From positions 3,968,001 through 4,032,000 of the forward strand of contig NZ_CP011533.1 of NCBI RefSeq assembly GCF_001704275.1: DNA of 64,000 bases, written 5' to 3'. Both the position numbers and the translations under genes were made by a program. The notes beneath the pieces are model-generated. The model did no database searches, had not been told where the DNA came from, and was given only the letters and a program-made list of their open reading frames with translations. This DNA comes from Streptomyces noursei ATCC 11455. Its GTDB lineage: Bacteria; Actinomycetota; Actinomycetes; Streptomycetales; Streptomycetaceae. Below are positions 1-64,000 of the stretch, in pieces; position 1 is the first letter of the stretch; the number at the start of each line of letters is the position of its first letter.

Positions 1-342
1 GGAGCCGCCGGTGGCACCGGCGGCGCTCCCGACGACGGCCGCACCCCACCCGTCCCACCGATGCCGCAACACCCGCCCTACGAGCCGTTCCCCGGCGGCG
101 GGTTCTTCCGCCCCGGGGCTCGCGACCCGGTGATCGCGGCGATGGGCGAGCGGCTGATCGCCGAGGGCTGCGACCACTACCGGCAGGGCCCCGGCCCGGA
201 GTGGAACGAGGCCCACCGCAAGTCGTACGCCTCCTGGCAACGCAAACTCGGCTTCCACGGCAAGGACGCGGACGGCGTCCCGGGCCGCGTCACCTGGGAC
301 CGCCTCCGCGTACCGAACACACAGGCCCGACCGCCCGGTTGA
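1..342 (+). CDS. Peptidoglycan-binding protein, C-terminal part (5' truncated by window edge)
   Basis: The frame is open from the first base, so the gene enters from the left and the ATG at 61 is probably internal. The visible end carries the pattern of Streptomyces peptidoglycan-binding proteins: YEPFPGGGFF, then SYASWQRKLGF, DADGVPG and TWDRL near the C terminus, a PG_binding_1-like module that would hold the protein on the cell wall. The part before base 61 is a Gly/Ala/Pro-rich linker, as expected between a catalytic or N-terminal domain and this module. What the missing N-terminal part does cannot be said. Identification rests on remembered family motifs. Confidence 0.7.
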   Translation, partial: GAAGGTGGAPDDGRTPPVPPMPQHPPYEPFPGGGFFRPGARDPVIAAMGERLIAEGCDHYRQGPGPEWNEAHRKSYASWQRKLGFHGKDADGVPGRVTWDRLRVPNTQARPPG

Positions 343-484
343 GGGGACGGGGCGACGGGCGGATCGTGGGGGTAGCCCTACCCGGAGCCCGGCGGACAGC
401 AGGATCGTCCCGGCCGGTCGCCGCCGGACATGCTGGGACCCGGCACATGCCGCTGATTCCCAGGATTTCCGGAGGCGTTGACTC

Positions 485-1660
485 GTGCGTGAACAAGCAG
501 GACAGAGGTCCCGTTCGTCCGGGCGACGGTCGGGCGGCGGTCGGCGCAGGGCCGTGACGGCCGCCGCCGCGGTGGCCGTCGGCGTGGTGGCGGTGGGCGC
601 TCCGGCGTCGCCCGCGGCGTCGGCGGCACCGGCCTCCGCGCCGCACTCCGTGCAGAAGCAACTGAACCGACTGGTACGCGAGGACGGTGTGCCCGCTGCG
701 CTGGCGAGCGTCCAAGACCGCCACGGTCACACCCGTCTCTACACCACGGGCGTCGGCGACGTGGCCACGGGCGCGAAGGTCCCCAGGGACGGCCAGGTCC
801 GCATCGGCAGCAACACCAAGACCTTCACGGCCGTGGTCGTGCTGCAACTGGTCGCCGAGGGCAAGGTCGGACTCGACGCTTCCGTCGACACCTACCTGCC
901 CGGCCTGTTGCGCGGGGACGGCATCGACGGCCGCCGCATCACCGTCCGCCAACTCCTCCAGCACACCAGCGGGCTTCCCAGCTACGTGGACCACCTCGGC
1001 GACGACATCCGCTTCTACGAGCCCGGCGAACTCCTGGACCTCGCCCTGAAGCACAAGGCCCACTTCGCCCCCGGAGCGAAGTGGGAGTACAACAACACGA
1101 ACTACCTCGTGGCGGGCCTGCTCGTCCAGAAGGTCACCGGCCACACCGTCGCCGAAGAGATCGACCGCCGCGTCGTCCGACGCATCGGCCTGCGCCACAC
1201 CTACTTCCCCGCGCCCGGCGACACGACCATCCGGGAGCGCCACCCCAAGGGCTACTACCAGGAGTCGGCGGGCGCACCCCTGGTCGACGCCACGGAATGG
1301 GACCCGTCCTGGGCATGGGCGGCAGGCCAGATGATCTCCACCAACTCCGACCTCGACCGCTTCTTCAGCGCGCTGCTGTCCGGCCGCCTCCTGCCGAAGG
1401 CCCAGCTCGACCAGATGCGCACCACCGTCTCCGCCGCCTCCCCGTTCCCCGCCGGTGCCCGCTACGGCCTGGGCATCGTGAGCAGACCGCTGTCGTGCGG
1501 CGGCGTCTACTGGGGCCACGGCGGCAGCATGACGGGATACGAGACCCGAGGCGGCGTCACCGGGAACGGCCGCGCCGCCAACGTCACGGTGACCACGCAG
1601 CCGAGCCGGACGGCCAAGGAACACATGGACAGCGTGGTGGACGCGGCCCTGTGCCGCTGA
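485..1660 (+). CDS. Secreted serine hydrolase, beta-lactamase / D-Ala-D-Ala carboxypeptidase family
   Basis: This 391-residue protein starts at GTG 485, nine bases after GGAGG at 471-475. An Arg-rich N terminus, a hydrophobic stretch (about residues 23-40) and ASAAPASA form a signal peptide, so the enzyme is exported. The active-site SxxK is SNTK (residues 109-112), followed by a tyrosine motif in WEYNNTNYL and an HGG motif in YWGHGGSMTGYE, the three signatures of the serine beta-lactamase/transpeptidase fold. Family members cut D-Ala-D-Ala peptides or related esters and amides outside the cell; the exact substrate is not evident. It is monocistronic, with its own terminator just downstream. 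Confidence 0.88.
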   Translation: MREQAGQRSRSSGRRSGGGRRRAVTAAAAVAVGVVAVGAPASPAASAAPASAPHSVQKQLNRLVREDGVPAALASVQDRHGHTRLYTTGVGDVATGAKVPRDGQVRIGSNTKTFTAVVVLQLVAEGKVGLDASVDTYLPGLLRGDGIDGRRITVRQLLQHTSGLPSYVDHLGDDIRFYEPGELLDLALKHKAHFAPGAKWEYNNTNYLVAGLLVQKVTGHTVAEEIDRRVVRRIGLRHTYFPAPGDTTIRERHPKGYYQESAGAPLVDATEWDPSWAWAAGQMISTNSDLDRFFSALLSGRLLPKAQLDQMRTTVSAASPFPAGARYGLGIVSRPLSCGGVYWGHGGSMTGYETRGGVTGNGRAANVTVTTQPSRTAKEHMDSVVDAALCR

Positions 1661-1687
1661 ACCGAACGACCCCCGGACACGGAAAAG

Positions 1688-1722
1688 GCCGGGTGACCCT
1701 CCCCCACAGAGGGCCACCCGGC
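1688..1722 (+). terminator. Terminator after the serine hydrolase gene
   Basis: GCCGGGTG-A-CCCTC (1688-1701) pairs with GAGGG-C-CACCCGGC (1709-1722) with one internal mismatch, a 7-base loop and a short T-rich tail (GTCTTT). It lies 28 bases after the stop codon. Confidence 0.75.
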
Positions 1723-1853
1723 GTCTTTCATGCGGCGGGACGAGATGACCCCCACGTCACCTCGTCCGCCTCATCCGGCGTTCCGATGGGCCCGGGTCCC
1801 GACCGCCGCCGCGGTCGGTCCACCGGTGCACACCGTGCGGTTCGCCGGACGGA

Positions 1854-2984
1854 TCAGAGGCCCTGCACCGGAAGGGCGGGCACCGCCGGGATGTTGGCGG
1901 CGTTGGTCAGGTCGGCGACGTTGGCGGGCACGACCGGGGCCAGGCCCTGGGCGCCGGCGACGGCGGCGGTCGCGGTGCCCTTGGCGTCCGTCACCACGAC
2001 GGTCACCAGGCCCTGCGCGAACGGCACCGCGTCGCTGCCCACGCCCTGCGCGAGGACGGTGGCCTGCCCGGCGACACCCTGCGCGAACGGCACGGCCTCG
2101 CCCTGGACGTTCTGCGCGAACATCTGGACGCGGCCGTCGACGACGGTCACGAACGGGGTGGTCCGACGCGCGGCGTCACCGGCGAGCGCGCCCACGTTGC
2201 CGACCGCGCCCTGGGCGACCGGCAGGACCTTGGCGACCGTCCGGGCGGCGACCGGCGGCAGCACGTCGGCGGCGGTGCGGTCGACGACCGGACGCGCGGT
2301 GGCCAGCGCACCCTGCGCCTGCTTGGTCAGCTGCTCGGGACGCAGGCCCGCACCGGCGAGGCCGGCCAGCAGGTTGTCGACCGAACCCGGGGCCTTCGGC
2401 AGACCCGGGGTCTTGGGCAGCGCCGGGACGCCGGGCAGGCCCGTGGGCAGACCGCCGGGCAGCTTGGCGGCGGGGACGCCCGGGACGGCGGGCAGCTTCG
2501 GCAGCGCGGGCAGCTTGCCGTTCACCAGCTTGCCGGCCTTGCCCAGGTCAGCGGTCTTGGCGACCTTGGAGAGCTGCTTGACGGCCTGCTTCGCCTGCTT
2601 GCCGTCGACGGCCTTCTGCACGTCACCGGCGTTCGCGTCGGGCAGCCCGGCGCCGCCGACGAGCTGGCGCACACCGTCCACGATGCCGCCGGCCTGCGGC
2701 AGCTGACCGGTGGGCAGCTTGTCGGCGGACACGCCGCCGCCGAGGACCCCGGTCGCCTTGCCGGCCGCGCCGCGCACGGTCTTGGTGGCGGTGCCGGCGG
2801 CCTTCTGGACGGTGCCGGTGACCGCGCCGGTGGGCAGGTGCTGGGCGGCACCGGTGACCGTGCCGACGGCCGGCAGGTCCGGGGTGGCCGGCAGCTGGGC
2901 GGCGTTGGCGGCGACGGAGCCGAGGGCCCACAGGCCGGTGGCGGTGGCGGCGACGGCGATGGAACGGCGGATGTTGGAGCGCAT
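1854..2984 (-). CDS. Secreted low-complexity protein of unknown function
   Basis: The protein has 376 residues from ATG 2984, preceded by AAGGA. The open frame continues upstream to 3437, but the sequence MRSNIRRSIAVAATATG starts a clear signal peptide ending near ANAA, which fixes this start. The mature part is built from Leu, Pro, Gly, Val and Ala repeats (LPAVPGVPAAKLPGG-like segments, KQAKQAVKQLSKVAK) and then repeated FAQ/VAQG motifs such as VPFAQGV. No LPXTG signal, catalytic motif or cysteine pattern is visible. It may be an exported structural or surface-associated protein of Streptomyces; I do not recognise a named family. Confidence 0.7.
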   Translation of the reverse strand: MRSNIRRSIAVAATATGLWALGSVAANAAQLPATPDLPAVGTVTGAAQHLPTGAVTGTVQKAAGTATKTVRGAAGKATGVLGGGVSADKLPTGQLPQAGGIVDGVRQLVGGAGLPDANAGDVQKAVDGKQAKQAVKQLSKVAKTADLGKAGKLVNGKLPALPKLPAVPGVPAAKLPGGLPTGLPGVPALPKTPGLPKAPGSVDNLLAGLAGAGLRPEQLTKQAQGALATARPVVDRTAADVLPPVAARTVAKVLPVAQGAVGNVGALAGDAARRTTPFVTVVDGRVQMFAQNVQGEAVPFAQGVAGQATVLAQGVGSDAVPFAQGLVTVVVTDAKGTATAAVAGAQGLAPVVPANVADLTNAANIPAVPALPVQGL

Positions 2985-3075
2985 GGTGGTGATGTCCTTC
3001 GAATTCGGGAGGTTCAACGGGCAGACCTGTGCCACCCCCGCGTGGCAGGTCGTTTCAGACGCGGAGCGGTCTGCC

Positions 3076-4002
3076 CTAGCCGGGGAATTCGAGGATTTCT
3101 TCGGCCCGTCGGCGCGTCGGGGCGCCATCGGCCGTACGGACGCAACCGGGCAGCAGCCGGAAGCGCGGGGAGTCCGCCGGAGCGGCGGCGTGCTGGTCGC
3201 CGCCACGGGGACCGTGGCCGTCGCCCGTGGTGTGCGCGGGCGGCGCGACCGGGCCCAGCGGGCCCTGGCCCGGCAGGCCGTGGTGGCCGGCGTCCCGCTG
3301 CGGCTGGGCGACGGGACGCGGCTGTGCGGCGGCGGCCGGGTGGTGCGGTGCGTCGCCGCAGTGCGCCGGGCGGAGCAGCTGCGACGCGGCCGGGCCGTCG
3401 CCGACGGGAACAGCGCCGGGACCGGCCTGGGCGCCACCGGGCACCCCGCCGTGCGCGGGCGTGCCGCCGTCGCCGGGTCGTCCCGGGTGGGTGCCGACGG
3501 GGAGGTGGACGGGCAGCGCGCCGCCGACCGTGTCCCCGATCCCGCCGATCGCCTTGACCAGGCCGGTCACCGCGTCCACCGGCTCGGTGAGCCGGCCGGT
3601 GACCGGTGCGGCGGCCTGCTCGGCGGGGCGCATCGTGCCCTCGACCGCGGCCGCCTCGGTGTCCGCGCGCCGGGTGAGTCCGGCGCCCTCCGCCTCGCCC
3701 TGGTGTGCCAACGTCGCCCCGGACTGCGGCAGTTTGCCGAGGTGCCGGGGGGTGTCGGCGCGCTGCGGGGTCTGGGCCCCGGTCAGCGCGGGTGCGGCCG
3801 GGTGGCCGTCGGCCGGCGTCCGGTCGGCGGCGTGTGCGCCGGTGCCGAAGCCGATGCCGAGGAGGACGAAGCCGACCAGGAAGAGCCCCGCCAGCAGCGC
3901 GCGCCGCACGGCCACGGTGCGCGGCAGGCGCACGGCGGCAGGCAGGGCGAACACAGCGGACAAGGAGGGGACCTTCCCATGCGGACGGGGACAGCCGGGC
4001 AC
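3076..4002 (-). CDS. Exported or membrane-anchored protein of unknown function
   Basis: The protein has up to 308 residues from GTG 4002. A GTG at 3942 (VFALPAAVRLPRTV) is an alternative start; neither has a strong Shine-Dalgarno sequence. An Arg-bearing segment followed by ALLAGLFLVGFVLLGIGFG is a signal peptide or single membrane helix, and the remainder is Ala/Gly/Pro/His-rich and probably extracellular. Positive charge before the helix and its position near residue 45 favour export. It lies upstream of the other exported gene on the same strand, about 90 bases away, so they may be co-transcribed. No function can be proposed. Confidence 0.6.
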   Translation of the reverse strand: MPGCPRPHGKVPSLSAVFALPAAVRLPRTVAVRRALLAGLFLVGFVLLGIGFGTGAHAADRTPADGHPAAPALTGAQTPQRADTPRHLGKLPQSGATLAHQGEAEGAGLTRRADTEAAAVEGTMRPAEQAAAPVTGRLTEPVDAVTGLVKAIGGIGDTVGGALPVHLPVGTHPGRPGDGGTPAHGGVPGGAQAGPGAVPVGDGPAASQLLRPAHCGDAPHHPAAAAQPRPVAQPQRDAGHHGLPGQGPLGPVAPPAHTTGDGHGPRGGDQHAAAPADSPRFRLLPGCVRTADGAPTRRRAEEILEFPG

Positions 4003-4097
4003 AGCGCCACGGTGTCGGACCCGTCACGGGTGATCGAGCGATGCCCTGATCCTTGCACGACGGGGCAGGTATCCCGCAAGTCCCCTCGGGTTTCCTG

Positions 4098-5288
4098 TCA
4101 CCGTTGCTCCGCCATGTCCGGTATGGGCAGCGGCCGTTTCTCCAGTGCGGCCGCCATCACCTCCGGAAACCGGTCGGGCGTGCAGGCGAACGCCGGTGCC
4201 CCGAGGGCGGCCAGGGCCGCCGCGTGCTCCCGGTCGTAGGCGGGCGCTCCTTCGTCGGAGAGCGCGAGCAGGGTCACGAACCGCACCCCGGACGCCGTCA
4301 TCGCGGCGACCCGCTTGAGCATCTCGTCGCGGATGCCGCCCTCGTAGAGGTCGCTGATGAGGACGACCACGGTGTCGGCGGGGCGGCGGATCCGGGACTG
4401 GCAGTAGGCCAGCGCCCGGTTGATGTCCGTGCCGCCGCCGAGCTGGGTGCCGAACAGCAGCTCCACCGGGTCGTCCAGGTGGTCCGTCAGATCGGTCACG
4501 GCGGTGTCGAAGACGACCAGCCGGGTGTCGAGGGCCCGCATCGAGGCCAGCACCGCCCCGAACACCGAGGCGTACACCACGGACGCGGCCATCGACCCGG
4601 ACTGGTCGATGCAGAGCACCACGTCCTTCTTCGCCGACTGTGCGGAGCGCCCGTATCCGATCAGCCGCTCGGGGACGACGGTGCGGTGTTCCGGGAGGTA
4701 GTGCTTGAGGTTGGCGCGGAGGGTGCGGTCCCAGTCGATGGCGCGGTGCCGCGGGCGGCGGATCCGGGCGGCGCGGTCCAGCGCCCCGGTGAGCGTGGCC
4801 CGGGTGCGGGTCGCCAGCCGCTGCTCCAGCTCTCCGACGACCTTGCGGACGACCGCCCGCGCGGTCTCCCTGGTGGTCTGCGGCATCACCTTGTTCAGGG
4901 AGAGCAGGGTTCCCACCAGGTGGACATCCGCCTCGACGGCCTCCAGCATCTCCGGCTCCAGCAGCAGCGCGGACAGCCCGAGCCGGTCGATGGCGTCACG
5001 CTGCATCACCCGCACCACGGAGGACGGGAAGTAGCTGCGGATGTCGCCCAGCCAGCGGGCCACTTGGGGGGCCGACGCGCCGAGGCCGGCCGCCCGGGCG
5101 CCGCCGCCGTCGCGCGGTCCGCGGCCCAGCCGCGGGTGTGGTCGCTGCCCGTAGAGGGACTCCAGTGCGCCGTCCATCGCGGCGTCCCTGCCGCGCAGTT
5201 CGCAGCCGGTGCCGTCCGCGCCGGCGCCGCCCAGCGCCAGTCGCCAGCGGCGCAGCCGCTCCGCGTCCCGGTCCGTCGTGCTGGTCAT
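4098..5288 (-). CDS. vWA domain protein of the MoxR-DUF5682-vWA operon
   Basis: This 396-residue protein starts at ATG 5288, after GGGAG. The C-terminal half is a von Willebrand A domain with an intact metal-ion-dependent adhesion site: CIDQSGSM (DxSxS), a TDIN segment and LISDLYEGG. The N-terminal half is helical, with many Arg residues. The start codon overlaps the stop of the DUF5682 gene (ATGA), so it is translationally coupled as the last gene of a three-gene operon. vWA proteins paired with MoxR ATPases usually act as co-chaperone or substrate adaptor. No signal peptide is present, so it is cytoplasmic. Confidence 0.9.
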   Translation of the reverse strand: MTSTTDRDAERLRRWRLALGGAGADGTGCELRGRDAAMDGALESLYGQRPHPRLGRGPRDGGGARAAGLGASAPQVARWLGDIRSYFPSSVVRVMQRDAIDRLGLSALLLEPEMLEAVEADVHLVGTLLSLNKVMPQTTRETARAVVRKVVGELEQRLATRTRATLTGALDRAARIRRPRHRAIDWDRTLRANLKHYLPEHRTVVPERLIGYGRSAQSAKKDVVLCIDQSGSMAASVVYASVFGAVLASMRALDTRLVVFDTAVTDLTDHLDDPVELLFGTQLGGGTDINRALAYCQSRIRRPADTVVVLISDLYEGGIRDEMLKRVAAMTASGVRFVTLLALSDEGAPAYDREHAAALAALGAPAFACTPDRFPEVMAAALEKRPLPIPDMAEQR

Positions 5289-7981
5289 CTTCCCACTCCC
5301 GTCGGCTTGTTGATCACTGGGGCGGTGCCTTCGGTCCCCGTGGTCCCGGCTCCGTTCCCCACGCCGTCCGCGCCCCCGCTCGTACCGTCCCGCCCGCTCC
5401 CGACCCGCTCCTTCCCGTTCTCGTCGTGCCCGTCCCCGTCCCCGTCCCCGTCCCCGTCCCCGTCCTCGTAGCCGCGCTGGGGTATGCCCAGCAGGAGTCG
5501 CAGGGTGGGCAGGACGGCGGCGGCGCGGTCGCGGTCCAGGCCGGGGCCGAAGCCGGGCGCCGCCGCGTCCACGGGGCCGGCCGCCGGGTGGCGGGATCCG
5601 CCGGACGGGCCGCGGCGGACGAGTTCGCCGAGGGTGCGCCGCACCCCGGTGTCGTATCCGCCGAAGGTCCGCCGCAGCAGCGGCAGGACGTCGACGAACG
5701 CGGCGTCCGGTACCCGCGTCAGCCAGCCGTCCACCAGTGCCAGCAGCCGTTCGTCGTGGACCAGCAGCAGGCCGCCGTCCGGGCCGCCCACGAAGCCCTC
5801 GACCCATCCGGCGGCGTCGGCGGGCGGGGTGCCGGGCGAGAGGGCGAGCCCCATCAGCCGCTCCGCGCCGTCGCCGGGCAACCGTCCGTCGTCCAGCAGC
5901 AGCCGGGCGGCCCGCCCGCGGAGCAGGCCGGGGGCGGTGTCCCGTTCGGCGAGCGTCCGGAGGACCGCCGCCCAGCGCTCCCGCAGGGGCGGGGCGGACG
6001 GCTCGGCGGTCGCCCGGTCCGGTGCCCCGGTCTCCTTCGCGACCTGCCCGAGGAGTCCGACGGCCCGGTGGGTGGCGTCGAGGTGGCCGCGCAGCTCCGC
6101 CGCGCCGTCGGCGTCCAGGCCCGCGCAGGCCGGGGGCAGCCCGACGAAGATCCGGCCGGCCAGGCCCAGCGCCACCGCGCGGAGCGCGCCGGCGTCGGTG
6201 CCGCGGACGTCCCCGTAGCGCACCGCGCGGACCAGGGCGGGCAGGGCCTGGGCGAGGTGGCCGACGTCCGCGTCGAGGGCGGCGCGGTCGGCCAGCGCCC
6301 GCATCACCACCGGCAGGGCGTCGGGCAGCCCGGCGAGCAGGCAGCGCTCGGCGAGGGCGGTGACCTCGGCGAGGACGGTGGCCTCCGCGGCGTCCGAGGC
6401 GGCCTTGGCGGTGGCCGCGGTGAGCACCGTGGTGCCCCAGACGCCGGCCTCCGCGACCCGCACGGACAACTCCGGCTCCCAGCGCAGCCGCCAGGTCTCC
6501 CGGAAGGTGCCGGTGCTGCCCCGGGAGCGGGCGGGCTCGCCCCAGGGGACGCCGAGCAGCCGCAGCCGGTGCAGCAGGCCGCTGCGGCCGGCGTCGGTCT
6601 CCTTGCGGAGGTCCAGTTCCAGCTCCCGCTCGGCCGCCTCGGGCTTGAGGCGCAGCGTCCGCTGGCAGCGGGCGAGGTCCCGTTGGAGCGGGACGGCCGG
6701 GGCGTCCTCGGGCACCTGGCCCAGCACCTCGCCGACCACCAGCCGGTCGCGGATCAGCGCGGCGGGCACGTCGGAGCCGTCGGCCATGACGGCCCGGACC
6801 GCGTCGTCGAGTTCGGCGAGGCCGGCGAGCGGACGACCGCGGATCGCGGCGAGCCCTTCGGCGAGCCGCACCGCCTCGATGACGTGCGCCGACGAGACGG
6901 CGTGGTCCTCCTCGCGGAGCAGTCGGGCGGCCTTGGTCAGCCAGCGCTCCACGGGGCGGTCGGGGACCTCGAAGAGGTGGCCGTACCACCCGGGGGAGGT
7001 GATGCCGGCGCCGTAGCCGCTGCGCCGGGCCAGCCGCCGGTGAGTCCACGGCACCCAGGTCAGCGCCGTCTTCACCTTCGGCAGGCCCTTGAGGAGCTGT
7101 CGGTCGGCGGCCACCGTGGGCGGGGCGGGGCTCCCGCCGGAGCCGGGGCGGGCGGCGGCGGGGGCCAGTGCGGGGACGTGCCAGGCCCCGCAGACCACGG
7201 CCACCGGGTCGCCGAACTCCCGCCGCGCGGCGCGCAGTCGGAGCCGCATATGGGCCTCCCGGACCGCGTCGCGGTCGGATCCGTCGTTGCCGTGGGCCGC
7301 GCGCAGTGCCGCCATGGCCTCGGCGAGCGCGACGAACGGAGCCAGCGCGTCCGCCTCGGGTCCTCCCCCGCCGTCGGCGCCTCCCCCGCCCCCGGCTCCC
7401 CTCGCGCGGGGGGACCCCCATGGCCGGCCGGCACCCCCCGGGCCGCGGTGCTCGACCACGTCCTCCCACCAGCGCTCGGGGTCGTCGTGGCCGGCGGTCC
7501 CGGCGAGTACCCGGAGGGGGTCCAGCCGCATGGCGGCGGCCGACGCCGGCGCCCCCCGCTCCCCCGTTCCCTCGCCCGTTCCCGTGCCGGGCGCGGACCC
7601 TCCTCCTCGTTCCGGCCGTTCGTCGGTCTCCGGTTCCCCGTCCGCCATGGCCAGTGAATGTGCCGCCGGAAGGTCGATGAAGCGCACCGGAACGTCGTGC
7701 TCCAGGGCCCAGCGCAGCGCCACCCACTCGGGGGAGAAGGCGGCCAGCGGCCAGAACGCCGCGCGGCCGGGGTCGTCCACGGCGTGGGCGAGCAGGGCGA
7801 CCGGTGGCCGCATCTCCGGGTGGGCGGCGAGCGGCGCCAGCGCGTCCGCCTCCGGCGGCCCCTCGATCAGCACCGCGCGGGGTGCGCACTGCTCCAGTGC
7901 GGCCCGCACCGCCCGCGCCGAACCCGGGCCGTGGTGCCGCACCCCGAGCAGCACCGGCCCGGTCCCGCTTCCGCCGGTCAT
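5285..7981 (-). CDS. DUF5682 family protein
   Basis: This 898-residue cytoplasmic protein starts at ATG 7981, whose ATGA overlaps the stop of the MoxR gene; its own stop overlaps the vWA start in the same way. The N terminus, LLGVRHHGPGSARAV and then VLIEGPPEADAL, is the hallmark of DUF5682, a large family found with MoxR, vWA and SWIM genes; its biochemical role is unknown. A HxGPGS-type loop and an FIDLPAAHSL segment look conserved. Two stretches (near residues 130-210 and 860-898) are Gly/Asp/Pro-rich linkers; the first contains a Streptomyces-type palindromic repeat. Known from family: co-occurrence. Inferred: a partner or substrate of the ATPase. Confidence 0.85.
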   Translation of the reverse strand: MTGGSGTGPVLLGVRHHGPGSARAVRAALEQCAPRAVLIEGPPEADALAPLAAHPEMRPPVALLAHAVDDPGRAAFWPLAAFSPEWVALRWALEHDVPVRFIDLPAAHSLAMADGEPETDERPERGGGSAPGTGTGEGTGERGAPASAAAMRLDPLRVLAGTAGHDDPERWWEDVVEHRGPGGAGRPWGSPRARGAGGGGGADGGGGPEADALAPFVALAEAMAALRAAHGNDGSDRDAVREAHMRLRLRAARREFGDPVAVVCGAWHVPALAPAAARPGSGGSPAPPTVAADRQLLKGLPKVKTALTWVPWTHRRLARRSGYGAGITSPGWYGHLFEVPDRPVERWLTKAARLLREEDHAVSSAHVIEAVRLAEGLAAIRGRPLAGLAELDDAVRAVMADGSDVPAALIRDRLVVGEVLGQVPEDAPAVPLQRDLARCQRTLRLKPEAAERELELDLRKETDAGRSGLLHRLRLLGVPWGEPARSRGSTGTFRETWRLRWEPELSVRVAEAGVWGTTVLTAATAKAASDAAEATVLAEVTALAERCLLAGLPDALPVVMRALADRAALDADVGHLAQALPALVRAVRYGDVRGTDAGALRAVALGLAGRIFVGLPPACAGLDADGAAELRGHLDATHRAVGLLGQVAKETGAPDRATAEPSAPPLRERWAAVLRTLAERDTAPGLLRGRAARLLLDDGRLPGDGAERLMGLALSPGTPPADAAGWVEGFVGGPDGGLLLVHDERLLALVDGWLTRVPDAAFVDVLPLLRRTFGGYDTGVRRTLGELVRRGPSGGSRHPAAGPVDAAAPGFGPGLDRDRAAAVLPTLRLLLGIPQRGYEDGDGDGDGDGDGHDENGKERVGSGRDGTSGGADGVGNGAGTTGTEGTAPVINKPTGVGR
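7395..7423. repeat. Palindromic repeat inside the DUF5682 gene
   Basis: Here a CTCCCC arm and a GGGGGGACCCCC arm flank a GCGCG centre. The ending GGGGGGACCCCCAT is shared with the repeat at 49935-49968 inside the GMC oxidoreductase gene. This resembles a dispersed palindromic element common in Streptomyces intergenic DNA, here carried in frame within a low-complexity linker. Confidence 0.5.
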
Positions 7982-9105
7982 GCGCCCACCTCCCGGCAGG
8001 CGCGGTAGAAGTCCTTCCAGCCGTCCCGCTCGCGCACCACGGTCTCCAGGTACTCCTGCCAGACGACGCGGTCCGCGGCCGGATCGCGGACCACCGCGCC
8101 GAGGATGCCGGCGGCCACGTCCCCGGGGCGCAGCACGCCGTCCCCGAAGTGGGTGGCCAGTGCCAGGCCGCTGGTGACGACCGAGATGGCCTCGGCCGTG
8201 GAGAGCGTCCCGGACGGCGACTTGAGCTTGGTGCGGCCGTCGGTCGTGACGCCGTCCCGCAGCTCGCGGAAGACCGTCACCACGCGGCGGATCTCGTCCA
8301 TCCCCTGGGGCGCGGGCGGGAGTCGGAGCGAACTCCCGATCTGTGCGACGCGCCGCGCGACGATGTCCACCTCGTCCTCCGGGGTGGCGGGCAGCGGCAG
8401 GACGACGGTGTTGAAGCGGCGGCGCAGCGCGCTGGAGAGGTCGTTGACGCCGCGGTCGCGGTCGTTGGCCGTGGCGATCAGGTTGAAGCCGTGGACGGCC
8501 TGGACCTCCTGCCCCAACTCCGGTATCGGCAGGGTCTTCTCCGACAGGAGGGTGATGAGGGTGTCCTGGACGTCGGCCGGGATCCGGGTCAGCTCCTCGA
8601 CCCGCGCGGTCATCCCCTGTGCCATCGCCCGCATGACGGGGCCGGGCACCAGGGCGTCGGCGCTGGGGCCCTGGGCGAGCAACCGGGCGTAGTTCCAGCC
8701 GTAGCGGATCGCCTCCTCGGGGGTGCCGGCGGTGCCCTGCACCAGCAGGGTGGAGTCGCCGCTGACCGCCGCCGCCAGGTGCTCCGACACCCAGGTCTTG
8801 GCGGTGCCGGGCACGCCGAGCAGCAGCAGCGCGCGATCGGTGGCGAGGGTCGTCACCGCGACTTCGACGATCCGCCGCGGGCCGACGTACTTGGGCGTGA
8901 TGACCGTGCCGTCGGCGAGCGTGCCGCCGAGCAGATACGTCGCGACCGCCCAGGGCGAGAGCCGCCAGCGCTCCGGCCGGGGCCGGTCGTCGGCCGCGGC
9001 GAGCGCCGCCAGCTCGTGCGCGAAGGCGACTTCGGCGTGCGGTCGCAGTGCCTCCCCGGACCCGCCGTGCGCCCCACCCGCTGTGGTGATGCCGTTCTCG
9101 GACAT
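7978..9105 (-). CDS. MoxR-type AAA+ ATPase
   Basis: This 375-residue protein starts at ATG 9105, after GAGGGGGAAG. The Walker A is GVPGTAKT (residues 97-104), followed by TAGTPEEAIRYGWNYA, LIATANDRDRG (sensor-1 region) and SSALRRRFN (arginine finger). Where most MoxR proteins have a hydrophobic-D-E Walker B, this one reads ARVEELTRIP, so the first acidic position is Glu. It heads the operon MoxR-DUF5682-vWA with ATGA overlaps at both junctions. MoxR ATPases remodel or activate partner proteins with vWA co-factors. Transcription probably starts at the damage-type promoter at 9174-9196. Confidence 0.92.
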   Translation of the reverse strand: MSENGITTAGGAHGGSGEALRPHAEVAFAHELAALAAADDRPRPERWRLSPWAVATYLLGGTLADGTVITPKYVGPRRIVEVAVTTLATDRALLLLGVPGTAKTWVSEHLAAAVSGDSTLLVQGTAGTPEEAIRYGWNYARLLAQGPSADALVPGPVMRAMAQGMTARVEELTRIPADVQDTLITLLSEKTLPIPELGQEVQAVHGFNLIATANDRDRGVNDLSSALRRRFNTVVLPLPATPEDEVDIVARRVAQIGSSLRLPPAPQGMDEIRRVVTVFRELRDGVTTDGRTKLKSPSGTLSTAEAISVVTSGLALATHFGDGVLRPGDVAAGILGAVVRDPAADRVVWQEYLETVVRERDGWKDFYRACREVGA

Positions 9106-9173
9106 GCTTCCCCCTCGTCGCGCGATGTGCGGCCGGCGCCCCGCGCGGATCCCGCCGGCGACTTGCGGTTCCC

Positions 9174-9196
9174 AGCCTGCACCAGACCACTGACAA
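9174..9196 (-). promoter_or_regulatory. RecA-independent DNA-damage (PafBC-type) promoter for the MoxR operon
   Basis: Read on the minus strand: TTGTCAGTG (9196-9188), eight bases, then CAGGCT (9179-9174). The actinobacterial RecA-NDp consensus is TTGTCRGTG-N8-TANNNT. The -35 part is exact; the -10 has C instead of T at its first base. The leader to the MoxR start is about 60 bases. Confidence 0.65.
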
Positions 9197-9247
9197 CGCC
9201 CTCGAAAATCGTTGCTGACCTGCGGAGTTGCCGACGGGCGAGGGCGA

Positions 9248-9270
9248 TTGTCAGTGCCGCGTCGTAGCGT
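9248..9270 (+). promoter_or_regulatory. RecA-independent DNA-damage (PafBC-type) promoter for the SWIM gene
   Basis: TTGTCAGTG (9248-9256), eight bases (CCGCGTCG), TAGCGT (9265-9270): an exact match to TTGTCRGTG-N8-TANNNT. It forms one arm of an inverted repeat with the opposite promoter; the extended arms are 9188-9204 and 9239-9256, with one bulged A. This suggests joint control of both operons. Confidence 0.8.
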
Positions 9271-9333
9271 CGGAGACAGTGAATCCGCAGGGGTTCGACG
9301 GCAGGGGTTCGACGGGAGTCCGCAGGGGGTCGG

Positions 9334-10806
9334 ATGAGTCCGCACGGGGAGCGTTGGACGAGGGACCGGGTGTTCGCGCTGGCGCCGGACGAGGCGTCGC
9401 GGGCGGCGGGCGAGCGGCTCGCCGCGGCCGGCCGGTGGTCGGGGACGGGCGCGGGCGGGGGCGCGGTATGGGGGATGTGCGAGGGCGGCGACGGCGCGCG
9501 GTACGGCACGGTCGTGGATCTCGACGGGCCGGCGTTCCAGTGCAGTTGCCCGAGCAGGAAGTTCCCGTGCAAGCACGCGCTGGGGCTGTTGCTGCGGTGG
9601 GCCGGGGGCGAGGCCGGGGAGCCGGCGCGGCCGGGGGACGGTCCGGCCGCGGGCGGGGAGCCGCCGCCGTGGGCGGCCGGGTGGCTGGCGGCGCGCCGGG
9701 AGCGGTCCGACCGCCCGCCGGACGGCGCGGGGGCCGGCGGTCCAGGAGCCGGCGGTTCCGAGGCCGACGGCCCGGGCGCGGCCTCCCGCGCGCCCGCGGA
9801 TCCGGAGGCGGCCCGGCGGCGGGCGGCCCGCCGGATGCAGCGGATCGCCGCCGGCGCAACGGAGTTGGAGCAGCGCCTGGAGGATCTGCTGCACTCGGGC
9901 CTCGCGGCGGCCGGCCCAGCCGCCGGGGCCGCCGCCCGCACCGGCGCGGACGACCCCGGTGGCGGGCGGGGTTCCTGGGAGGAGACCGCCGCCCGCATGG
10001 TGGACGCCCAGGCGCCCGGACTCGCCTCGCGGGTGAGGGAGTTGGGCGCGATCGCGACCTCCGGCCCCGACTGGCCGTCCCGCCTGCTGGAGGAGTGCGC
10101 CCTGCTGCACCTCCTCGACCAGGGTTTCCTGGGCATCGACCGGCTCCCGCCCCCGCTCGCGGCGACGGTCCGCGCCCGGGTCGGACTGACCACGGACGCC
10201 GCGGACGTCCGGTCCGACCCGGAGACGGTGACGATCCGGGACCGCTGGCTGGTCCTCGCCCAACAGGACGGCGCCGAGGGCCCGTTGACCACCCGCCGGA
10301 TCTTCCTGCGCGGCGAGCGGACCGGCCGGATGGCGCTGCACCGCTCCTTCGGCGGCGCCCACCGCCCCCTGGAGGTGTCGCTCCCGCCCGGCCTGCTGCT
10401 CGACGCCGACCTGGCCTACTACCCGGGCGCCCGGCCGCTGCGCGTCGCCCTCGGTGAGCGGCACGCCCCCGCGACCCCGGGGCCGGTCCCGACCGGTTGC
10501 GGCATCGACGCCGCGCTGGCCGCGTACGGCCATGCGCTGCGCGACGACCCCTGGCTCGACGCCTGGCCGGTGGTCCTGGCCGATGTCACGCCGATACCGG
10601 GCGGCGCGGGCGGCGGCTGGCAACTGGCCGACGCCGACGGCGAGTCCGCCCTCCCGCTGGATCCGCGTTGCCTGGGCCGTCCGGCCCTGTGGCAGCTGGC
10701 GGCCGTATCGGGCGGCGCGCCGGTCACGGTCTTCGGCGAATGCGGCCACCGGGGTTTCCTGCCGCTGACGGTCTGGGACCCCGCACCGGTGTCGCTGTCC
10801 CCGTGA
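9334..10806 (+). CDS. SWIM zinc-finger protein
   Basis: This 490-residue protein starts at ATG 9334, after AGGGGG. The SWIM zinc site CxC-x6-CxH is present as CSCPSRKFPCKH (Cys70, Cys72, Cys79, His81), preceded by a short beta-rich segment; SWIM domains bind DNA or proteins. The rest is a long helical region of unknown fold. An Ala/Gly/Pro-rich linker (about residues 95-155) separates the two. It is divergent from the MoxR operon and is followed by the DUF5691 gene 68 bases later. SWIM, MoxR, DUF5682, vWA and DUF5691 genes commonly cluster, which points to one functional system. Confidence 0.88.
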   Translation: MSPHGERWTRDRVFALAPDEASRAAGERLAAAGRWSGTGAGGGAVWGMCEGGDGARYGTVVDLDGPAFQCSCPSRKFPCKHALGLLLRWAGGEAGEPARPGDGPAAGGEPPPWAAGWLAARRERSDRPPDGAGAGGPGAGGSEADGPGAASRAPADPEAARRRAARRMQRIAAGATELEQRLEDLLHSGLAAAGPAAGAAARTGADDPGGGRGSWEETAARMVDAQAPGLASRVRELGAIATSGPDWPSRLLEECALLHLLDQGFLGIDRLPPPLAATVRARVGLTTDAADVRSDPETVTIRDRWLVLAQQDGAEGPLTTRRIFLRGERTGRMALHRSFGGAHRPLEVSLPPGLLLDADLAYYPGARPLRVALGERHAPATPGPVPTGCGIDAALAAYGHALRDDPWLDAWPVVLADVTPIPGGAGGGWQLADADGESALPLDPRCLGRPALWQLAAVSGGAPVTVFGECGHRGFLPLTVWDPAPVSLSP

Positions 10807-10874
10807 CCCACCGCCCGGCCCGCAGCCGCGCGAGGCCCCCTCACCCGTGCACCACCCTCATCCGGAGGCAGGGC

Positions 10875-12548
10875 ATGCCGACCACACCCACCCCATCCCC
10901 CACCCCCAGCACGACCATCCCCACCGTGGCCGCCCCCGGCGCCTGGCCCGACCTGGTGAGCGCCGCGCTCCTCGGTGCCGAGCGGCGCACCCCGCCGGTG
11001 GCCGTGCGGGAGGGGCAGACCCCCGCGGCGGCGCTGCTGGACGCGGCGGCGCTCGGCACCGTGCGGCGGCGCTCCGCACTCCGCCCCGCCCCGGCCGCCG
11101 AGCGGCCCGCCCCGGCCCCCGCCGATCCGCGGCCCCCGCTGCCGCCGGCCGCCCGGCGCCGGCTCGCGCTGCTGCTCGCCGACCGCGCCCCCGGCTCCGG
11201 CAGCCGGCGCGGCACCGATCCCGACCTCACCGAGCTGCTGCCCCAGTGGCTGGCCGCCGCCGACGGACGCGGTTACCGCGCCCCCGAGGCACTGCTGCCC
11301 GCACTGCTGGACGCCGCCCGGTCCCGCACCGACCTACGGCCCGCCGCGCTCGCCCTGGCGGGCCCCCGCGGCCTGTGGCTGGCCCGGCTCAACGACGACT
11401 GGAGGTTCGCCCTCCGCGGCATCGGCGGGCCGCTGTCGCTGCCGGGCGCCGACGCCCCCGAGGCGGTCCGGCGGCTGTGGGAGGAGGGGCTGTTCGCGGA
11501 GCGGGTCGCGCTGCTGACGTCGCTGCGGCGCCGCGATCCGCGGGCCGGCCTGGCGCTGCTCGCGGCCACCTGGGCGACCGAGCGCGCCGAGGACCGTCTG
11601 ATGTTCCTGGATTCCCTCGGCGAGGCGCTCACGCCGAGCGACGAGCCGTTCCTGGAGCAGGCCCTCTCCGACCGCAGCCGCAATGTCCGCACCACCGCCG
11701 CGGAGCTCCTCTCCGCCCTGCCCGGCTCCGCGCTCGCGGCCCGGATGGCCGAGCGCAGCCTGGTCTGCGTCCGCCTGGCCCGCCCGGCCCCCGGGGACGC
11801 CACCGCCGCCGAGGTCCTCGTGGTCGATCCGCCGGGCGCCTGCGACGCCGGGATGCAGCGGGACGGCGTCGCCCCCCAGCCGCCCTCCGGAAGGGGGGAA
11901 CGCGCCTGGTGGCTGGGCCAGTTGGTGGAGGCGACGCCGCTGGACCGCTGGCTCGGCCGTCTGGGCCGGCGCTCCCCGGCGGAGCTCGTCGCACTCCCGG
12001 TGGCCGGCGACTGGCGCACGGAGCTGCACGACGCCTGGTGCCGGGCCGCGGTGCGCCAGCGGCACGCGGACTGGGCGCGGGCCCTGTTGGGCGCACCCGG
12101 CGACCCCGGCCAGGCCGCCGCCGAGCTGGCGCCGGCCGGTTCCTCCCGGGATCTGACGAAGCTGTTGGCGGTGCTCCCGGACGACGAACGGGCGTGCTGG
12201 GTGGCCGAGTTCATCGCCGTCCACGGCCTCGCGGACGCGTTCCGGATGCTGGGCGTCTGCGCGGTGCCGTGGTCCGAGCCGCTGGGCCGGGCGGTGGTCG
12301 ACGCACTGGACATCGCCCGGGACGCGGGCAGCTATCCGTGGAGCTTCAGCGGGGTGATGGGCCTGGCCGAGCGCTGCCTGGATCCGGCGGCGGCCGACCG
12401 CCTGCAGATGCTCACGGCGGTCACGGACGAGCCCGAGGGCGCCTCCCCGGGCTCCGGCGGCTATTGGTCCGAGGCGTTCCAGCGCCTGGTCGGCACCCTC
12501 CGCCTGCGCGCCGCCATGCACGCCGAACTCGCCGGGGAGGCGTCATGA
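10875..12548 (+). CDS. DUF5691 family protein
   Basis: This 557-residue cytoplasmic protein starts at ATG 10875, after GGAGGCAGG; the open frame runs further upstream but overlaps the SWIM gene. The N terminus has WPDLVSAALLGAERR and the core contains helical-repeat-like segments (RNVRTTAAELLSALPGS, WWLGQLVEATPLDRWL) typical of DUF5691. It probably folds as a HEAT-like solenoid, a common scaffold for protein-protein contacts. It is the second gene of the plus-strand arm of the damage-promoter system. No enzymatic motif is seen. Confidence 0.8.
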   Translation: MPTTPTPSPTPSTTIPTVAAPGAWPDLVSAALLGAERRTPPVAVREGQTPAAALLDAAALGTVRRRSALRPAPAAERPAPAPADPRPPLPPAARRRLALLLADRAPGSGSRRGTDPDLTELLPQWLAAADGRGYRAPEALLPALLDAARSRTDLRPAALALAGPRGLWLARLNDDWRFALRGIGGPLSLPGADAPEAVRRLWEEGLFAERVALLTSLRRRDPRAGLALLAATWATERAEDRLMFLDSLGEALTPSDEPFLEQALSDRSRNVRTTAAELLSALPGSALAARMAERSLVCVRLARPAPGDATAAEVLVVDPPGACDAGMQRDGVAPQPPSGRGERAWWLGQLVEATPLDRWLGRLGRRSPAELVALPVAGDWRTELHDAWCRAAVRQRHADWARALLGAPGDPGQAAAELAPAGSSRDLTKLLAVLPDDERACWVAEFIAVHGLADAFRMLGVCAVPWSEPLGRAVVDALDIARDAGSYPWSFSGVMGLAERCLDPAAADRLQMLTAVTDEPEGASPGSGGYWSEAFQRLVGTLRLRAAMHAELAGEAS

Positions 12549-12661
12549 CGCCGGCGACCGCCCGCCGCCCCGCGCGGACGGCGGGCCCGCTCCCCCGGCG
12601 GCCGGCGCCGCCCGCGGCAACGGGCCGGGCCGTCCCGTACGGCTCGTCGGGCGCGGGCCGC

Positions 12662-13120
12662 TCAGACGGCCAGCGGGCGGACGTTCGCGTTGACCCACTC
12701 CACGATCGAGGCGGTGGTCGCCCCCGGCGTGAAGATCTCCGCGACGCCCTGCTGCTTCAGCGGGGCGATGTCCGCCTCCGGGATGATGCCGCCGCCGAAG
12801 ACCTTGATGTCCGTCGCGTCCCGCTCCTCCAGGAGGGCGAGCACCTTCGCGAAGAGGGTGTTGTGGGCACCGGAGAGGATCGACAGCCCGATGGCGTCGG
12901 CGTCCTCCTGGATCGCGGTGTCGACGATCTGCTCCGGCGTCTGGTGCAGCCCGGTGTAGATCACCTCCATACCGGCGTCCCGCAGCGCCCGGGCGATGAC
13001 CTTGGCGCCCCGGTCGTGCCCGTCGAGCCCCGGCTTGGCGACGACGACCCGGATCGGCCCCGACCGGCCCGCCGCGCCCTGGCCCTCCGCCTGCGCCCCG
13101 TCTTGCCGCGCCACACTCAT
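12662..13120 (-). CDS. icmB: Cobalamin-binding small subunit of isobutyryl-CoA mutase (IcmB)
   Basis: This 152-residue protein starts at ATG 13120, after GGAGGCAG. It is a stand-alone B12-binding domain: GLDGHDRG (the DxHxxG loop that supplies the lower axial His to cobalamin), LSILSGAH and [11 protein letters not shown]. With the large subunit IcmA, encoded elsewhere, it interconverts isobutyryl-CoA and n-butyryl-CoA, feeding butyryl units into primary metabolism and polyketides. The length and the position beside a lipase, M23 peptidase and pcrA fit the conserved Streptomyces icmB locus. It could also serve another acyl-CoA mutase. The N-terminal 20 residues are a variable tail. Confidence 0.85.
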
Positions 13121-13480
13121 CACTGCCTCCAAGCCATGCGCGGCACCGCCAGGGCGATGCCGCCGAGCCGACATCCGGTCGCGCCACCGCGAACCGGCGG
13201 CCACGAGCGTGAACGAACGTTATCTACAGCATCCCGTACGCAGCCGTTTCGTGACATCCGGCGAGGGGGAAATCACACACGGGACACATTCGCCACGCGC
13301 CGCGTTCCGCGTGTCCGCCGCCGCCAGGGACGGCCGGCGCCGCACACACGGGCCGGGCGCCCGGGGAGCCGCAGCCCGGTCGGCCCGCGGGGCCGCCGCA
13401 CCACCATCGCCGCTCGCGGCTTCCCACAAGGGCATTCGGGGGTCGTCGTCACCTCCCGCATGCCGTTCGGGAGGTCGGCC
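13121..13480. other. Intergenic region between icmB and the lipase gene
   Basis: These 360 bases separate divergent genes. I see no gene or RNA with confidence. Both promoters must lie here, but I find no clean -35/-10 pair; a GGGAGG at 13469-13474 is the ribosome-binding site of the lipase gene. Confidence 0.5.
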
Positions 13481-14287
13481 ATGGGGGCTCTGCCTGTTCT
13501 CTCCACACCTCTTCTGCTGCGCACCACGCTCGTGGAGCTGGGCGTGCTCACCGCTCATCTCCTCCTCTATCCGACCGGGATCGCCCAGGAGCGCCCGCCG
13601 ACCGCGTCCCCCGCGGCCGGCCCCCCGACCCGCCTCCCCACCGAGGGCCGCGCCCATCCGCCGGTCCTGCTCCTCCACGGCTTCGTGGACAACCGCTCGG
13701 TCTTCGTCCTGTTGCGCCGCTCCCTGTACCGCCACGGCTGGCGCCATGTCGAGGCGCTCAACTACTCCCCGTTGACCTGCGATCTGCGCCGCGCCGCCGA
13801 GCTGTTGGGCCACCATGTGGAAGAGGTCTGCGCCCGGACCGGACACCGCCGGGTGGATCTCGTCGGGCACAGTCTCGGCGGCCTGATCGCCCGCTATTAC
13901 GTACAGCGGCGCGGCGGCGACGAGCGGGTCCGGACGCTGGTCACGCTCGGCACCCCGCATGCCGGCACCCGCGTCGCGCCCCTGATGTCGGCGCATCCGA
14001 TCGTCCGGCAGATGCGCCCCGACTCCACCGTGATCGCGGAGTTGGCGCTGCCGGCGCCGCGCTGCCGGACGCGCTTCGTGGCCTTCTGGAGCGAGGAGGA
14101 CCAGGTGATGGTGCCGGCCACGACCGCCCGGATCGATCATCCGGACCTGCACGTGGAGAACGTCCGGGTCAGCGGCGTCGGGCACCTCGCGCTGCCGGTC
14201 AACGCGGCCGTGGCGGCGCGGATTCGGGAGGTGCTGGCGGCCACGGAAGCGGCCCCGTCCGCGCGGGGCGCGATATCGGTGGCCTGA
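13481..14287 (+). CDS. Lipase-like alpha/beta hydrolase
   Basis: This 268-residue protein starts at ATG 13481, six bases after GGGAGG; an upstream ATG at 13460 has no ribosome site. After a hydrophobic N-terminal segment (LLLRTTLVELGVLTAHLLLY) it has LLLHGFVDN (oxyanion loop), the nucleophile elbow GHSLGG, a YYVQRRGG segment, LGTPHAGT, an Asp-bearing SEEDQVM and a terminal GVGHLAL with the catalytic His. This is the pattern of class-2 triacylglycerol lipases and related esterases. The N-terminal helix suggests membrane attachment or export. Confidence 0.87.
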   Translation: MGALPVLSTPLLLRTTLVELGVLTAHLLLYPTGIAQERPPTASPAAGPPTRLPTEGRAHPPVLLLHGFVDNRSVFVLLRRSLYRHGWRHVEALNYSPLTCDLRRAAELLGHHVEEVCARTGHRRVDLVGHSLGGLIARYYVQRRGGDERVRTLVTLGTPHAGTRVAPLMSAHPIVRQMRPDSTVIAELALPAPRCRTRFVAFWSEEDQVMVPATTARIDHPDLHVENVRVSGVGHLALPVNAAVAARIREVLAATEAAPSARGAISVA

Positions 14288-14460
14288 CCGACGCCCGGAG
14301 TGGCGATCCCCCGACGCCCGCGCGACCGCCCCTCGTCATACCCCGGCCACCTCGTCGAACAATCTTCGAACGACCCGCCAAGAACGCGCAAGAAGTGGCC
14401 TGTGTCCTGCCGAAAGGCGGCCAAATGCCCGGCCTCGCCGAGCCCGGGACTTCGGGAAGA

Positions 14461-14490
14461 TTGTCGCCGTCGTGTACCGCCGGGTACAGT
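14461..14490 (+). promoter_or_regulatory. Putative vegetative promoter of the M23 peptidase gene
   Basis: TTGTCG (14461-14466), 18 bases, TACAGT (14485-14490). The spacing and -10 match the main sigma factor consensus, giving a leader of about 35 bases. Confidence 0.5.
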
Positions 14491-14530
14491 CGCCGCTAAT
14501 TCTCCTGCAGCCGAGGCGAAAGAGAAGTTG

Positions 14531-16234
14531 GTGGACGACCGTCACCCGTCGGGGGCTCAGCTTCCGACCGCCCCCGCTTCCGATGCGTCCTACGCGCACG
14601 CGGCATACGGCGACGGTGACCCCCTCTTCGGCGCACACCCCGGCGGCCACGGCGGCTACGGCACCGGCGGCCACCCCGTGGGCGACCACCTCACCGACGC
14701 CTACGGAACCGGCAGTCACCCCACCACCGGGTACGACACCACCGCCTACGACACCGGCTACGACCCGTACGCGCACACCGGATACGACGCCCCCGGCTAC
14801 GGCACCACCGCCCCGTATGGCGCCGGGTACGACACCGCGGCCTACGGGCCCGCCGGAGGCTACGACTCCGCCGCCCACGGGAGCGGCGCCGCATACGGCA
14901 CCGGAAGCTACGACACCGGTGGCTTCCAGGCGCACGGCTTCGACGGCGGGGCGTACGACACCGGCGGCTACGACACCGGCGCCGCGTACGGCTCCGGGGG
15001 CGGCCTCACCGGCGGCTACGACACCGGCAGTTACCCCACCACCGGGTACGACACCACCGCCTACGACACCGGCTACGGCACCGCGGCCTACGACACCGCT
15101 TCCTTCGCGGCCGCCGCCACCGCCGTCCAGGAGCCGATCGGCTACGAGGCCACCGCGGTCTGGTCGACCGCGGACTACGCCGACCACGCCGACCGCACCG
15201 CCCCGTCGCCCGCCCCGGCCCCGGGCATCCCGGCCCAGGCGGGCCCGCCCGCGGACGACACCGTCCCGGTCGAGGACACCGTCCTGTGGGACCAGCCCCT
15301 CGCGGCGTTCGCCCCCGCGACCGCCTGCGCCGCCGACGAGCACGACGCCACCGACGCGTCCGCCACCCAGGCCCTTGCGCCCGACCCCTCGTCGATCGCC
15401 GACGCGATGACCCAGGCGATGCCCGTCACCGCCGTCCCGGACGACGACGCCCCCCTGCGGGTCGACGGTCCCCCGGCGGGCAAGGCGGTCCGCGGTCGCG
15501 GCCGGCGCCGCCAGGCCAAGCGCTCGGCGCTGCTGACCGTCGCGGTGCCCTCGGTAGCCGCGATGGGCGTCTGCGCGGCGGCCGCGGCCTCGGTCAGCCA
15601 GTTCGGCGGGGACGACAAGGACGGCACGACGACCCAGGCCGCACCGGACGCCGGTGCCGCGAAGCGGACGACTGCGGCCAACAAGAAGCTCGACAGCCAG
15701 CTCGCCGGACTCAGTGCCAGCGCCCAGGACTTCCGCGAGCGGGCCAGCCGCACCCAGGAGCGACTGGACCTCAAGCAACGGCAGGCGGACGAACGCAAGC
15801 GCAAGGAAGAAGAGGCGGCCCGCAAGGAGGCGCTGCGCCCCAAGTTCGTCCTGCCGGTCACCCAGCACGGTCTGAGCGCGCTCTTCGGCCAGGCCGGGGT
15901 GAACTGGATGTCGGTGCACACCGGCATCGACTTCCCGGTCAGCTACGGCACCCCGGTCATGTCGGCCACCGACGGCACCGTCCGCACCCAGTGGAACTCC
16001 GCCTACGGCAACATGGCGATCGTGACCTCGCCCGACGGCACCGAGACCTGGTACTGCCACCTGAGCAGCACCAAGATCCGCTCCGGCACGGTCAAGGCCG
16101 GCGACACCATCGCCTACTCCGGCAACTCCGGCAACTCCACCGGCCCGCACCTGCACTTCGAGGTCAGGCCGGGCGGCGGCTCGGCGATCGACCCGATACC
16201 GTGGCTCCGCTCCCACGACCTCAACCCGTACTGA
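14531..16234 (+). CDS. M23 family cell-wall endopeptidase with repeat-rich N terminus
   Basis: This protein has 567 residues from GTG 14531; TTG 14528 is an alternative, and the ribosome site AGAGAAG is weak. The first 200 residues are Tyr/Asp/Thr/Gly repeats (PTTGYDTTAYDTGY occurs twice, with many YDTG units). Then comes an acidic linker, a basic patch and membrane helix (about residues 330-355, SALLTVAVPSVAAMGVCAAA), a coiled coil rich in Lys, Arg and Glu, and a LytM/M23 domain with HTGIDF, WYCHL and PHLHFEV zinc/catalytic motifs. The topology is a cytoplasmic repeat region with the peptidase outside, cutting peptidoglycan cross-bridges. It converges on pcrA with a shared terminator. Confidence 0.88.
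   Translation: MDDRHPSGAQLPTAPASDASYAHAAYGDGDPLFGAHPGGHGGYGTGGHPVGDHLTDAYGTGSHPTTGYDTTAYDTGYDPYAHTGYDAPGYGTTAPYGAGYDTAAYGPAGGYDSAAHGSGAAYGTGSYDTGGFQAHGFDGGAYDTGGYDTGAAYGSGGGLTGGYDTGSYPTTGYDTTAYDTGYGTAAYDTASFAAAATAVQEPIGYEATAVWSTADYADHADRTAPSPAPAPGIPAQAGPPADDTVPVEDTVLWDQPLAAFAPATACAADEHDATDASATQALAPDPSSIADAMTQAMPVTAVPDDDAPLRVDGPPAGKAVRGRGRRRQAKRSALLTVAVPSVAAMGVCAAAAASVSQFGGDDKDGTTTQAAPDAGAAKRTTAANKKLDSQLAGLSASAQDFRERASRTQERLDLKQRQADERKRKEEEAARKEALRPKFVLPVTQHGLSALFGQAGVNWMSVHTGIDFPVSYGTPVMSATDGTVRTQWNSAYGNMAIVTSPDGTETWYCHLSSTKIRSGTVKAGDTIAYSGNSGNSTGPHLHFEVRPGGGSAIDPIPWLRSHDLNPY
14708..15075 (+). repeat. Near-identical repeats within the M23 gene
   Basis: The segments 14708-14761 and 15022-15075 differ at about one position and encode the same PTTGYDTTAYDTGY unit. 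Shorter GGCTACGACACC-type units fill the space between. Recombination between units would change length in multiples of three. Confidence 0.7.
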
Positions 16235-16249
16235 ATCCCCGGTACGAGC

Positions 16250-16288
16250 GCGCAGGGGCCTGCCGCACACCGCGGCAGGCCCCTGCGC
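16250..16288. terminator. Bidirectional terminator between the M23 gene and pcrA
   Basis: Two perfect 17-base arms (16250-16266 and 16272-16288) flank the 5-base loop ACACC, between the stops of two convergent genes. Confidence 0.85.
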
Positions 16289-16307
16289 GTTCCCGCTGCC
16301 CGCGCGG

Positions 16308-18812
16308 TTAGAGCTTCTCCACCGGTGCGTACCGCAGCAGCAGCCGCTTGGGCTTCTCGCCGCCGAAGTCGATGGTCGCCTCGGCGTTGTCCCCGCTGCC
16401 CTTGACGGCGACGACCGTGCCGAGCCCGAAGCTGTCGTGGGTGACGCGGTCGCCGATGGCCAGCGCGACCACCGGGCGGTCCGCCGCGCGCCGGGTCGCG
16501 AACCCGCTCGGCCCCTTGGCACGCGCCGACGACAGCGACGCCCCGATGCCGCCGCCGAGCCCTCCGCCGCCCGAGGAACCGCGCGACGACAGGCCGCCCA
16601 TGGACGCCGACGGCGTCGCGGGGCCCGTGCGCCGCCACTCCACGTACGCGTCGGGGATCTCCTCCAGGAAGCGGGAGGCCGGGTTGTACGAGGGCTGGCC
16701 CCAGGCGCTGCGCATCGTGGAGCGGGTGACGTAGAGCCGCTCGCGGGCGCGGGTGATGCCGACGTAGGCGAGCCGGCGCTCCTCCTCCAGCTCCTTGGTC
16801 TGGCCGAGCGCCCGCATGTGCGGGAAGACGCCGTCCTCCATGCCGGTCAGGAAGACCACCGGGAACTCCAGGCCCTTGGCGGTGTGCAGGGTCATCAGCG
16901 TGATGACGCCGGAGCCCTCCTCGTCCTCGTCCGGGATCTGGTCGGAGTCGGCGACCAGGGCGACCTGCTCCAGGAACTCGGCGAGCGTGCCGGGGCCCGC
17001 GGCGGCGCCCTCCGGCGGCGCGCCCTCGCCGCGCTCCTGCTCGAACTCCAGGGCCACGGAGGCGAGTTCCTGGAGGTTCTCGATCCGGGTCTCGTCCTGG
17101 GGGTCGGTGGACGCCTGGAGTTCGGCCAGATAGCCGGTGCGCTCCATGACCGCTTCCAGGACCGTGGCGGGGCCGGCCCCGGACTCCACGATCGTGCGCA
17201 GCTCCTCCATCAGGGCGTTGAACCGCTTGACGGCGTTGGCGGAGCGGGCGGCCATCCCATACGCCTCGTCGACCCGGCGCAGCGCCTGCGGGAAGGTGAT
17301 CTTCTCGCGCAGCGCCAGGGCCTCGATCATGGCCTCGGCGCGGTCGCCGATGCCGCGCTTGGGGACGTTGAGGATCCGGCGGAGCGGGACGGCGTCCTCG
17401 GGGTTGGCGAGCACCCTGAGGTAGGCGAGGATGTCGCGGACCTCCTTGCGCTCGTAGAAGCGCACGCCGCCGACGACCTTGTAGGGCAGCCCGACCCGGA
17501 TGAAGATCTCCTCGAAGACCCGGGACTGGGCGTTGGTGCGGTAGAAGACCGCGACGTCGCCGGCCTTGGCGTCGCCGGCGTCGGTGAGCCGGTCGATCTC
17601 GTCGGCGACGAACTGGGCCTCGTCGTGCTCGGTGTCGGCGACATAGCCGGTGATCTTGGGGCCGGCGCCGGCGTCCGTCCAGAGGTTCTTGGGGCGGCGG
17701 TTCTCGTTGCGCTCGATGACGGCGTTGGCGGCGGAGAGGATCGTCTGCGAGGAGCGGTAGTTCTGCTCCAGCAGGATCGTGGTGGCGTCCGGGTAGTCCT
17801 CCTCGAACTGGAGGATGTTGCGGATCGTGGCACCGCGGAAGGCGTAGATCGACTGGTCGGCGTCACCGACCACGCACAGCTCGGCGGCGGGGGTGTCGAC
17901 CGTGCCGGGGCCGACCAGCTCGCGGACGAGGGTGTACTGGGCGTGGTTGGTGTCCTGGTACTCGTCGACCAGGACGTGGCGGAAGCGGCGGCGGTAGTGC
18001 TCGGCGACGTCCGGGAACGCCTGGAGCAGGTGGACCGTCGTCATGATGATGTCGTCGAAGTCCAGGGCGTTGGCCTCGCGCAGCCGCGCCTGGTACATCG
18101 CGTACGCCTGGGCCAGGGTTTTCTCGAAACCGTCGGCCGCCGTCCCGGCGAAGGTCTCCTCGTCGATGAGCTCGTTCTTGAGGTTGGAGATCTTCGCGCT
18201 GAAGGACTTGGGCGGGAAGCGCTTGGGGTCCAGGTCGAGGTCGCGGCAGACCAGGGCCATCAGGCGCTTGGAGTCGGCCGCGTCGTAGATCGAGAAGGAC
18301 GACGTGAAGCCCAGCCTCTTGGACTCCCGGCGCAGGATCCGCACGCAGGCGCTGTGGAACGTGGAGACCCACATGGCGTTGGCGCGCGGGCCGACCAGCT
18401 CCTCGACGCGCTCCTTCATCTCGCCCGCGGCCTTGTTGGTGAAGGTGATCGCGAGGATCTGGCCGGGGTGGACGTGGCGCTCGGCGAGCAGGTGGGCGAT
18501 CCGGTGGGTGAGCACCCGGGTCTTGCCGGAGCCGGCGCCGGCGACGATCAGCAGCGGGCTGCCGCTGTGCGCCACGGCGGCCTTCTGCTGGTCGTTGAGC
18601 CCCTCCAGGAGCGCCGCCGGGTCGATGGCCGGGCGGGCGGCACCGTCGCGGTAGTAGGACTCCCTGGTCATGGGCGCGTCGAACTTCCCACCGAAGAGGT
18701 CGGCGGGCACGTCCTCGGGGGCCGGGCCGGGCTCGTCCTCGGGCGGGGGCGGGGGCTCCTCGTCCGGGGGGCCGAGGTCCGCCAGGAAGCTGTCGTCAAA
18801 GAGGCTGCTCAT
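16308..18812 (-). CDS. pcrA: ATP-dependent DNA helicase PcrA/UvrD
   Basis: This 834-residue superfamily 1A helicase starts at ATG 18812. Visible motifs: Q motif LNDQQKAAV, Walker A GAGSGKTR (motif I), TFTNKAAGEMKER (Ia), VDEYQDTN (II), DADQSIYAFRGA (III), LEQNYRSS (IV), TLHTAKGLEFPVVF (V) and YVGITRARE (VI). It unwinds DNA in repair, removes RecA and assists replication restart. The first 70 residues are an acidic, Pro-rich extension common in Actinobacteria; the end is the Tudor-like tail that contacts RNA polymerase in relatives. The damage-type promoter directly upstream fits a repair role. Confidence 0.97.
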   Translation of the reverse strand: MSSLFDDSFLADLGPPDEEPPPPPEDEPGPAPEDVPADLFGGKFDAPMTRESYYRDGAARPAIDPAALLEGLNDQQKAAVAHSGSPLLIVAGAGSGKTRVLTHRIAHLLAERHVHPGQILAITFTNKAAGEMKERVEELVGPRANAMWVSTFHSACVRILRRESKRLGFTSSFSIYDAADSKRLMALVCRDLDLDPKRFPPKSFSAKISNLKNELIDEETFAGTAADGFEKTLAQAYAMYQARLREANALDFDDIIMTTVHLLQAFPDVAEHYRRRFRHVLVDEYQDTNHAQYTLVRELVGPGTVDTPAAELCVVGDADQSIYAFRGATIRNILQFEEDYPDATTILLEQNYRSSQTILSAANAVIERNENRRPKNLWTDAGAGPKITGYVADTEHDEAQFVADEIDRLTDAGDAKAGDVAVFYRTNAQSRVFEEIFIRVGLPYKVVGGVRFYERKEVRDILAYLRVLANPEDAVPLRRILNVPKRGIGDRAEAMIEALALREKITFPQALRRVDEAYGMAARSANAVKRFNALMEELRTIVESGAGPATVLEAVMERTGYLAELQASTDPQDETRIENLQELASVALEFEQERGEGAPPEGAAAGPGTLAEFLEQVALVADSDQIPDEDEEGSGVITLMTLHTAKGLEFPVVFLTGMEDGVFPHMRALGQTKELEEERRLAYVGITRARERLYVTRSTMRSAWGQPSYNPASRFLEEIPDAYVEWRRTGPATPSASMGGLSSRGSSGGGGLGGGIGASLSSARAKGPSGFATRRAADRPVVALAIGDRVTHDSFGLGTVVAVKGSGDNAEATIDFGGEKPKRLLLRYAPVEKL

Positions 18813-18821
18813 CGCCCACCG

Positions 18822-18844
18822 AGTCTAGGCCGCCGCACTGACAA
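18822..18844 (-). promoter_or_regulatory. pcrA: RecA-independent DNA-damage (PafBC-type) promoter of pcrA
   Basis: On the minus strand: TTGTCAGTG (18844-18836), eight bases (CGGCGGCC), TAGACT (18827-18822), an exact match to the RecA-NDp consensus. The -10 ends only nine bases before the ATG, so the transcript would be leaderless or nearly so. Confidence 0.85.
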
Positions 18845-18974
18845 CCGGTCCCGGAGTGGCGGATTGCCCCGGTACCGCGCCGGCGGGGGCGGCGACTTGT
18901 GCGCTCGTGCCCGGAAACGTGGCGACGCCCACCTTCAGGTCACGAAAAGGTTTCGGGCATATCGAACATCAGCC

Positions 18975-19004
18975 TTCACAGAAGCCACACGCGTTGGCTA
19001 CGGT
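18975..19004 (+). promoter_or_regulatory. Putative promoter upstream of the riboswitch
   Basis: TTCACA (18975-18980), 18 bases, TACGGT (18999-19004). It would start a transcript near 19011 that contains the whole riboswitch. Confidence 0.45.
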
Positions 19005-19074
19005 CTCGCTCGGGCAGCCCGCTGTCCCCGCGGACGACAGCGTCCGCACGGGCCGCCTCCGCCGAGTCCGGTCC

Positions 19075-19234
19075 TGCCGTCAGGCACCCGGAGCCGGGGA
19101 CCCACAAGCACCACTGGGGTGAATCGACCCGGTGCGGCCCGTCGCCAGGCGGACGCAGCGGTCGTAGGGCAAGCCTTCCGTCAGCACACCGCCCGAACCC
19201 GACAGCTAACCCGGTAGGCGGTCCACGGAAGGAG
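19075..19234 (+). promoter_or_regulatory. ydaO/yuaA-type (c-di-AMP) riboswitch
   Basis: Conserved blocks of the class occur in order: GGAGCCGGGGACC (19090-19102), GGGGTGAAT (19116-19124), GTAGGGC (19164-19170), GAACCCGACAGCTAACC (19195-19211) and GGTAGGCG (19213-19220). CCTTCCGT (19174-19181) is perfectly complementary to ACGGAAGG (19225-19232), which contains the Shine-Dalgarno sequence of the next gene. Known: this class senses cyclic di-AMP and in Actinobacteria controls cell-wall hydrolases. Inferred: ligand binding masks the ribosome site. Confidence 0.93.
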
Positions 19235-19243
19235 TCGCCGGCC

Positions 19244-20374
19244 TTGGCGTCCCATCGCAAGCCGCGCACCCCCATACTCGCCACGCCCGGCGGCCGTCGC
19301 ACCGCGGCCGGGCTCACCACCGCGGCGCTGGCCTCGGTCACGCTGCTCTCGCAGACCGCGAACGCCGCCCCGAATGCGCCGCAGCCCTCCATCGGAGAGG
19401 TCAAGCAGAAGGTCGACGACCTCTACCGGCAGGCCGAGGTGGCCACCCAGAAGTACAACGGCGCCAAGGAGAAGGCGGACGGCCAGCAGCGCACCGTGAA
19501 CCGCCTCCTCGACGAGGCGGCCCGGCTCGCGGACAAGATGAACGAGTCCCGCCGCCGGCTGGGCGCGTTCGCCTCGGCGCAGTACCAGGCCGGCGGGATC
19601 AGCCCCACCGCCCAGCTGATGCTCGCCAAGGACCCGCAGCAGTTCGTCGACCGCAACCACCTGATGGAGCAGTTGACCGGACGGCAGAAGCAGGCGATCA
19701 CCGACTACGAGGACCAGGCCGCGACCGCCGCCCGTCAGCGGGCGGAGGCCACCCACAGCCTGGAGGCCCTCCAGCAGTCGCAGGAGACCCTGAAGCAGAC
19801 CAAGCGAAACGTTCAGTCCAAGCTGGCCGAGGCCCAGCAGCTGCTGTCCCGGCTGACCGCCCAGGAGAAGGCGCGGCTGGCCGAACTGGAGCGCCAGAAG
19901 GAGGCGGAGGCCCAGCGCAAGGCCGCCGAGGAGGCCCGCAAGGAGGCCCAGCAGCGCCAGCAGCAGCCCAGCGGCGGTACCGGCACCGGTTCGGGGGGCG
20001 GCACCTCCGACAGCGGCTCGTACTCCACCAAGGCCGGGAAGGCGCTCGCCTTCGCCCGCTCCCAGATAGGCAAGCCGTACGTCTGGGGCGCGACCGGGCC
20101 CAGCTCCTACGACTGCTCGGGGCTGACGCAGGCCGCCTGGCGGGCCGCCGGGGTCGATCTGCCGCGCACGACCTGGGACCAGGTCAAGGTCGGCACCCGG
20201 GTCTCCAGCAGCGATCTCCAACCCGGTGACCTGGTGTTCTTCTTCAACGACATCAGCCACGTCGGGATGTACATCGGCGGCGGCGAGATGATCCACGCCC
20301 CGCACCCGGGCGCCAGCGTCCGGGTGGAGTCGATCTACGGCATGCCGATCTACGGCAGCGTCCGGCCCGCGTAG
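19244..20374 (+). CDS. Secreted NlpC/P60 peptidoglycan endopeptidase
   Basis: This 376-residue protein starts at TTG 19244, nine bases after GGAAGGAG. A signal peptide (basic start, then GLTTAALASVTLLSQTANAA) leads to a long coiled coil (about residues 45-240) with AQLMLAKDPQQFVDR in its middle, a Gly/Ser linker and a C-terminal NlpC/P60 domain. The catalytic Cys is in YDCSGL, the His in ISHVGMYIGG and a third residue in MIHAPHPG. RipA-like enzymes of this layout cut stem peptides during growth and sporulation. Expression should be set by the upstream riboswitch, linking wall lysis to cyclic di-AMP. Confidence 0.95.
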   Translation: MASHRKPRTPILATPGGRRTAAGLTTAALASVTLLSQTANAAPNAPQPSIGEVKQKVDDLYRQAEVATQKYNGAKEKADGQQRTVNRLLDEAARLADKMNESRRRLGAFASAQYQAGGISPTAQLMLAKDPQQFVDRNHLMEQLTGRQKQAITDYEDQAATAARQRAEATHSLEALQQSQETLKQTKRNVQSKLAEAQQLLSRLTAQEKARLAELERQKEAEAQRKAAEEARKEAQQRQQQPSGGTGTGSGGGTSDSGSYSTKAGKALAFARSQIGKPYVWGATGPSSYDCSGLTQAAWRAAGVDLPRTTWDQVKVGTRVSSSDLQPGDLVFFFNDISHVGMYIGGGEMIHAPHPGASVRVESIYGMPIYGSVRPA

Positions 20375-20421
20375 CCGGCGCACGGGCGCCCCGCGCCCGT
20401 CATGAACCACCCCCCACACGC

Positions 20422-20476
20422 CACCGCGCGGTCATCCGCCGTCTCCGGAAGTACGGAGCGGGATGACCGCGCGGTG
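20422..20476. terminator. Strong bidirectional terminator
   Basis: Two perfect 16-base arms, 20422-20437 and 20461-20476, enclose a smaller hairpin CTCCG/CGGAG (20443-20447, 20454-20458). It lies between the convergent NlpC/P60 gene and the small membrane gene. Confidence 0.85.
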
Positions 20477-20520
20477 AGTCGTCGCTGCGGCGATGCGGGG
20501 CCCGGGGCGGGGCGGGCGGC

Positions 20521-20874
20521 TCAGGTCCAGAGCACCGCGATGAAGATGTTGAGCATGGTGAGTCCGCCGACCGCGCCGAAGAGCGGCTTGGGGAGCTTCT
20601 CCTCGTCGCGCTTGACGTAGACCAGCGCCAGGATCACCACCAGGACGGCCATCTTGACGCCGATCTTGATGTTGTTGAGCGAGTGGTCCTGCATCTGGTT
20701 CAGGCCGACCAGGACGATGCCGGTGACCAGCATCGTCAGCGCGCCGTGCAGCATGGCCGGCACGAAGCGGGCGGTGCCCGCGCCCATCGCCTTCATCTGG
20801 GTCAGGAAGCCGCCCAGGAGGGAGGCGATGCCGATGATGTGCAGGGCGACGAAGACATTGATTACTACGTCCAT
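20521..20874 (-). CDS. Small integral membrane protein
   Basis: The protein has 117 residues from ATG 20874 (MDVVINVFVALHIIG); an ATG eight codons upstream at 20898 has a better ribosome site (GGAAAGG) and cannot be excluded. Four hydrophobic segments are visible: VFVALHIIGIASLLGGFL, AMLHGALTMLVTGIVLVGL, VKMAVLVVILALVYV and FGAVGGLTMLNIFIAVLW. It is well conserved in Streptomyces at this locus as far as I recall, with no known function. It is convergent with the NlpC/P60 gene. Confidence 0.78.
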   Translation of the reverse strand: MDVVINVFVALHIIGIASLLGGFLTQMKAMGAGTARFVPAMLHGALTMLVTGIVLVGLNQMQDHSLNNIKIGVKMAVLVVILALVYVKRDEEKLPKPLFGAVGGLTMLNIFIAVLWT

Positions 20875-21120
20875 AGTGCTGGATCGTATCCGCCCCATAG
20901 CACGCCCTTTCCGGCAGGGCGCCCGTGATGCCCGCTTCGGTCAGGGCCCACCGCCCCTCGGCCCTCCCCCGACCTTGGGGCCGGTCATCCCCCGCACGGT
21001 GGCGGTCGGAATCGGGCAATGCCGGGCAAGGGGGTTCCCGACGGCGACACCGGGCCTAGCTTCCTCCTGCAGGCGACCGGGCCCGTACCCCGCCGGTCGT
21101 ATCCGCCCGCAGGGAAGGAA

Positions 21121-21819
21121 GTGACGGCCGCCATGGCGTCGCACCACACGGCCGGTGAGCGGCCGCCGCTCGCACCCCCGCCGGCCGGGCCCCGTACGGC
21201 CCGCGCCGCCCGCACCGGGCTGCTGCTCGCCGCGGACCCGCAGCGCTACCTGGACGGCGCCACGGTCCTGGAGCGCACCGGGAGCCACCAGGCGACCGCG
21301 GTCTCCGGCTGGGCCCGCCGGCTGGGCAGCGTCCGCCGACTCGGCGGCCACCCCGTCGCCACCGCGGAGCGCTCCCCGGAGGCCGCCGCCCCGCGCCTCC
21401 CGGCGTACGCGTTGCCGCGCGCCCCGGAACCGGCCGTCGCCGCACCCGCGCCGCCCGCCCCGGCACCCGGCGACCGCGCCGCCCGGGCGGTGGCCTTCGC
21501 CCACGGCGCCCTCGGCAAGCCCTACGCCTGGGGCGCGACCGGCCCGGCCGCCTACGACTGCTCCGGCCTGACCCTGGCCGCGTGGCGGGCCGGCGGCGTC
21601 ACCCTGCCCCGGACGACCTACACCCAGATCACCTCCGGCACCCGCGTCGACTGGCCCCGACTCGCCCCCGGGGACCTGGTGTTCTTCTACTCCGGCATCA
21701 GCCACGTGGGCCTCTACATCGGCGGTGGCGAGATGATCCACGCCCCGCACCCGGGGACACCCGTCGAGATCGCCCCGCTCGACCGCCTGCCCTTCGCGGG
21801 CGCGACCCGCCCGGCATAG
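21121..21819 (+). CDS. NlpC/P60 family protein without a visible signal peptide (shortened paralogue)
   Basis: The protein has 232 residues from GTG 21121 (AGGGAAGG just before); ATG 21133 is possible. The C-terminal NlpC/P60 domain is intact: YDCSGL, GDLVFFYSGISHVGLYIGGG and MIHAPHPG, very close to the gene at 19244. The N-terminal half is degenerate: GLLLAADPQRYLDGATVLE corresponds to LMLAKDPQQFVDRNHLME of the paralogue, but the signal peptide and most of the coiled coil are missing. Without an export signal its activity on the wall is doubtful. It may be a decaying duplicate or a protein with another route out. Confidence 0.82.
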   Translation: MTAAMASHHTAGERPPLAPPPAGPRTARAARTGLLLAADPQRYLDGATVLERTGSHQATAVSGWARRLGSVRRLGGHPVATAERSPEAAAPRLPAYALPRAPEPAVAAPAPPAPAPGDRAARAVAFAHGALGKPYAWGATGPAAYDCSGLTLAAWRAGGVTLPRTTYTQITSGTRVDWPRLAPGDLVFFYSGISHVGLYIGGGEMIHAPHPGTPVEIAPLDRLPFAGATRPA

Positions 21820-21939
21820 GGGACGCCCCGCGCGAACGCCCCACAGAGCAGAAACCCGCCCGTCCGGCCCGGACAGCCCCACACGAACGCGTCGGGGCGC
21901 CGGCCGGCGGGCGGGCGAGCGAGCGGGGGGCGGCAGCCC

Positions 21940-23064
21940 CTAGCCCCGCAGGTACAGACCGAACCAGCGGAAGATCTCCGGCACTTGGCGCTTCCACACC
22001 GGCACGGTGTGGCCGCCCGCGCCCGAGGAGATCTGCTGGACGGTCACCGTCGTCGGGTTCTTCGCGAGCTCCTTGAGGCCCGTGCCGGCCTGGTAGCCGT
22101 CACCGCTCGCGCCCGAGATGTACAGCGCGGTGCGGGGCGGCTTCCCGGCCTCGTTGGCGGCCTTGAGGATGTGCATCGGGTTGGTCTCGACGCGCAGCTT
22201 GGGGTCCTTGCCGGCGAGCGAATCACGCTCTATGGCCGGGTCGTTGTAGCCGGACATGCCGACGGCCGCGCGGTAGCGGTCCGGGTGGGCGAGCGCCAGC
22301 TTGGTGGCGCAGTGGGCGCCCGCCGAGTAGCCGGCCAGGCCCCAGGAGTCCGGCTTGTCGCCGGCCCGGAAGTTGTCGATCACCATCTGGCGGACGTCGA
22401 CGGTCAGCCAGCTGTCGGCGTTGACCTTGCCGGGGATGTTGACGCAGCCGCTGTCGGCGTTGGACAGCACGTTGGTCCGCGGCGCCACCAGGATGAACGG
22501 CTTGACCGCCCCGCTCTGCATCAGCGAGCCGAGCTGCTCGTTGGCCTTGAGCGAGCCGAACCAGGACTTGGCGGAGCCGGGGTAGCCGGGCAGCAGCTCG
22601 ACCACCGGGAACTTCTTGTTCTTGTAGGCGGGGTCGTTGTACTGCGGCGGCAGCCAGACGTACACCTCGCCGTTGACGCCCGAGATCTGGCCCTTGAGGT
22701 CGGTCATCTGGACGCCGGCGCCCAGCACCGGGTCGTCGGCCGGCCGGAAGTGCTGCAGCACCTTGGGCTCGTCCTTGAGGTTCTTGCCGCCCAGGCCGTC
22801 CGCGCCGAGGTTCCGGGCCTGGTCGATGTGGTTGCCGGTGCCGAGCAGATCGCCCCAGCTGTCGTAGAGGTTGTTGGCGTTGTTGACCATGACGAACACC
22901 ACCGTGATGGCGGTGATCTGGGCGAACAGCAGCATCAACAGCCGTGCCGCGATCCGTACCAGGCGCGGCCCGGCCACTCGTCCCCACAGGGCGAACGGCA
23001 GCACGACGGCGACGATCAGCAGCAGGATCGAGAAGAGGAAGAAGGGCGTACCCGTCAGGCTCAT
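21940..23064 (-). CDS. Esterase-family (antigen 85-like) alpha/beta hydrolase, membrane-anchored
   Basis: This 374-residue protein starts at ATG 23064. Two N-terminal helices (FFLFSILLLIVAVVLPFALWG and LLMLLFAQITAITVVFVMV) anchor it; the rest is an esterase D / mycolyltransferase-like domain outside. Motifs: VWLPPQYND, VVELLPGYPGS, GLAGYSAGAHCA (nucleophile Ser), ALYISGASGDGY (Asp region) and GGHTVPVW (His). In Streptomyces, which lack mycolic acids, such proteins are esterases of unknown substrate. It converges on the NlpC/P60 paralogue. Confidence 0.88.
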   Translation of the reverse strand: MSLTGTPFFLFSILLLIVAVVLPFALWGRVAGPRLVRIAARLLMLLFAQITAITVVFVMVNNANNLYDSWGDLLGTGNHIDQARNLGADGLGGKNLKDEPKVLQHFRPADDPVLGAGVQMTDLKGQISGVNGEVYVWLPPQYNDPAYKNKKFPVVELLPGYPGSAKSWFGSLKANEQLGSLMQSGAVKPFILVAPRTNVLSNADSGCVNIPGKVNADSWLTVDVRQMVIDNFRAGDKPDSWGLAGYSAGAHCATKLALAHPDRYRAAVGMSGYNDPAIERDSLAGKDPKLRVETNPMHILKAANEAGKPPRTALYISGASGDGYQAGTGLKELAKNPTTVTVQQISSGAGGHTVPVWKRQVPEIFRWFGLYLRG

Positions 23065-23281
23065 CGGGATCTCGTTTCCAGGGATGTGTGCGCGCAGGGC
23101 GTGGGCGTGGTTCCGGCCCCGCCTTCGGGCAGCGAGCCTCTCCGGGCCCTTAGATGGCGATCCGCGCGATCCTGGTTGCCCGGCTTGAGCGCTTCTTTAC
23201 ACGCCCCGTCGGCGCCCCGCGCTCCGGGGGCGGCTCCCGATCGTCCGCCCCCGTGCACCCCCTGCACGACGAAACCGCAGG

Positions 23282-23992
23282 TCAGACCAGTCGCCGCGCG
23301 GCCGCCCAGCGGGTGAGCTCATGGCGGTTGGAGAGCTGGAGCTTGCGCAGGACGGCCGAGACATGTGACTCAACCGTCTTCACGGAGATGAACAACTGCT
23401 TGGCGATCTCCTTGTACGCGTACCCGCGGGCGATCAGCCGGAGCACCTCGCGCTCGCGCTGGGTGAGGCGGTCCATGTCCTCGTCCACCGGCGGGGCGTC
23501 CGTCGAGGCGAAGGCGTCCAGGACGAAGCCGGCCAGCCGCGGCGAGAAGACCGCGTCGCCGTCGGCCACCCGGAAGATCGCGTCCACGAGGTCGGTGCCG
23601 GTGATCGTCTTGGTGACATAGCCGCGGGCGCCGCCGCGGATGACGCCGATGACGTCCTCGGCCGCGTCGGAGACGGAAAGCGCCAGGAACCGCACCGGCC
23701 GCTCGGGGTCGACCATCATCGCGGCGCTGCGGCGCAGCACCTCGACGCCGCCGCCCCCGGGGAGGTGCACGTCCAGGAGGACGACCTCGGGGCGGGTGGC
23801 GGTGATGACCGTGATCGCCTGGTCGACGTCGGCGGCCTCGCCGACCACCTCGACCCGGGTCTGCTCGGTCCGGCCGATCTCCGCCTGGACGCCGGTCCGG
23901 AACATCCGGTGGTCGTCGACCAGCACGACCCGTACGGTGCGGCCCTGGTCCTCGCCGCCGGCCTCGCCCTGCTGTGCGTCGTCGCTGCTCAT
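23282..23992 (-). CDS. NarL/LuxR-type response regulator
   Basis: This 236-residue protein starts at ATG 23992. The receiver domain has VVLVDDHRMFR, the phospho-acceptor Asp in VVLLDVHLPGG, the Ser in LALSVSD and the Lys in GYVTKTI. The C-terminal LuxR helix-turn-helix reads LTQREREVLRLIARGYAYKEIAKQL in segments, with KTVESHVSAVLRKL. It lies 119 bases downstream of the PspC-type kinase gene on the same strand and is its evident partner. Confidence 0.95.
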   Translation of the reverse strand: MSSDDAQQGEAGGEDQGRTVRVVLVDDHRMFRTGVQAEIGRTEQTRVEVVGEAADVDQAITVITATRPEVVLLDVHLPGGGGVEVLRRSAAMMVDPERPVRFLALSVSDAAEDVIGVIRGGARGYVTKTITGTDLVDAIFRVADGDAVFSPRLAGFVLDAFASTDAPPVDEDMDRLTQREREVLRLIARGYAYKEIAKQLFISVKTVESHVSAVLRKLQLSNRHELTRWAAARRLV

Positions 23993-24111
23993 GTCGTCCG
24001 TCCGTCCTTCGGTGTCTGCCCCGTCATGATCCCCCGGCCCCGGGATGCGGTGTCCCAGGGGCCCGTGGCCGCCCGCGTCGCCCCCGGGGGCGGGTCGGAA
24101 GTGCGCCGCGC

Positions 24112-25446
24112 TCATTCCGGCTCCGCCTCCCCCGTGGTGCGGCGCTCGGTGCGCTCGCGGTCCTCGGCGCGCTCCATCTCCAGCTCGACGACCGTGCCGC
24201 CGTCGGGCGCGGCGCGCAGCCGGGCGGTGCCGCCGTGGCGCTCCATCCGGCCGATGATGGATTCCCGTACCCCCATCCGGTCCGCGGGGACCGCGTCCAG
24301 GTCGAAGCCCGGGCCGTGGTCGCGCACCGAGACGAAGACCGTGCGGCCCTCCACCTCGGCGAAGACCTGGACCGCGCCGCCCTCGCCACCGTACTTGGCG
24401 GCGTTGACCATCGCCTCGCGTGCGGCCTGCATCTGGGCGCCGAGCGCCTCGTCCAGCGGGCAGTCGCCGACCACGACGACCTCCAGGGGGACGCCGTGGT
24501 GGTCCTCGACCTCGGCGGCGGCGGCCCGCACGGCCTCGGCCAGCGTCGTCGGCTCCTCGTCCTCGTCCTTGCCGCGGCCCTCGGGCTTGTAGAGCCAGGC
24601 GCGCAGCTCGCGCTCCTGGGCGCGGGCCAGCCGGGCCACCTCCCGGGGGTCGTCGGCGTTGCGCTGGATCAGGGTGAGGGTGTGCAGGACGGAGTCGTGG
24701 ACGTGCGCGGCGACCTCGGCGCGCTCCTGGGCCCGGATGCGCATCAGCCGCTCCTCGGAGAGGTCCTGCGTGATCCGGACGAGGTAGGGGCCGGCGAGCA
24801 GGGCGATGCCGACGACGACGGCGAGCGCGGCCTGGAGCACCGAGCCGAGGTTCTGCACCGAGCCCTGGAGCACGACGATGCCGGTGACCCCGGCGCCGAC
24901 CAGGAGCACCCCGGCGGCGCCCCGCACCATCGGCACCAGGCCCTTGTTGCGGCGTCCGAGCTCCAGCCACTGGGCGCGCCGGGAGTTGTCCGCCTGGCGC
25001 CAGACCAGGGCCACACCGGCGCCGATCAACAGCACCGGCCAGAGGTAGACGTTGGCCCGGCCCGGCTGGAACCGGGAGGCCACGATCGCCGCTCCCACCA
25101 GAAGCGCGATCAGCGCGACGAGTTGCCCCTTGTCGGGCCTGCGGCCCAGCAGTCGCCGCCGGTCCTCCCCGGCCACCGGCTGCCGGGTCTCGACGCCGCC
25201 GACGCCCAGCGGCACGAAGAACCAGAACGCGGCGTAGAGCAGGGCGCCCATGCCGTCGGCCATGAAGAGCGCGGCGAAGACGATCCGCACCCAGGTGACC
25301 GGGAGCCCGAGGTGCCCCGCGAGACCGCGCGCGACACCGCCGAGGAGCCGCCCCTCGGCGCTGCGGTAGAGCTTGCGCACGGGCGGGTCGTCGGGGTCCG
25401 GCGCCGGGGCGTAGATCGTCTCGGCGCGGGGGGGCGCTGTGGTCAT
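24112..25446 (-). CDS. PspC-domain sensor histidine kinase
   Basis: This 444-residue protein starts at ATG 25446. The N-terminal PspC domain (LYRSAEGRLLGGVARGLAGH) is followed by membrane segments (WVRIVFAALFMADGMGALLYA, two hairpins around residues 105-145, and 180-225), then a HisKA_3 domain with phospho-His in AAHVHDSVLHTLTL, and an ATPase domain with AREAMVNAAKYG (N box) and DHGPGFDLD (G1). The start MTTAPPRAE is unambiguous. PspC domains respond to membrane stress. It is encoded directly upstream of its response regulator and close to a second PspC gene at 27655. Confidence 0.93.
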   Translation of the reverse strand: MTTAPPRAETIYAPAPDPDDPPVRKLYRSAEGRLLGGVARGLAGHLGLPVTWVRIVFAALFMADGMGALLYAAFWFFVPLGVGGVETRQPVAGEDRRRLLGRRPDKGQLVALIALLVGAAIVASRFQPGRANVYLWPVLLIGAGVALVWRQADNSRRAQWLELGRRNKGLVPMVRGAAGVLLVGAGVTGIVVLQGSVQNLGSVLQAALAVVVGIALLAGPYLVRITQDLSEERLMRIRAQERAEVAAHVHDSVLHTLTLIQRNADDPREVARLARAQERELRAWLYKPEGRGKDEDEEPTTLAEAVRAAAAEVEDHHGVPLEVVVVGDCPLDEALGAQMQAAREAMVNAAKYGGEGGAVQVFAEVEGRTVFVSVRDHGPGFDLDAVPADRMGVRESIIGRMERHGGTARLRAAPDGGTVVELEMERAEDRERTERRTTGEAEPE

Positions 25447-25537
25447 GCCTCAGATCGTCACACGCCGGCCGGGTCCGGGACATCAGGGTCGACCCTGAAC
25501 CCGTCCCTGAGCTTGCTCGGGGTTCCCTGCGGGCCGC

Positions 25538-27337
25538 TCAGCCCGCCGGCGACGTCCTCCGGAACCCGTCCTTGACGTTCGCGAAGACCTGCTCGTACTT
25601 CGACCAGTTCGCGGACGGCGCGGAGACGTAGATGGCGTACTCCTTGCCGCCCTCGCGGCCGAAGCCCAGGTCGATGCCGCGGTACTCGCGGGCCCGGCCC
25701 TGGAAGGAGAACTCCCAGATGGCGGCCGGGTCGCCCTGGAAGATGGTGTCCTGGAGGCGGAGCCGCGTGTAGATGGCGTACCGGCTCTTGACGTCCGATT
25801 CCAGGCTCTTGAAGTGCTGCACCTGGTCCGCCGAGGCGAAGTCCAGGCAGCTGATCGTCAGCTGGGCCAGTCCGTCCTCGGAGATGTAGAAGAGCTGCCG
25901 GCCGTTGTCCTGGACCTGCCGCTTCCAGCCGGACGGCACGGGGAAGGAGGCCCCGATGTCCTTCTCCGTGGCCCGGCGGTAGCCGTGGGGCGTGGGCGGT
26001 GGCGGGGAGACGCTGGTGTGCGGCACCACGGGCGCGACGGAGGTTCCGTCGCTGGCCTCGGCGGCGGTTCCGTCGTCGCGGTGGGTCAGGTACCAGGCCG
26101 TGCCCCCACCGCCCCCGGTGACGAGGAGGCCGGTGAGGACCCAGGCCACGATCCGGCCCCGGCGCTTACGGGGAGCCGGGCCGGACGGGAGCACGTCCGG
26201 ACGGTCGCCGGTGGCCGTGGCGGGGGCCGCGCCGTCGGTCACGGCCACCGGGCCGGTCGCCTCGGTCGCCGCGGCGTCGGGCGCCGCCGTCTGGCTGGTG
26301 GCCTCGGCGGCGTTCCCGGTGGTCGCGCCGGTGTCCGTGCGTCCCTTCGTCCCGGTGCCGCTCTCGGCGGCCACCGGTGTGCCGGCGTGCGCCACGGTCC
26401 GGGTGGGCATCTCGGAGATCCCGCCCCCCGTGGACCGACCGCGGCCGACCGTGCCCAGGGCCAGCGTGGGCCAGCCCATCAACGCCGTGTCCGCCTCGGC
26501 CTCGGCGGCCCGCAGCGCCTGCTCGACGACCTCGGCGGTGGGCCGGTCGCCGGGCTCCTTGGCGAGCAGCGCCTCGATCAGCGCGGTGAGCTGACCGGCG
26601 TTGCGCGGCGCCTCCAGCGGATCGACGGCGATCGAGTACGCGGTCTCCACCGCGGTGTTCTTACGGAACGGGGGCTTGCCCTCGACCGCCTGATAGAGCG
26701 TCGCGCCCAGCGCCCACAGGTCCGAAGCGGGCCCCGGCGTCGAGCCCTTGACCCGCTCGGGGGCCAGGTAGTCGATGGAGCCGACCAGTTCACCGGTCTT
26801 GGTGAGAGTGGTGGTCCCGGTGGCGACGGCGATCCCGAAGTCGGTGAGGACGACCCGGCCGTCCTCGCCGAGCAGCACGTTGCCCGGCTTGACGTCGCGG
26901 TGCAGCACACCGGCGGAGTGCGCGGCACGCAGCGCGGCGATCATGCCGCGGCCGATCCGGGCGGTCTCCCGCGGCGTGAGGTAAGTGCCGGACCCGGTGG
27001 CCTCCTTGATGGCGTCGCCGAGCGTCGCGGAGGGGACGTACTCCATGACGATGCACGGCGACCCCTCGTCGTCCACGACGTCGTGGACGCTGACGACGTT
27101 GGGGTGGTTGATCCGCGCCGCGGCCTGCGCCTCCCGGGTGGTGCGTTCGTGACGGGTGGCCAGTTCGTCCGCGTCCAGTTGGGGCGAAACGTGCAGACGC
27201 TTGACCGCCACCTGACGACCGAGGACTTCGTCCCGGGCCCGCCAGACGGTGCCCATCCCGCCCTGACCTATCCGCTCAACCAGGCGATATCGCCCGGCGA
27301 CCAGTCGCCCCTCATCCACCGACGCCGCTTCCGCCAC
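25538..27337 (-). CDS. Receptor-type Ser/Thr protein kinase
   Basis: This 599-residue protein starts at GTG 27337, after GGAGGGG; the frame is open to 27451 but has no better start. Kinase domain (residues 12-270): GQGGMGTVW, catalytic Lys in AVKRL, HRDVKPGN, DFGIAV and an APERVKG segment. A Thr/Ala/Pro-rich linker leads to one helix (IVAWVLTGLLVTGGGGG) and an extracellular domain of about 140 residues with SFPVPSGWKRQ and YISEDGLAQLTI. There are no PASTA repeats, so the signal is unknown. The external domain resembles that of the kinase at 52936. Confidence 0.93.
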   Translation of the reverse strand: MAEAASVDEGRLVAGRYRLVERIGQGGMGTVWRARDEVLGRQVAVKRLHVSPQLDADELATRHERTTREAQAAARINHPNVVSVHDVVDDEGSPCIVMEYVPSATLGDAIKEATGSGTYLTPRETARIGRGMIAALRAAHSAGVLHRDVKPGNVLLGEDGRVVLTDFGIAVATGTTTLTKTGELVGSIDYLAPERVKGSTPGPASDLWALGATLYQAVEGKPPFRKNTAVETAYSIAVDPLEAPRNAGQLTALIEALLAKEPGDRPTAEVVEQALRAAEAEADTALMGWPTLALGTVGRGRSTGGGISEMPTRTVAHAGTPVAAESGTGTKGRTDTGATTGNAAEATSQTAAPDAAATEATGPVAVTDGAAPATATGDRPDVLPSGPAPRKRRGRIVAWVLTGLLVTGGGGGTAWYLTHRDDGTAAEASDGTSVAPVVPHTSVSPPPPTPHGYRRATEKDIGASFPVPSGWKRQVQDNGRQLFYISEDGLAQLTISCLDFASADQVQHFKSLESDVKSRYAIYTRLRLQDTIFQGDPAAIWEFSFQGRAREYRGIDLGFGREGGKEYAIYVSAPSANWSKYEQVFANVKDGFRRTSPAG

Positions 27338-27654
27338 CGCACGCCCCTCCGGAAACCCGTACGTATTCAGGGCGCAACGATAGTCTTCAGCAGGACGGAA
27401 AAGCCCTTCGGCCACCGCCGCGACAAGTCTTTTTCCGGCGCGCGCCCCCACGCGCGGGGCGTTCGCGGCCCGTTCCGGGACATGTCCGGCGTCGCCGCGC
27501 GCGCCCGGAGCCGCCGCTCCGGCGGCGCGAGGGGCCGCGGCGACGGCCCCGAGGGAGGCATCCGGGGGACGTCGGGGTCGCCTCGGGGGATATCAGGGAT
27601 CAGCCAGGGTTCTCACCGATACCGCGGCCCGGCCGCACTTGTCACCATGGCTCC
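27338..27654. other. Intergenic region between the Ser/Thr kinase and PspC genes
   Basis: These 317 bases hold the divergent promoters of the two genes. A hairpin-forming GC-rich stretch (GCCGCC..GGCGGC near 27510-27532) is visible; I see no gene and no clear promoter match. Confidence 0.4.
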
Positions 27655-29127
27655 ATGAACGATGCACCCACCGCCGCGGAGCCGGCGGACTCCGGCGCCG
27701 CGGGCCCTCCCGGTGCAAGCACCGGCTCCACCGGAGCGGCCGGCGCCGCGCCGTCCTCCGGCGCCCCGCTGCGCCGCAGCCGGCGGCACAAGGTCGTCGC
27801 GGGCGTGTGCGGCGGCCTGGGCCGGCAGTGGGACATCGATCCGGTGATCTTCCGGGTCGTGCTCGCCGTGCTCTCCATCGGCGGCCTCGGCCTGATCTTC
27901 TACGGCTTCGCCTGGCTGCTCGTCCCCCTCGACGGCGAGGAGGAGAACGAGGGCCGCCGGCTGCTCTCCGGCCGTGTCGAGGGCTCGGCCCTGACGGCGC
28001 TGCTCTGCGCGCTGGCCGGCTGCGCGCTGTTCCTGACCACCCTCGGCAAGGGCAGCATGATGTCCTTCGCGATCATGGTGACGCTGGCCGTGGCCGGCGC
28101 CGCCTACTGGTCGCGCCGGCGCCGGCGCGCCCAGGCCGAGGGCCTGGGATCCGTGGACGCCGCCACCGCCCAGGCGGTCGCCGACGCCCCGCCGGAGGCC
28201 ACCGCTCCGCCGGCGCCCAACACCCCCTCCTGGTGGCGCGATCCGCGCACCGAGGCGCTGCTGCGCCGGGGCTACCTCTGGGGCCCGGAGGACACCCGGC
28301 TCGACATCACCTACGAGTTCACCCACGGGGTCTCCGACGGCCCCCGCCCGCGCGGCAGCTGGTCCCCCGGCCCCGCGCCCGCCCCGCGCACCGACGTCGT
28401 CCCGCCCCGGCCCGCCCGGCCCGCCCTGGGCCGGGGCATCGGCGGCCGCACCTTCGTGCTGGCCGTCCTGGCGGGCACCGGCACCGCCCTGGCCGTCTCC
28501 CGGCACGCCGCGCCGGCCCCGTCCCTCCAGGCGGGCCTGGCCTGCGCGCTGGTCGTCTTCGGGCTGGGCCTCGTGCTGAGCGCCTGGTGGGGGCGCACGG
28601 GCGGCGGCACGGTCTTCATGACGGTGCTGACCACCGCGCTGTTGGCCGGCGCGATGGCGCTGCCCGCCAACATCACCGCCGACTGGCAGCACCGCACCTG
28701 GGCCCCGACCACCGTCGCCGCCGTGCAGCCGCACTACGCCGTCGGCTCCGGCGAGGGCCTGCTCGACCTCGCCCGACTCCCCCTGAAGCCCGGCACCACG
28801 GTCCGCACCGGCGCGGAAGTCGGCGCCGGCCGGCTCCGGGTGACGCTGCCGCAGGGCACCACCGCGATCCTCCGCCTCCGGCTCGGCGTCGGCGACATCC
28901 AACTGCCCGGCGACGCCGCCAACGACGTGGAGATCGTCGCCGGCCACCGCGAGCGGCGGGTCACCCTGCCCGCCGAGGGCCTGAAGAAAGGCGAGCAGCC
29001 GCACGGCACGGTCGAGCTCGACCTGGAGGTCGGCGCCGGCCAGATCGCCGTCGAGCGCGCCACCGCGGCCCCACCGGCCACCCCGTTCCCGGTCTCTCCC
29101 CCGACCCCGCAGGGAGCCCCCCAGTGA
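27655..29127 (+). CDS. PspC-domain membrane protein with a beta-rich C-terminal domain
   Basis: The protein has 490 residues from ATG 27655. A disordered N terminus is followed by PspC (RRHKVVAGVCGGLGRQWD, then VIFRVVLAVLSIGGLGLIFYGFAWLLVPL). More membrane helices are at 120-160 and 265-345, and the C terminus (residues 360-470) has regular LRVTLPQGTTAILRL and DIQLPGD motifs, a LiaF-like or adhesin-like beta helix. Such proteins modulate cell-envelope stress two-component systems. It is divergent from the kinase genes and overlaps the next gene (GTGA). Confidence 0.85.
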   Translation: MNDAPTAAEPADSGAAGPPGASTGSTGAAGAAPSSGAPLRRSRRHKVVAGVCGGLGRQWDIDPVIFRVVLAVLSIGGLGLIFYGFAWLLVPLDGEEENEGRRLLSGRVEGSALTALLCALAGCALFLTTLGKGSMMSFAIMVTLAVAGAAYWSRRRRRAQAEGLGSVDAATAQAVADAPPEATAPPAPNTPSWWRDPRTEALLRRGYLWGPEDTRLDITYEFTHGVSDGPRPRGSWSPGPAPAPRTDVVPPRPARPALGRGIGGRTFVLAVLAGTGTALAVSRHAAPAPSLQAGLACALVVFGLGLVLSAWWGRTGGGTVFMTVLTTALLAGAMALPANITADWQHRTWAPTTVAAVQPHYAVGSGEGLLDLARLPLKPGTTVRTGAEVGAGRLRVTLPQGTTAILRLRLGVGDIQLPGDAANDVEIVAGHRERRVTLPAEGLKKGEQPHGTVELDLEVGAGQIAVERATAAPPATPFPVSPPTPQGAPQ

Positions 29128-29348
29128 AGCGCCACCCCTTCGAGCCCGGCCGGCTGATCACCGGTGCCGCCACCCTCGCCGTCGGCACCGGCTACGGCCT
29201 CGACGCCCTCGGCCTCTGGCACGCCCCCCGCCCCTGGCTGTTCCTGGCCCTCCCCGCCGGCCTGCTGGTCGCCGGGATCACCACCGCCGTCTGGGCCACC
29301 GTCCGCCGCCACCACCAGCGGGACGCCCCGCCCCCGCAGCCGTCATGA
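29124..29348 (+). CDS. Small two-helix membrane protein
   Basis: This 74-residue protein starts at GTG 29124, which overlaps the PspC stop (GTGA), with AGGGAG eight bases before. Two hydrophobic segments (LITGAATLAVGTGYGLDAL and WLFLALPAGLLVAGITTAVW) are joined by a short loop; the tail is basic and Pro-rich. It is translationally coupled to PspC, probably as an accessory subunit. No named family is recognised. Confidence 0.75.
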   Translation: MKRHPFEPGRLITGAATLAVGTGYGLDALGLWHAPRPWLFLALPAGLLVAGITTAVWATVRRHHQRDAPPPQPS

Positions 29349-29353
29349 CCCGC

Positions 29354-29390
29354 GGCCTGCGGCCCGCGCACGAGGCCCGGCCCGCAGGCC
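29354..29390. terminator. Weak terminator between convergent genes
   Basis: GGCCTGCG (29354-29361) pairs with CGCAGGCC (29383-29390) between the PspC operon and the DoxX gene. Confidence 0.4.
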
Positions 29391-29397
29391 CACCCCG

Positions 29398-29931
29398 TCA
29401 TCCGTAGAGCTGCGTCCCGTGCCGCTGGCGGCGGTTGGCCAGTGCCGCGTCCAGCGAGAAGGCGGGCGCGCCGGCCAGCACCAGCGGTGTCCAGGCCATC
29501 AGGTAGGCCAGGTCGTTGCCGTAGTAGTAGGGGGTGGACGGCCAGCTCACGGTGAGCCACAGCGTCAGCGAGATCAGCGCGCCGCCCAGGGCCGCCAGCC
29601 GCCCCAGCAGCCCGATCAGCGTCCCGATGCCGACCAGCACCTCGCCGCCGGCGACGGCATAGCCGAAGCCCACCGTGCTGTGCTGGGCCAGCTCCACCAG
29701 TTGGGGCAGCGCGGCGGTGTCGTGCACCTGCCGCAGCAGGTCGCTCAGCGAGCCCTTCGCGCCACCGGACAGGAACGCCCGGTCCGTCAGTTTCTGGAGT
29801 CCGGCGTAGAGGAAGGTGGCGCCCAGGAAGAGCCGCAGCGGGAGCAGCGCGTGCCGCCCCAGTCCGCTCCGGAGCCCGACGGGTCGGGCAGCGCCCACGT
29901 CGACCGGGCGTGTGCGGTGTGCGTGAGCCAT
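29398..29931 (-). CDS. DoxX family membrane protein
   Basis: This 177-residue protein starts at ATG 29931, after GGAGAGG. Features of the family: PLRLFLGATFLYAGLQKLTD, TVGFGYAVAGGEVLVGIGTLIGLLGRLAALGGALISL as consecutive helices, and a final PLVLAGAPAFSLD. Four membrane segments are expected. DoxX-like proteins take part in quinone-linked or oxidative-stress membrane complexes, but the substrate of this one is unknown. Confidence 0.88.
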   Translation of the reverse strand: MAHAHRTRPVDVGAARPVGLRSGLGRHALLPLRLFLGATFLYAGLQKLTDRAFLSGGAKGSLSDLLRQVHDTAALPQLVELAQHSTVGFGYAVAGGEVLVGIGTLIGLLGRLAALGGALISLTLWLTVSWPSTPYYYGNDLAYLMAWTPLVLAGAPAFSLDAALANRRQRHGTQLYG

Positions 29932-30127
29932 GACGTCGCCTCTCCGTTGCCACCGGGAGCAGCCGATTGTGCCGCCGCCCGCACGGCTTGGCGAGATGCG
30001 TACGCATGGACGCGCGAGATTCCCTCCCACGCCGACCCCCGGGGCCGCGGCGCGCCGTCGCGACGGCCGCCGGGGCGCCTGCCGCCCGCCCCTCAGGAAC
30101 GGGGGCGGACGCGGCCGCCCGGCCCGC

Positions 30128-31429
30128 TCAGTCCTGGACCTCGATGCGGTAGCCGCGGGTCTCCGCCCCGGCCGCCGTGATCACCCGGACCTCCACCGGC
30201 CCCGGCTCCACGTCGACCGGCACCGGCACGGTCAGCACCCCGTCCGTCGGATTGGCGAAGCCCCCGGGCACCGGCACCAGCGGGACCGGCACATGCACCC
30301 CGCCGATCCGGACGACCGTACGGGCCAGCCGGTCCGGGGTGGTCGCACCGGGCGGCACGAAGCCGGTACCGCGGATCTCGATGTCGTCGCCGGTGCGGAT
30401 CGGCGCGGCGAGATCGCCCAGCTCCCGGGAGCGGACGACGGAGAGGATCACCGGCCGACCGCCGGCGACGGCCTTGCCCGCCAGATACGTCATCGCCGAG
30501 AGCGCCACCAGGACGACCAACACCCAGGGCAGCGCGGGCAGTCGGGTCGGGTCGGCGGCCAGGCGCACCTGCGCGAAGCCCAGCACCGCGATGTTCACCA
30601 GCACGTACTGCGCGTCGGTGAAGCTGCCGCGGCCGGCGTCGTCCGCCAGCAGGTCGGCGGCCCGGGGCCGGTCCGCCGGGATCTTCTGCACCCGCCCGGA
30701 ACGGACCCGTCCGGCGGTCATCCCGTAGGCCAGCACCGCCACCGCGCAGCCGATGGCCAGTATGGCCAGCAGCCCTCCCGAGGCGGCGAGTCCGAGCCCG
30801 GAGAGCAGCCGGCGCCGGGCGTCCGGGCCCGCGGCCACCGCCAGTTGGACGGCGAGCGTCAGGACGGCGTAGAGCACCGCCGCCACCCAGGCCGCGGCGA
30901 TCGCGCGGGAGGTGGACAGCCGGTGGTCCTCGCCGACCAACGGGGCCAGCGCGCCGCCCTGTTCACGGTGGAGCCAGGCCGCCCCGGTCACCCCGAGGGC
31001 CAGCACGGCGGCCGCGACCAGGGTGGCCGTGCGGCCCGTCGTCCAGCCGGTGCCGACGGCGGTGAGCGCCTGCCCGAGCAGCAGCGCCAGCACCGCGGCC
31101 CACACCACGACCACGGTGCGCCGACGGACGGCCGCCGGCCAGGAGGCGCCCTCGGCGGCGCCGCGCTCGGCCAGCATCCGGGCGGAGAGGGACAGTTCGT
31201 CCGACACCCACTGCCGGGCGGCGCCCGGGGAGCGTGCCAGCCCGGCCGGCACCCCGCGCCCGGCGGCGAACTCCTCCCGCAGCGCGACGAACGCGGCGAC
31301 CGCCTGCCGGTGCCCCTCGCGGGCGCCGTGCGGGCACCGTCCGCACCGGCACGCGCCACCGTCGCCGGGCCGCCCGCCGCCCCCGGGCTCGCCCCTTCCG
31401 GCCACTGTGCTCGCCGAATCCACCGACAC
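30128..31429 (-). CDS. Polytopic membrane protein of unknown function
   Basis: The protein has 433 residues from GTG 31429; GTG 31423 is an alternative. A short cysteine motif CRCGRCPHG occurs near residue 27, a possible metal site. About six hydrophobic segments follow (for example VVVVWAAVLALLLGQALT, TLVAAAVLALGVTGAAW, LLAILAIGCAVAVLAYGM, WVLVVLVALSAMTYLAG). The C-terminal 110 residues form a soluble beta domain with DDIEIRGTGFVPPGATT, reminiscent of IPT/TIG folds. It is divergent from the gene at 31685. I cannot assign a function. Confidence 0.72.
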   Translation of the reverse strand: MSVDSASTVAGRGEPGGGGRPGDGGACRCGRCPHGAREGHRQAVAAFVALREEFAAGRGVPAGLARSPGAARQWVSDELSLSARMLAERGAAEGASWPAAVRRRTVVVVWAAVLALLLGQALTAVGTGWTTGRTATLVAAAVLALGVTGAAWLHREQGGALAPLVGEDHRLSTSRAIAAAWVAAVLYAVLTLAVQLAVAAGPDARRRLLSGLGLAASGGLLAILAIGCAVAVLAYGMTAGRVRSGRVQKIPADRPRAADLLADDAGRGSFTDAQYVLVNIAVLGFAQVRLAADPTRLPALPWVLVVLVALSAMTYLAGKAVAGGRPVILSVVRSRELGDLAAPIRTGDDIEIRGTGFVPPGATTPDRLARTVVRIGGVHVPVPLVPVPGGFANPTDGVLTVPVPVDVEPGPVEVRVITAAGAETRGYRIEVQD

Positions 31430-31684
31430 GTCCGTACCGCCCCGCCGCCGCTTGTATCAACTTCTCGTCTCTCAACGGGAATTGTGCCCCAGGGCACCGG
31501 GCCGGCCGGTAATCGTCCTGGTCACGGAAGTCCCGTGCGGCGGCAGCAGGTTGACGCTCACCTGTCCACCGGGCGGTGCGGCGGCCCGTACGGTGTCCGG
31601 ACAGCCCGGCCCGCGCTTCCCCCGTTCGGGCGAATCGCCGTCGATCGGCGGCTGCCCGGCCCGGCCGCTGCGCAAGCTCCCGCC

Positions 31685-32365
31685 GTGCGCGAGAGACACG
31701 ATCCCGTCCGAACCGGCGCCGGCGCCGCCCCGCGCCGGACCCGGCCCCCGTTCGCCACCCTGGCCCGTGCCGCGGCGCTGTCACTGGCCGCGGCGTCGAC
31801 GCTCGCGGCGGCCCTGGCCCTGGCCGGCTCCGCGCCGGCCGCCGCCCGTCCAGGGGCCCTCCAGCGGTCGTCCGACGACAACTGCGCCTTCGCCGGCACC
31901 TCACCCCCCGTCGAGCTGCCCACCGATTTCCCCGTGCCGCCGGGCTGGCACATCCCCTGCACCACGCCCACGCCCACCCCCACCCCCACGCACCGGCCCG
32001 CACCGCCGTCCCCGGCACCCGCGCGGACCGAAGCGCCACGCCCCCGACCGCGGCCCACCCCGAAGGCCGCCCCCGTGCCGCGGCCGTCGCCGCCGTCGCC
32101 GCCCGCTCCGCCCGCGCGCCCCGCGCCCCCCGATCCACCGCCGCCGGCCCCCACGCCGCAACCCGTGCACCGCCTGGCGCTGCCGGTCCCCGCCCGCCCG
32201 CTCGGCTACACCCCGGCCCGCCACCAGCCGCACCGCGGGCACTCCGTGGTGACCAGGACGCTGCTGGTCACCACCCCGGCGGTGCTGGCCGGCGCCGCGC
32301 TCCGTCCCCGTTCGCGTTCCGCGTCCCGTTCCGCGTCCCGCTCCGCCGGGCGCGGCTCCTCGTAG
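31685..32365 (+). CDS. Secreted proline-rich protein
   Basis: The protein has 226 residues from GTG 31685; no good ribosome site is present, so the start is uncertain. A signal peptide (LARAAALSLAAASTLAAALALAG) precedes DNCAFAG and PPGWHIPC, a possible disulphide, then a long Pro/Ala/Thr-rich stretch and a short terminal hydrophobic segment (LLVTTPAVLAGAAL) with basic Arg-Ser repeats. It is nine bases upstream of the DUF4239 gene, so probably in one operon with it. A wall-spanning role is possible. Confidence 0.55.
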   Translation: MRERHDPVRTGAGAAPRRTRPPFATLARAAALSLAAASTLAAALALAGSAPAAARPGALQRSSDDNCAFAGTSPPVELPTDFPVPPGWHIPCTTPTPTPTPTHRPAPPSPAPARTEAPRPRPRPTPKAAPVPRPSPPSPPAPPARPAPPDPPPPAPTPQPVHRLALPVPARPLGYTPARHQPHRGHSVVTRTLLVTTPAVLAGAALRPRSRSASRSASRSAGRGSS

Positions 32366-32374
32366 GAGGTCTCC

Positions 32375-33133
32375 ATGTCGCAATGGCTGGTGTTGACCAT
32401 CGCCATGGCCGCGGTCTGCGGCGTCGTCCTGACCATCACCGTCCTCAAGGAGCGCCGGATCGGCGAGGACGACGACCCGTCCGAGACGCCCGATGTGATC
32501 GAGTACCTGACGATGATGGTGGGGGTGGTCTACGCGATCGTGCTGGGCCTGGCCATCGCCGGCGTCTGGGAGGCCCGGAACACCGCCGAGGACACCGTGC
32601 GGGTCGAGGCGCAGGCGCTGCACGAGGTCAGTGAACGGGCCCGGGTCTGGCCGGCGCCCGTACGGGACACCATCCGCGCGGACGTCAACTCCTATGTGGA
32701 CTACGTGGTCCACAAGGAATGGCCGGTGATGGCCGAGCGCGGGGAGCTCACCCAACGGGGCGCCGACCTCCTGGCGAAGGTCCGTACGGACGTCATGGAG
32801 TACCACCCGCGCGACGACTTCGAGCGGGAGTCCTACCAGCCGCTCGTCGACCAGGTCGCGGCCGCGGACAGCGCCCGGATGGCCCGTGCGGACGCGGCGG
32901 ACTCGACGCTCCCGGGGGTGGTGTGGTTCGGGCTGATCATCGGGGGCGCGATCTCCATCGGGGTGATGTACACGCTCCAGATCCGGCGCTCGGGACGGGA
33001 GATGCTGATGGCCGGCCTGTTCAGCGCGCTGATCGCGTTCCTGCTGTTCCTCGTCTGGGACTTCGACGCCCCGTTCAGCCGCGGCCTGCCGGCGGCGGCG
33101 GACCCGTTCCTGCAGCTGTTCCCGCAGAAGTGA
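32375..33133 (+). CDS. DUF4239 membrane protein
   Basis: This 252-residue protein starts at ATG 32375, after TAGGAGG. The family pattern is one or two N-terminal helices (WLVLTIAMAAVCGVVLTITV, and VVYAIVLGLAIAGVWEARN), a central hydrophilic domain containing EAQALHEVSERAR, and two C-terminal helices (VVWFGLIIGGAISIGVMYTL, LFSALIAFLLFLVWDFD). Bestrophin-like topology has been proposed for the family; the function is unknown. Confidence 0.9.
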   Translation: MSQWLVLTIAMAAVCGVVLTITVLKERRIGEDDDPSETPDVIEYLTMMVGVVYAIVLGLAIAGVWEARNTAEDTVRVEAQALHEVSERARVWPAPVRDTIRADVNSYVDYVVHKEWPVMAERGELTQRGADLLAKVRTDVMEYHPRDDFERESYQPLVDQVAAADSARMARADAADSTLPGVVWFGLIIGGAISIGVMYTLQIRRSGREMLMAGLFSALIAFLLFLVWDFDAPFSRGLPAAADPFLQLFPQK

Positions 33134-33138
33134 CGTAC

Positions 33139-33185
33139 GAGGGGCGGCGTTTCGTGGCCGGCCGGGCCGCGTGGCGCCGCCCCTC
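33139..33185. terminator. Terminator after the DUF4239 gene
   Basis: GAGGGGCGGCG (33139-33149) pairs with CGCCGCCCCTC (33175-33185), just after the stop. Confidence 0.6.
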
Positions 33186-33206
33186 CCGTCGTGCCGGCGG
33201 CGCGGC

Positions 33207-33431
33207 TCAGCCGAACATCTCCGGCTCGCTCCGCGCGATCTGCTGGTACAGCGGCTGGTAGTTGATCCACGCGACCAGGTCGTTGCCCAGCTGCTCGCGG
33301 GTGCGCACCGCGTCCTGATGGGAGATCAGCACCGGTTTGCCGGCCGCCTTCGCCGCCAGCTGCACCTGGCAGCAGCGCTCCATGGCGAGGAACCACCAGG
33401 CCGCCGCGTCGACCGAGTCGGCCACCGTCAG
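33207..33431 (-). pseudogene. Class II aldolase, detached C-terminal part
   Basis: In the minus frame, LTVADSVDAAAWWFLAMERC starts at about 33431 and continues through CQVQLAAKAAGKPV to the stop at 33207. This is the last 75 residues of a class II aldolase/adducin-family protein. Upstream of LTV the match ends abruptly. The remainder of the gene is found 9.9 kb away at 43357-43814, on the same strand and in the correct order. The zinc-binding RNHGL-type segment that normally precedes LTV is missing from both parts, so neither can be active. Confidence 0.85.
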
Positions 33432-33432
33432 C

Positions 33433-33783
33433 GTGGAGCTGGAGGTCCAGCGCCTGGAGGACGGGCAGGACGTGACTACGTACGTCTACCTGGCCCCGGA
33501 GACCGCCCGCCGGTTCGCGCGATCGGTCACCCTCGCATCCATAGCGGCCGACGGAGAGACCGTTCCGACGGCGCCCGAGGAGCGGACCGTGGAGCCGTGC
33601 CCGAACGACAACGCCGCCTGTCGCGCGGATTGCGGAGCCGCTCGGCCTGCCATCGGGAAGCCATGGCGGATCTGTTCCGCTCCGTCGAACCCGACACCGG
33701 CGACGAAGCGTTCACCCGGGAAGAGCTGTTCTTGGCTGCCCGGGAGCTGGCCGGCCCGGCGGCCGGCCTGGACGACGTGCTGA
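33433..33783 (+). CDS. Possible 5'-truncated island gene at the left junction
   Basis: From GTG 33433 the frame reads VELEVQRLEDGQDVTTYVYL then APETARRFARSVTLASIAADGE, a plausible short island protein. The last third overlaps the gene at 33663 and reads less like coding sequence. The left end coincides with the island junction and has no ribosome site, so the true start may have been lost. Confidence 0.35.
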   Translation: MELEVQRLEDGQDVTTYVYLAPETARRFARSVTLASIAADGETVPTAPEERTVEPCPNDNAACRADCGAARPAIGKPWRICSAPSNPTPATKRSPGKSCSWLPGSWPARRPAWTTC

Positions 33784-33830
33784 AGGTGGCCGCCTACCTC
33801 GCTTCCCAATCTGGAAGTCAAGCCGCATGA
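33663..33830 (+). pseudogene. Small island gene, apparently cut by the IS110 element
   Basis: ATG 33663, with GGGAAG just before, opens MADLFRSVEPDTGDEAFTRE, then ELFLAARELAGPAAGLDDVL and KVAAYLASQ. A 10-base repeat is reached at this point, and after it the frame runs only into the IS, stopping at 33830. If the IS between the repeats is removed, the same frame continues from 35098 (SAAWSSWGAGRR...) to a stop at 35240-35242, just before a terminator. The function is unknown. Confidence 0.55.
33802..33811. repeat. Left copy of 10-bp direct repeat flanking IS110
   Basis: CTTCCCAATC here and at 35088-35097 in the same orientation bracket the transposase gene. A chance match of this length at both borders is improbable. 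Confidence 0.65.
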
Positions 33831-35087
33831 GTGACTGGAGGTATCACTTGGTAACACCGACGGTCACGGATCAGAGCCCAGAAGACGTTGACTCGTCGGC
33901 GGGCAAGCGCGAGGACGGCTTGGATGTGGCGCTTCCCCTCAGCGCGTTTGCGGTCGTAAAAGCGGCGCGAGTTCGGGTCGCTGCGGATGCTGATCAGCGC
34001 GGAGGTGTAGAAGACCCGCTGGAGGCCGCGGTGGTACTGCTGCGGTCGGTGCAGGTTGCCGTGGGACTTCCCGGAGTCGTGCGGGGCGGGAGCCAGGCCG
34101 GCGAAGGCGGCCAGCCGGTCCGGGGTGGCGAAGGATGCCATGTCGCTGCCCACGGCGGCCAGGAATTCTGCGCCCAGCAGGGAGCCAATTCCCGGCATGC
34201 TGGTGATCACTTCGGCGAGTTCGTGGCGGCGAAACCGGCCCTCGATGAGCTTGTCGACGTCCGCGATCTTCTCGTTGAGGGCCATCACCTCCTCGACCAG
34301 CGCACCCACCAGCGAGGCGATGGCCGCTTCGCCGGGGACGGCGGTGTGCTGCCGCTCGGCGGCTCTGACCGCAGCGGTGGCCAGGGACTCCGCATTGCGA
34401 ACGTTGCGGACGCTCAGCCACTTGGTGAGACGGGTCAGGCCCACGCGACGGATTGCCAGCGGGGTCTGATAGCCCGTCAGCAGCACCAGCGGCCCCTTGG
34501 TGGTCAGATCCAGCGCGCGTTCCAGTGCGGGAAACATGCTGGTCAGCGTGGCACGCAAGCGGTTGATCGACCGGTTACGGTCGCATGCGAGGTCGGTGCG
34601 GCGCGCGGTGAACAGCTTCAGCTCCGCGGTGATCTCGTCGCTGGGACGTATGGGCTTCAGGTCACGGCGGACGCGGGCCTGGTCGGCGATGACGAGCGCG
34701 TCGCGGGCGTCGGTCTTGCCTTCGCCTCGGTAGCCGTCGGCGGCCCGGTTGACCGCGCGGCCGGGGATGTAGAGCAGTTCCTGATCGTGGTTGACCAGCA
34801 GTGCAATCAGCAGTGCGGCACCGCCGTCGGCCATGTCCACCGCCCACGTTGCGTCGTCCGCGAGTCCGAGGACGTCTGCAAGGAGCTGGAGGAGCTCCGG
34901 CTCGTCGTTGGCCACCCGGCGCGACAGCAGCTTGGCGCCGTCGGCGTCCAGGACGACGCAATGGTGGTGGGTCTTGCCGCTGTCGATCCCGGCCCATACC
35001 CGGCTCATCATGCTCCAGACGGTCGTCGTTGCAGTGCGTACCACAGACGACCTCGCCGGCATTGCCTTACACAGCGACTCGTTCGCA
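33812..35087 (-). mobile_element. IS110-family insertion sequence
   Basis: This is the segment between the two CTTCCCAATC repeats. It contains a single transposase gene, six bases from one border and about 79 from the other. The 79 upstream bases contain GGTCGTC (35021-35027) complementary to GACGACC (35046-35052). There are no terminal inverted repeats, as is usual for IS110 elements. The exact borders are inferred. Confidence 0.65.
33818..35008 (-). CDS. IS110-family transposase (DEDD recombinase)
   Basis: This 396-residue protein starts at ATG 35008 (GGAG four bases before; another ATG is adjacent at 35011). N-terminal RuvC-like DEDD domain: VWAGIDSGKTHHHCVVLD, AVDMADGGAALL and GEGKTDARDALVIADQAR. 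A coiled-coil middle is followed by the transposase_20 domain with SMPGIGSLLGAEFLAAVG and LAPAPHDSGKSHG (catalytic Ser region). The length is typical for a full IS110 enzyme and no frameshift is seen, so it may be active. Confidence 0.93.
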   Translation of the reverse strand: MSRVWAGIDSGKTHHHCVVLDADGAKLLSRRVANDEPELLQLLADVLGLADDATWAVDMADGGAALLIALLVNHDQELLYIPGRAVNRAADGYRGEGKTDARDALVIADQARVRRDLKPIRPSDEITAELKLFTARRTDLACDRNRSINRLRATLTSMFPALERALDLTTKGPLVLLTGYQTPLAIRRVGLTRLTKWLSVRNVRNAESLATAAVRAAERQHTAVPGEAAIASLVGALVEEVMALNEKIADVDKLIEGRFRRHELAEVITSMPGIGSLLGAEFLAAVGSDMASFATPDRLAAFAGLAPAPHDSGKSHGNLHRPQQYHRGLQRVFYTSALISIRSDPNSRRFYDRKRAEGKRHIQAVLALARRRVNVFWALIRDRRCYQVIPPVTHAA

Positions 35088-35097
35088 CTTCCCAATC
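35088..35097. repeat. Right copy of 10-bp direct repeat flanking IS110
   Basis: CTTCCCAATC, identical to 33802-33811. Beyond it the frame of the gene at 33663 resumes and stays open for 48 codons. Confidence 0.65.
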
Positions 35098-35247
35098 AGC
35101 GGCCTGGTCGTCGTGGGGTGCCGGGCGGCGAAGCGAGTTCAGCCACGGACGGCAGCCGCCTGATAGCCACACCCAGCACCCCTGGGCGACCCAACCCTAC
35201 GAATGGCTCGATCAACCCGCCCAACAACGTAAGGCCACCTGACACGA

Positions 35248-35288
35248 AACGGCCCCCTTCGCCATCGCGCTTGGTGAAGGGGGCCGTT
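35248..35288. terminator. Strong terminator
   Basis: AACGGCCCCCTTC (35248-35260) pairs perfectly with GAAGGGGGCCGTT (35276-35288), followed by CT. It lies between the end of the interrupted gene and the convergent DUF397 gene. Confidence 0.85.
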
Positions 35289-35312
35289 CTGCTGCGCCAG
35301 GATGCGTACGGG

Positions 35313-35519
35313 TCATCCGGTGAAGGCGTCGCCCTTGACAGCTGCGATGAAGGAGGAAAACGACGTGGTGGAGACGGCGAAGGTGGGGCCCTCCGGGATC
35401 TTGCTGTCCCGGATCGGAACGACACCGTGAGAAGGCACGAGATTAGTGGCGACCTCGACGCACTGCCCGCCGTTCTCGCTGTATGAGGATTTGATCCATC
35501 GGAGGGAGGATTCAGTCAC
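35313..35519 (-). CDS. DUF397 domain protein
   Basis: This 68-residue protein starts at GTG 35519, overlapping the stop of the upstream regulator (GTGA). The family signature is WIKSSYSENGGQCVEVA, then VPIRDSKIPEGP and FSSFIAAVKGDAF. DUF397 proteins are small partners encoded next to DUF5753 helix-turn-helix regulators throughout Streptomyces, for example the BldB-Abx systems, and are thought to modulate or be controlled by them. Confidence 0.93.
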   Translation of the reverse strand: MTESSLRWIKSSYSENGGQCVEVATNLVPSHGVVPIRDSKIPEGPTFAVSTTSFSSFIAAVKGDAFTG

Positions 35520-36345
35520 GGGGTGCCCTTTCGAAGCTGTTCGATCAAAGCCACAGACGCAGCCTGAGGCAGCGCGTTGGCTTGCATCTGATAGTAGGCC
35601 GTCAGTATGGGCAGCACTGCGGTGCTTTCCCGCTCAAGATGCGCCCGTTGAGCCGACTCGGCATACGACATGAACGAGCAGTCGGGCAGCGTTAGCACCG
35701 TGATCGGCAGGGTGAACGGCCTGTCTTCCCCATGGCGAACGGAGCCACCTGAAGCACCGTGTGCGGCAACGCAGCGAACTCAAGGAGACGGGTCAACTGC
35801 GCACCCATGGTGACAGGGCCTCCAACAGGTCGGCGAAGGCAGCTTTCGTCAAGCACAGCCAGGATCATGGGAGGTTGCGGACGGGCAATCGCTGCTTGCC
35901 GCTTGACGACGAGCGAGACCCGCTCATCCGCTTCATCGAGGGTGATCGCTCCGCGCTTGACCGCGCTCCTAGCGATCGTTGTTGCGTACTCCGGTGTCTG
36001 GAGCAGCCCCGGAATGACACCCACCTCGTACAGGCGGATCTCCACTGCGCGTCCCTCATGGTCTACGAACTCGGGGAACCCTTCCAGCAAGGCACTACCC
36101 CGGGTCGCGTGGCTCTGTCGTTCGAGACGATCGCCAGTGCCGAGTGCCTTATCAGCAGCTTTCGCAAAGCGGGGAGTTGGGGAGCGGTTCCCATTTTCCA
36201 CAGCCGAGATGTGTGTATCGGAGTACCCCATACGTTCGGCTAACTCTTCCTGAGTCAACCCTCGTTCATCCCGTAGCCTGCGCAGACGCTCCCCGAAGCG
36301 CGCGTTAGGCGACTCATCAGGCTTGAGTTCCTTGCGGTTGACCAT
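35516..36345 (-). pseudogene. XRE/DUF5753 transcriptional regulator with a frameshift
   Basis: From ATG 36345 the frame encodes an XRE helix-turn-helix (RFGERLRRLRDERGLTQEEL, GYSDTHISAVENGNRSP) and a DUF5753 domain (VIPGLLQTPEYA, SCLRRPVGG, LPHTVLQVAPFAMG). It then breaks at a run of four C on the plus strand (35728-35731). One more base there would restore VLTLPDCSFMSYAESAQRAH and the end EQLRKGTP, which are still present in the next frame down to 35516. This is either a true inactivating deletion in a homopolymer or a sequencing error. Confidence 0.85.
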
Positions 36346-36418
36346 GTGGATTCCAACTCCCCCCTCAGGCTCTGCAAGTTGAGGACTTCCTGACTGTAGG
36401 CCACGCTGAGGGCTGTCG

Positions 36419-36434
36419 GTAGCGGAAGCGCTAC
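36419..36434. promoter_or_regulatory. Inverted repeat in the divergent spacer
   Basis: GTAGCG-GAAG-CGCTAC (36419-36434) lies in the 109-base spacer between the regulator start (36345) and the gene at 36455. It is a candidate operator for an XRE-type dimer. Confidence 0.4.
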
Positions 36435-36454
36435 GGAAAGGCAAGGAGGGCTCC

Positions 36455-36670
36455 ATGACCAGTCCTGCCCGCACGCCGTACCAGGCGTGCGCCGACGCGG
36501 GCACGCAGTTCGACGACGCCCTGAGGGCGATCGGCGTCAAGACGGACCCGAGCACGGTGCAGGTGACGGAGTGGGAGGACGGAATGCGCCTTCACCGCGT
36601 CGCCCCGCCGCAGCTCACCCCGAGCCAGACCGCTCGCCTGACCCGTTGCCTGAAGGCGGCGCGCCAGTGA
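36455..36670 (+). CDS. Small island protein of unknown function
   Basis: This 71-residue protein starts at ATG 36455, after AAGGAGGG. It contains ACADAGTQFDDALRAIGVKT and a basic C terminus (TARLTRCLKAARQ). Proteins like this are common beside DUF397/DUF5753 pairs in Streptomyces islands, but I know no function. It overlaps the next gene by GTGA. Confidence 0.7.
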   Translation: MTSPARTPYQACADAGTQFDDALRAIGVKTDPSTVQVTEWEDGMRLHRVAPPQLTPSQTARLTRCLKAARQ

Positions 36671-36783
36671 GCGGCCAGCCGGACGACCTGAGCGAGAAGA
36701 ACGGCAAGCGGAACGAGCAGTCGCAGGGCCCGAACGGCGGCAAGAAGACCGATGGTCGGGGGCGACCGTGCAGCGCCTACTAG
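36667..36783 (+). CDS. Very small hydrophilic protein
   Basis: This 38-residue protein starts at GTG 36667, whose GTGA overlaps the previous stop. It is charged and Gly/Asn/Lys-rich (SGQPDDLSEKNGKRNEQSQG). Its last 16 bases overlap the start of the next gene. The tight coupling on both sides supports translation. Confidence 0.45.
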   Translation: MSGQPDDLSEKNGKRNEQSQGPNGGKKTDGRGRPCSAY

Positions 36784-37037
36784 CCCGCCTGCTCGCTGAC
36801 CAGCGGGCCACCGAATCGGAGGTAACGGTGATCGACGGGGCGGACCCCGTTACCTGCCCGTTCGGTTGGCACGACATGCCCCAGGAATCGGCCACCGTGT
36901 GGACCTGCGAACAGGACGGAGCCACGCTGGTCGTCGGTGCCCCCGGCGCGGCCGCCAAGGTGGCGCCGCGGGTCGTGCGAGCCCCCGAACTGGTTCCGCA
37001 GCAGACCATCTTGCGCGGTCGCCACCGGCGGCCCTGA
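36768..37037 (+). CDS. Small island protein of unknown function
   Basis: This 89-residue protein starts at GTG 36768. It contains TCPFGWHDMPQESATVWTC, with two Cys around a Trp/His-rich segment that could bind a metal, then a VVGAPGAAAKVAPRVV stretch. It is the last gene of the coupled group 36455-37037. No family is recognised. Confidence 0.5.
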   Translation: MQRLLARLLADQRATESEVTVIDGADPVTCPFGWHDMPQESATVWTCEQDGATLVVGAPGAAAKVAPRVVRAPELVPQQTILRGRHRRP

Positions 37038-37300
37038 AGCCCCCGGCGGCCTGATCCCGCCGGGCACGCTCCCCGCGGTTGAGCCCACACCCCCGCTCGT
37101 GGGCTCCCGGTCTCTCGCCGCAGGAGAGACACGGGGAGCACAGAGTCCACCTGACGGCTCCGGTCGGGCAGGCCACGTCAGGTGGACTCCCACGCCGCCC
37201 CGGCCCATCCCAGCCCGGCCGGGGCGGCCACCACCCCCGCCCCGGCACCCCGTGGGTACGTCACTGCCGGGGCGGCCCCCACCACCACAGGGAAGACGCC

Positions 37301-37507
37301 ATGCGCTTCGCCGAACGAGAAATCGTGCTGGATACGACCCGAGGCCACGTCGGCCGCATCACCACCATCAACGGGGACTGCCTCGTGATCGCCCGGCCGG
37401 GCCGCGCCCCATGGGATGCCCTCACCTCCTGGTGCATGCCCGCGACGCCGGCCGAACGCCAGACGCTGGAGCGCCAGGAGCAGGGCCAACAGGAGGCCGC
37501 AGCATGA
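37301..37507 (+). CDS. Small island protein of unknown function
   Basis: This 68-residue protein starts at ATG 37301, after GGGAAG. A compact beta-like N terminus (EIVLDTTRGHVGRITTINGD, CLVIARPGRAPWDAL) is followed by a charged helix ending QQEAAA. Similar short proteins occur in Streptomyces islands near DUF397 genes. The function is unknown. Confidence 0.65.
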   Translation: MRFAEREIVLDTTRGHVGRITTINGDCLVIARPGRAPWDALTSWCMPATPAERQTLERQEQGQQEAAA

Positions 37508-37849
37508 GCCCACAAGCCCCCCGGTGAACTGAACGGCGCCCGGACGGGCCCGGCCGCTGGCCGGGAAGCGCTCCATGCATCCTTCATGTGCGGAAGGATC
37601 GGAGCCGGGGCTGCCTGCGAGAACTGGGGAGTTACGGGTCAGGCGGCCCCACCACGAACACCGCTCCCCTGCCGGATGACCGATCACGAGGTCCCCCACC
37701 AAGTGAGATACCGGCAGGGGAACGGTTCAACGCCCCCGCAAGGATTCTGCAGGGGCTTCCTCCTGTCCAAAGCGCCCTCTTGACGGCCAACACCAGTAGG
37801 GCGATGGTCATGCAATCGACTGCAATCGCATCGACAGAGGGAGACGGAC
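37508..37849. other. Regulatory spacer before the DUF6879 group
   Basis: In these 342 bases I find no convincing gene. A possible promoter is TTGACG (37780-37785), 17 bases, GATGGT (37803-37808). The TGCAATCG tandem repeat follows directly. Upstream, a GGCAGGGG/CCCCTGCC-type pairing (37673-37680 region against 37712-37719) could act as a terminator. Confidence 0.45.
37811..37830 (+). promoter_or_regulatory. Tandem TGCAATCG operator-like repeat, copy 1
   Basis: TGCAATCGAC TGCAATCGCA: two 8-base cores repeated with a 10-base period, so both face the same side of the helix. It lies 20 bases before GTG 37850. The same arrangement occurs at 39480-39500. Confidence 0.55.
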
Positions 37850-38113
37850 GTGCAGCTACGCTTCCTGGGAATCATCCCGAACACCCCCGTTGACGACTCG
37901 CCCACCATCTGGATAGACGACGACACCGGGGACCTGCTGATCCAGTCCTACAAGGCCACGGAGGATGAGGTGAAGGCATGCCAGGAAGTCGGATCCATCC
38001 CCAGCCACTCCACGAGCGTGCCGGAGCACGAGACAATCATCCGGCTCCCCGCCGTGATGCTGAAGTACATCCCCCAAACGGAGGACCGGCACAGTGAAGT
38101 ACCCCGTACGTGA
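37850..38113 (+). CDS. Small acidic island protein
   Basis: This 87-residue protein starts at GTG 37850, after GAGGGAGAC. It contains GIIPNTPVDDSPTIWIDDDT and DLLIQSYKATEDEV, with an ETIIRLPAVMLKYI end. It overlaps the DUF6879 gene by 20 bases; such proteins regularly accompany DUF6879 and DUF5753 genes. The biochemical role is unknown. Confidence 0.78.
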   Translation: MQLRFLGIIPNTPVDDSPTIWIDDDTGDLLIQSYKATEDEVKACQEVGSIPSHSTSVPEHETIIRLPAVMLKYIPQTEDRHSEVPRT

Positions 38114-38612
38114 AGGGATCACCAACGCGCGCCACTCCGCCGTTCACCTAGAGATGCGCGACAGGTACACCCCGGATGACCCGGAGTTCGCACGGTGGCG
38201 GGCGGGGCACAGGTACGAGGGCGACCCCGGCAAGTTGCCGGACTGGTGGGATTCTTGGCGGGACCTTGTGGCAGAGACAACGGCCCGTGGTGTCGTCATG
38301 CGCCGGGCCCGCGTCGTCAGCGAACCGGTAACCGACTACATCCGCTACGAGCACGACATGACGTTCGCCAACGTCGCGGCCGGCGAACTGGTCCGATGGC
38401 TGCCCCGCCGCCAAGCCGCCGACCTCGTCCTCCCCGGAACAGACCTCTGGATGTTCGACGGGACCGCCGTCCTCTTCACCTACTTCTCCGGCGATGGCAA
38501 CGTAGTTGACCGTGAGTGGCGTACTGACGCCCCTGTCGTCGAGCAAGTACGAACAGCCTTTGAAGCGGTCTGGCAGCGGGCCACCCCGCACGAGGAATAC
38601 AAGCCAGCTTGA
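38094..38612 (+). CDS. DUF6879 family protein
   Basis: This 172-residue protein starts at GTG 38094, nine bases after GGAGG. Family features are HLEMRDRYTPDDPEFARW, WRDLVAETTARGVVMRRARV, VSEPVTDYIRYEHD and DLWMFDGTAVLFTYFSGDG. DUF6879 proteins are encoded beside DUF5753 regulators and may form a signalling or toxin-like unit with them; no activity is established. It is followed 12 bases later by the regulator gene. Confidence 0.85.
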   Translation: MKYPVREGITNARHSAVHLEMRDRYTPDDPEFARWRAGHRYEGDPGKLPDWWDSWRDLVAETTARGVVMRRARVVSEPVTDYIRYEHDMTFANVAAGELVRWLPRRQAADLVLPGTDLWMFDGTAVLFTYFSGDGNVVDREWRTDAPVVEQVRTAFEAVWQRATPHEEYKPA

Positions 38613-38624
38613 CCGTCCCGCACC

Positions 38625-39473
38625 ATGCCGACACCAGGGTCCTCCAGCGTTCATGAAGCCCGGAAAGTCCTTGCAGATCGCCTTCGGGAGATGTGCAAGG
38701 ACGCCGGGCTCGAAGGCCAGCAACTCGCCGCAGCCTGCGGCTGGCACCCCTCCAAAGTCTCGCGAATAGTCACCGCCAAGACATCGCCGACCGCTGACGA
38801 CATCCGCGCATGGTGCCGCGCCTGCAACCGGGAAGACCAAACCGACGACCTGATCGCCTCTCTCCGGACCGTCGAAGGCATGTGGATCGAGTGGCGTCGG
38901 ATGGAACGCGGCGGACTCCGCCGCGCCCAAGAAGCCGTCCGGCCGCTGTTCGAACGAACTCAGTGGTTCCGCGCCTACTCCTCCTGGCTCGTTCCAGGAC
39001 TACTCCAAACCCACGGTTATACCGAAGACGTACTGCGTGCAGTCCAACGCCGACGCGTCACCGCAGATGACGTTGCCGATGCTGTGGCCGTGCGGATGGA
39101 GCGTCAACGAGTGCTACACGAAGGCTCCGCCACATTCGCGTTCCTGGTGGAGGAGTCGGTCCTGCGGACCAGCCTTGGCAGTGTGGATACGCAAGTTGAG
39201 CAACTGGAACATTTGCTCACGGTTGGCGCATCGCCTCGTGTCAGTCTGGGAGTGGTCCCCATGCGCACCGGCCGGCCCCGGATGCCCGTAGAGGGCTTCT
39301 GGATCTATGACAAAGCCCAGGTCAACGTCGAACTCGTCTCGGGATACCTCACGCTCACCCAGCCAACCGAGGTGCGCGCCTATGCCGAAACATTTGCCAC
39401 GCTGGCCGATACCGCGGTCTACGGAGCCTCAGCCCACCGGCTGATCAAGGCGGCAATCCGCTCACTCGGGTGA
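38625..39473 (+). CDS. Helix-turn-helix DUF5753 regulator
   Basis: This 282-residue protein starts at ATG 38625. The N-terminal helix-turn-helix (LADRLREMCKDAGLEGQQLA, GWHPSKVSRIV) leads to an intact DUF5753 domain (LVPGLLQTHGYTEDVL, RMERQRVLHEG, VEESVLRTSLGS, GFWIYDKAQVNVELVSGYL). It is the intact counterpart of the frameshifted regulator at 35516. Its gene is bracketed by the two TGCAATCG repeats, so it is the natural candidate for their binding protein. Confidence 0.9.
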   Translation: MPTPGSSSVHEARKVLADRLREMCKDAGLEGQQLAAACGWHPSKVSRIVTAKTSPTADDIRAWCRACNREDQTDDLIASLRTVEGMWIEWRRMERGGLRRAQEAVRPLFERTQWFRAYSSWLVPGLLQTHGYTEDVLRAVQRRRVTADDVADAVAVRMERQRVLHEGSATFAFLVEESVLRTSLGSVDTQVEQLEHLLTVGASPRVSLGVVPMRTGRPRMPVEGFWIYDKAQVNVELVSGYLTLTQPTEVRAYAETFATLADTAVYGASAHRLIKAAIRSLG

Positions 39474-39479
39474 TCCACC

Positions 39480-39499
39480 TGCAATCGAGTGCAATCGAG
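39480..39499 (+). promoter_or_regulatory. Tandem TGCAATCG operator-like repeat, copy 2
   Basis: TGCAATCGAG TGCAATCGAG, ten-base period, just after the regulator stop. A TAGGGT (39524-39529) downstream would place the repeat immediately upstream of the -35 region of the next gene. Confidence 0.55.
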
Positions 39500-39568
39500 T
39501 GGGCGCGGCCCCGGCAACCTTCCTAGGGTTTCCGTCACCCGCACGACGCCAGGCCCCGCGGAGATGGC

Positions 39569-39778
39569 ATGACTTCCCCAACCCGGTACAGCCCCAAGCC
39601 CATTGAGCTGTCGATCGACAAGTGGCTCCTGGAGGGCACACCGGCCCCTGGTTGTGACGACTGCGCGACGCGGGCCGAGATGCGGGACCGAGCGCTGAAG
39701 GCCGGCGACTGGCGAACCGCAGGCAACGCCGCCCGGGGAATCCGGCACCACCACGACGGACACCGGGAGACGCCGTGA
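39569..39778 (+). CDS. Small island protein with a Cys pair
   Basis: This 69-residue protein starts at ATG 39569, after GGAGA. It contains ELSIDKWLLEGTPAPGCDDC and RAEMRDRALKAGDWRTAGNA. CxxC may bind metal. It overlaps the next small gene by GTGA. The function is unknown; related short proteins occur in Streptomyces islands. Confidence 0.65.
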   Translation: MTSPTRYSPKPIELSIDKWLLEGTPAPGCDDCATRAEMRDRALKAGDWRTAGNAARGIRHHHDGHRETP

Positions 39779-39930
39779 CCCACCCCACGCCGGCCGACCA
39801 CCCCAACAAGTCGGCCCGAACCAAAGCGCCCCAGCGGGGCCCCTCCGGAACCACAGCGATCCCCCGGGGCCAGCCGGTGCCCGCATGCCCCTACCCGTGC
39901 GCCACCTGCCGAGCCAAGGGCCGTCAGTAA
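39775..39930 (+). CDS. Very small Cys-rich protein
   Basis: This 51-residue protein starts at GTG 39775, overlapping the previous stop. The first part is Pro/Lys-rich; the end has CPYPCATCRAKGRQ, three Cys in a zinc-ribbon-like spacing. It is directly followed by another micro-gene. Coupling on both sides supports it, but it is too short for certainty. Confidence 0.45.
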   Translation: MTHPTPADHPNKSARTKAPQRGPSGTTAIPRGQPVPACPYPCATCRAKGRQ

Positions 39931-40017
39931 GTGCTCTGCCGACACCGGCACCAGATGGCAGAAGAGACACCCGGCATGTGGGTCTGCCACGCCTGCGCCC
40001 AAATGACCGGCACATGA
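39931..40017 (+). CDS. Micro-protein with CxHxH and CxxC motifs
   Basis: This 28-residue protein starts at GTG 39931, immediately after the TAA of the previous gene. It reads LCRHRHQMAEETPGMWVCHA then CAQMTGT. Together with the preceding product it could form a zinc-binding pair, or the two may once have been one protein. Confidence 0.35.
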   Translation: MLCRHRHQMAEETPGMWVCHACAQMTGT

Positions 40018-40155
40018 GACTCCCGCCCCGGCGGCGGAAACCTGGACAGTCGAGCAGCCGGGACGGGTGACCCAACCGCAGGAAACCTGCGGACCGTCGG
40101 GCCGTGCCATCGACGGTACGGCGGCGCGGCCCCTCACGAAAGAGGAGGTTGGTAC

Positions 40156-40353
40156 ATGAGCGCTCAAGCAGTGGAGACGTACGAGACGCGCACCCCCGAC
40201 TCTGAAGGCTGGCGCGGCATCCCCTTCCGACACCCCCGAGACATGGCCGTCGCCCACGGCGGCGAAGACGACGGGGGCCACGGAAGCGACAACACCGACA
40301 TTGAGGACGGCGACGGAGGCTGCGGTTCCGGCTCGCCCGGCCACCTCCACTGA
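40156..40353 (+). CDS. Small peptide gene, possible RiPP precursor
   Basis: This 65-residue peptide starts at ATG 40156, after AGAGGAGG. The N-terminal part carries four Arg (positions 12, 20, 25, 28: TRTPDSEGWRGIPFRHPRD); the tail is Gly/Asp/His-rich with one Cys (GDGGCGSGSPGHLH). No signal peptide or known domain is seen. A strong hairpin separates it from the arginase-like gene at 40453, a layout common for precursor peptide and modifying enzyme. That reading is an inference; it might be an unrelated small island protein. Confidence 0.6.
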   Translation: MSAQAVETYETRTPDSEGWRGIPFRHPRDMAVAHGGEDDGGHGSDNTDIEDGDGGCGSGSPGHLH

Positions 40354-40367
40354 TCTGAACGAGCGAC

Positions 40368-40402
40368 CTACGCCCGGTCGCGGAATTCCCGACCGGGCGT
40401 AG
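40368..40402 (+). terminator. Hairpin between the peptide and arginase-like genes
   Basis: CTACGCCCGGTCG (40368-40380) pairs perfectly with CGACCGGGCGTAG (40390-40402), loop CGGAATTCC. It would give much more peptide mRNA than enzyme mRNA if partially read through. Confidence 0.75.
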
Positions 40403-40452
40403 CCGGTTCCGAGTGGCCGATAGCCACTCGACGGAAACCCGAGGGCGGCGGC

Positions 40453-41205
40453 GTGCACCTACTAGTAGTGGACTGGGACTACTTCTTCCCGACCCCGGAC
40501 GCCGGGGGCCCGGACGGCGGCCATCCCGAGCTGTTCGGCTGGCCCGTGGCCGAGGACGAACACCACACAGAGGTCGTGTGGCTGGAGCGGGCGGAGCGCT
40601 TCCGGGCGGCGGGGGTCGAGCTGCCGACCGTGAGCGGCTGGGAAGGCTTCTGGGACCGCTTCGCCTTCACCCCCGGTGCCCCGTTGATCTACGCCGACAG
40701 CAACGCGTGGGCTGGGCAGTTGTGGCCGTCGAACGTCGGCGGCGATGGCGCGTGGGAGTCGGTCCACCTATACGACGCGCATCATGACGCCGGGTACCGA
40801 ACGAACCACAGCAGCTTCGAGCATTGGAAGACCAGCGGCGACGGCATCCGGTGTGAAAACTGGATGTTGGCGCACTACTGGGCAGGCACCCAGCTACACG
40901 TCCATTTCCCGCCATGGCGCGAATCCATGGATCGCCCCCGCGAAGACCCGCTGGTGGACGTAGCCATGACCATCGACGACGGCAGCCCACCCCCCACCAC
41001 CTTCAATCTCGCCTACGTCTGCCGATCCGGGGCCTGGGTGCCACCATGGGCCGACCAGACCTTCACCGACTTCCTCCGCTCCGCCCCGCTCCCGAAATCC
41101 GCCCACCCTCAGAACCAGTGGATACACCCCCGACCGGACCCGCTTCGCATGACAGAGGTGACAGCGGCCCTGCGCGCCAAGGCGGAAGACCTGGCAGCTG
41201 ACTAA
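40453..41205 (+). CDS. Arginase-like (UPF0489-like) protein
   Basis: This 250-residue protein starts at GTG 40453. It opens with LLVVDWDYFFPTPD and has VHLYDAHHDAGYR in the middle and CRSGAWVPPW near the end. DxD at the N terminus and DAHHD match the metal-binding pattern of the ureohydrolase/UPF0489 group, to which peptide arginases of RiPP pathways (Arg to ornithine) belong. There is no signal peptide. The gene follows the small Arg-containing peptide gene. Family placement is by motif memory only and the function is inferred. Confidence 0.55.
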   Translation: MHLLVVDWDYFFPTPDAGGPDGGHPELFGWPVAEDEHHTEVVWLERAERFRAAGVELPTVSGWEGFWDRFAFTPGAPLIYADSNAWAGQLWPSNVGGDGAWESVHLYDAHHDAGYRTNHSSFEHWKTSGDGIRCENWMLAHYWAGTQLHVHFPPWRESMDRPREDPLVDVAMTIDDGSPPPTTFNLAYVCRSGAWVPPWADQTFTDFLRSAPLPKSAHPQNQWIHPRPDPLRMTEVTAALRAKAEDLAAD

Positions 41206-41616
41206 CCCCGTCAAGTTCCGAGAGATCGGAAGTGTCGGAATACGTCTCAGCGACGATGAATCGAACACCACTTACCATCCACCTCTGACTAAATGTGGCC
41301 GAGTTGACGCCGCGTCTTGTTGACGATCTCGCGACGGGTGGACCCTTGGCGCGGGGCGCACTGGTGGGAGCGGGCCGATTGGCCGCGAACGCGTTGCGGC
41401 GCCGGCGGTAGCCGTGAAGGTCATGGCCAATGACATCGCCCGGCAGGTAGCCAACCGGGCCCAGGCCACCGCGCACCGCACCAAGGTGATGCACAGCCTG
41501 CCCCAGGACCACACGGTCGCGACGAAGGTGGCAGTCCAAAGACCCTATCCCCGGCGCATTGAGGCAAGCCGAGGTCTGGCTTTCGGCAACCCGTCAAGGA
41601 AAGGACGTGATCAGTC
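41206..41616. other. Gap with remnant-like reading frames
   Basis: Within these 411 bases a plus-strand frame 41295-41411 encodes AELTPRLVDDLATGGPLARG then ALVGAGRLAANALRRRR, which looks like the tail of a real protein but has no ribosome site. A second frame, 41414-41620, overlaps the next gene and is less convincing. I read the region as decayed DNA plus the promoter of the protease-like gene. Confidence 0.35.
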
Positions 41617-42438
41617 ATGAAAGTCACGATCCGCAGCCGTCTGGCCCTACTCTCCCTGTTCTCCGTCATCTTCGCCTTCTGCGGGCCTGCCGCCACCGCC
41701 GATTTCCCGGCCTACGCAATCGAAGGGACTAGCCAAGCCGCCCAGCCGACAGAAGTGCCCAATCAAGCAACTATCTTCCTGCGGAGCGGAACCAGGTACC
41801 ATCTCCGATGCGGCGGCGCGATCATCTCGAACAGATACATCCTCACCAGCGCTCAGTGCGCATACCGCACCAACGTTGCCGACCTGCAGGTGATTGTGGG
41901 GGTCACCCAGACGAAAGATTTCCAAACAGCACCCAAACACCATGTCCAGGCAATCAAGATCCATCCCGGATTCACGCCCGACCCCAGCCGTGGAATCCGT
42001 AACGACATCGCATTGCTGCGACTGCCAGCTGCTCTCCGGTTCAGCAATCAAGTCCAACCGGTGGCGCTGGACGGCACTTCGAATTCATGGGTTGGCCACG
42101 AGGCTCGCATCAGTGGGTTTGGTCGAACAGACCCCAACAATCCCAACGTTTACTCAACAAACCTGCGAGTAGCACGCGTCCGGGTCGTCAGCACCGACAC
42201 ATGCCAGCGCGCCGCAGGCAGCAACATCCCCCTCAATCCGAACACCCAGTCGTGCATCGAAAGCCCCACGTCAGCAGTCGCCCTCGGGGACTTCGGCGGC
42301 CCCGTGGAATTCATCCACAACAACCGGCTCCTAGACATCGGAGTGACATCCTTCGGCTTCGGCAACTATCTGGGGTATCCGACCGTTGTCACCCGAATCG
42401 GCGCTTATCAAGCCTGGATCAGGGCCAACGCTAGCTGA
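41617..42438 (+). CDS. Secreted trypsin-fold protein lacking catalytic His and Ser
   Basis: This 273-residue protein starts at ATG 41617, after AAAGGA. A signal peptide (SRLALLSLFSVIFAFCGPAA) precedes a chymotrypsin-fold S1 domain with CGGAIISNRYILTSAQC, NDIALLRLP and GDFGGP. In active S1 proteases these read TAAHC, DIAL and GDSGGP. Here His is Gln and Ser is Phe; only the Asp remains, while the Cys that pairs with AQC and the fold motifs are kept. It is therefore a non-catalytic serine protease homologue, perhaps a binding or decoy protein. GC is clearly lower than in the flanks, suggesting recent acquisition. Confidence 0.85.
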   Translation: MKVTIRSRLALLSLFSVIFAFCGPAATADFPAYAIEGTSQAAQPTEVPNQATIFLRSGTRYHLRCGGAIISNRYILTSAQCAYRTNVADLQVIVGVTQTKDFQTAPKHHVQAIKIHPGFTPDPSRGIRNDIALLRLPAALRFSNQVQPVALDGTSNSWVGHEARISGFGRTDPNNPNVYSTNLRVARVRVVSTDTCQRAAGSNIPLNPNTQSCIESPTSAVALGDFGGPVEFIHNNRLLDIGVTSFGFGNYLGYPTVVTRIGAYQAWIRANAS

Positions 42439-42780
42439 CGGCCAGCTCCTCCAGGTGCCGGCGGGCCCGTCCGGTCAGGCACATTCAGGTGAGCGGCCAA
42501 CATGGAGCCGTTGACCGGGCGTCCGACCGCCTCCCTGACGTTCACTCGTGGCCTCCGTCATTCTGACGGCCGTCGCCGAGGCGGACGGCGGGAAACACGA
42601 CGGCGGCCCCATGCCCCCGGAGGCACCCCGCGACCCCGCACCCCAGCCCAGCGGCGGAGACAAGAAGTAAGCCGCTGAAGGCCAACGCCGAAGCATGTTG
42701 CCCTGCCTCTTCTCGACTCACGCTGGTCATGCCAAGGTGTCTCGGCGCTTCAGCATGCACAGCAACCGTGGAGGTGGAAG
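42439..42780. other. Gap with a possible micro-gene (42548-42670)
   Basis: A frame from GTG 42548 to TAA 42670 encodes ASVILTAVAEADGGKHDGGP then MPPEAPRDPAPQPSGGDKK, 40 residues, an end that resembles small Streptomyces island proteins. There is no ribosome site, so I do not call it as a gene. The rest contains the upstream region of 42781. Confidence 0.3.
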
Positions 42781-43128
42781 GTGGCGGCGCACGACAGGAC
42801 TCAGATCTACCTTGCGCATCGGGAGACTTACGCCCGTTTCCTTGCAGCCGCCGATGCCGAAGCGCGTTGCGATTGGCGTCGATGGCGCGGTGACTACACC
42901 AAGGATGAAGCCCTCAAGGCAACCGATCGGGCGTACACCGAGACGCAGAGCGCGTACAACCTCATTGACCTTGAGGGGATCGGGCCTGCGGCAGAGGCCG
43001 AGAGGCTGACTGCCTGCGTCCGGTTCATGCATGAGCAGGATGAGGAGCCGGAAGGCATCTGGGAGACGTTCAAGGGGTACCGTGCCGCCTTCGTGGAAGC
43101 GGCACGCATACATCTGGGCGCGCACTGA
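42781..43128 (+). CDS. Island protein of unknown function
   Basis: This 115-residue protein starts at GTG 42781, after GGAGGTGGAAG. It is helical and charged (LAHRETYARFLAAADAEARC, DEALKATDRAYTETQSAYNL, FVEAARIHLGAH), with no membrane or secretion signal. It resembles coiled-coil helper proteins but I recognise no family. A strong terminator follows. Confidence 0.78.
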   Translation: MAAHDRTQIYLAHRETYARFLAAADAEARCDWRRWRGDYTKDEALKATDRAYTETQSAYNLIDLEGIGPAAEAERLTACVRFMHEQDEEPEGIWETFKGYRAAFVEAARIHLGAH

Positions 43129-43134
43129 ATGCGC

Positions 43135-43166
43135 AACGGGCCCCCACCGTGTGGTGGGGGCCCGTT
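43135..43166. terminator. Strong terminator at the right end of the island
   Basis: AACGGGCCCCCACC (43135-43148) pairs with GGTGGGGGCCCGTT (43153-43166), loop GTGT; it can serve both convergent genes. Confidence 0.9.
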
Positions 43167-43182
43167 GGCGGTGGCAAGTGCT

Positions 43183-43293
43183 CTAGTCCAGCTCGATGCC
43201 GAGGGTGCGGGCCAGGTCTCGCAGCGCCTCGTCCGGGATCTGCGGTGCGCGGGCGACCTGTTCGGCAATCCACTGGTCCAACGTCTCATCCAT
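43183..43293 (-). CDS. Micro-protein next to the right junction
   Basis: This 36-residue protein starts at ATG 43293, with GAAGGGA six bases before. It reads MDETLDQWIAEQVARAPQIP, then DEALRDLARTLGIELD. Amphipathic helices and a clean ribosome site make it a likely real gene. Its neighbours are the island boundary and a terminator. The function is unknown. Confidence 0.6.
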   Translation of the reverse strand: MDETLDQWIAEQVARAPQIPDEALRDLARTLGIELD

Positions 43294-43356
43294 GGCATGT
43301 CCCTTCGGCTACCGCAGGCCGCTGACCTGCGGAAACGTGTGCTACTTTGACCTCGT

Positions 43357-43814
43357 AAGGCGTAGTCCTCGTAGAAGGCGCAGGCGTCCTGGGTGATCGG
43401 GTCCAGCGGCTCCCCGAGGGCGGCGAGCGCCCGGCCGTGGGTGGAGTGGCTGTGGGCGACGGCGACGACGTCCGGGCGGGCCCGGTGGACCTGCGCGTGG
43501 ATGGTGAACGCCGCCTGGTTGACGTGGTGGCGGCCCTCGACGACCTTTCCCTCGCCGTTGACCAGGATCAGGTCGCCGACGGTCATCAGCGCGAAGGAGA
43601 CGCCGAAGGGGTTGACCCAGAAGCAGTCGGTGAACTCCGGGTCCCGCACGGTGATGTGGCCCGAGACGCCCTCCTCGAAGCCGTACCGCGCGAAGAGGCG
43701 CAGCGCCGCGGTCAGGCGTTCCTTGCGGTGCCGCCGCTCCTCCTCGACCCCGGTGTGCCGCGGCGGCATCGCGAACTGCAGCTGCTCGGTGGGTATCGGC
43801 GTCGGCTCGGGCAT
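43357..43814 (-). pseudogene. Class II aldolase, detached N-terminal part
   Basis: From ATG 43814 (AGGAGGAG before) the frame encodes about 150 residues of a class II aldolase/adducin-family protein: RLFARYGFEEGVSGHITVRD, DLILVNGEGKVVEG, VHRARPDVVAVAHSHSTHGR (the HxH zinc ligands), and LDPITQDACAFYEDYAL. Homology then stops, and the frame runs on through unrelated island sequence to 42894. The C-terminal part lies at 33207-33431. The missing centre includes the third zinc His. The natural product of such genes is an aldolase or epimerase acting on phosphosugars; the substrate here is unknown. Confidence 0.87.
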
Positions 43815-43969
43815 CGCGGTTCTCCTCCTGGCGCGTACGGCTCACGGCGCTCGGGCGGAAGCTACCCTCCGCTTGCATCGGAGACCAGGCCCGCGTCGTC
43901 ACAAAACGCGCCGCCGCGTCGTCTTCCTGTTCGCCGCCCTCCGCGGCACGAGGAGAGACGAGGCACCCC

Positions 43970-44539
43970 ATGCGCACCACCACGGCCCTGGCCACCCCCA
44001 CCCCCGCCCGCGCCCGTTCCGTCACCCGGGAGCTCGCGGCCACCCCGCAGCAGATCTTCGCCGTCCTCCGGGACCCGGCCCGGCACGCCGCGCTGGACGG
44101 CTCGGGCATGCTGCGCGGGCACCCCGACGGGCCGGCGCCGCTGGGTCCGGGCGACCGGTTCGGCATGGCGATGGCACAGGCCGGGGTCGCCTACCGCTCA
44201 GTGAACGTGGTGGTGGAGTACGCGCCGGACCGGCTGATCGCCTGGGAGACCTGGGGCGAGTTCCGTGGCCGGCGGCTGGTCGGCGGCCAGCGCTGGCGGT
44301 TCGCGCTGCACGAGCTGTCCGCCGGGGACGGCTCCCGCCCGGCCCGGACCCGGGTCACCCACACCTACGACTGGTCGCGGGCTCGGCTTCCCCGCCTGAC
44401 CATCGAACTCCCCGGCTATCCGCGGCGGATGGTCCCGGCGATGGCGACGACGCTGGACCGGCTGGCGGTGGCCGTGGAGGCCCGACCGGCCGGTTCCGGC
44501 CCTGCGGCCGGGCCTGCCGCGCGCGCCGGTGACCGCTGA
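43970..44539 (+). CDS. SRPBCC family protein
   Basis: This 189-residue protein starts at ATG 43970, with AGGAGAGACGAGG upstream. The START-like fold is suggested by VTRELAATPQQIFAVLRDPA, VVVEYAPDRLIAWETWGEF, and TRVTHTYDWS near the end. Family members bind hydrophobic ligands or act as cyclases in polyketide pathways. There is no polyketide cluster here, so a general ligand-binding role is more likely. Confidence 0.85.
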   Translation: MRTTTALATPTPARARSVTRELAATPQQIFAVLRDPARHAALDGSGMLRGHPDGPAPLGPGDRFGMAMAQAGVAYRSVNVVVEYAPDRLIAWETWGEFRGRRLVGGQRWRFALHELSAGDGSRPARTRVTHTYDWSRARLPRLTIELPGYPRRMVPAMATTLDRLAVAVEARPAGSGPAAGPAARAGDR

Positions 44540-44645
44540 GCGGTTCCACGCCGCGCAGCGGCGCCGAGTGGTCGGGCGCGCCGCCGCCCCGGGTCACCGC
44601 GGAGGCGATGAGCCGGGCCGTACCGCCGGCGTAACGAGCGGAAAC

Positions 44646-44685
44646 GGCGACGCCGCCGCTCAAACCGATGAGCGGCGGCGTCGCC
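44646..44685. terminator. Bidirectional terminator between SRPBCC gene and guaA
   Basis: Two perfect 17-base arms (44646-44662, 44669-44685) and a 6-base loop lie between convergent genes. Confidence 0.9.
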
Positions 44686-44704
44686 GTCGGGCGTCAGCGG
44701 GAGG

Positions 44705-46291
44705 TCACTCCCACTCGATGGTGCCCGGCGGCTTGCTGGTGACGTCCAGGACGACGCGGTTGACGTCCGCGACCTCGTTGGTGATCCGGGTGGAGATCCG
44801 GGCCAGGGCCTCGTACGGCATCCGCGTCCAGTCCGCGGTCATGGCGTCCTCGGAGGAGACCGGGCGCAGCACGATCGGGTGGCCGTAGGTGCGGCCGTCG
44901 CCCTGGACGCCGACCGAGCGGACGTCGGCGAGCAGGACCACCGGGCACTGCCAGATCTCGCGGTCCAGACCGGCCGCGGTCAGTTCCTCGCGGGCGATGG
45001 CGTCGGCCTCGCGCAGCAGGTCCAGGCGCTCCTGGGTGACCTCGCCGACGATGCGGATGCCCAGGCCCGGACCGGGGAACGGCTGGCGGTGGACGATCTC
45101 GTCCGGCAGGCCCAGCTCGGAGCCGACCATCCGGACCTCGTCCTTGAACAGCTGGCGCAGCGGCTCGACGAGCTCGAACTCGATGTCGTCGGGGAGACCG
45201 CCGACGTTGTGGTGCGACTTGATGTTCGCGGTGCCGGTGCCGCCGCCGGACTCGACGATGTCCGGGTAGAGCGTGCCCTGGACCAGGAAGGCCACTTCCT
45301 CGCCCTCGGCGCCGGCCTCGGCGACCAGCTCGGCCTGGGCCTGCTCGAAGACCCGGATGAACTCCCGGCCGATGATCTTCCGCTTCTGCTCGGGGTCGGA
45401 GACCCCCTTGAGCGCGTTCAGGAAGCGCTCGGCGGCGTCGACGACCTTCAGCTGCACGCCGGTCGCCGCCACGAAGTCCTTCTCGACCTGCTCGGTCTCG
45501 CCCTTGCGCATCAGGCCGTGGTCGACGTAGACGCAGGTGAGCTGGTCGCCGATGGCCTTCTGGACCAGGGCGGCGGCCACCGCGGAGTCCACGCCGCCGG
45601 ACAGCCCGCAGATCGCCCGCTTGCTGCCGACCTGCTCACGGATCGCGGCCACCTGCTCCTCGACCACGCTGGTGGTCGTCCAGGTCGGCTCGATGCCCGC
45701 GCCGCGGTAGAGGAAGTGCTCCAGGACCTGCTGGCCGTGGGTGGAGTGCAGTACCTCGGGGTGGTACTGGACGCCGTAGAGCTTCTTCTCGTCGTTCTCG
45801 AAGGCGGCGACCGGGACCAGGTCGGTGGACGCGGTGACGGTGAAGCCCTCGGGGGCGGCGGAGCAGGCGTCGCCGTGCGACATCCACACCGACTGCTCGG
45901 CGGGGGTGCCCTCGAAGAGGGTGGAGCCGGGCTTGCTGACGGTCAGCGCGGTGCGGCCGTACTCACGGGCACCGTTGTTGTCGACCGTGCCACCGAGGGT
46001 GGTGGCCATCAGCTGGAAGCCGTAGCACATGCCGAAGACCGGGACACCGGCCTCGAACAGGGCGCGGTCGAGGCTGGGGGCGCCGGCGGCGTAGACCGAC
46101 GACGGACCGCCGGAGAGGATGATCGCGCTGGGGTTCTTGGCGAGCATCTCGGCCACCGGCATGGTGGACGGCACGATCTCGCTGTAGACCCGGGCCTCTC
46201 GGACCCGTCGGGCGATGAGCTGGGCGTACTGTGCGCCGAAGTCGACAACGAGGACGACGTCCGGTGCGGCGGCAGGGGGCGCTGATGGCAC
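44705..46291 (-). CDS. guaA: GMP synthase (glutamine-hydrolysing)
   Basis: This 528-residue protein starts at GTG 46291, eight bases after GGAAGG. The class I amidotransferase domain has GMCYGFQL (catalytic Cys) and [10 protein letters not shown] (His, Glu). The ATP pyrophosphatase domain has the PP loop [14 protein letters not shown], and the C-terminal dimer domain has [11 protein letters not shown] and PPGTIEWE. It converts XMP to GMP with glutamine and ATP, the last step of guanine nucleotide synthesis. Length and all active-site motifs are normal. Confidence 0.98.
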
Positions 46292-46322
46292 TTCGGCGGC
46301 CTTCCGGCGGTGTGGAGCGGGG

Positions 46323-46352
46323 TTGGACTTTCGATTCTAACGGGCTCATACT
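46323..46352 (+). promoter_or_regulatory. Putative promoter of the leader peptide / chorismate mutase transcript
   Basis: TTGGAC (46323-46328), 18 bases, CATACT (46347-46352). The start point would fall within a base or two of the ATG at 46360, so the leader peptide would be translated from a leaderless mRNA. Confidence 0.6.
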
Positions 46353-46359
46353 GAACGCC

Positions 46360-46431
46360 ATGTTCCAGCAGTACAGCTTCGCTTTTACCTATGGCACCGG
46401 CCCGTCCGGCTGCCATGGTCGTGCTGCTTGA
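46360..46431 (+). CDS. Phe/Tyr-rich leader peptide (attenuation)
   Basis: This 23-residue peptide starts at ATG 46360: MFQQYSFAFTYGTG and then PSGCHGRAA, stop TGA 46429. It has five aromatic residues in the first eleven (F2, Y5, F7, F9, Y11). It lies directly upstream of a terminator hairpin and the chorismate mutase gene, whose pathway makes Phe and Tyr. Known: such leaders control amino-acid genes by ribosome stalling. Inferred: this one senses charged Phe/Tyr tRNA. Confidence 0.75.
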   Translation: MFQQYSFAFTYGTGPSGCHGRAA

Positions 46432-46452
46432 TCGACTTACCACACGACTTCC

Positions 46453-46493
46453 CCAGGCGCCCCGGGCCGATGACGGTCCGGGGCGCTGGTGTT
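46453..46493 (+). terminator. Attenuator terminator upstream of chorismate mutase
   Basis: GCGCCCCGG (46457-46465) pairs with CCGGGGCGC (46478-46486); CCA/TGG extend the stem with a bulge, and TTT follows at 46491-46493. It starts 26 bases after the leader stop. Confidence 0.75.
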
Positions 46494-46552
46494 TGTCCGG
46501 GACCGTAGCGGTCGCCAGGGCTCCAGGGGCCCTCACCCCAGGAGGAACGGAC

Positions 46553-46879
46553 ATGACCACGCCGAACAACACCGCGCGGACGACGCCCGCCACCACCGTC
46601 ACCGCCGCCCCGGACTCCGGTGCGCACACCCCTGCGGCGACCGAGGTGATCCGGGACGCCCGGCATCGGATCGATGATCTCGACGGGCGGATCATCGGGC
46701 TGATCCAAGAACGGATGGCCGTCTCGGCGGTCATCCAACGCGAGCGGATCGCCTCCGGCGGGCCCCGGCTGAACCTCTCCCGGGAGATGGAGGTGCTGGC
46801 GCACTACAGCGACCAGCTCGGCCGGTCGGGCACCGCGCTGGCGATGACCCTGCTGGAGCTCTCCCGGGGCCGGGTCTGA
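46553..46879 (+). CDS. Chorismate mutase (AroQ class)
   Basis: This 108-residue protein starts at ATG 46553, with GGAGGAACG just before. Motifs of the all-alpha AroQ fold: RHRIDDLDGRIIGLIQERMA with the catalytic Arg in helix 1, VIQRERIASGG, and LSREMEVLAHY. It rearranges chorismate to prephenate, the branch point to Phe and Tyr. No signal peptide is seen, so it is cytoplasmic. It is preceded by the leader peptide and attenuator at 46360-46493. Confidence 0.9.
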   Translation: MTTPNNTARTTPATTVTAAPDSGAHTPAATEVIRDARHRIDDLDGRIIGLIQERMAVSAVIQRERIASGGPRLNLSREMEVLAHYSDQLGRSGTALAMTLLELSRGRV

Positions 46880-47424
46880 GGTCGGTGCCCCGGGCCGGAC
46901 GCACGGCCGGGCTTGAGGCCGGGCGCGAGGCCGGATTCGATCGGTCCCGCGGCCCGTTTCCGGGTGGGAGCCGAGTGGGGGCCCGGCTGGAACTGAGTTC
47001 GGGTGCCCTCTCACCCGTACGGCGCGTGACCGGGCGCCGAGAGGGTTCGTTGTTCCCGGTGCCACGCCAGCCAGGCGCGGCCTGCAGGACTACGCGTAGA
47101 CGCCGCCCCACGGGCGGAAAGCCGGAGCGATGAGACGCCGGCCGCTGGCAGCGGTCCGCGTCGTGGGACCTCGTTCCGGTCCGTGACCGGTCAGCAGGGG
47201 ACAGCAGCCCGGTCACACCGATGGGGTGGTCGGTCCTGGGGACGCCCGGGACCGACCGCATCCGGTCGAAACGGTTGCGCCAGGTGAGGCGCATCCTGGA
47301 CGATGCTTGACGAACCGCAGACCGCTTCCGGTGCGAGCCTTCACCTCGCACGCCATTGGTCCAGACCAGAGCGCGAGCGGGACACCGCGCACCACCCCGC
47401 ACCGATCCGCACCACCCCGATGAG
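46880..47424. other. Intergenic region after chorismate mutase
   Basis: In these 545 bases I see no convincing gene, tRNA or promoter. Near 46905-46930 there are CCGGGC-type direct repeats. Short frames in the region lack ribosome sites and coding character. Confidence 0.45.
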
Positions 47425-47550
47425 CCAGCGGCGCTACCCCCCCCCCAGCGCCGCACGTCGGTGCCGGCGCTGCCCTGACGCCGGCACCGAAAGCCAAGGG
47501 CCCCGCAGCCTCCGCGTTCCCCCCTCGCGGACGGATTCCGGGGCCCTTCG
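47425..47550 (+). ncRNA. 6C RNA
   Basis: Two hairpins with C-rich loops, the hallmark of the class, are visible. Hairpin 1: GCGGCGCT (47428-47435), loop A plus ten C, AGCGCCGC (47447-47454). Hairpin 2: AAGGGCCCCG (47496-47505) with CGGGGCCCTT (47539-47548), enclosing TCCGCG (47511-47516), loop TTCCCCCCT with exactly six C, and CGCGGA (47526-47531). A third stem, GTGCCGGCG/CGCCGGCAC (47461-47469, 47479-47487), lies between. Known: a conserved actinobacterial non-coding RNA; its role is not settled. The identification is by structure and memory of the consensus. Confidence 0.8.
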
Positions 47551-47593
47551 CTGTGGGCCGGTTGTGCGTTGCCCATGGGGCGACCGTGAAACG

Positions 47594-47609
47594 TGTGACC
47601 GGGATCACG
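47594..47609. promoter_or_regulatory. CRP-like binding site
   Basis: TGTGA-CCGGGA-TCACG matches TGTGA-N6-TCACA at nine of ten fixed positions. It lies 145 bases upstream of the surface protein gene. A weak stem with T-run (AGTTG 47621-47625, CAACT 47632-47636, then T5) follows. Confidence 0.45.
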
Positions 47610-47753
47610 GCGATCTTTTCAGTTGAGCGAACAACTTTTTTCGGCCAAGCGTGGTCACGTACCTGACAACGCACGGCCATACCGCGCCCCACCGCGACGG
47701 CCGGCACCCCGATGTGCCACGCCACGGCACCGTGGACCCGAGAGGTCTTCTGG

Positions 47754-48821
47754 ATGAAGCTCCGCCGTGCCCTGACGGCCGTCGCCGCGACGGCCGTCAT
47801 AGCCCCCGCCGCCCTCATGGCGGCTCCCGCCGCCCACGCGACCGGTCCCGACGCCGAGCCCAGCGCGAGCGTCACCGCGACGCCGTCCGCCCCCGGACCG
47901 GAGCGGAGCAGCACCCCCACCCCGACGGCCGAGACCCCCGCCGGCGGCGCGGAGGCCACCTCGGGCGGTGAGACCCCGCCCGGCGGCGAGGGCGGCGCCA
48001 CGCCGTCGGCCTCGGCCACCCCGGGCGGCACCAGCACGCCGACCCCCACCGCCGGGCCCACCGCGTCGGCCACCCCGACCGCGCCGGGCACCCCGTCGGC
48101 CACCCCCTCCGACGAGCCCGAGTGCACCATCGACGACGCGTCCCTCGACGTCACCGTGGCGAACCTGCCCTCGAAGCTGGTCGCCGGCGGCGACTGGTCG
48201 CGGTTCACCATCAAGCTGGCGAACACCACCGACAAGAAGCTCGACGAGGTCTACCCATTCGTCCTCGCGGTGCCGCCGAAGGACGGCGCGGACCGCCCCG
48301 GGGCCTCGCTGCACCTGGAGTACCAGGACCCGAACACCGGCAGGTGGACCGCGTTCGGCGAGTGGTCCGACGGCGACTACTTCGGCTGGTTCGCGCTGGA
48401 AGCGCACCGGACCGCCGAGTTGACGATGCGGATCCGCGCCGACGAGAGCGCCCCGCCCGGTGACGGGTTCGCACTGGTCGCGGGCGACTACTACAACGAG
48501 GACGGGTCCTGCGGCTCGTCACAGGAGCAGTGGTACGACTTCGCGGTGCTGCCCGCCGGCAGCAGGCCCGGCGAGGTCCCGCCGGCCGAGCCCGGCAAGC
48601 CGGGCAACAAGCCGGGCCCGCAGGGCGACGTCAGGCCGGTCGCCACCGGCAGGCCCGGGAAGGACCTGGACAGGCTGCCGGTGACCGGCAACCTCGCCGC
48701 GACCGGTTCCTCGTCGGCACTGCCGACGATCGGCCTGGTGGGCGGCGTGGCGATGGCCGTCGGCGCCGGGGCGGTCTTCGCCGTCCGGCGGCGCGGGGCG
48801 ACCGGCGGCACGGGCGCGTGA
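47754..48821 (+). CDS. LAXTG surface protein with a Thr/Pro-rich stalk
   Basis: This 355-residue protein starts at ATG 47754 (GAGAGG before). A signal peptide (MKLRRALTAVAATAVIAPAA) leads to a stalk rich in Thr, Pro and Ser, then a beta domain (about residues 120-270: CTIDDASLDVTVANLPSKLV, WSRFTIKLANTTDKK, YYNEDGSCGSSQEQWYDFAV with a Cys pair). The end is LAATG, a helix (LPTIGLVGGVAMAVGAGAVF) and RRR, a class E sortase signal, so the protein is linked to the cell wall. The ligand of the domain is unknown. Confidence 0.88.
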   Translation: MKLRRALTAVAATAVIAPAALMAAPAAHATGPDAEPSASVTATPSAPGPERSSTPTPTAETPAGGAEATSGGETPPGGEGGATPSASATPGGTSTPTPTAGPTASATPTAPGTPSATPSDEPECTIDDASLDVTVANLPSKLVAGGDWSRFTIKLANTTDKKLDEVYPFVLAVPPKDGADRPGASLHLEYQDPNTGRWTAFGEWSDGDYFGWFALEAHRTAELTMRIRADESAPPGDGFALVAGDYYNEDGSCGSSQEQWYDFAVLPAGSRPGEVPPAEPGKPGNKPGPQGDVRPVATGRPGKDLDRLPVTGNLAATGSSSALPTIGLVGGVAMAVGAGAVFAVRRRGATGGTGA

Positions 48822-48920
48822 CGCGCCGCGGAGCGCATGAGGCGTACTGCCCGACGCGCACCGCACCGTAGGACGGGCGGAGGGTCGCCCCGCGGGGCGC
48901 GGCTCTCCGCCCGTCCGCGG

Positions 48921-50897
48921 CTACTCCTTGGGCGGGACCGAAGGGACCGGCAGGAACGGCAGTTTGAGCGCGCCGAAGGCCGATGCCGGGACGGCCGGGC
49001 GGACCGGCTCGACCGGCGCCACCCGCACGTACGGCCGCCCGGGGGCCGGACGGGGGTCCGCCTCTCCCTTGTTGGGCCACAGGGACATGGCGCGCTCGGC
49101 CTGGGCGGTGATCGTCAGGGAGGGGTTGACGCCGAGGTTGGCGGAGACCGCGGACCCGTCGACGACCGAGATGCCCGGGTGGCCGTAGAGGCGGTGGTAG
49201 GCGTCGATGACGCCGTGGTCGGCGTCCGCGCCGATGGGGCAGCCGCCGAGGAAGTGCGCGGTCAGCGGGGTGCCCATCAGCTCGCCGACGTTGCTGCCCG
49301 CGAAGCCGTTGATCTCCTGGGCGAGCAGGGTGGCGGCCTCGGTGGCCTCGGGGATCTGGTCGGGGTTGGGGGCGCCGTGGCCCTGCCGGGCGGTGAGCAG
49401 GCCCTTCCCCAGGCCGCGCGGTTTGCGGTACGTGGTCAGGGAGTTGTCCAGGGACTGCATCACCAGGCCGATGATGGTGCGCTCGGACCAGCGGCGGTTG
49501 GAGAGTGAGCGGAGCGCCAGCACCGGGTGGCGGACCATGTTGCCGGCCCAGCCCAGGACCCGGCCGGCCGGCCGGTACGGGACCTGAAGGATCGTCAGGC
49601 CGCCCATGGAGTTGGAGCCCTTGCCGTAGCGGACCGGCTCGATGTGGGTGTTCTCGTCGGGATGGATGGACGAGGTGATCGCCACGCCCTTGGTGAAGTC
49701 GACCCGGTCGGCGCCGTGCCGTTGGCGGTAGCGGCGGCTGGTGGTCTGGGCGCCCACCAGCGCCTCGGAGTTGGTGCGGGTCAGCGCGCCGAGGCGGTCG
49801 GAGAGGTACGGCAGCAGCCCGCTGTCCTTCATGCGGTGCAGCAGCGTCTGGGTGCCGTAGGTGCCGGCGGCCAGCACCACCCGCCGGGCGGTGAAGGTCC
49901 GCCCACCCGTCTCCCGACCACCACTCCTCACCGAGGCTCCCCCAGACTTCGTCCGGGGGGACCCCCATCGCGCCGCCCCTCCTCGTCGGCCCTTCTTCTT
50001 GTTGTCGGTGGGCAGCGTCCTGACCGCGAAGCCGCCTCGGGAGTCCTCGGTGAGCGTGACGACCGAGGTCATCGGGTGGATCACCGCGCCGGCCTTCTCG
50101 GCGAGGTGGAGGTAGTTCTCGGTGAGGGTGTTCTTGGCGCCGTGCCGGCAGCCGGTCATGCACTCGCCGCATTCGGTGCACGCCCGGCGGGACGGGCCCG
50201 CGCCGCCGAAGTACGGGTCGGGGACCTCCTCGCCCGGCCTCGCCCGGGCCGAGCCGGCGGCGTCCTCGCCGTCCCCGAAGAACACCCCGACCGGCGCCAT
50301 GTGGAAGGAGTCGCCGACGCCCATGGCCTGCGCGGTCGCCTTCAGGTGGACGTCCGACGGGGTCATCGTCGGGTTGAGCCGGACCCCGAGCATCCGCCGG
50401 GCCTGGTCGTAGTACGGCTTCAACTCCTGCTGCCAGTCGGTGATCCGGCGCCACTGGGGGTCGTCGAAGAACGCCTTCGGCGGGACGTAGAGGGTGTTGG
50501 CGTAGTTGAGCGAGCCGCCGCCCACCCCGGCGCCGGCCAGCACCATCACCTTGCCCAGCAGGTGGATGCGCTGGATGCCGTAGAGGCCGAGCGCCGGGGC
50601 CCACAGGTAGTTCCTGAGGTCCCAGGAGTTCTTCGGCAGGGTCTCGCGGGTGAACCGCCGGCCGGCTTCGAGGACGCCGACGCGGTAGCCCTTCTCGGTC
50701 AGGCGGAGGGCGGAGACGGAGCCGCCGAAGCCGGAGCCGATGACGATCACGTCGTAGTCGTAGTCGTGCTCGTACTCGTGGCCGGGGTCCTCGGCGGCGT
50801 CCTCGGGGGCGGCGCCCACGTGGCCGGTGGTCCTGTGGTCGGCTTCGGTGGACTCCCCGTCCGGGGTGGGGTGTTGAGCAGCGTTCTCCTGTGGCAC
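48921..50897 (-). CDS. GMC-family oxidoreductase (cholesterol oxidase type)
   Basis: This 658-residue protein starts at GTG 50897, five bases after GGAGG; the frame is open far upstream through the next gene but without need. FAD-binding motif VIVIGSGFGGSVSALRL, then GGGSLNYANTL, CTECGECMTGC (Cys-rich motif), AAGTYGTQTLLHRMK, HFLGGCPIGADADHGVID and NPSLTITAQAER. The substrate is probably a sterol or other alcohol. A segment near residues 310-345 (KGRRGGAARWGSPRTKSGGA) is an insertion created by a palindromic DNA repeat. Confidence 0.9.
   Translation of the reverse strand: MPQENAAQHPTPDGESTEADHRTTGHVGAAPEDAAEDPGHEYEHDYDYDVIVIGSGFGGSVSALRLTEKGYRVGVLEAGRRFTRETLPKNSWDLRNYLWAPALGLYGIQRIHLLGKVMVLAGAGVGGGSLNYANTLYVPPKAFFDDPQWRRITDWQQELKPYYDQARRMLGVRLNPTMTPSDVHLKATAQAMGVGDSFHMAPVGVFFGDGEDAAGSARARPGEEVPDPYFGGAGPSRRACTECGECMTGCRHGAKNTLTENYLHLAEKAGAVIHPMTSVVTLTEDSRGGFAVRTLPTDNKKKGRRGGAARWGSPRTKSGGASVRSGGRETGGRTFTARRVVLAAGTYGTQTLLHRMKDSGLLPYLSDRLGALTRTNSEALVGAQTTSRRYRQRHGADRVDFTKGVAITSSIHPDENTHIEPVRYGKGSNSMGGLTILQVPYRPAGRVLGWAGNMVRHPVLALRSLSNRRWSERTIIGLVMQSLDNSLTTYRKPRGLGKGLLTARQGHGAPNPDQIPEATEAATLLAQEINGFAGSNVGELMGTPLTAHFLGGCPIGADADHGVIDAYHRLYGHPGISVVDGSAVSANLGVNPSLTITAQAERAMSLWPNKGEADPRPAPGRPYVRVAPVEPVRPAVPASAFGALKLPFLPVPSVPPKE
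49935..49968. repeat. Palindromic repeat inside the GMC oxidoreductase gene
   Basis: GGCTCCCCCAGAC then TTCGTCC and GGGGGGACCCCCAT: an inverted repeat with CTCCCCC/GGGGGGA arms. It resembles a dispersed Streptomyces palindrome and shares its end with 7395-7423. It is in frame with the gene and sits in a basic, Gly-rich loop. Confidence 0.6.
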
Positions 50898-50934
50898 CGG
50901 TACCTCCGTATCCGTATTCGGGGCTCCGCCCCGG

Positions 50935-51066
50935 ACCCCGCTCCTCAATCGCCGGAGGGGCTGAATGTGCGGCTGCGCGCGGGCCCCGCTCCTCGATCGT
51001 CGGAGGGGCTGAATCTGCGGCTGCGCGCGGGCCCCGCCCCTCGCGCGCCCGAGGGGCTGAATGCCG
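50935..51066. repeat. Three 48-bp tandem repeats
   Basis: GGGGCTGAAT ends the units at 50957-50966, 51005-51014 and 51053-51062; the period is 48. Each unit has CTCCTC..GGAGGGG or CCCTCG..CGAGGGG as a hairpin core. They fill the 170-base space between the aldehyde dehydrogenase stop and the GMC oxidoreductase start and may act as a terminator or mRNA stabiliser. Confidence 0.8.
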
Positions 51067-51067
51067 T

Positions 51068-52744
51068 TCAGCGCAGGCGGAGGGCCTTCATCGCGCGCAG
51101 GCTGCGGGTCATGAAGGCGGCGTACTTCTCGTCGTCCATCCCGAAGGCCGGCGCCAGCGGCATCAGCCTCTGCTGGGCGACGGTCTGCGCCTCGGTGTAC
51201 TTGAGGATGCCCTCGGAGCCGTGCCGGCGTCCCAGACCCGAGTCGCCCATTCCGCCCATCGGCGACTGCACGCTGCCGTAGCCGGCCGCGTACGACTCGT
51301 TGACGTTGACCGTGCCGGTGCGCAGCCGCGCCGCGATCGCCCGGCCGCGCCGGCCGTCCTTGGTCCACACGCTGGAATTCAGGCCGTAGGGCGTGGCGTT
51401 GGCGCGGGCCACCGCCTCGTCCTCGTCGCGGAAGCGGTAGATCGAGACGACCGGGCCGAAGGTCTCCTCGCCGCAGACGGCCATCGGGGACTCGACGCCG
51501 TCCAGGATGGTCGGCTCGTAGAAGAGCGGGCCGATGTCGGGGCGGGGCCGGCCGCCGGCGACCACCCGGGCGCCCTTGGCCACCGCCTCGTCGACGTGCC
51601 GGGTGACGGTCTCCAGCTGGCGCGCGCCGACCAGCGAGCCCATGTCGGCGCCGTAGGCCAGGGCGTTGCCCAGCCGCATCGCCTTCGTCCGGGCCGCGAA
51701 CCGCTCGACGAAGGCGTCGGCGATGGATTCGTGGACGTAGAGGCGCTCGATGGAGATGCAGAGCTGGCCCGCGGAGGAGAAGCAGCCGCGGATGGCGCCG
51801 GCGGCGGCCTTCTCCACGTCGGCGTCGTGCAGCACCAACATGGCGTTCTTGCCGCCGAGTTCGAGGGAGACGCCGACGAGCCGGGCGGCGGCGCCCTGGG
51901 CGACCTCGCGGCCGGTGCGGGTCGAGCCGGTGAACGAGACGTAGTCGGCGTGCCGGACGACCTCCGGGCCGACGACCGGACCGTCGCCGATCACCACCTG
52001 CCAGACGTCCTCCGGGAGCCCGGCCTCGATCAGCTGCTCGCGTGCCCACAGGGCGGTCAGCGCGGTCTCCGTGTCGGGCTTCATGACGACGGCGTTGCCC
52101 GCGACGAAGGCCGGCAGGGCGTCGCCCACGGTCAGTTCGAAGGGGTAGTTCCAGGGGGCGATCTGCCCCACCACGCCGCGCGGCTGGCGGAGTTCGGTGA
52201 CCTTGGTCAGCGTCGGCACGACGCCGGTGTGGCCCTTGGGACGGAGGTAGGCGGGGGCCTTGCGGCCGTAGTGGCGGGCGGCGACGGCGACCGCCTGCAC
52301 CTCCTCGTGGGCGTGCAGCCGCGCCTTGCCGGTCTCCAGCTGGATCAGGTCCAGCACCTCGGCCTGGCGGCGCAGGACCAGGTCGTGGAAGCGCAGCAGG
52401 ACCGCGGCGCGCTGCTTGACCGGGACCTTCGCCCAGCGCTCCTGTGCGGCGCGGGCCCGCTCGAAGGCGGTGGCGACGTCCTCGGGGGTGGACTCGGGCA
52501 GGTCCGCCAGCTTCTCCCCGGTGAACGGGGTGTGGTTGGCGGTGCTTCCCCTGCCTACCACGCACCGGGTGAGGCGGGCGGCCACCTCCGGGGGGACCAC
52601 GTCCGCGGCGGTGCGGGTGCCGGCTGCGGCGAGCACGACCGGGTTGCCGCCGGAGGGCGCCTGAAGGGCGGCCGGGGGCGCCGGGGCGTCCAGGTGGGCC
52701 TCGTCGGTGGCGGAGGCGGTTCCGGTGTCCTGCGAGTCCGTCAT
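51068..52744 (-). CDS. Succinic semialdehyde dehydrogenase
   Basis: This 558-residue protein starts at ATG 52744. Aldehyde dehydrogenase motifs: PWNYPFELTVGDALPAFVAG, ELGGKNAMLV (catalytic Glu), SSAGQLCISIERLYVHE (catalytic Cys) and CGEETFGPVVSIYRF. The GabD2-type actinobacterial subgroup is suggested by the Cys motif AGQLCIS and the long N terminus. It oxidises succinic semialdehyde to succinate with NADP. It lies upstream of the GMC oxidoreductase gene on the same strand, but the repeat array between them may uncouple expression. Confidence 0.9.
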   Translation of the reverse strand: MTDSQDTGTASATDEAHLDAPAPPAALQAPSGGNPVVLAAAGTRTAADVVPPEVAARLTRCVVGRGSTANHTPFTGEKLADLPESTPEDVATAFERARAAQERWAKVPVKQRAAVLLRFHDLVLRRQAEVLDLIQLETGKARLHAHEEVQAVAVAARHYGRKAPAYLRPKGHTGVVPTLTKVTELRQPRGVVGQIAPWNYPFELTVGDALPAFVAGNAVVMKPDTETALTALWAREQLIEAGLPEDVWQVVIGDGPVVGPEVVRHADYVSFTGSTRTGREVAQGAAARLVGVSLELGGKNAMLVLHDADVEKAAAGAIRGCFSSAGQLCISIERLYVHESIADAFVERFAARTKAMRLGNALAYGADMGSLVGARQLETVTRHVDEAVAKGARVVAGGRPRPDIGPLFYEPTILDGVESPMAVCGEETFGPVVSIYRFRDEDEAVARANATPYGLNSSVWTKDGRRGRAIAARLRTGTVNVNESYAAGYGSVQSPMGGMGDSGLGRRHGSEGILKYTEAQTVAQQRLMPLAPAFGMDDEKYAAFMTRSLRAMKALRLR

Positions 52745-52935
52745 GCGGGCGAGCGTATTCGCCCGGGACCGCTTTGTGTACCCGGGAGTAACAGGTTTTC
52801 ACCCGCTTCGCACAATCGCGCCAGTATTCACTGGCCGTAAGCGGGCTGGTCTGGGGAGATGGGGCGACGGCGACGGTCCCGGCACCGCGGCCCGGCGGGC
52901 CGGGGGTGGCGGGGCGGGCCGGCGCCGCCGGGCGC

Positions 52936-54801
52936 TCACCGGCCGGACAGCTGGAAGGACGCGGTCGCGGTGTCGAACTGTCGCTTGGCGTCCGCGTGGG
53001 AGGCGACCGGGGAGGAGATCCAGATGTCCATCATCCTGCCGCCCTCGTTCCAGCTGAGGTCGTAGGTGTAGCGGGCGCCGGCATCCTGGGCACTGCCGTC
53101 CCAGACGAACTCCCAGCGCCCGGCCTGGAGTCCGTTGTGCGTGGTCTCGACGACCTTTCCGCCCCGGTATCCGGGATAGCTGTCGGACCCCTTGGCGTCC
53201 GCCTTGCGCATCGCCCCGATGGGCCCCTCGGGCACCGGCTTCTGCAGCTGCACCCCGATCCGGAAGCGCCTGCCCTCGGAGTAGTAGTAGACCCGCGAGT
53301 TCTCGTAGGAGCGGGTGAAGCCGGTCGGTACTGCCATGGTGAAGCCGGCCGGGTCGCGGACGATCTGGTAGCCGGACGGGGCCTGCCCGCCGTCGACCGG
53401 CCCGGCGGAGGTGGTCACCGTGGCCGTGGGGGTCGGTCCGGGCCCGCCCGGCGCGATGCCCCGCGGATCCGACGGGCCCCGGCCCGACGGCCCCTGGGCG
53501 CCCCCCTGCCCCTTCTTCCCCTTGTGGGCGGTGGCCTGTGCCGAGGCCCCGGGGTGCGCGGCGGTCAGGTCGTCGTCGATGCCGTCGCCGCCCCCGGGCG
53601 CCAGCAGGGCGACGAGGCCCGCCGCGGCGCCACCGAGGACGACCACGGCGGCGGCGACCACCAGGGGGAGGTTCTTGCGGCGGTCCGCCGGGCGGGCGGT
53701 GGCCGATGCCGGGGTGCCGGGCGCGGCGCCCCCGTGGCCGGGGACCGCGGCGAGCGCCACCGGGGGCCCGGCGAAGCCCCCGGCCCCGGGGCGCACCGCA
53801 CCGCCCGGGGTGGGCAGCACCGGCGTGCCGCCGGGCCGGAAGGGGGCGCCACGGTCCCCGGCCACCGGGGCACCCGGGCGGACCGCCGCGGCCGGCGGCC
53901 GGAACGGGTCCCCCTGCGGCGGGCGGGCCCCACGGCGGACGCCGTCGCCCGGCTCCCCGAAGGGGTCGCGCCCCGGCGCCGTGACACCGCTCAGCAGCCG
54001 CTCCGTCGCGTCCATGTCCAACCGCCGCTGCGGATCGCGCTCCAGCAGCCCGCCGAGCGCCTCCGCCAACGGCCCGTCCACCGGGGGTAGTTCGATCTCC
54101 TCGTAGACCACGGCGTGCAGCACCCCGGCCATCGAGTCCCGGCGGAACGGTGTCGCCCCACTGAGGGCGGCGCACAGCAGCACCCCCAGCGACCACAGAT
54201 CGGCCTCCGGGCCGGCGTCCCGCCCGGCCATCCGCTCCGGCGCGGTGTACTCGGGCGAGCCGACGAAGCCGCCGGCGTCGGTCAGCGTCGTCGCGCCCGG
54301 CACCTGGGCGATCCCGAAGTCCGTCAGCACCACCCGCTCGCCGCCGTCCTCCAGCAGCACGTTGGCCGGTTTGATGTCGCGGTGCAGCACGTCCCGGGCG
54401 TGCGCGGCGCGCAGCGCGCCCAGCAGCGCCAGGCCGATCCGGGCCGCCTCGTCCGGCGCGAGCGGCCCGGCGGAGGCCAGCAGGTCGGCCAGCGACGGGC
54501 CCTCCACTAGCTCCATCACGATCCACGGCCGCCCGTCCTGCTCGACCACGTCGTGCACCACGATCACGTTCGGGTGCTTGACCTGGGCGACCGTGCGCGC
54601 CTCCCGCATCGCCCGGTCGCGCTGCACCCGCGCCTCGGGCTCGGCCGTCATGTCGTCCAAGTGCAGTTCCTTGACGGCTACTTGGCGGCCGAGCAGTTCG
54701 TCCGTGGCCCGCCAGACCGTTCCCATGCCGCCACGGCCCAGGCGTATGCCGAGCCGATACCGATCGCCGATCAGACGGCCTTCTCCCCCGAAGATGCCCA
54801 T
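52936..54801 (-). CDS. Receptor-type Ser/Thr protein kinase
   Basis: This 621-residue protein starts at ATG 54801; upstream codons in the frame lack a ribosome site. Kinase domain: GRGGMGTVWRA, AVKEL, HRDIKPANVLL, DFGIAQ and APERMAG. A Pro/Gly-rich linker, one membrane helix (NLPLVVAAAVVVLGGAAAGL) and a C-terminal domain outside the cell follow; the latter includes FTMAVPTGFTRSYENSRVYY, YSEGRRFRIGVQ and VVETTHNGLQAGRWEFVWDG. This domain resembles that of the kinase at 25538, so both may read similar signals. Confidence 0.92.
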   Translation of the reverse strand: MGIFGGEGRLIGDRYRLGIRLGRGGMGTVWRATDELLGRQVAVKELHLDDMTAEPEARVQRDRAMREARTVAQVKHPNVIVVHDVVEQDGRPWIVMELVEGPSLADLLASAGPLAPDEAARIGLALLGALRAAHARDVLHRDIKPANVLLEDGGERVVLTDFGIAQVPGATTLTDAGGFVGSPEYTAPERMAGRDAGPEADLWSLGVLLCAALSGATPFRRDSMAGVLHAVVYEEIELPPVDGPLAEALGGLLERDPQRRLDMDATERLLSGVTAPGRDPFGEPGDGVRRGARPPQGDPFRPPAAAVRPGAPVAGDRGAPFRPGGTPVLPTPGGAVRPGAGGFAGPPVALAAVPGHGGAAPGTPASATARPADRRKNLPLVVAAAVVVLGGAAAGLVALLAPGGGDGIDDDLTAAHPGASAQATAHKGKKGQGGAQGPSGRGPSDPRGIAPGGPGPTPTATVTTSAGPVDGGQAPSGYQIVRDPAGFTMAVPTGFTRSYENSRVYYYSEGRRFRIGVQLQKPVPEGPIGAMRKADAKGSDSYPGYRGGKVVETTHNGLQAGRWEFVWDGSAQDAGARYTYDLSWNEGGRMMDIWISSPVASHADAKRQFDTATASFQLSGR

Positions 54802-54965
54802 GGCGACATCTTGCCGCACGCCCACCGGTCGCCCGGGGGCGACTCCCGCCCCAACACCCGCCCGATCACGGTCCGTTACCGCAGGTAGTCCTACAACACC
54901 GCCGCCACCTGCACCAGTTGGGAAAATGACCGGGATCCTCCTTCCCTTGTGGTCCACTGTCTGTC

Positions 54966-55436
54966 ATGGAGGCAGTCATAGCGAGCGTCGTCGCCGTCTT
55001 CGGGACCCTGCTGGGTTCCGCCGTCACCCACCACTTCCAGAGCCGGTCCGCCGACCGCAGCGAGGGGTTCGCCCGCGCGCAGCGGCTGCGGCAGGAGCGG
55101 ATCGATGCCTACTGCGCGTACGCGGGAGCGCTGCTGGACTACCGCCGGGTCCTCGTCCACAGCTGGTTCGTGCGGCACGAGGACGACCGCTGCGGCGAGG
55201 ACACCCCGGAGCTGCGCGAGGAGGTGTACAAGAGCCGTTACGCGGCCCAGGAGGCCATGTTCCGGGCCCAGATGGTGAGCGACGACCCGGACGTCCTCGA
55301 TCTCAGCGAGCGGATCATGGCCGAGGTGACCGAGATCCACTGGGTCGAGGACCGCGAGGCCCTCACCGAGCGGCGGGCGGCGACCCGAGCGGGCATCCGC
55401 GACTTCGTGGCGGCCACGGCCCGCCGCGTACGGTGA
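54966..55436 (+). CDS. Small membrane-anchored protein of unknown function
   Basis: This 156-residue protein starts at ATG 54966. One N-terminal helix (IASVVAVFGTLLGSAVTHHF) is followed by a long charged helical region (RLRQERIDAYCAYAGALLDY, EVYKSRYAAQEAMFRAQMVS) facing the cytoplasm or outside. It resembles widespread actinobacterial proteins of this layout with no function known. It is divergent from the kinase gene. Confidence 0.8.
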   Translation: MEAVIASVVAVFGTLLGSAVTHHFQSRSADRSEGFARAQRLRQERIDAYCAYAGALLDYRRVLVHSWFVRHEDDRCGEDTPELREEVYKSRYAAQEAMFRAQMVSDDPDVLDLSERIMAEVTEIHWVEDREALTERRAATRAGIRDFVAATARRVR

Positions 55437-55622
55437 ACGGCCCCGGCGCGCGCCCCGCCCCTCGCGCGGGGCAGGATCCACCATTTCTTGATCAACTCGC
55501 GACACACGGAGCGGAACCTCCCCCGCCCCTCCGCCCGTCCTTGACACAGTGAGGCGGCGGCAGCGGCGCCACCGGCGACAGTTCCGCCACGGCGACGCAC
55601 GGCACGGAATCGGGGATCGGGC

Positions 55623-56672
55623 ATGGTGATGCGGGACGGCGACGCGCTGGACGTACGTCCGGGCGGCGATCCGGCCCGCGCCGCCCCTCAGCACCACGGC
55701 GCCTACCACACCACCGCGTTCTTCCTCACCCTCTACGCGACCGCGCTCACCGCCTGGACGGTGTACGGGATCGTCCAAGGGGACGGCTCCGTATGGGACT
55801 TCGTCGAAGGACTGTTCAACCCGGGCGCTTCCCCCGCGTCCCAACTGGTCGGCCCCTACGAGTGGGCGTTCGCCGCCGCCTTCCTCGCCACCGCCGGGCT
55901 CGCCGTCGCCCACCGCCGGCCGGCCCGCAGCGCCGCCCTGTTCTCCGGGTTCTTCCTGCTGGCCGTGTCGCTGCGCGAGGCGGTCGGCCTCTGCGACGCC
56001 GCCTACCGCGACCAGTACGCCACCGACCCGCTCGGCGGGTGGGCGCTGGCCACCCGCGTGCTGGGCCTGGTGGTCGCGGTGGTCGTGCTGACCACGATGC
56101 TCCCGGCGACGGAGGGCCGGGAGCGGCCCCGGACCGGCTCACGGACGGGCAGTGGCGGCGCGTCGGGGGCCGCCTCCACCCCGTGCCCCGTACCCAGCGC
56201 CCGGGACCGCCGGCTCTCCCGCATCTGCGGCGTCCTCTTCCTGGCGATGGGCGTGACCCGGCTCGTCTGGACCGTCCACGACCTGACCCTGACCGGGATG
56301 GACACCTTCCGGTACCTCCGCGGCGCGGTGGACGGCTCGGTGCTGGGCACCCTCAACCTCGCCGCGTCCACCGAGTTCACCACCCTCGGCTCGGTGCTGG
56401 CCTTCTTCCTCCTGGGCTGGCTGGCCTTCCGCGCCCGCCGCGACCTGCGCGGCGCGCTCCTGGTCTTCGCCTCGGTCGAGCTGTACCTCACGGTCCGCAC
56501 GGTGGTCTGGCTGACCGTCACCGACTTCTTCAACCAGTCCTTCGAGACACCACAGGGCGCGCTGTCCATGGCCACCACGGCGTTCGGCCTGGCGGCGATG
56601 ACGTCGGTGGTGGTGCTGGTGATGGGGTGGCGGTCGGAACGGGATTCCCCTGTCGACGAGTCGACGACGTAA
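55623..56672 (+). CDS. Polytopic membrane protein of unknown function
   Basis: The protein has 349 residues from ATG 55623; GTG 55626 and ATG 55629 also possible. About eight hydrophobic segments are seen, for example TAFFLTLYATALTAWTVYGI, WAFAAAFLATAGLAVA, VLGLVVAVVVLTTMLP, FTTLGSVLAFFLLGWLAF and MATTAFGLAAMTSVVVLVMG. A cytoplasmic loop near residue 180 is Gly/Ser-rich. No transporter motif is visible. Confidence 0.75.
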   Translation: MVMRDGDALDVRPGGDPARAAPQHHGAYHTTAFFLTLYATALTAWTVYGIVQGDGSVWDFVEGLFNPGASPASQLVGPYEWAFAAAFLATAGLAVAHRRPARSAALFSGFFLLAVSLREAVGLCDAAYRDQYATDPLGGWALATRVLGLVVAVVVLTTMLPATEGRERPRTGSRTGSGGASGAASTPCPVPSARDRRLSRICGVLFLAMGVTRLVWTVHDLTLTGMDTFRYLRGAVDGSVLGTLNLAASTEFTTLGSVLAFFLLGWLAFRARRDLRGALLVFASVELYLTVRTVVWLTVTDFFNQSFETPQGALSMATTAFGLAAMTSVVVLVMGWRSERDSPVDESTT

Positions 56673-56715
56673 GCGCCACACCCGACGCCGGGATGCGGCG
56701 AGTTGCCGTGGGCGG

Positions 56716-57966
56716 TCAGTCGTGCGCCTGCAACGCGTCCGTCAGCTCGCGCCCCTCCGCCGCGCCCCGGCGCAGCAGGACGGCCGCGGTGGTGTGGAGT
56801 TCGTGCCACGCGTGCGGGCGGCCGACACCGGAGGCGTCGGGAACGCTCGCGAGGGCTGCGGCCAGGGATTGTTCGGCTTCGCCCGCGGCGGCGTGCGCGT
56901 GCGCGAGGCATGAGCGGTACCAGGCCCGGTCACGGCGGTAGTTGGGCGGTAGGGCGGCGAGGCCGGAGGTGAGGTGCCGGGTGGCGGTGCGCCACGCGCC
57001 GAGGTGCATGGCGGCCATGCCGTGTTGCAGGGTGAACCAGGTGTCGTCGTAGAAGTACATCCACGGCGGCTCGTCTTCGGGACGCGTGGCAGCGTGGGTG
57101 ATCAGTTCCTGGGCCTCGTCCAGGAGGCGGCGGGCGGCGTCGCCCTCCTGGTTGAGCGCATGGCCGCGGGCCGCCATCTGAGCCGCCATGCCCCGTACGC
57201 CCGGGGACGCACCCGGCGCCGACCAGCGAGCGGCCTCCGCGAGCCGTACGCACCGCCGCCCCCGCCCCCCGGACCAGGCCATGTGCGCCTTCATGCTGAG
57301 CGTCGTCGCGGCCATGTCGGTGTCCCCGGCCTCCAACGCCCATTCGTGGGACCGGTCGTACCAGGCCAGCGCGGCGGCCGATCGCCCCTGGTCCTGCGCC
57401 ATCCAGGCCAGGAACTGGGCGTGCTCGGAGGCCAGTCGGATCACTCGCCCCGCCAACGGGCCGCACGCTCCGGCGTAGAGGTTGACCACCGTGCGGAGTT
57501 GCTGGCCCATCACCTCGACTAGCGGGGCCGAGCCGATGAAGTCCTCGGCCCTGCGGTGTTCGGCCAGCAGGCGGTCGAGCCAGTCAAGCGTCGCGCCGTC
57601 GACACGGTGCGCGCCGTCCACCGCGGTGGTGACCCGCGCGAGGAGATCCTCGTCCGGGGTGACGCCCGCGAAGGCGAGCCCGGGGACGGGCAGTGCGTCG
57701 CCTTCCGCCGCGGCGCCCGGTAACCGCTCCGGCGGAATACCGAGCCCCGCGACGATGCGCTGCCGCACCTCCACCGAGGTGACCCGCCGTCGCCCGCGCT
57801 CGATCTCCGAGACGTCCGGCTGCACCAGCCCCACGCGCGCGCCGAGGGTCATCTGGCTGACGCCGGTGAGCCGCCGGTACGTGCGGAAGACCGCGCCCCA
57901 GTCCTCCTCGACGACCGCCGCCATGAGCCGGGGATGTGTCCACACGTCCGGAGCAAAGTCGCCCAT
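56716..57966 (-). CDS. XRE regulator with TPR-like C-terminal domain
   Basis: This 416-residue protein starts at ATG 57966. N-terminal helix-turn-helix: FRTYRRLTGVSQMTLGARVG, LVQPDVSEIERGRRRV. The C-terminal 300 residues are helical repeats (AQFLAWMAQDQGRSAAALAW, MKAHMAWSGGRGRR, YYFD-like WMYFYDDTWFTLQ) like those of tetratricopeptide-containing Streptomyces regulators that sense small peptides or gamma-butyrolactones. The TATAGG triple repeat is immediately upstream, and gene 58113 is divergent. Confidence 0.87.
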   Translation of the reverse strand: MGDFAPDVWTHPRLMAAVVEEDWGAVFRTYRRLTGVSQMTLGARVGLVQPDVSEIERGRRRVTSVEVRQRIVAGLGIPPERLPGAAAEGDALPVPGLAFAGVTPDEDLLARVTTAVDGAHRVDGATLDWLDRLLAEHRRAEDFIGSAPLVEVMGQQLRTVVNLYAGACGPLAGRVIRLASEHAQFLAWMAQDQGRSAAALAWYDRSHEWALEAGDTDMAATTLSMKAHMAWSGGRGRRCVRLAEAARWSAPGASPGVRGMAAQMAARGHALNQEGDAARRLLDEAQELITHAATRPEDEPPWMYFYDDTWFTLQHGMAAMHLGAWRTATRHLTSGLAALPPNYRRDRAWYRSCLAHAHAAAGEAEQSLAAALASVPDASGVGRPHAWHELHTTAAVLLRRGAAEGRELTDALQAHD

Positions 57967-57974
57967 GGCTCCAA

Positions 57975-58007
57975 TATAGGGCGGCCGGTATAGGGCCGTC
58001 CTATAGG
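57975..58007. promoter_or_regulatory. Triple TATAGG repeat before the XRE regulator
   Basis: TATAGG at 57975, 57989 and 58002, in direct orientation with periods of 14 and 13; CCTATA can also be read on the minus strand. It lies 9 to 41 bases upstream of ATG 57966 and so overlaps the promoter region. A likely operator for autoregulation. Confidence 0.6.
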
Positions 58008-58112
58008 AAGTTGGGCTGGGATCGGGCCGCGATCGGCGCGAGGGTCGTCCACGAGACGACGGGCCCGGCCGCGCGCCGGCCCGCCCCGCCCACCTGAAGA
58101 AAGCAGGCCGAC

Positions 58113-58610
58113 GTGTCGCACCCTTCCGCTCGTCCCGTTGCCCGGTTGCTGCCCTGGACCGGCTCCGCCGACCAGCCCTGCTATCTGCTCACCGACCAGA
58201 CGGGCGACGGCCCCGTCTCCCGGTACGCGGACCGGGTCGAGGCCCTCCAGTTGGCGATGAGCATCGGACTGCTGGATCACGCCGAGCCCCTCATCGACGA
58301 CCCCTCGGCCGATGCCGGGCAGTTGCGGTTCCTGTCGGCGCAACTGAGGACGGCGCTGCGGGACACCGTGCGGGTCGCGGAGAGCCGGGGCGAGCGGCTG
58401 GCGGCGTATCAGTGGTCCCAGGAGCCGGATGAGCCGGATCCCGAAGGCCGCGCAGCCGAAGGGGACGAGGCCGAAGGCGACCAACGCGCACGCAAAGGAC
58501 ATGAATCCGGTGAATCGGAAGAACCGAACAAGTCGTCCCTGACGCGCACGCGCAAAGCTGAACAATCAGGTGAAAACGGCGGCGGGGGAGGCGGCGACGG
58601 GGCCTCGTAG
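58113..58610 (+). CDS. Small cytoplasmic protein divergent from the XRE regulator
   Basis: This 165-residue protein starts at GTG 58113. A structured N-terminal half (ARLLPWTGSADQPCYLLTDQ, YADRVEALQLAMSIGLLDHA, LRFLSAQLRTALRDTVRVAE) is followed by a long Glu/Gly-rich disordered tail ending in a Gly run. Such small proteins are commonly divergent from this type of regulator in Streptomyces. The function is unknown. Confidence 0.78.
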   Translation: MSHPSARPVARLLPWTGSADQPCYLLTDQTGDGPVSRYADRVEALQLAMSIGLLDHAEPLIDDPSADAGQLRFLSAQLRTALRDTVRVAESRGERLAAYQWSQEPDEPDPEGRAAEGDEAEGDQRARKGHESGESEEPNKSSLTRTRKAEQSGENGGGGGGDGAS

Positions 58611-58930
58611 GCCCCCGCGACCAGGCGGGGAAGGTTCCCCTTCGGGCCACCCCCGCGCGCCGGGGGACGTCCGTCGCGTGTGGGGGCCGCGGCGGCCGTC
58701 GATGTGAACTGCAACGCGTCCTGGGCTTGTGGCCTCTTCAGTGGTGCAGCATGAGAACCACTCTGCCCGCGGGGTCCGCCCCGCGCCATCGTCCGCAGGT
58801 CGGGCGAGGACCCCCGCCGCTCGGCGGGGGTGTGGGGCCCTCTGAAGGGGGAACCGGCGGCAGGGACGGAGTCGCGCAACGCCGGGCGGTTCCGAGGCTC
58901 GGACGGGTGTGTGGGAGAAAGGGGCGGCCG
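58611..58930. other. Intergenic region before the two-component pair
   Basis: In these 320 bases I see no gene. CCCCCGCC (58811-58818) pairs with GGCGGGGG (58823-58830) in a tight hairpin. The promoter of the response regulator must lie between it and 58931 or upstream, but no match is clear. Confidence 0.4.
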
Positions 58931-59593
58931 GTGATCCGTGTCGCTGTGGTGGACGACGAGCGGCTCGTCAGGTCCGGACTGCGGATGATCCTGGGGACCG
59001 CCCCGGACATCGAGATGGTGGCGGACTGCGGCGGCGCAGAGGCCGTGGAGACCGTGCTGAGCTGCGCGGCCGAGGTCGTCCTGCTCGACATCCGGATGCC
59101 GGACGTGGACGGGCTGACCGTGCTGCGCGGGCTGCGCGCCGCCCCGGACCCGCCGGCCGTGGCGATGCTCACCACCTTCGACGCGCAGGAGTACCTGACC
59201 GCGGCGCTCCGGGAGGGCGCGGCGGGGTTCCTGCTCAAGGACTCCGACCCGGAGCAGTTGGTGCGGGCGGTGCGGACGCTGGCGGCGGGCGGCAGCGTGC
59301 TGGACCCCGGGGTGACCCGGGCGGTGATCGGCGGCTATCTGACGTCCGAGGACCAGGCCGCCGCGGCCCGGGCGGTGAGCGGGCTGACGCCGCGCGAGTC
59401 GCAGGTCCTGGCGCTGCTGGGCGAGGGCCTGGGCAATGCGCAGATCGCGGAGCGGATGGGGCTGGCGTCCAGCACGGTGAAGGACCATGTGCGGGCACTG
59501 CTGGCCAAGTTGGGCGGAATCAACCGCATACAGGCGGCGATCGTCGCGGACCGGGCGGGCCTGGTGGCAGGGGTTCCGCGGGGGACCGGGTGA
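58931..59593 (+). CDS. NarL/LuxR-type response regulator
   Basis: This 220-residue protein starts at GTG 58931, after AAAGGGG. Receiver: VAVVDDERLVRSGLRMIL, phospho-acceptor Asp in VVLLDIRMPDVDG, Thr in MLTTFDAQ, Lys in GFLLKDSD. LuxR helix-turn-helix: LTPRESQVLALLGEGLGNAQ, IAERMGLASSTVKDHV. Its stop overlaps the start of the kinase (GTGA), so the two are co-translated. Confidence 0.95.
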   Translation: MIRVAVVDDERLVRSGLRMILGTAPDIEMVADCGGAEAVETVLSCAAEVVLLDIRMPDVDGLTVLRGLRAAPDPPAVAMLTTFDAQEYLTAALREGAAGFLLKDSDPEQLVRAVRTLAAGGSVLDPGVTRAVIGGYLTSEDQAAAARAVSGLTPRESQVLALLGEGLGNAQIAERMGLASSTVKDHVRALLAKLGGINRIQAAIVADRAGLVAGVPRGTG

Positions 59594-61020
59594 TATCCGG
59601 CCGGGAGACCCCGGCGGGCCGGGACGCAGCCATGGGCGCGGTCGGAGGCGCGGCCGGGGACGCGGCCGCGAGCGCGGCCGGGGACGTAATCGGGGACGCG
59701 CCCGGAGAGGGGACGGCGGGACCGGGCGGCATACGGGGCCGCGACCGGTCCGGCACCCGCGTGCTCGTCCGCCACGTCGTCCGCCGGACCGCCCGCCGGG
59801 CCGTGCGCCGGCTGCTGTGCGGGCCGCTGGGCCGACGGCTGCGCCGGGTCGGCCCGGTGCTGGTCCCGATGCTGCTCTCGATCGCCGACGCGCTGCTCGT
59901 CAACGGCCTGGGGATGGCGCTGGAGCTGGGCGTCTCGGTGGTCGCTGCGGCGGCCCTGCTGCTGCGCCGCCGCTGGCCGCTGCTGGTGTTCCTGGTGACG
60001 CTGCCGGGGCTCTACATCGGCTACATCTGGTTCGCGCCGATGATCGCCCTCTACACCCTCGCCGCGCTGCGGCCCGGCCGCGCCCGGCTCGGCGTCTGCG
60101 CGCTGCTGCTGGTCGCCGCGCACTTCCTGCCGTATCCGATCTCCGACTTCGAGCCGACCGCGTACCGGGAGAACACCCTGGTCCTGATCGACGCCTGCGT
60201 CACCTCCGCGGCCCCGATCGCGCTCGGTCTGCTGGTCCGGACCCGGCGCGAACTCGCCTCCCGCGTCGAGGACCTGACCCGCAGCCTGCGCCGCGAGGAC
60301 CGGCTGCTGGCGGAGCGGGTGAAGGCAACCGAACGGGCCCGGCTGGCCCGGGAGATGCACGACGTGGTGGCCCACCAGGTCAGCCTGATCAGCCTGCAGG
60401 CCGGTGCCGTACAGGTCAGCACGGGGGACGCGGCGGCGCGGGACGGCGCCCGGACGATCCGTGAGCTGTCCGTCCGCACGCTGGAGGAGCTGCGGCACAT
60501 GGTCGGCGTCCTCCGGGCGGCCGGCGGCGACGCCCAGGAGGCGGGCGAACTGGCGCCGCAGCCGGATCTGGACGAGCTGCCCCGGCTGATCGAGATGAGC
60601 GCGCTGGACGTGACGTACGAGGGGCTGCGGACCGCGCACGACGGCGCCGCGGGGTCCGGCGCGGACCGGCCGCGCGGCGGCAGGACGGTCGAGCGGGCCG
60701 CCTTCCGCACCGTCCAGGAGGCGCTCACCAACGTCCGCAAGCACGCGCCGGGGGCGCAGGTACGGGTCCGGGTCGACGCGGTGGAGCTGGCCGCGCCGGG
60801 CGATCCGGAGGCGGTGGAGCGGGGCCGGGCCGGGCTGCGGGTGGAGATCCGCAACGGGCCGCCGGACGCGACGGTGCCGGTCCCCGCGCTGCCCGGGGGC
60901 GGGCACGGGCTGGTGGGGCTGCGCGAGCGCGCACAGAGCCTCGGCGGCACGCTGGAGGCGCGTCCCACGGCCGAGGGAGGCTTCGTCGTACGGGCGGAGT
61001 TCCCGTACGGGGCGGGGTGA
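59590..61020 (+). CDS. Sensor histidine kinase (DesK/NarX type)
   Basis: This 476-residue protein starts at GTG 59590, overlapping the response-regulator stop. The first 70 residues are Ala/Gly-rich and probably disordered, then four to five helices (VLVPMLLSIADALLVNGLGM, LLVFLVTLPGLYIGYIWFAP, LGVCALLLVAAHFLPYP). The HisKA_3 domain carries REMHDVVAHQVSLISLQAGA; the ATPase domain has VQEALTNVRKHAPG and GGGHGLVGLRERAQSLGG. There is no large extracellular domain, so it may sense membrane state. It phosphorylates the regulator encoded just upstream. Confidence 0.94.
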   Translation: MISGRETPAGRDAAMGAVGGAAGDAAASAAGDVIGDAPGEGTAGPGGIRGRDRSGTRVLVRHVVRRTARRAVRRLLCGPLGRRLRRVGPVLVPMLLSIADALLVNGLGMALELGVSVVAAAALLLRRRWPLLVFLVTLPGLYIGYIWFAPMIALYTLAALRPGRARLGVCALLLVAAHFLPYPISDFEPTAYRENTLVLIDACVTSAAPIALGLLVRTRRELASRVEDLTRSLRREDRLLAERVKATERARLAREMHDVVAHQVSLISLQAGAVQVSTGDAAARDGARTIRELSVRTLEELRHMVGVLRAAGGDAQEAGELAPQPDLDELPRLIEMSALDVTYEGLRTAHDGAAGSGADRPRGGRTVERAAFRTVQEALTNVRKHAPGAQVRVRVDAVELAAPGDPEAVERGRAGLRVEIRNGPPDATVPVPALPGGGHGLVGLRERAQSLGGTLEARPTAEGGFVVRAEFPYGAG

Positions 61021-61075
61021 GGACGGGGTTCCGCCGCGGCGGAACGCAGGTGGGCGACCGGTGCGGCCGGCCGGC

Positions 61076-61450
61076 TCAGGCCGACAGCGGGGCCGCCGCC
61101 TCGTCCACCGCCGTGGGCAGGTCCGGGTAGACCTCGAAGAGCCGGCGGACCCCGAGGGCGGCCAGCACACGGTTGACGTGCGAGCCGTCGACGGCGCCCT
61201 GGGCGGGCAGGATCAGCCGCAGTCTCCCCTGACAGGAACGCATCAGGCGGCGGGCGGCGATCAGCACGCCCACCCCGCTGGAGTCACAGAACCGGACCTC
61301 GGAGAGATCGAGGACCAGGGACCGCCGGCCCTCGGCCACCGCGTCGTGCACGTGCTGACGCACCGCGGGCGATGTGACCAGGTCCATCTCGCCCGAGACC
61401 TGAAGTACGGCCCAGGGGCCCTTTTCGTCCTCTGCCACCTTCAACGACAC
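61076..61450 (-). CDS. STAS-domain anti-sigma-factor antagonist
   Basis: This 124-residue protein starts at GTG 61450. STAS fold with VLQVSGEMDLVTSPAVRQHV and the phosphorylatable Ser in RFCDSSGVGVLIAARRLM. BldG/SpoIIAA-like proteins bind anti-sigma kinases when unphosphorylated and so release sigma factors. Length and motif are complete. No cognate kinase gene is adjacent; the nearby ECF sigma gene is not of the class usually controlled this way. Confidence 0.93.
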   Translation of the reverse strand: MSLKVAEDEKGPWAVLQVSGEMDLVTSPAVRQHVHDAVAEGRRSLVLDLSEVRFCDSSGVGVLIAARRLMRSCQGRLRLILPAQGAVDGSHVNRVLAALGVRRLFEVYPDLPTAVDEAAAPLSA

Positions 61451-62063
61451 GCGCTCGAAGCCTTTCGCTCGCTTTCGGACCGGATGGGCCCCGATTGCAA
61501 TCCGGAACCCACCCTTCCCGGCTCGACTGCCCGGCCTCTCCCCCGTGAAACGCTGTCGATTCCATGGCGCGGCGGGCTCCTCCCGCCCAAGGCTATGCCC
61601 AGAGGGCAGCGGGTTTTCGCCCGCAACCGGTCACACCCGCATAACACATGGGTAGATACGGTCACAAACGGTCCACATCGATCCACTTCGAACCGGAAGT
61701 GTCACCAGATCCACCACAACGTCACCACGCCCTTACCACCTGCGACGCCCTCGCGACCGGCTTTGCCGCAAAGGCGCCTGCACTGTCGGACCCGCCCACT
61801 ACATTCGAGGACACGGCGACCGTCACGCCGTGCGCACATCCGGTGCCACGGCGTCCGCACGCCGCCGGATCGGGTGATGACCTGGCATTCGTGAGCGAAG
61901 GGGCGAGTACGGGTACGACAGTGAGCGGGAGTGACGACACAGGGTCCTGCGGCGCGCGGGCCCTTCGTGCAGGCCGAGGTCGCGGCGGAGCGCGCGGCGG
62001 AGGTCTCGGCAGAGCGCCGGCCGAGGTGTGAGCCCGGCCGCGACGGGCAGGGATGGGGGTCCC
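61451..62063. other. Intergenic region before the ECF sigma gene
   Basis: In these 613 bases a frame from GTG 61931 to TGA 62074 (TTQGPAARGPFVQAEVAAER, AAEVSAERR) overlaps the sigma start by ATGA and could be a short upstream gene or part of a longer N terminus in another frame. GGTCACAAACGGTCCAC near 61659-61675 contains a short repeat. No promoter match is clear. Confidence 0.35.
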
Positions 62064-62723
62064 ATGGCACATGACGCACCACCGCGCTGGGACAGGCGGA
62101 TGCAGCAGCGACTCGCCCGCGGCGAGGCCGCGGCACTCGGTGAGCTCTACGACCGTTTCGCCTCGCTCGTGCACAGCCTCGCCTACCGCGTCCTGGACGA
62201 CGAGGACGCCGCCGACCGCATCACCCGCGAGGTGTTCGGCTACGTCTGGGAGCACCCGGACTCCTACGACCCCAAGCAGGGCTCGCTGCGCTCCTGGGTG
62301 GCCGGGATCACCCGCCACCAGGCCGTCCAGCGGCTGCGCCAGACCGAGGCCGACTCGGCGCGCGACCGCGGCGAGGCCGGGCCCGCGTCCGCCGAGTCGG
62401 AGCGCGAGCTGGAGCGGAAGATCCACGAGGCGTCCACCGCCGCCCGCGCCGACTACATCGTCACGTCCATGCCCGCCCCGCTGCGCGAGGCCCTGGAACT
62501 GGCGTACTTCCAGCGCCGGGACTACCGCCAGACCGCCGCCGACCTCGGCGTCACCGAGGACGAGGCGCGGCGCCGGCTCCGCCTGGGCCTCCAGCTGCTG
62601 TCCACCGCCCACAACCACCAGGCCCTGCCGGCCGTCCCGATGCGCCGCGTCGCCCGCGGGCCGCACACCCCGCGCCCGCCGCACCCCGCACCGCCCGGTC
62701 CGGGCCACGGACGGTCGCTGTGA
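62064..62723 (+). CDS. ECF-like RNA polymerase sigma factor
   Basis: This 219-residue protein starts at ATG 62064 (GGGGG before); GTG 62028 is an alternative. Region 2: LGELYDRFASLVHSLAYRVL, VFGYVWEHPDSYDPKQGSLR, SWVAGITRHQAVQRLRQ. Region 4: LREALELAYFQRRDYRQTAA, DLGVTEDEARRRLRLGLQ. The Pro/His-rich tail has no known role. It overlaps the next gene by GTGA, a typical sigma/anti-sigma arrangement. Confidence 0.92.
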   Translation: MAHDAPPRWDRRMQQRLARGEAAALGELYDRFASLVHSLAYRVLDDEDAADRITREVFGYVWEHPDSYDPKQGSLRSWVAGITRHQAVQRLRQTEADSARDRGEAGPASAESERELERKIHEASTAARADYIVTSMPAPLREALELAYFQRRDYRQTAADLGVTEDEARRRLRLGLQLLSTAHNHQALPAVPMRRVARGPHTPRPPHPAPPGPGHGRSL

Positions 62724-64000
62724 GGGGCCCGGACGAGTGGGACGGCCGCGAGCGCTCCGGCGGCCCCGGTGAAAGACCGCGGATACCGTCACCGCGCCCC
62801 GCCGCGGAGGACCACGGCCCGCTGCCGGACCTCCCACCGGTCCCCCACCGGGGGCTCGGTCCCGTCCCGGCCCCCGCCCCGCCCCACCACGCCCCTGCGG
62901 AGTACGAGAGCGATGACGACCCCGTGATCGGCGACGACACCGGCCCGCGCTACCCACCACCGGCCGCCCCGTCCCACAAGGTGCTCAAGTCCCTGCTGGG
63001 GGCCTGGGCGCTGTCCGCCTGCTCGTCGGAGGAGACGACCGCCGTCGAGGCGCACCTGACGGACTGCGCCACCTGCGCCGAGGAGGCGCTGCGGCTGCGC
63101 GACGCGGTGGGGCTGCTGCACCCCGCGGACAGCCTCGACCTCGACCCGCTGCTGCGGTCGCGGGTGCTGGAGGGCTGCCTGGGCCGCCGGCCGCCGCGCA
63201 TCCCGGTTCCGGAGTGGGCGACGCCGTTCGACGCCGAGGCCGCCAAACTGGACGCCCTGCTGCGCGACATGGGCGAGTCGGAGTGGCGGGCCCCGGTGCG
63301 GCTGCGCTGGTTCGACGGCCGGGAGCCGGTGGAGCGCGACACCACCGTCGCCGGGGTGATCGGGCACCTGATGGCGGTGGACGGCATGGTCGCGACGTCC
63401 CTCGGGCTGCCCGACCCGCTGGGCCCCGCCGCCCCGGAACACCCCGGCCCGCGCCGCCGCACCGAGGCGTACTGGCGCACCCTGGGCGAGGAACCGGACC
63501 CGCGGGCGCCGCACGACCCGTGGCGCGAGCAGAGCCAGGCGCTGATAAGGACCGCCTCGTTCGCCGGCGGCGGGGTCGCCGAACTCTCCGTCCCGTACGG
63601 CAAGTTCGACCTCGCGCTGCGCGACGCTTTCCTGGACCGGGCCTTCGAGACGTGGGTGCACGCCGGGGACATCGCCGACGCGGTGGACTACCCGTACAAG
63701 CCGCCGGCCACCTCCACCTGCTCGTCGACCTCGCGGCCCGGCTGCTGCCGACCACGCTCGCCCAGCGGCGGCGGGACGGGCTGGCCGCGCCGCCGCAGCA
63801 GTTGGTCGCCGCGGGCGCCCCGGGCCGCTCGCTCCACCTGGAGGTCGAGGGCAGCGGCGGCGGGGACTGGTACATAGCGCTGGACTCCCCGGCGGCGGTG
63901 GGCTCACCGGAGTGCACCGTCGCCCACCTCGCGCTGGACAGCGACGAGTTCTGCCAGCTGGCCGCCGGGCACATCTCGCCGGAGGAGACCGCGGCGGGTC
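62720..64000 (+). CDS. Zinc-finger (zf-HC2) anti-sigma-like protein with maleylpyruvate-isomerase-like domain, frameshifted and cut by the window end
   Basis: GTG 62720 overlaps the sigma stop. After a Pro-rich start comes a ZAS motif AHLTDCATCAEEALRLRD (H-x3-C-x2-C), the zinc site of anti-sigma factors, then a DinB/mycothiol-dependent-isomerase-like domain (DALLRDMGESEWRAPVRLRW, VAGVIGHLMAVDGMVATSLG, FETWVHAGDIADAVDYPY). At 63701-63712 the reading changes: the +1 frame, from GGC at 63706, carries GHLHLLVDLAARLLPTTLAQ and continues to the end, while the original frame stops at 63877. Loss of one or four bases in a CCGG repeat would explain this. Confidence 0.8.

Follow-up and report, generated by a model that had tools for sequence, protein, structure and literature searches.

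Five neighbouring genes in the DNA analysed here encode a MoxR-type ATPase, a DUF5682 protein, a vWA protein, a SWIM zinc-finger protein and a DUF5691 protein. The question is what they do together and what controls them. The literature search found no paper with DUF5682 or DUF5691. The papers that mention at least two of yehL, yehM, yehP and yehQ were, as judged from the listing, genome-sequence papers. MoxR, SWIM and VWA came up together in two papers, in one of which SWIM is named in a figure legend only. We predict that the five genes specify a protein-remodelling machine induced by DNA damage, in which MoxR and the vWA protein would remodel DUF5682 at damaged DNA. The probability of this reading is estimated at about 0.6.

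Gene Organization and Encoded Proteins

The window, that is, the whole stretch of 64,000 nucleotides that was analysed, contains the five genes in two divergent arms around a short spacer (Table 1). This arrangement, described in the first-pass annotation, was recovered by open reading frames and Pfam, as were both ATGA overlaps in the minus arm. For the DUF5691 gene there is an alternative start, GTG 10803, which overlaps the SWIM stop. NCBIfam gave no name above the cut-off for any of the five proteins.

Table 1. Genes, spacer and promoter-type sites of the locus, with positions in the window.
Feature	Positions	Strand	Sequence or Pfam match	Remark
vWA protein	4098-5288	-	VWA_CoxE, 209.5 bits	last gene of the minus operon
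DUF5682 protein (898 aa)	5285-7981	-	DUF5682, 958 bits	middle gene of the minus operon
MoxR-type AAA+ ATPase	7978-9105	-	AAA_5	first gene of the minus operon
Intergenic spacer MoxR/SWIM	9106-9333			228 bases
MoxR-facing RecA-NDp-like site	9174-9196	-	TTGTCAGTG-N8-CAGGCT	
SWIM-facing RecA-NDp/PafBC-type site	9248-9270	+	TTGTCAGTG-N8-TAGCGT	
SWIM zinc-finger protein	9334-10806	+	SWIM, over cut-off	
DUF5691 protein	10875-12548	+	DUF5691, 571.5 bits	ATG preceded by GGAGG
pcrA	16308-18812	-		
pcrA-facing site, same motif	18822-18844	-	TTGTCAGTG-N8-TAGACT	

The MIDAS residues of the vWA protein (D228-x-S230-x-S232, T287 and D313) do not vary among the 12 aligned rows. In MoxR, which is 39% identical to E. 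coli YehL, the residues of Walker A (GxPGTAK), Walker B EE, ATAN and RRF are invariant in 13 of 13 rows. C70, C72, C79 and H81 of the SWIM protein, invariant in all 24 aligned rows, follow the CxCx(n)CxH pattern of SWIM zinc fingers. The closest relative among the fetched loci is Streptomyces noursei (96% for SWIM).

The structure model of the SWIM protein has a C-terminal half that resembles OB folds weakly, which weakly suggests OB-like domains. The DUF5682 model consists of an N-terminal alpha/beta part and a C-terminal helical repeat, and the Foldseek and VIA lists obtained with it were filled by the helical repeat. By eye only, the N-terminus of DUF5682 looks similar to TraB/TIKI at GVRHHG, VLIEGP, REAHM and VVCGAWH; Pfam TraB matched one of four fragments below the cut-off (E 0.0094). 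Because a search of 118 Actinomycetes genomes gave no PF01963 match, hhalign was run with a shallow enterobacterial YbaP set; the comparison with DUF5682 gave about 1%, and unrelated controls were lower still. The PDB sequence matches of MoxR include NorQ. With the profiles of DUF5682 and vWA the same search had no matches, and with SWIM it gave chance-level matches only.

Promoter-Type Sites in the Spacer and Their Conservation

The first-pass annotation related both spacer sites to the consensus TTGTCRGTG-N8-TANNNT. The SWIM-facing site fits this pattern, but the MoxR-facing site has CANNNT as its -10 element, in the window and in all 76 orthologous loci having the site. The 64 kb contain 2 exact matches to the motif, whereas shuffled sequences contain 0.01 on average. 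The two diverging sites described as an inverted repeat are present. The RecA-NDp motif is described as non-palindromic (PMC6789036), and therefore the paired sites need not form a single dyad operator.

Absence of the motif from orthologous spacers had been named beforehand as evidence against the proposed DNA-damage system; the comparison of spacers did not refute it. Type A loci, that is, loci of the window's type, were represented by the best 80 of 465 relatives, those most similar to the SWIM protein of the window; all are Streptomyces. The SWIM-facing motif is exact in 80/80 of these loci. The MoxR-facing TTGTCAGTG-N8-CANNNT is found in 76/80 and is missing in L004, L020, L021 and L031. 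Elsewhere than in the spacers, the 80 loci contain 9 exact motifs in 2,355,476 strand-bases.

Column information at the SWIM-facing site is 2.00 bits for all nine TTGTCAGTG positions and for T, A and T of the -10 element, against 0.96 bits for N8, 0.43 for the 40 bases upstream and 1.05 for the 40 bases downstream, which include the SWIM start. At the MoxR-facing site the values are 1.57 bits for N8, 0.36 upstream and 0.59 downstream. The N8 there mostly ends in TGGTG. An extended -10 element was considered as the cause of this conservation and rejected, as the TG sits one base off.

In 69 of the 80 loci, the distance from the end of the SWIM-facing -10 element to the SWIM start, as anchored by tblastn, is 6-7 bases, so the SWIM mRNA should be leaderless in those loci. 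In the window and S. noursei, 63-64 bases separate the two, with a repeated GGGGTTCGACGG sequence between.

The first-pass annotation also placed the same motif before pcrA. It stands there in the window, but an exact copy within 120 bases upstream of a matched pcrA is found in just 9/62 loci, the same number as the total outside the spacers. For this reason the pcrA site is mostly lineage-specific.

Outside Streptomyces, 20 of the 146 Streptomycetaceae genomes with a MoxR match, from 14 other genera, were fetched. Fourteen of them (11 genera) have a divergent SWIM gene, four have no SWIM matched in the stretch, and two are single-operon loci. The SWIM-facing site is present in all 14 divergent loci, exact in 9 and within two mismatches in 5. 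Random 200-base windows of those loci contain a site with up to two mismatches in 3.6%, a figure that includes the loci's own sites, and the stretch searched exceeded 200 bases in some loci. Against the TA pattern, the best MoxR-facing site of the divergent loci has 1 or 2 mismatches in 13 and 4 in one; in the four loci without a matched SWIM it has 3, 1, 2 and 2. In the single-operon loci (L250 and L262), the motif is found with one mismatch at the new head, the SWIM gene. At the SWIM head of two family f3 loci, L144 and L145, the site is degenerate, with 2 and 1 mismatches. Five operon heads examined in other classes have no site. The pattern scan of the remaining loci outside the family found nothing by these genes, except an exact site in L160. 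This locus is a further MoxR/vWA cluster.

The Motif in the Genome and in the Phylum

Judged from sequence, the motif is a regulon signal in the window's genome. TTGTCRGTG-N8-TANNNT has 34 sites genome-wide, while the reversed pattern has 0. Thirty of the 34 sites were obtained as loci, open frames were called behind them, and 23 site genes, among them pcrA and SWIM of the window, were searched with Pfam. Repair and replication families preceded by the motif include RecA (L086), UvrB-type (L105) and UvrC-type (L106) proteins and PcrA. Besides these, the motif precedes genes for an Mfd-like protein with a UvrB-interaction domain (L095), a second UvrD-type helicase (L088), DnaX-type (L092) and RecD2-type (L108) proteins, an O6-methylguanine methyltransferase (L104; ogt), an AlkZ-like glycosylase (L096) and a PD-(D/E)XK nuclease (L109), and an exonuclease/endonuclease family gene (L084) that we read as xth. 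Other genes behind the motif encode PhoH, a release factor, a Mur-ligase-type protein (read as FolC-like), a radical SAM protein, an ABC transporter, a transport permease, a macro domain (below the cut-off), NB-ARC, DUF2797 and chorismate mutase. Several sites (e.g., L081, L083, L085, L098 and L102) have no convincing gene among the open frames called.

The census covered 217 genomes of the phylum, with the reversed pattern as control. Site counts are 10-40 in all eight Streptomyces genomes, where the control gives 0-1. For the eleven other genomes of the class they are 0-11, with 5-11 in the five of family f3. In 198 genomes of other classes there are 0-2 sites, with one genome at 3; these counts are close to the control, which is mostly 0 and sometimes 1.

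The spacer sites are very probably DNA-damage promoters of the PafBC type. The first-pass annotation had proposed this, and the proposal gains support from the 80/80 spacers, the genome-wide list of repair genes and the loci of types B and C described below. As in the PafBC/RecA-NDp regulon, the sites stand at the operon heads in the right direction; the SWIM arm has the TANNNT of that regulon, and the MoxR arm has CANNNT in its place. The mycobacterial regulon has the same promoter consensus and overlapping kinds of genes, e.g., recA; the five genes are not named in the passages on that regulon. A review describes the RecA-NDp promoter as extending to other Actinobacteria (PMC8223512). In a study of LexA in S. 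venezuelae, the PafBC motif of M. smegmatis seemed not conserved in an initial search, and the existence of such a response in Streptomyces is said to remain to be shown (PMC9380542). The literature search for PafBC with MoxR, SWIM or VWA gave nothing on these genes, as judged from the listing. MoxR1 and MoxR2 are reported to be lower in a pafBC deletion of M. smegmatis. These two belong to another MoxR subfamily than the MoxR of the window.

Three Types of the Gene Set

DUF5682 of any type is present in 24/396 genomes of the phylum and in 117/121 Streptomyces genomes, and many Streptomyces have additional copies. The type A MoxR (E <=1e-100) is found in 146 of 150 Streptomycetaceae genomes and in 15 of 17 genera. 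Two other types were recognized. Type B has a DUF4132 protein (284 aa in L157) and a long protein of 1683 aa that Pfam does not match, followed by MoxR, DUF5682 and vWA. In type C the order is a DUF4132 protein (a WGR fusion in L159), MoxR, DUF5682, vWA and SWIM. A common family for DUF5691 and DUF4132 was considered, and their comparison gave no support for it.

The type B sample consists of 20 copies among the matches listed, of which 19 were counted, as L200 ends before the head. The motif is exact at the likely operon head in 17/19; L211 has two mismatches and L214 one. On both strands of all 20 loci (428,038 strand-bases) there are 17 exact sites, all at heads, and a single site with one mismatch, also at a head. 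Among 20 type C loci, 19 were counted, as L235 ends before the head. The motif is exact at the likely head in 16/19; L223 has one mismatch, L222 an exact but reversed site, and L236 two mismatches (by eye). Of the 17 exact sites on both strands in type C, 16 stand at heads and point the right way; the same holds for one of the three sites with one mismatch. Earlier loci outside these counts are L156 (one mismatch) and L157 (exact) for type B and L158 and L159 (both exact) for type C; L159 is the same place as L219. A type C locus of Nonomuraea has a site with two mismatches before the head, as seen by eye.

In the MoxR tree of 50 rows, type A rows, including those from other Actinobacteria, are on one side. 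Type B together with one further actinobacterial row (L146) forms a group of its own (100/100), as does type C together with YehL (100/99). Long branches are flagged in this tree, and the exact order of the groups is not claimed. Three separate lineages of the gene set thus carry predicted DNA-damage-type promoters, which is a new observation. The simplest reading is that lineages A, B and C joined the same regulon separately. It is less likely that the three heads descend from a single ancestral operon in Streptomyces.

Related Gene Sets in Other Phyla

E. coli K-12 has yehF (PF05406, WGR), yehI (DUF4132), yehL (MoxR), yehM, yehP (VWA) and yehQ (SWIM). The DUF5682 model matches E. coli, which served as a control of the phylum search. 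As in yehL-yehM-yehP-yehQ, MoxR, DUF5682, vWA and SWIM are encoded together in the window, with the first three genes adjacent and SWIM nearby. The window type differs from the E. coli set in the presence of DUF5691, in the lack of WGR and DUF4132, in its divergent layout with two promoters and in its separate MoxR clade; YehL groups with type C, whose MoxR proteins are 63-64% identical to it. The 20-mer LexA site of molR is present without mismatch at 448-467 of the E. coli locus (L163), with 7 bases between it and the yehF start (475). Scanning the E. coli region for strict SOS boxes gave no match, because this site has CTGG.

MolR is described as LexA-regulated (PMC8533742). The same paper reports that depletion of DdrO in Deinococcus strongly raises a DUF4132 protein and a WGR protein. 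Deinococcus taeanensis, Rhizobium sp. K102 and Methylosinus plasmids show the order SWIM, DUF5691, AAA and DUF5682, with one small gene between AAA and DUF5682 in D. taeanensis. VWA is annotated after DUF5682 in D. taeanensis and Rhizobium sp. K102. Two Rhizobiaceae plasmids have the order AAA-DUF5682-DUF4132-VWA-SWIM. No RDRM was found in D. taeanensis. Seven plasmid-borne relatives have no strict box of the LexA/SOS type within 300 bases of their heads; the nearest LexA-like box is GTTC-N7-GTTC about 700 bases upstream in L285. DNA-damage control of such systems appears to recur, and universality is not claimed.

Proposed Mechanism and Alternatives

In the proposed machine, DNA damage would lead PafBC and the housekeeping RNA polymerase to fire both divergent promoters. 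SWIM would be read from an mRNA that is leaderless in most species, and MoxR-DUF5682-vWA would be read the opposite way. MoxR would assemble into an ATPase ring. The vWA protein would use its MIDAS to dock the client, a mode proposed for NorQ/NorD, and the client would be DUF5682. The SWIM protein, with its zinc finger and candidate OB-like domains, and DUF5691 as a scaffold would recruit the complex to DNA that is damaged or single-stranded. The place of SWIM/DUF5691 would be taken in types B and C by the DUF4132 protein, which carries a WGR domain in type C. It is more likely than not that MoxR and the vWA protein act on DUF5682; for the SWIM or WGR arm as the DNA-targeting part, the odds are nearly even, slightly on the negative side. 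The mechanism is proposed because of the mode of action described for MoxR/vWA pairs (PMC13036017, PMC7159879, PMC3893208) and because the partners are linked to DNA. The claim of regulation is made because the sequence is conserved at several levels. NorQ/NorD, RavA/ViaA and CoxD/CoxE likewise combine a MoxR ATPase with a vWA partner with a full MIDAS, but their client families and neighbours differ, and the window has a motif of the DNA-damage type in control. YehL is named as a MoxR subfamily (PMC3893208).

The genes could be induced by damage and serve general protein quality control, or the maturation of metallo-enzymes as in CoxD/CoxE and NorQ/NorD, with no direct role at DNA. Enzyme maturation by MoxR/vWA pairs is described (PMC3893208, PMC13036017), the vWA protein here is of the CoxE type, and the motif regulon also contains the release-factor and Mur-ligase-type genes. 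However, the SWIM protein with its weakly OB-like model and the WGR-DUF4132 protein of type C point to DNA, and DNA-damage-type promoters are common to the three lineages. We consider the quality-control or maturation role unlikely. A defence system that senses DNA damage as phage attack, like the MoxR-vWA ternary conflict systems, is quite improbable. These systems share MoxR, vWA and a further component with the window (Kaur et al. 2020, PMC7159879), and the gene set is patchy in the phylum, with extra copies in many Streptomyces and plasmid-borne copies, one of which adjoins a type I restriction system. In Streptomycetaceae, however, the type A MoxR is near-universal, and the locus lies near pcrA (matched in 62/80 loci). 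Pfam found no VMAP, STAND or iSTAND, FtsH, beta-propeller or death-like domain in the five proteins, and bpMoxR stayed below the cut-off, so the third components described for the ternary systems are absent by this measure. The main text of PMC7159879 contains no SWIM, WGR, YehL or MolR. PADLOC gave only IetA for MoxR (E 0.017 and 0.043), which is not convincing, and nothing for the other four proteins; the suggestion of biological conflict in the first-pass annotation is thus not supported.

Control of the motif by another regulator than PafBC, e.g., ClgR, is the least probable of these alternatives. ClgR is reported to recognise the mycobacterial P1 promoter (PMC5656591). PafB was not identified in the genome, where two open frames tried near the PafC locus had no Pfam match, and PafBC binding here is a prediction. 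On the other side, a PafC HTH match over the cut-off (110.8 bits) follows two Pup-ligase-family genes, about 3 kb beyond the second one, the motif fits the published RecA-NDp consensus tied to PafBC (PMC5656591, PMC6789036, PMC8223512), and the list of motif genes is rich in repair genes.

Implications

A wider reading is tentative, and we hold it to be somewhat less probable than not. Bacteria may have a widespread DNA-damage-response machine that has been missed. It would consist of a MoxR/vWA/DUF5682 core and a DNA-recognising arm, either SWIM-OB with DUF5691 or WGR-DUF4132, under each lineage's own regulator: PafBC in Streptomyces, LexA in E. coli and DdrO in Deinococcus.

The strong motif signal in 8/8 Streptomyces genomes bears on the open question of a PafBC-type response in Streptomyces. 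If the remodelling machine proposed for the locus is real, it would be an unstudied machine of the DNA-damage response, and it would give an area of function to an unstudied gene set that is near-universal in Streptomyces and has homologues in E. coli K-12.

A second class of sites in the S. noursei genome

The motif TTGTCRGTG-N8-CANNNT constitutes a second site class beside the TA class (TTGTCRGTG-N8-TANNNT). The genome of S. noursei contains 25 sites of this class, while the reversed control gave 0. Fifteen of these 25 places were taken as loci L267-L281. The two classes differ within the -10 element in this genome: A precedes its last T in 15/25 CANNNT-class sites but in only 2/34 TA-class sites (p = 7e-6). 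The genes downstream of CANNNT-class sites include those for a topoisomerase IV/gyrase A protein, an Lhr-type helicase, a DNA polymerase III delta-type protein and an MGMT-like protein.

In the spacer of the MoxR/SWIM locus, TGGTG is mostly conserved directly 5' of CANNNT in the MoxR-facing site of the window and of 76 related loci, and it is absent from the SWIM-facing site. In the window lineage, the leader of SWIM contains a repeated GGGGTTCGACGG sequence, and 63 bases separate the -10 element from the SWIM start codon.

Sites and gene fusions in other loci

One exact TA-class motif is located close to the likely head of a further MoxR/vWA cluster, which is from another actinobacterial family. 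Two exact TA-class sites elsewhere in the S. noursei genome diverge from each other, ~680 bases apart. The exact TA-class motif was also observed in five of the 10 fetched Streptomyces loci with standalone DUF4132-type genes (L240, L241, L244, L245, and L246); in four of these five, it precedes the long frame's first start codon by ~400 bases.

DUF5682-vWA fusions may exist, because the DUF5682 frame, as extracted, includes the vWA region in five loci (L018, L020, L146, L156, and L157).

At the operon head of D. taeanensis, the gap between TTGACA and TACAAT holds an inverted repeat, AACAGTACATGTGTT, recognized by eye. This repeat is a candidate operator-like site for a regulator.

Positions of motif sites and repeat-bearing regions in the window and in fetched loci
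Feature	Sequence	Position	Strand
MoxR-facing site	window	9174-9196	minus
SWIM leader (holds the repeat)	window	9271-9333	
Exact motif, MoxR/vWA cluster	L160	14833	minus
Exact motif	L162 (S. noursei)	4369	minus
Exact motif	L162 (S. noursei)	5047	plus
Operon head	L282 (D. taeanensis)	7720-7765
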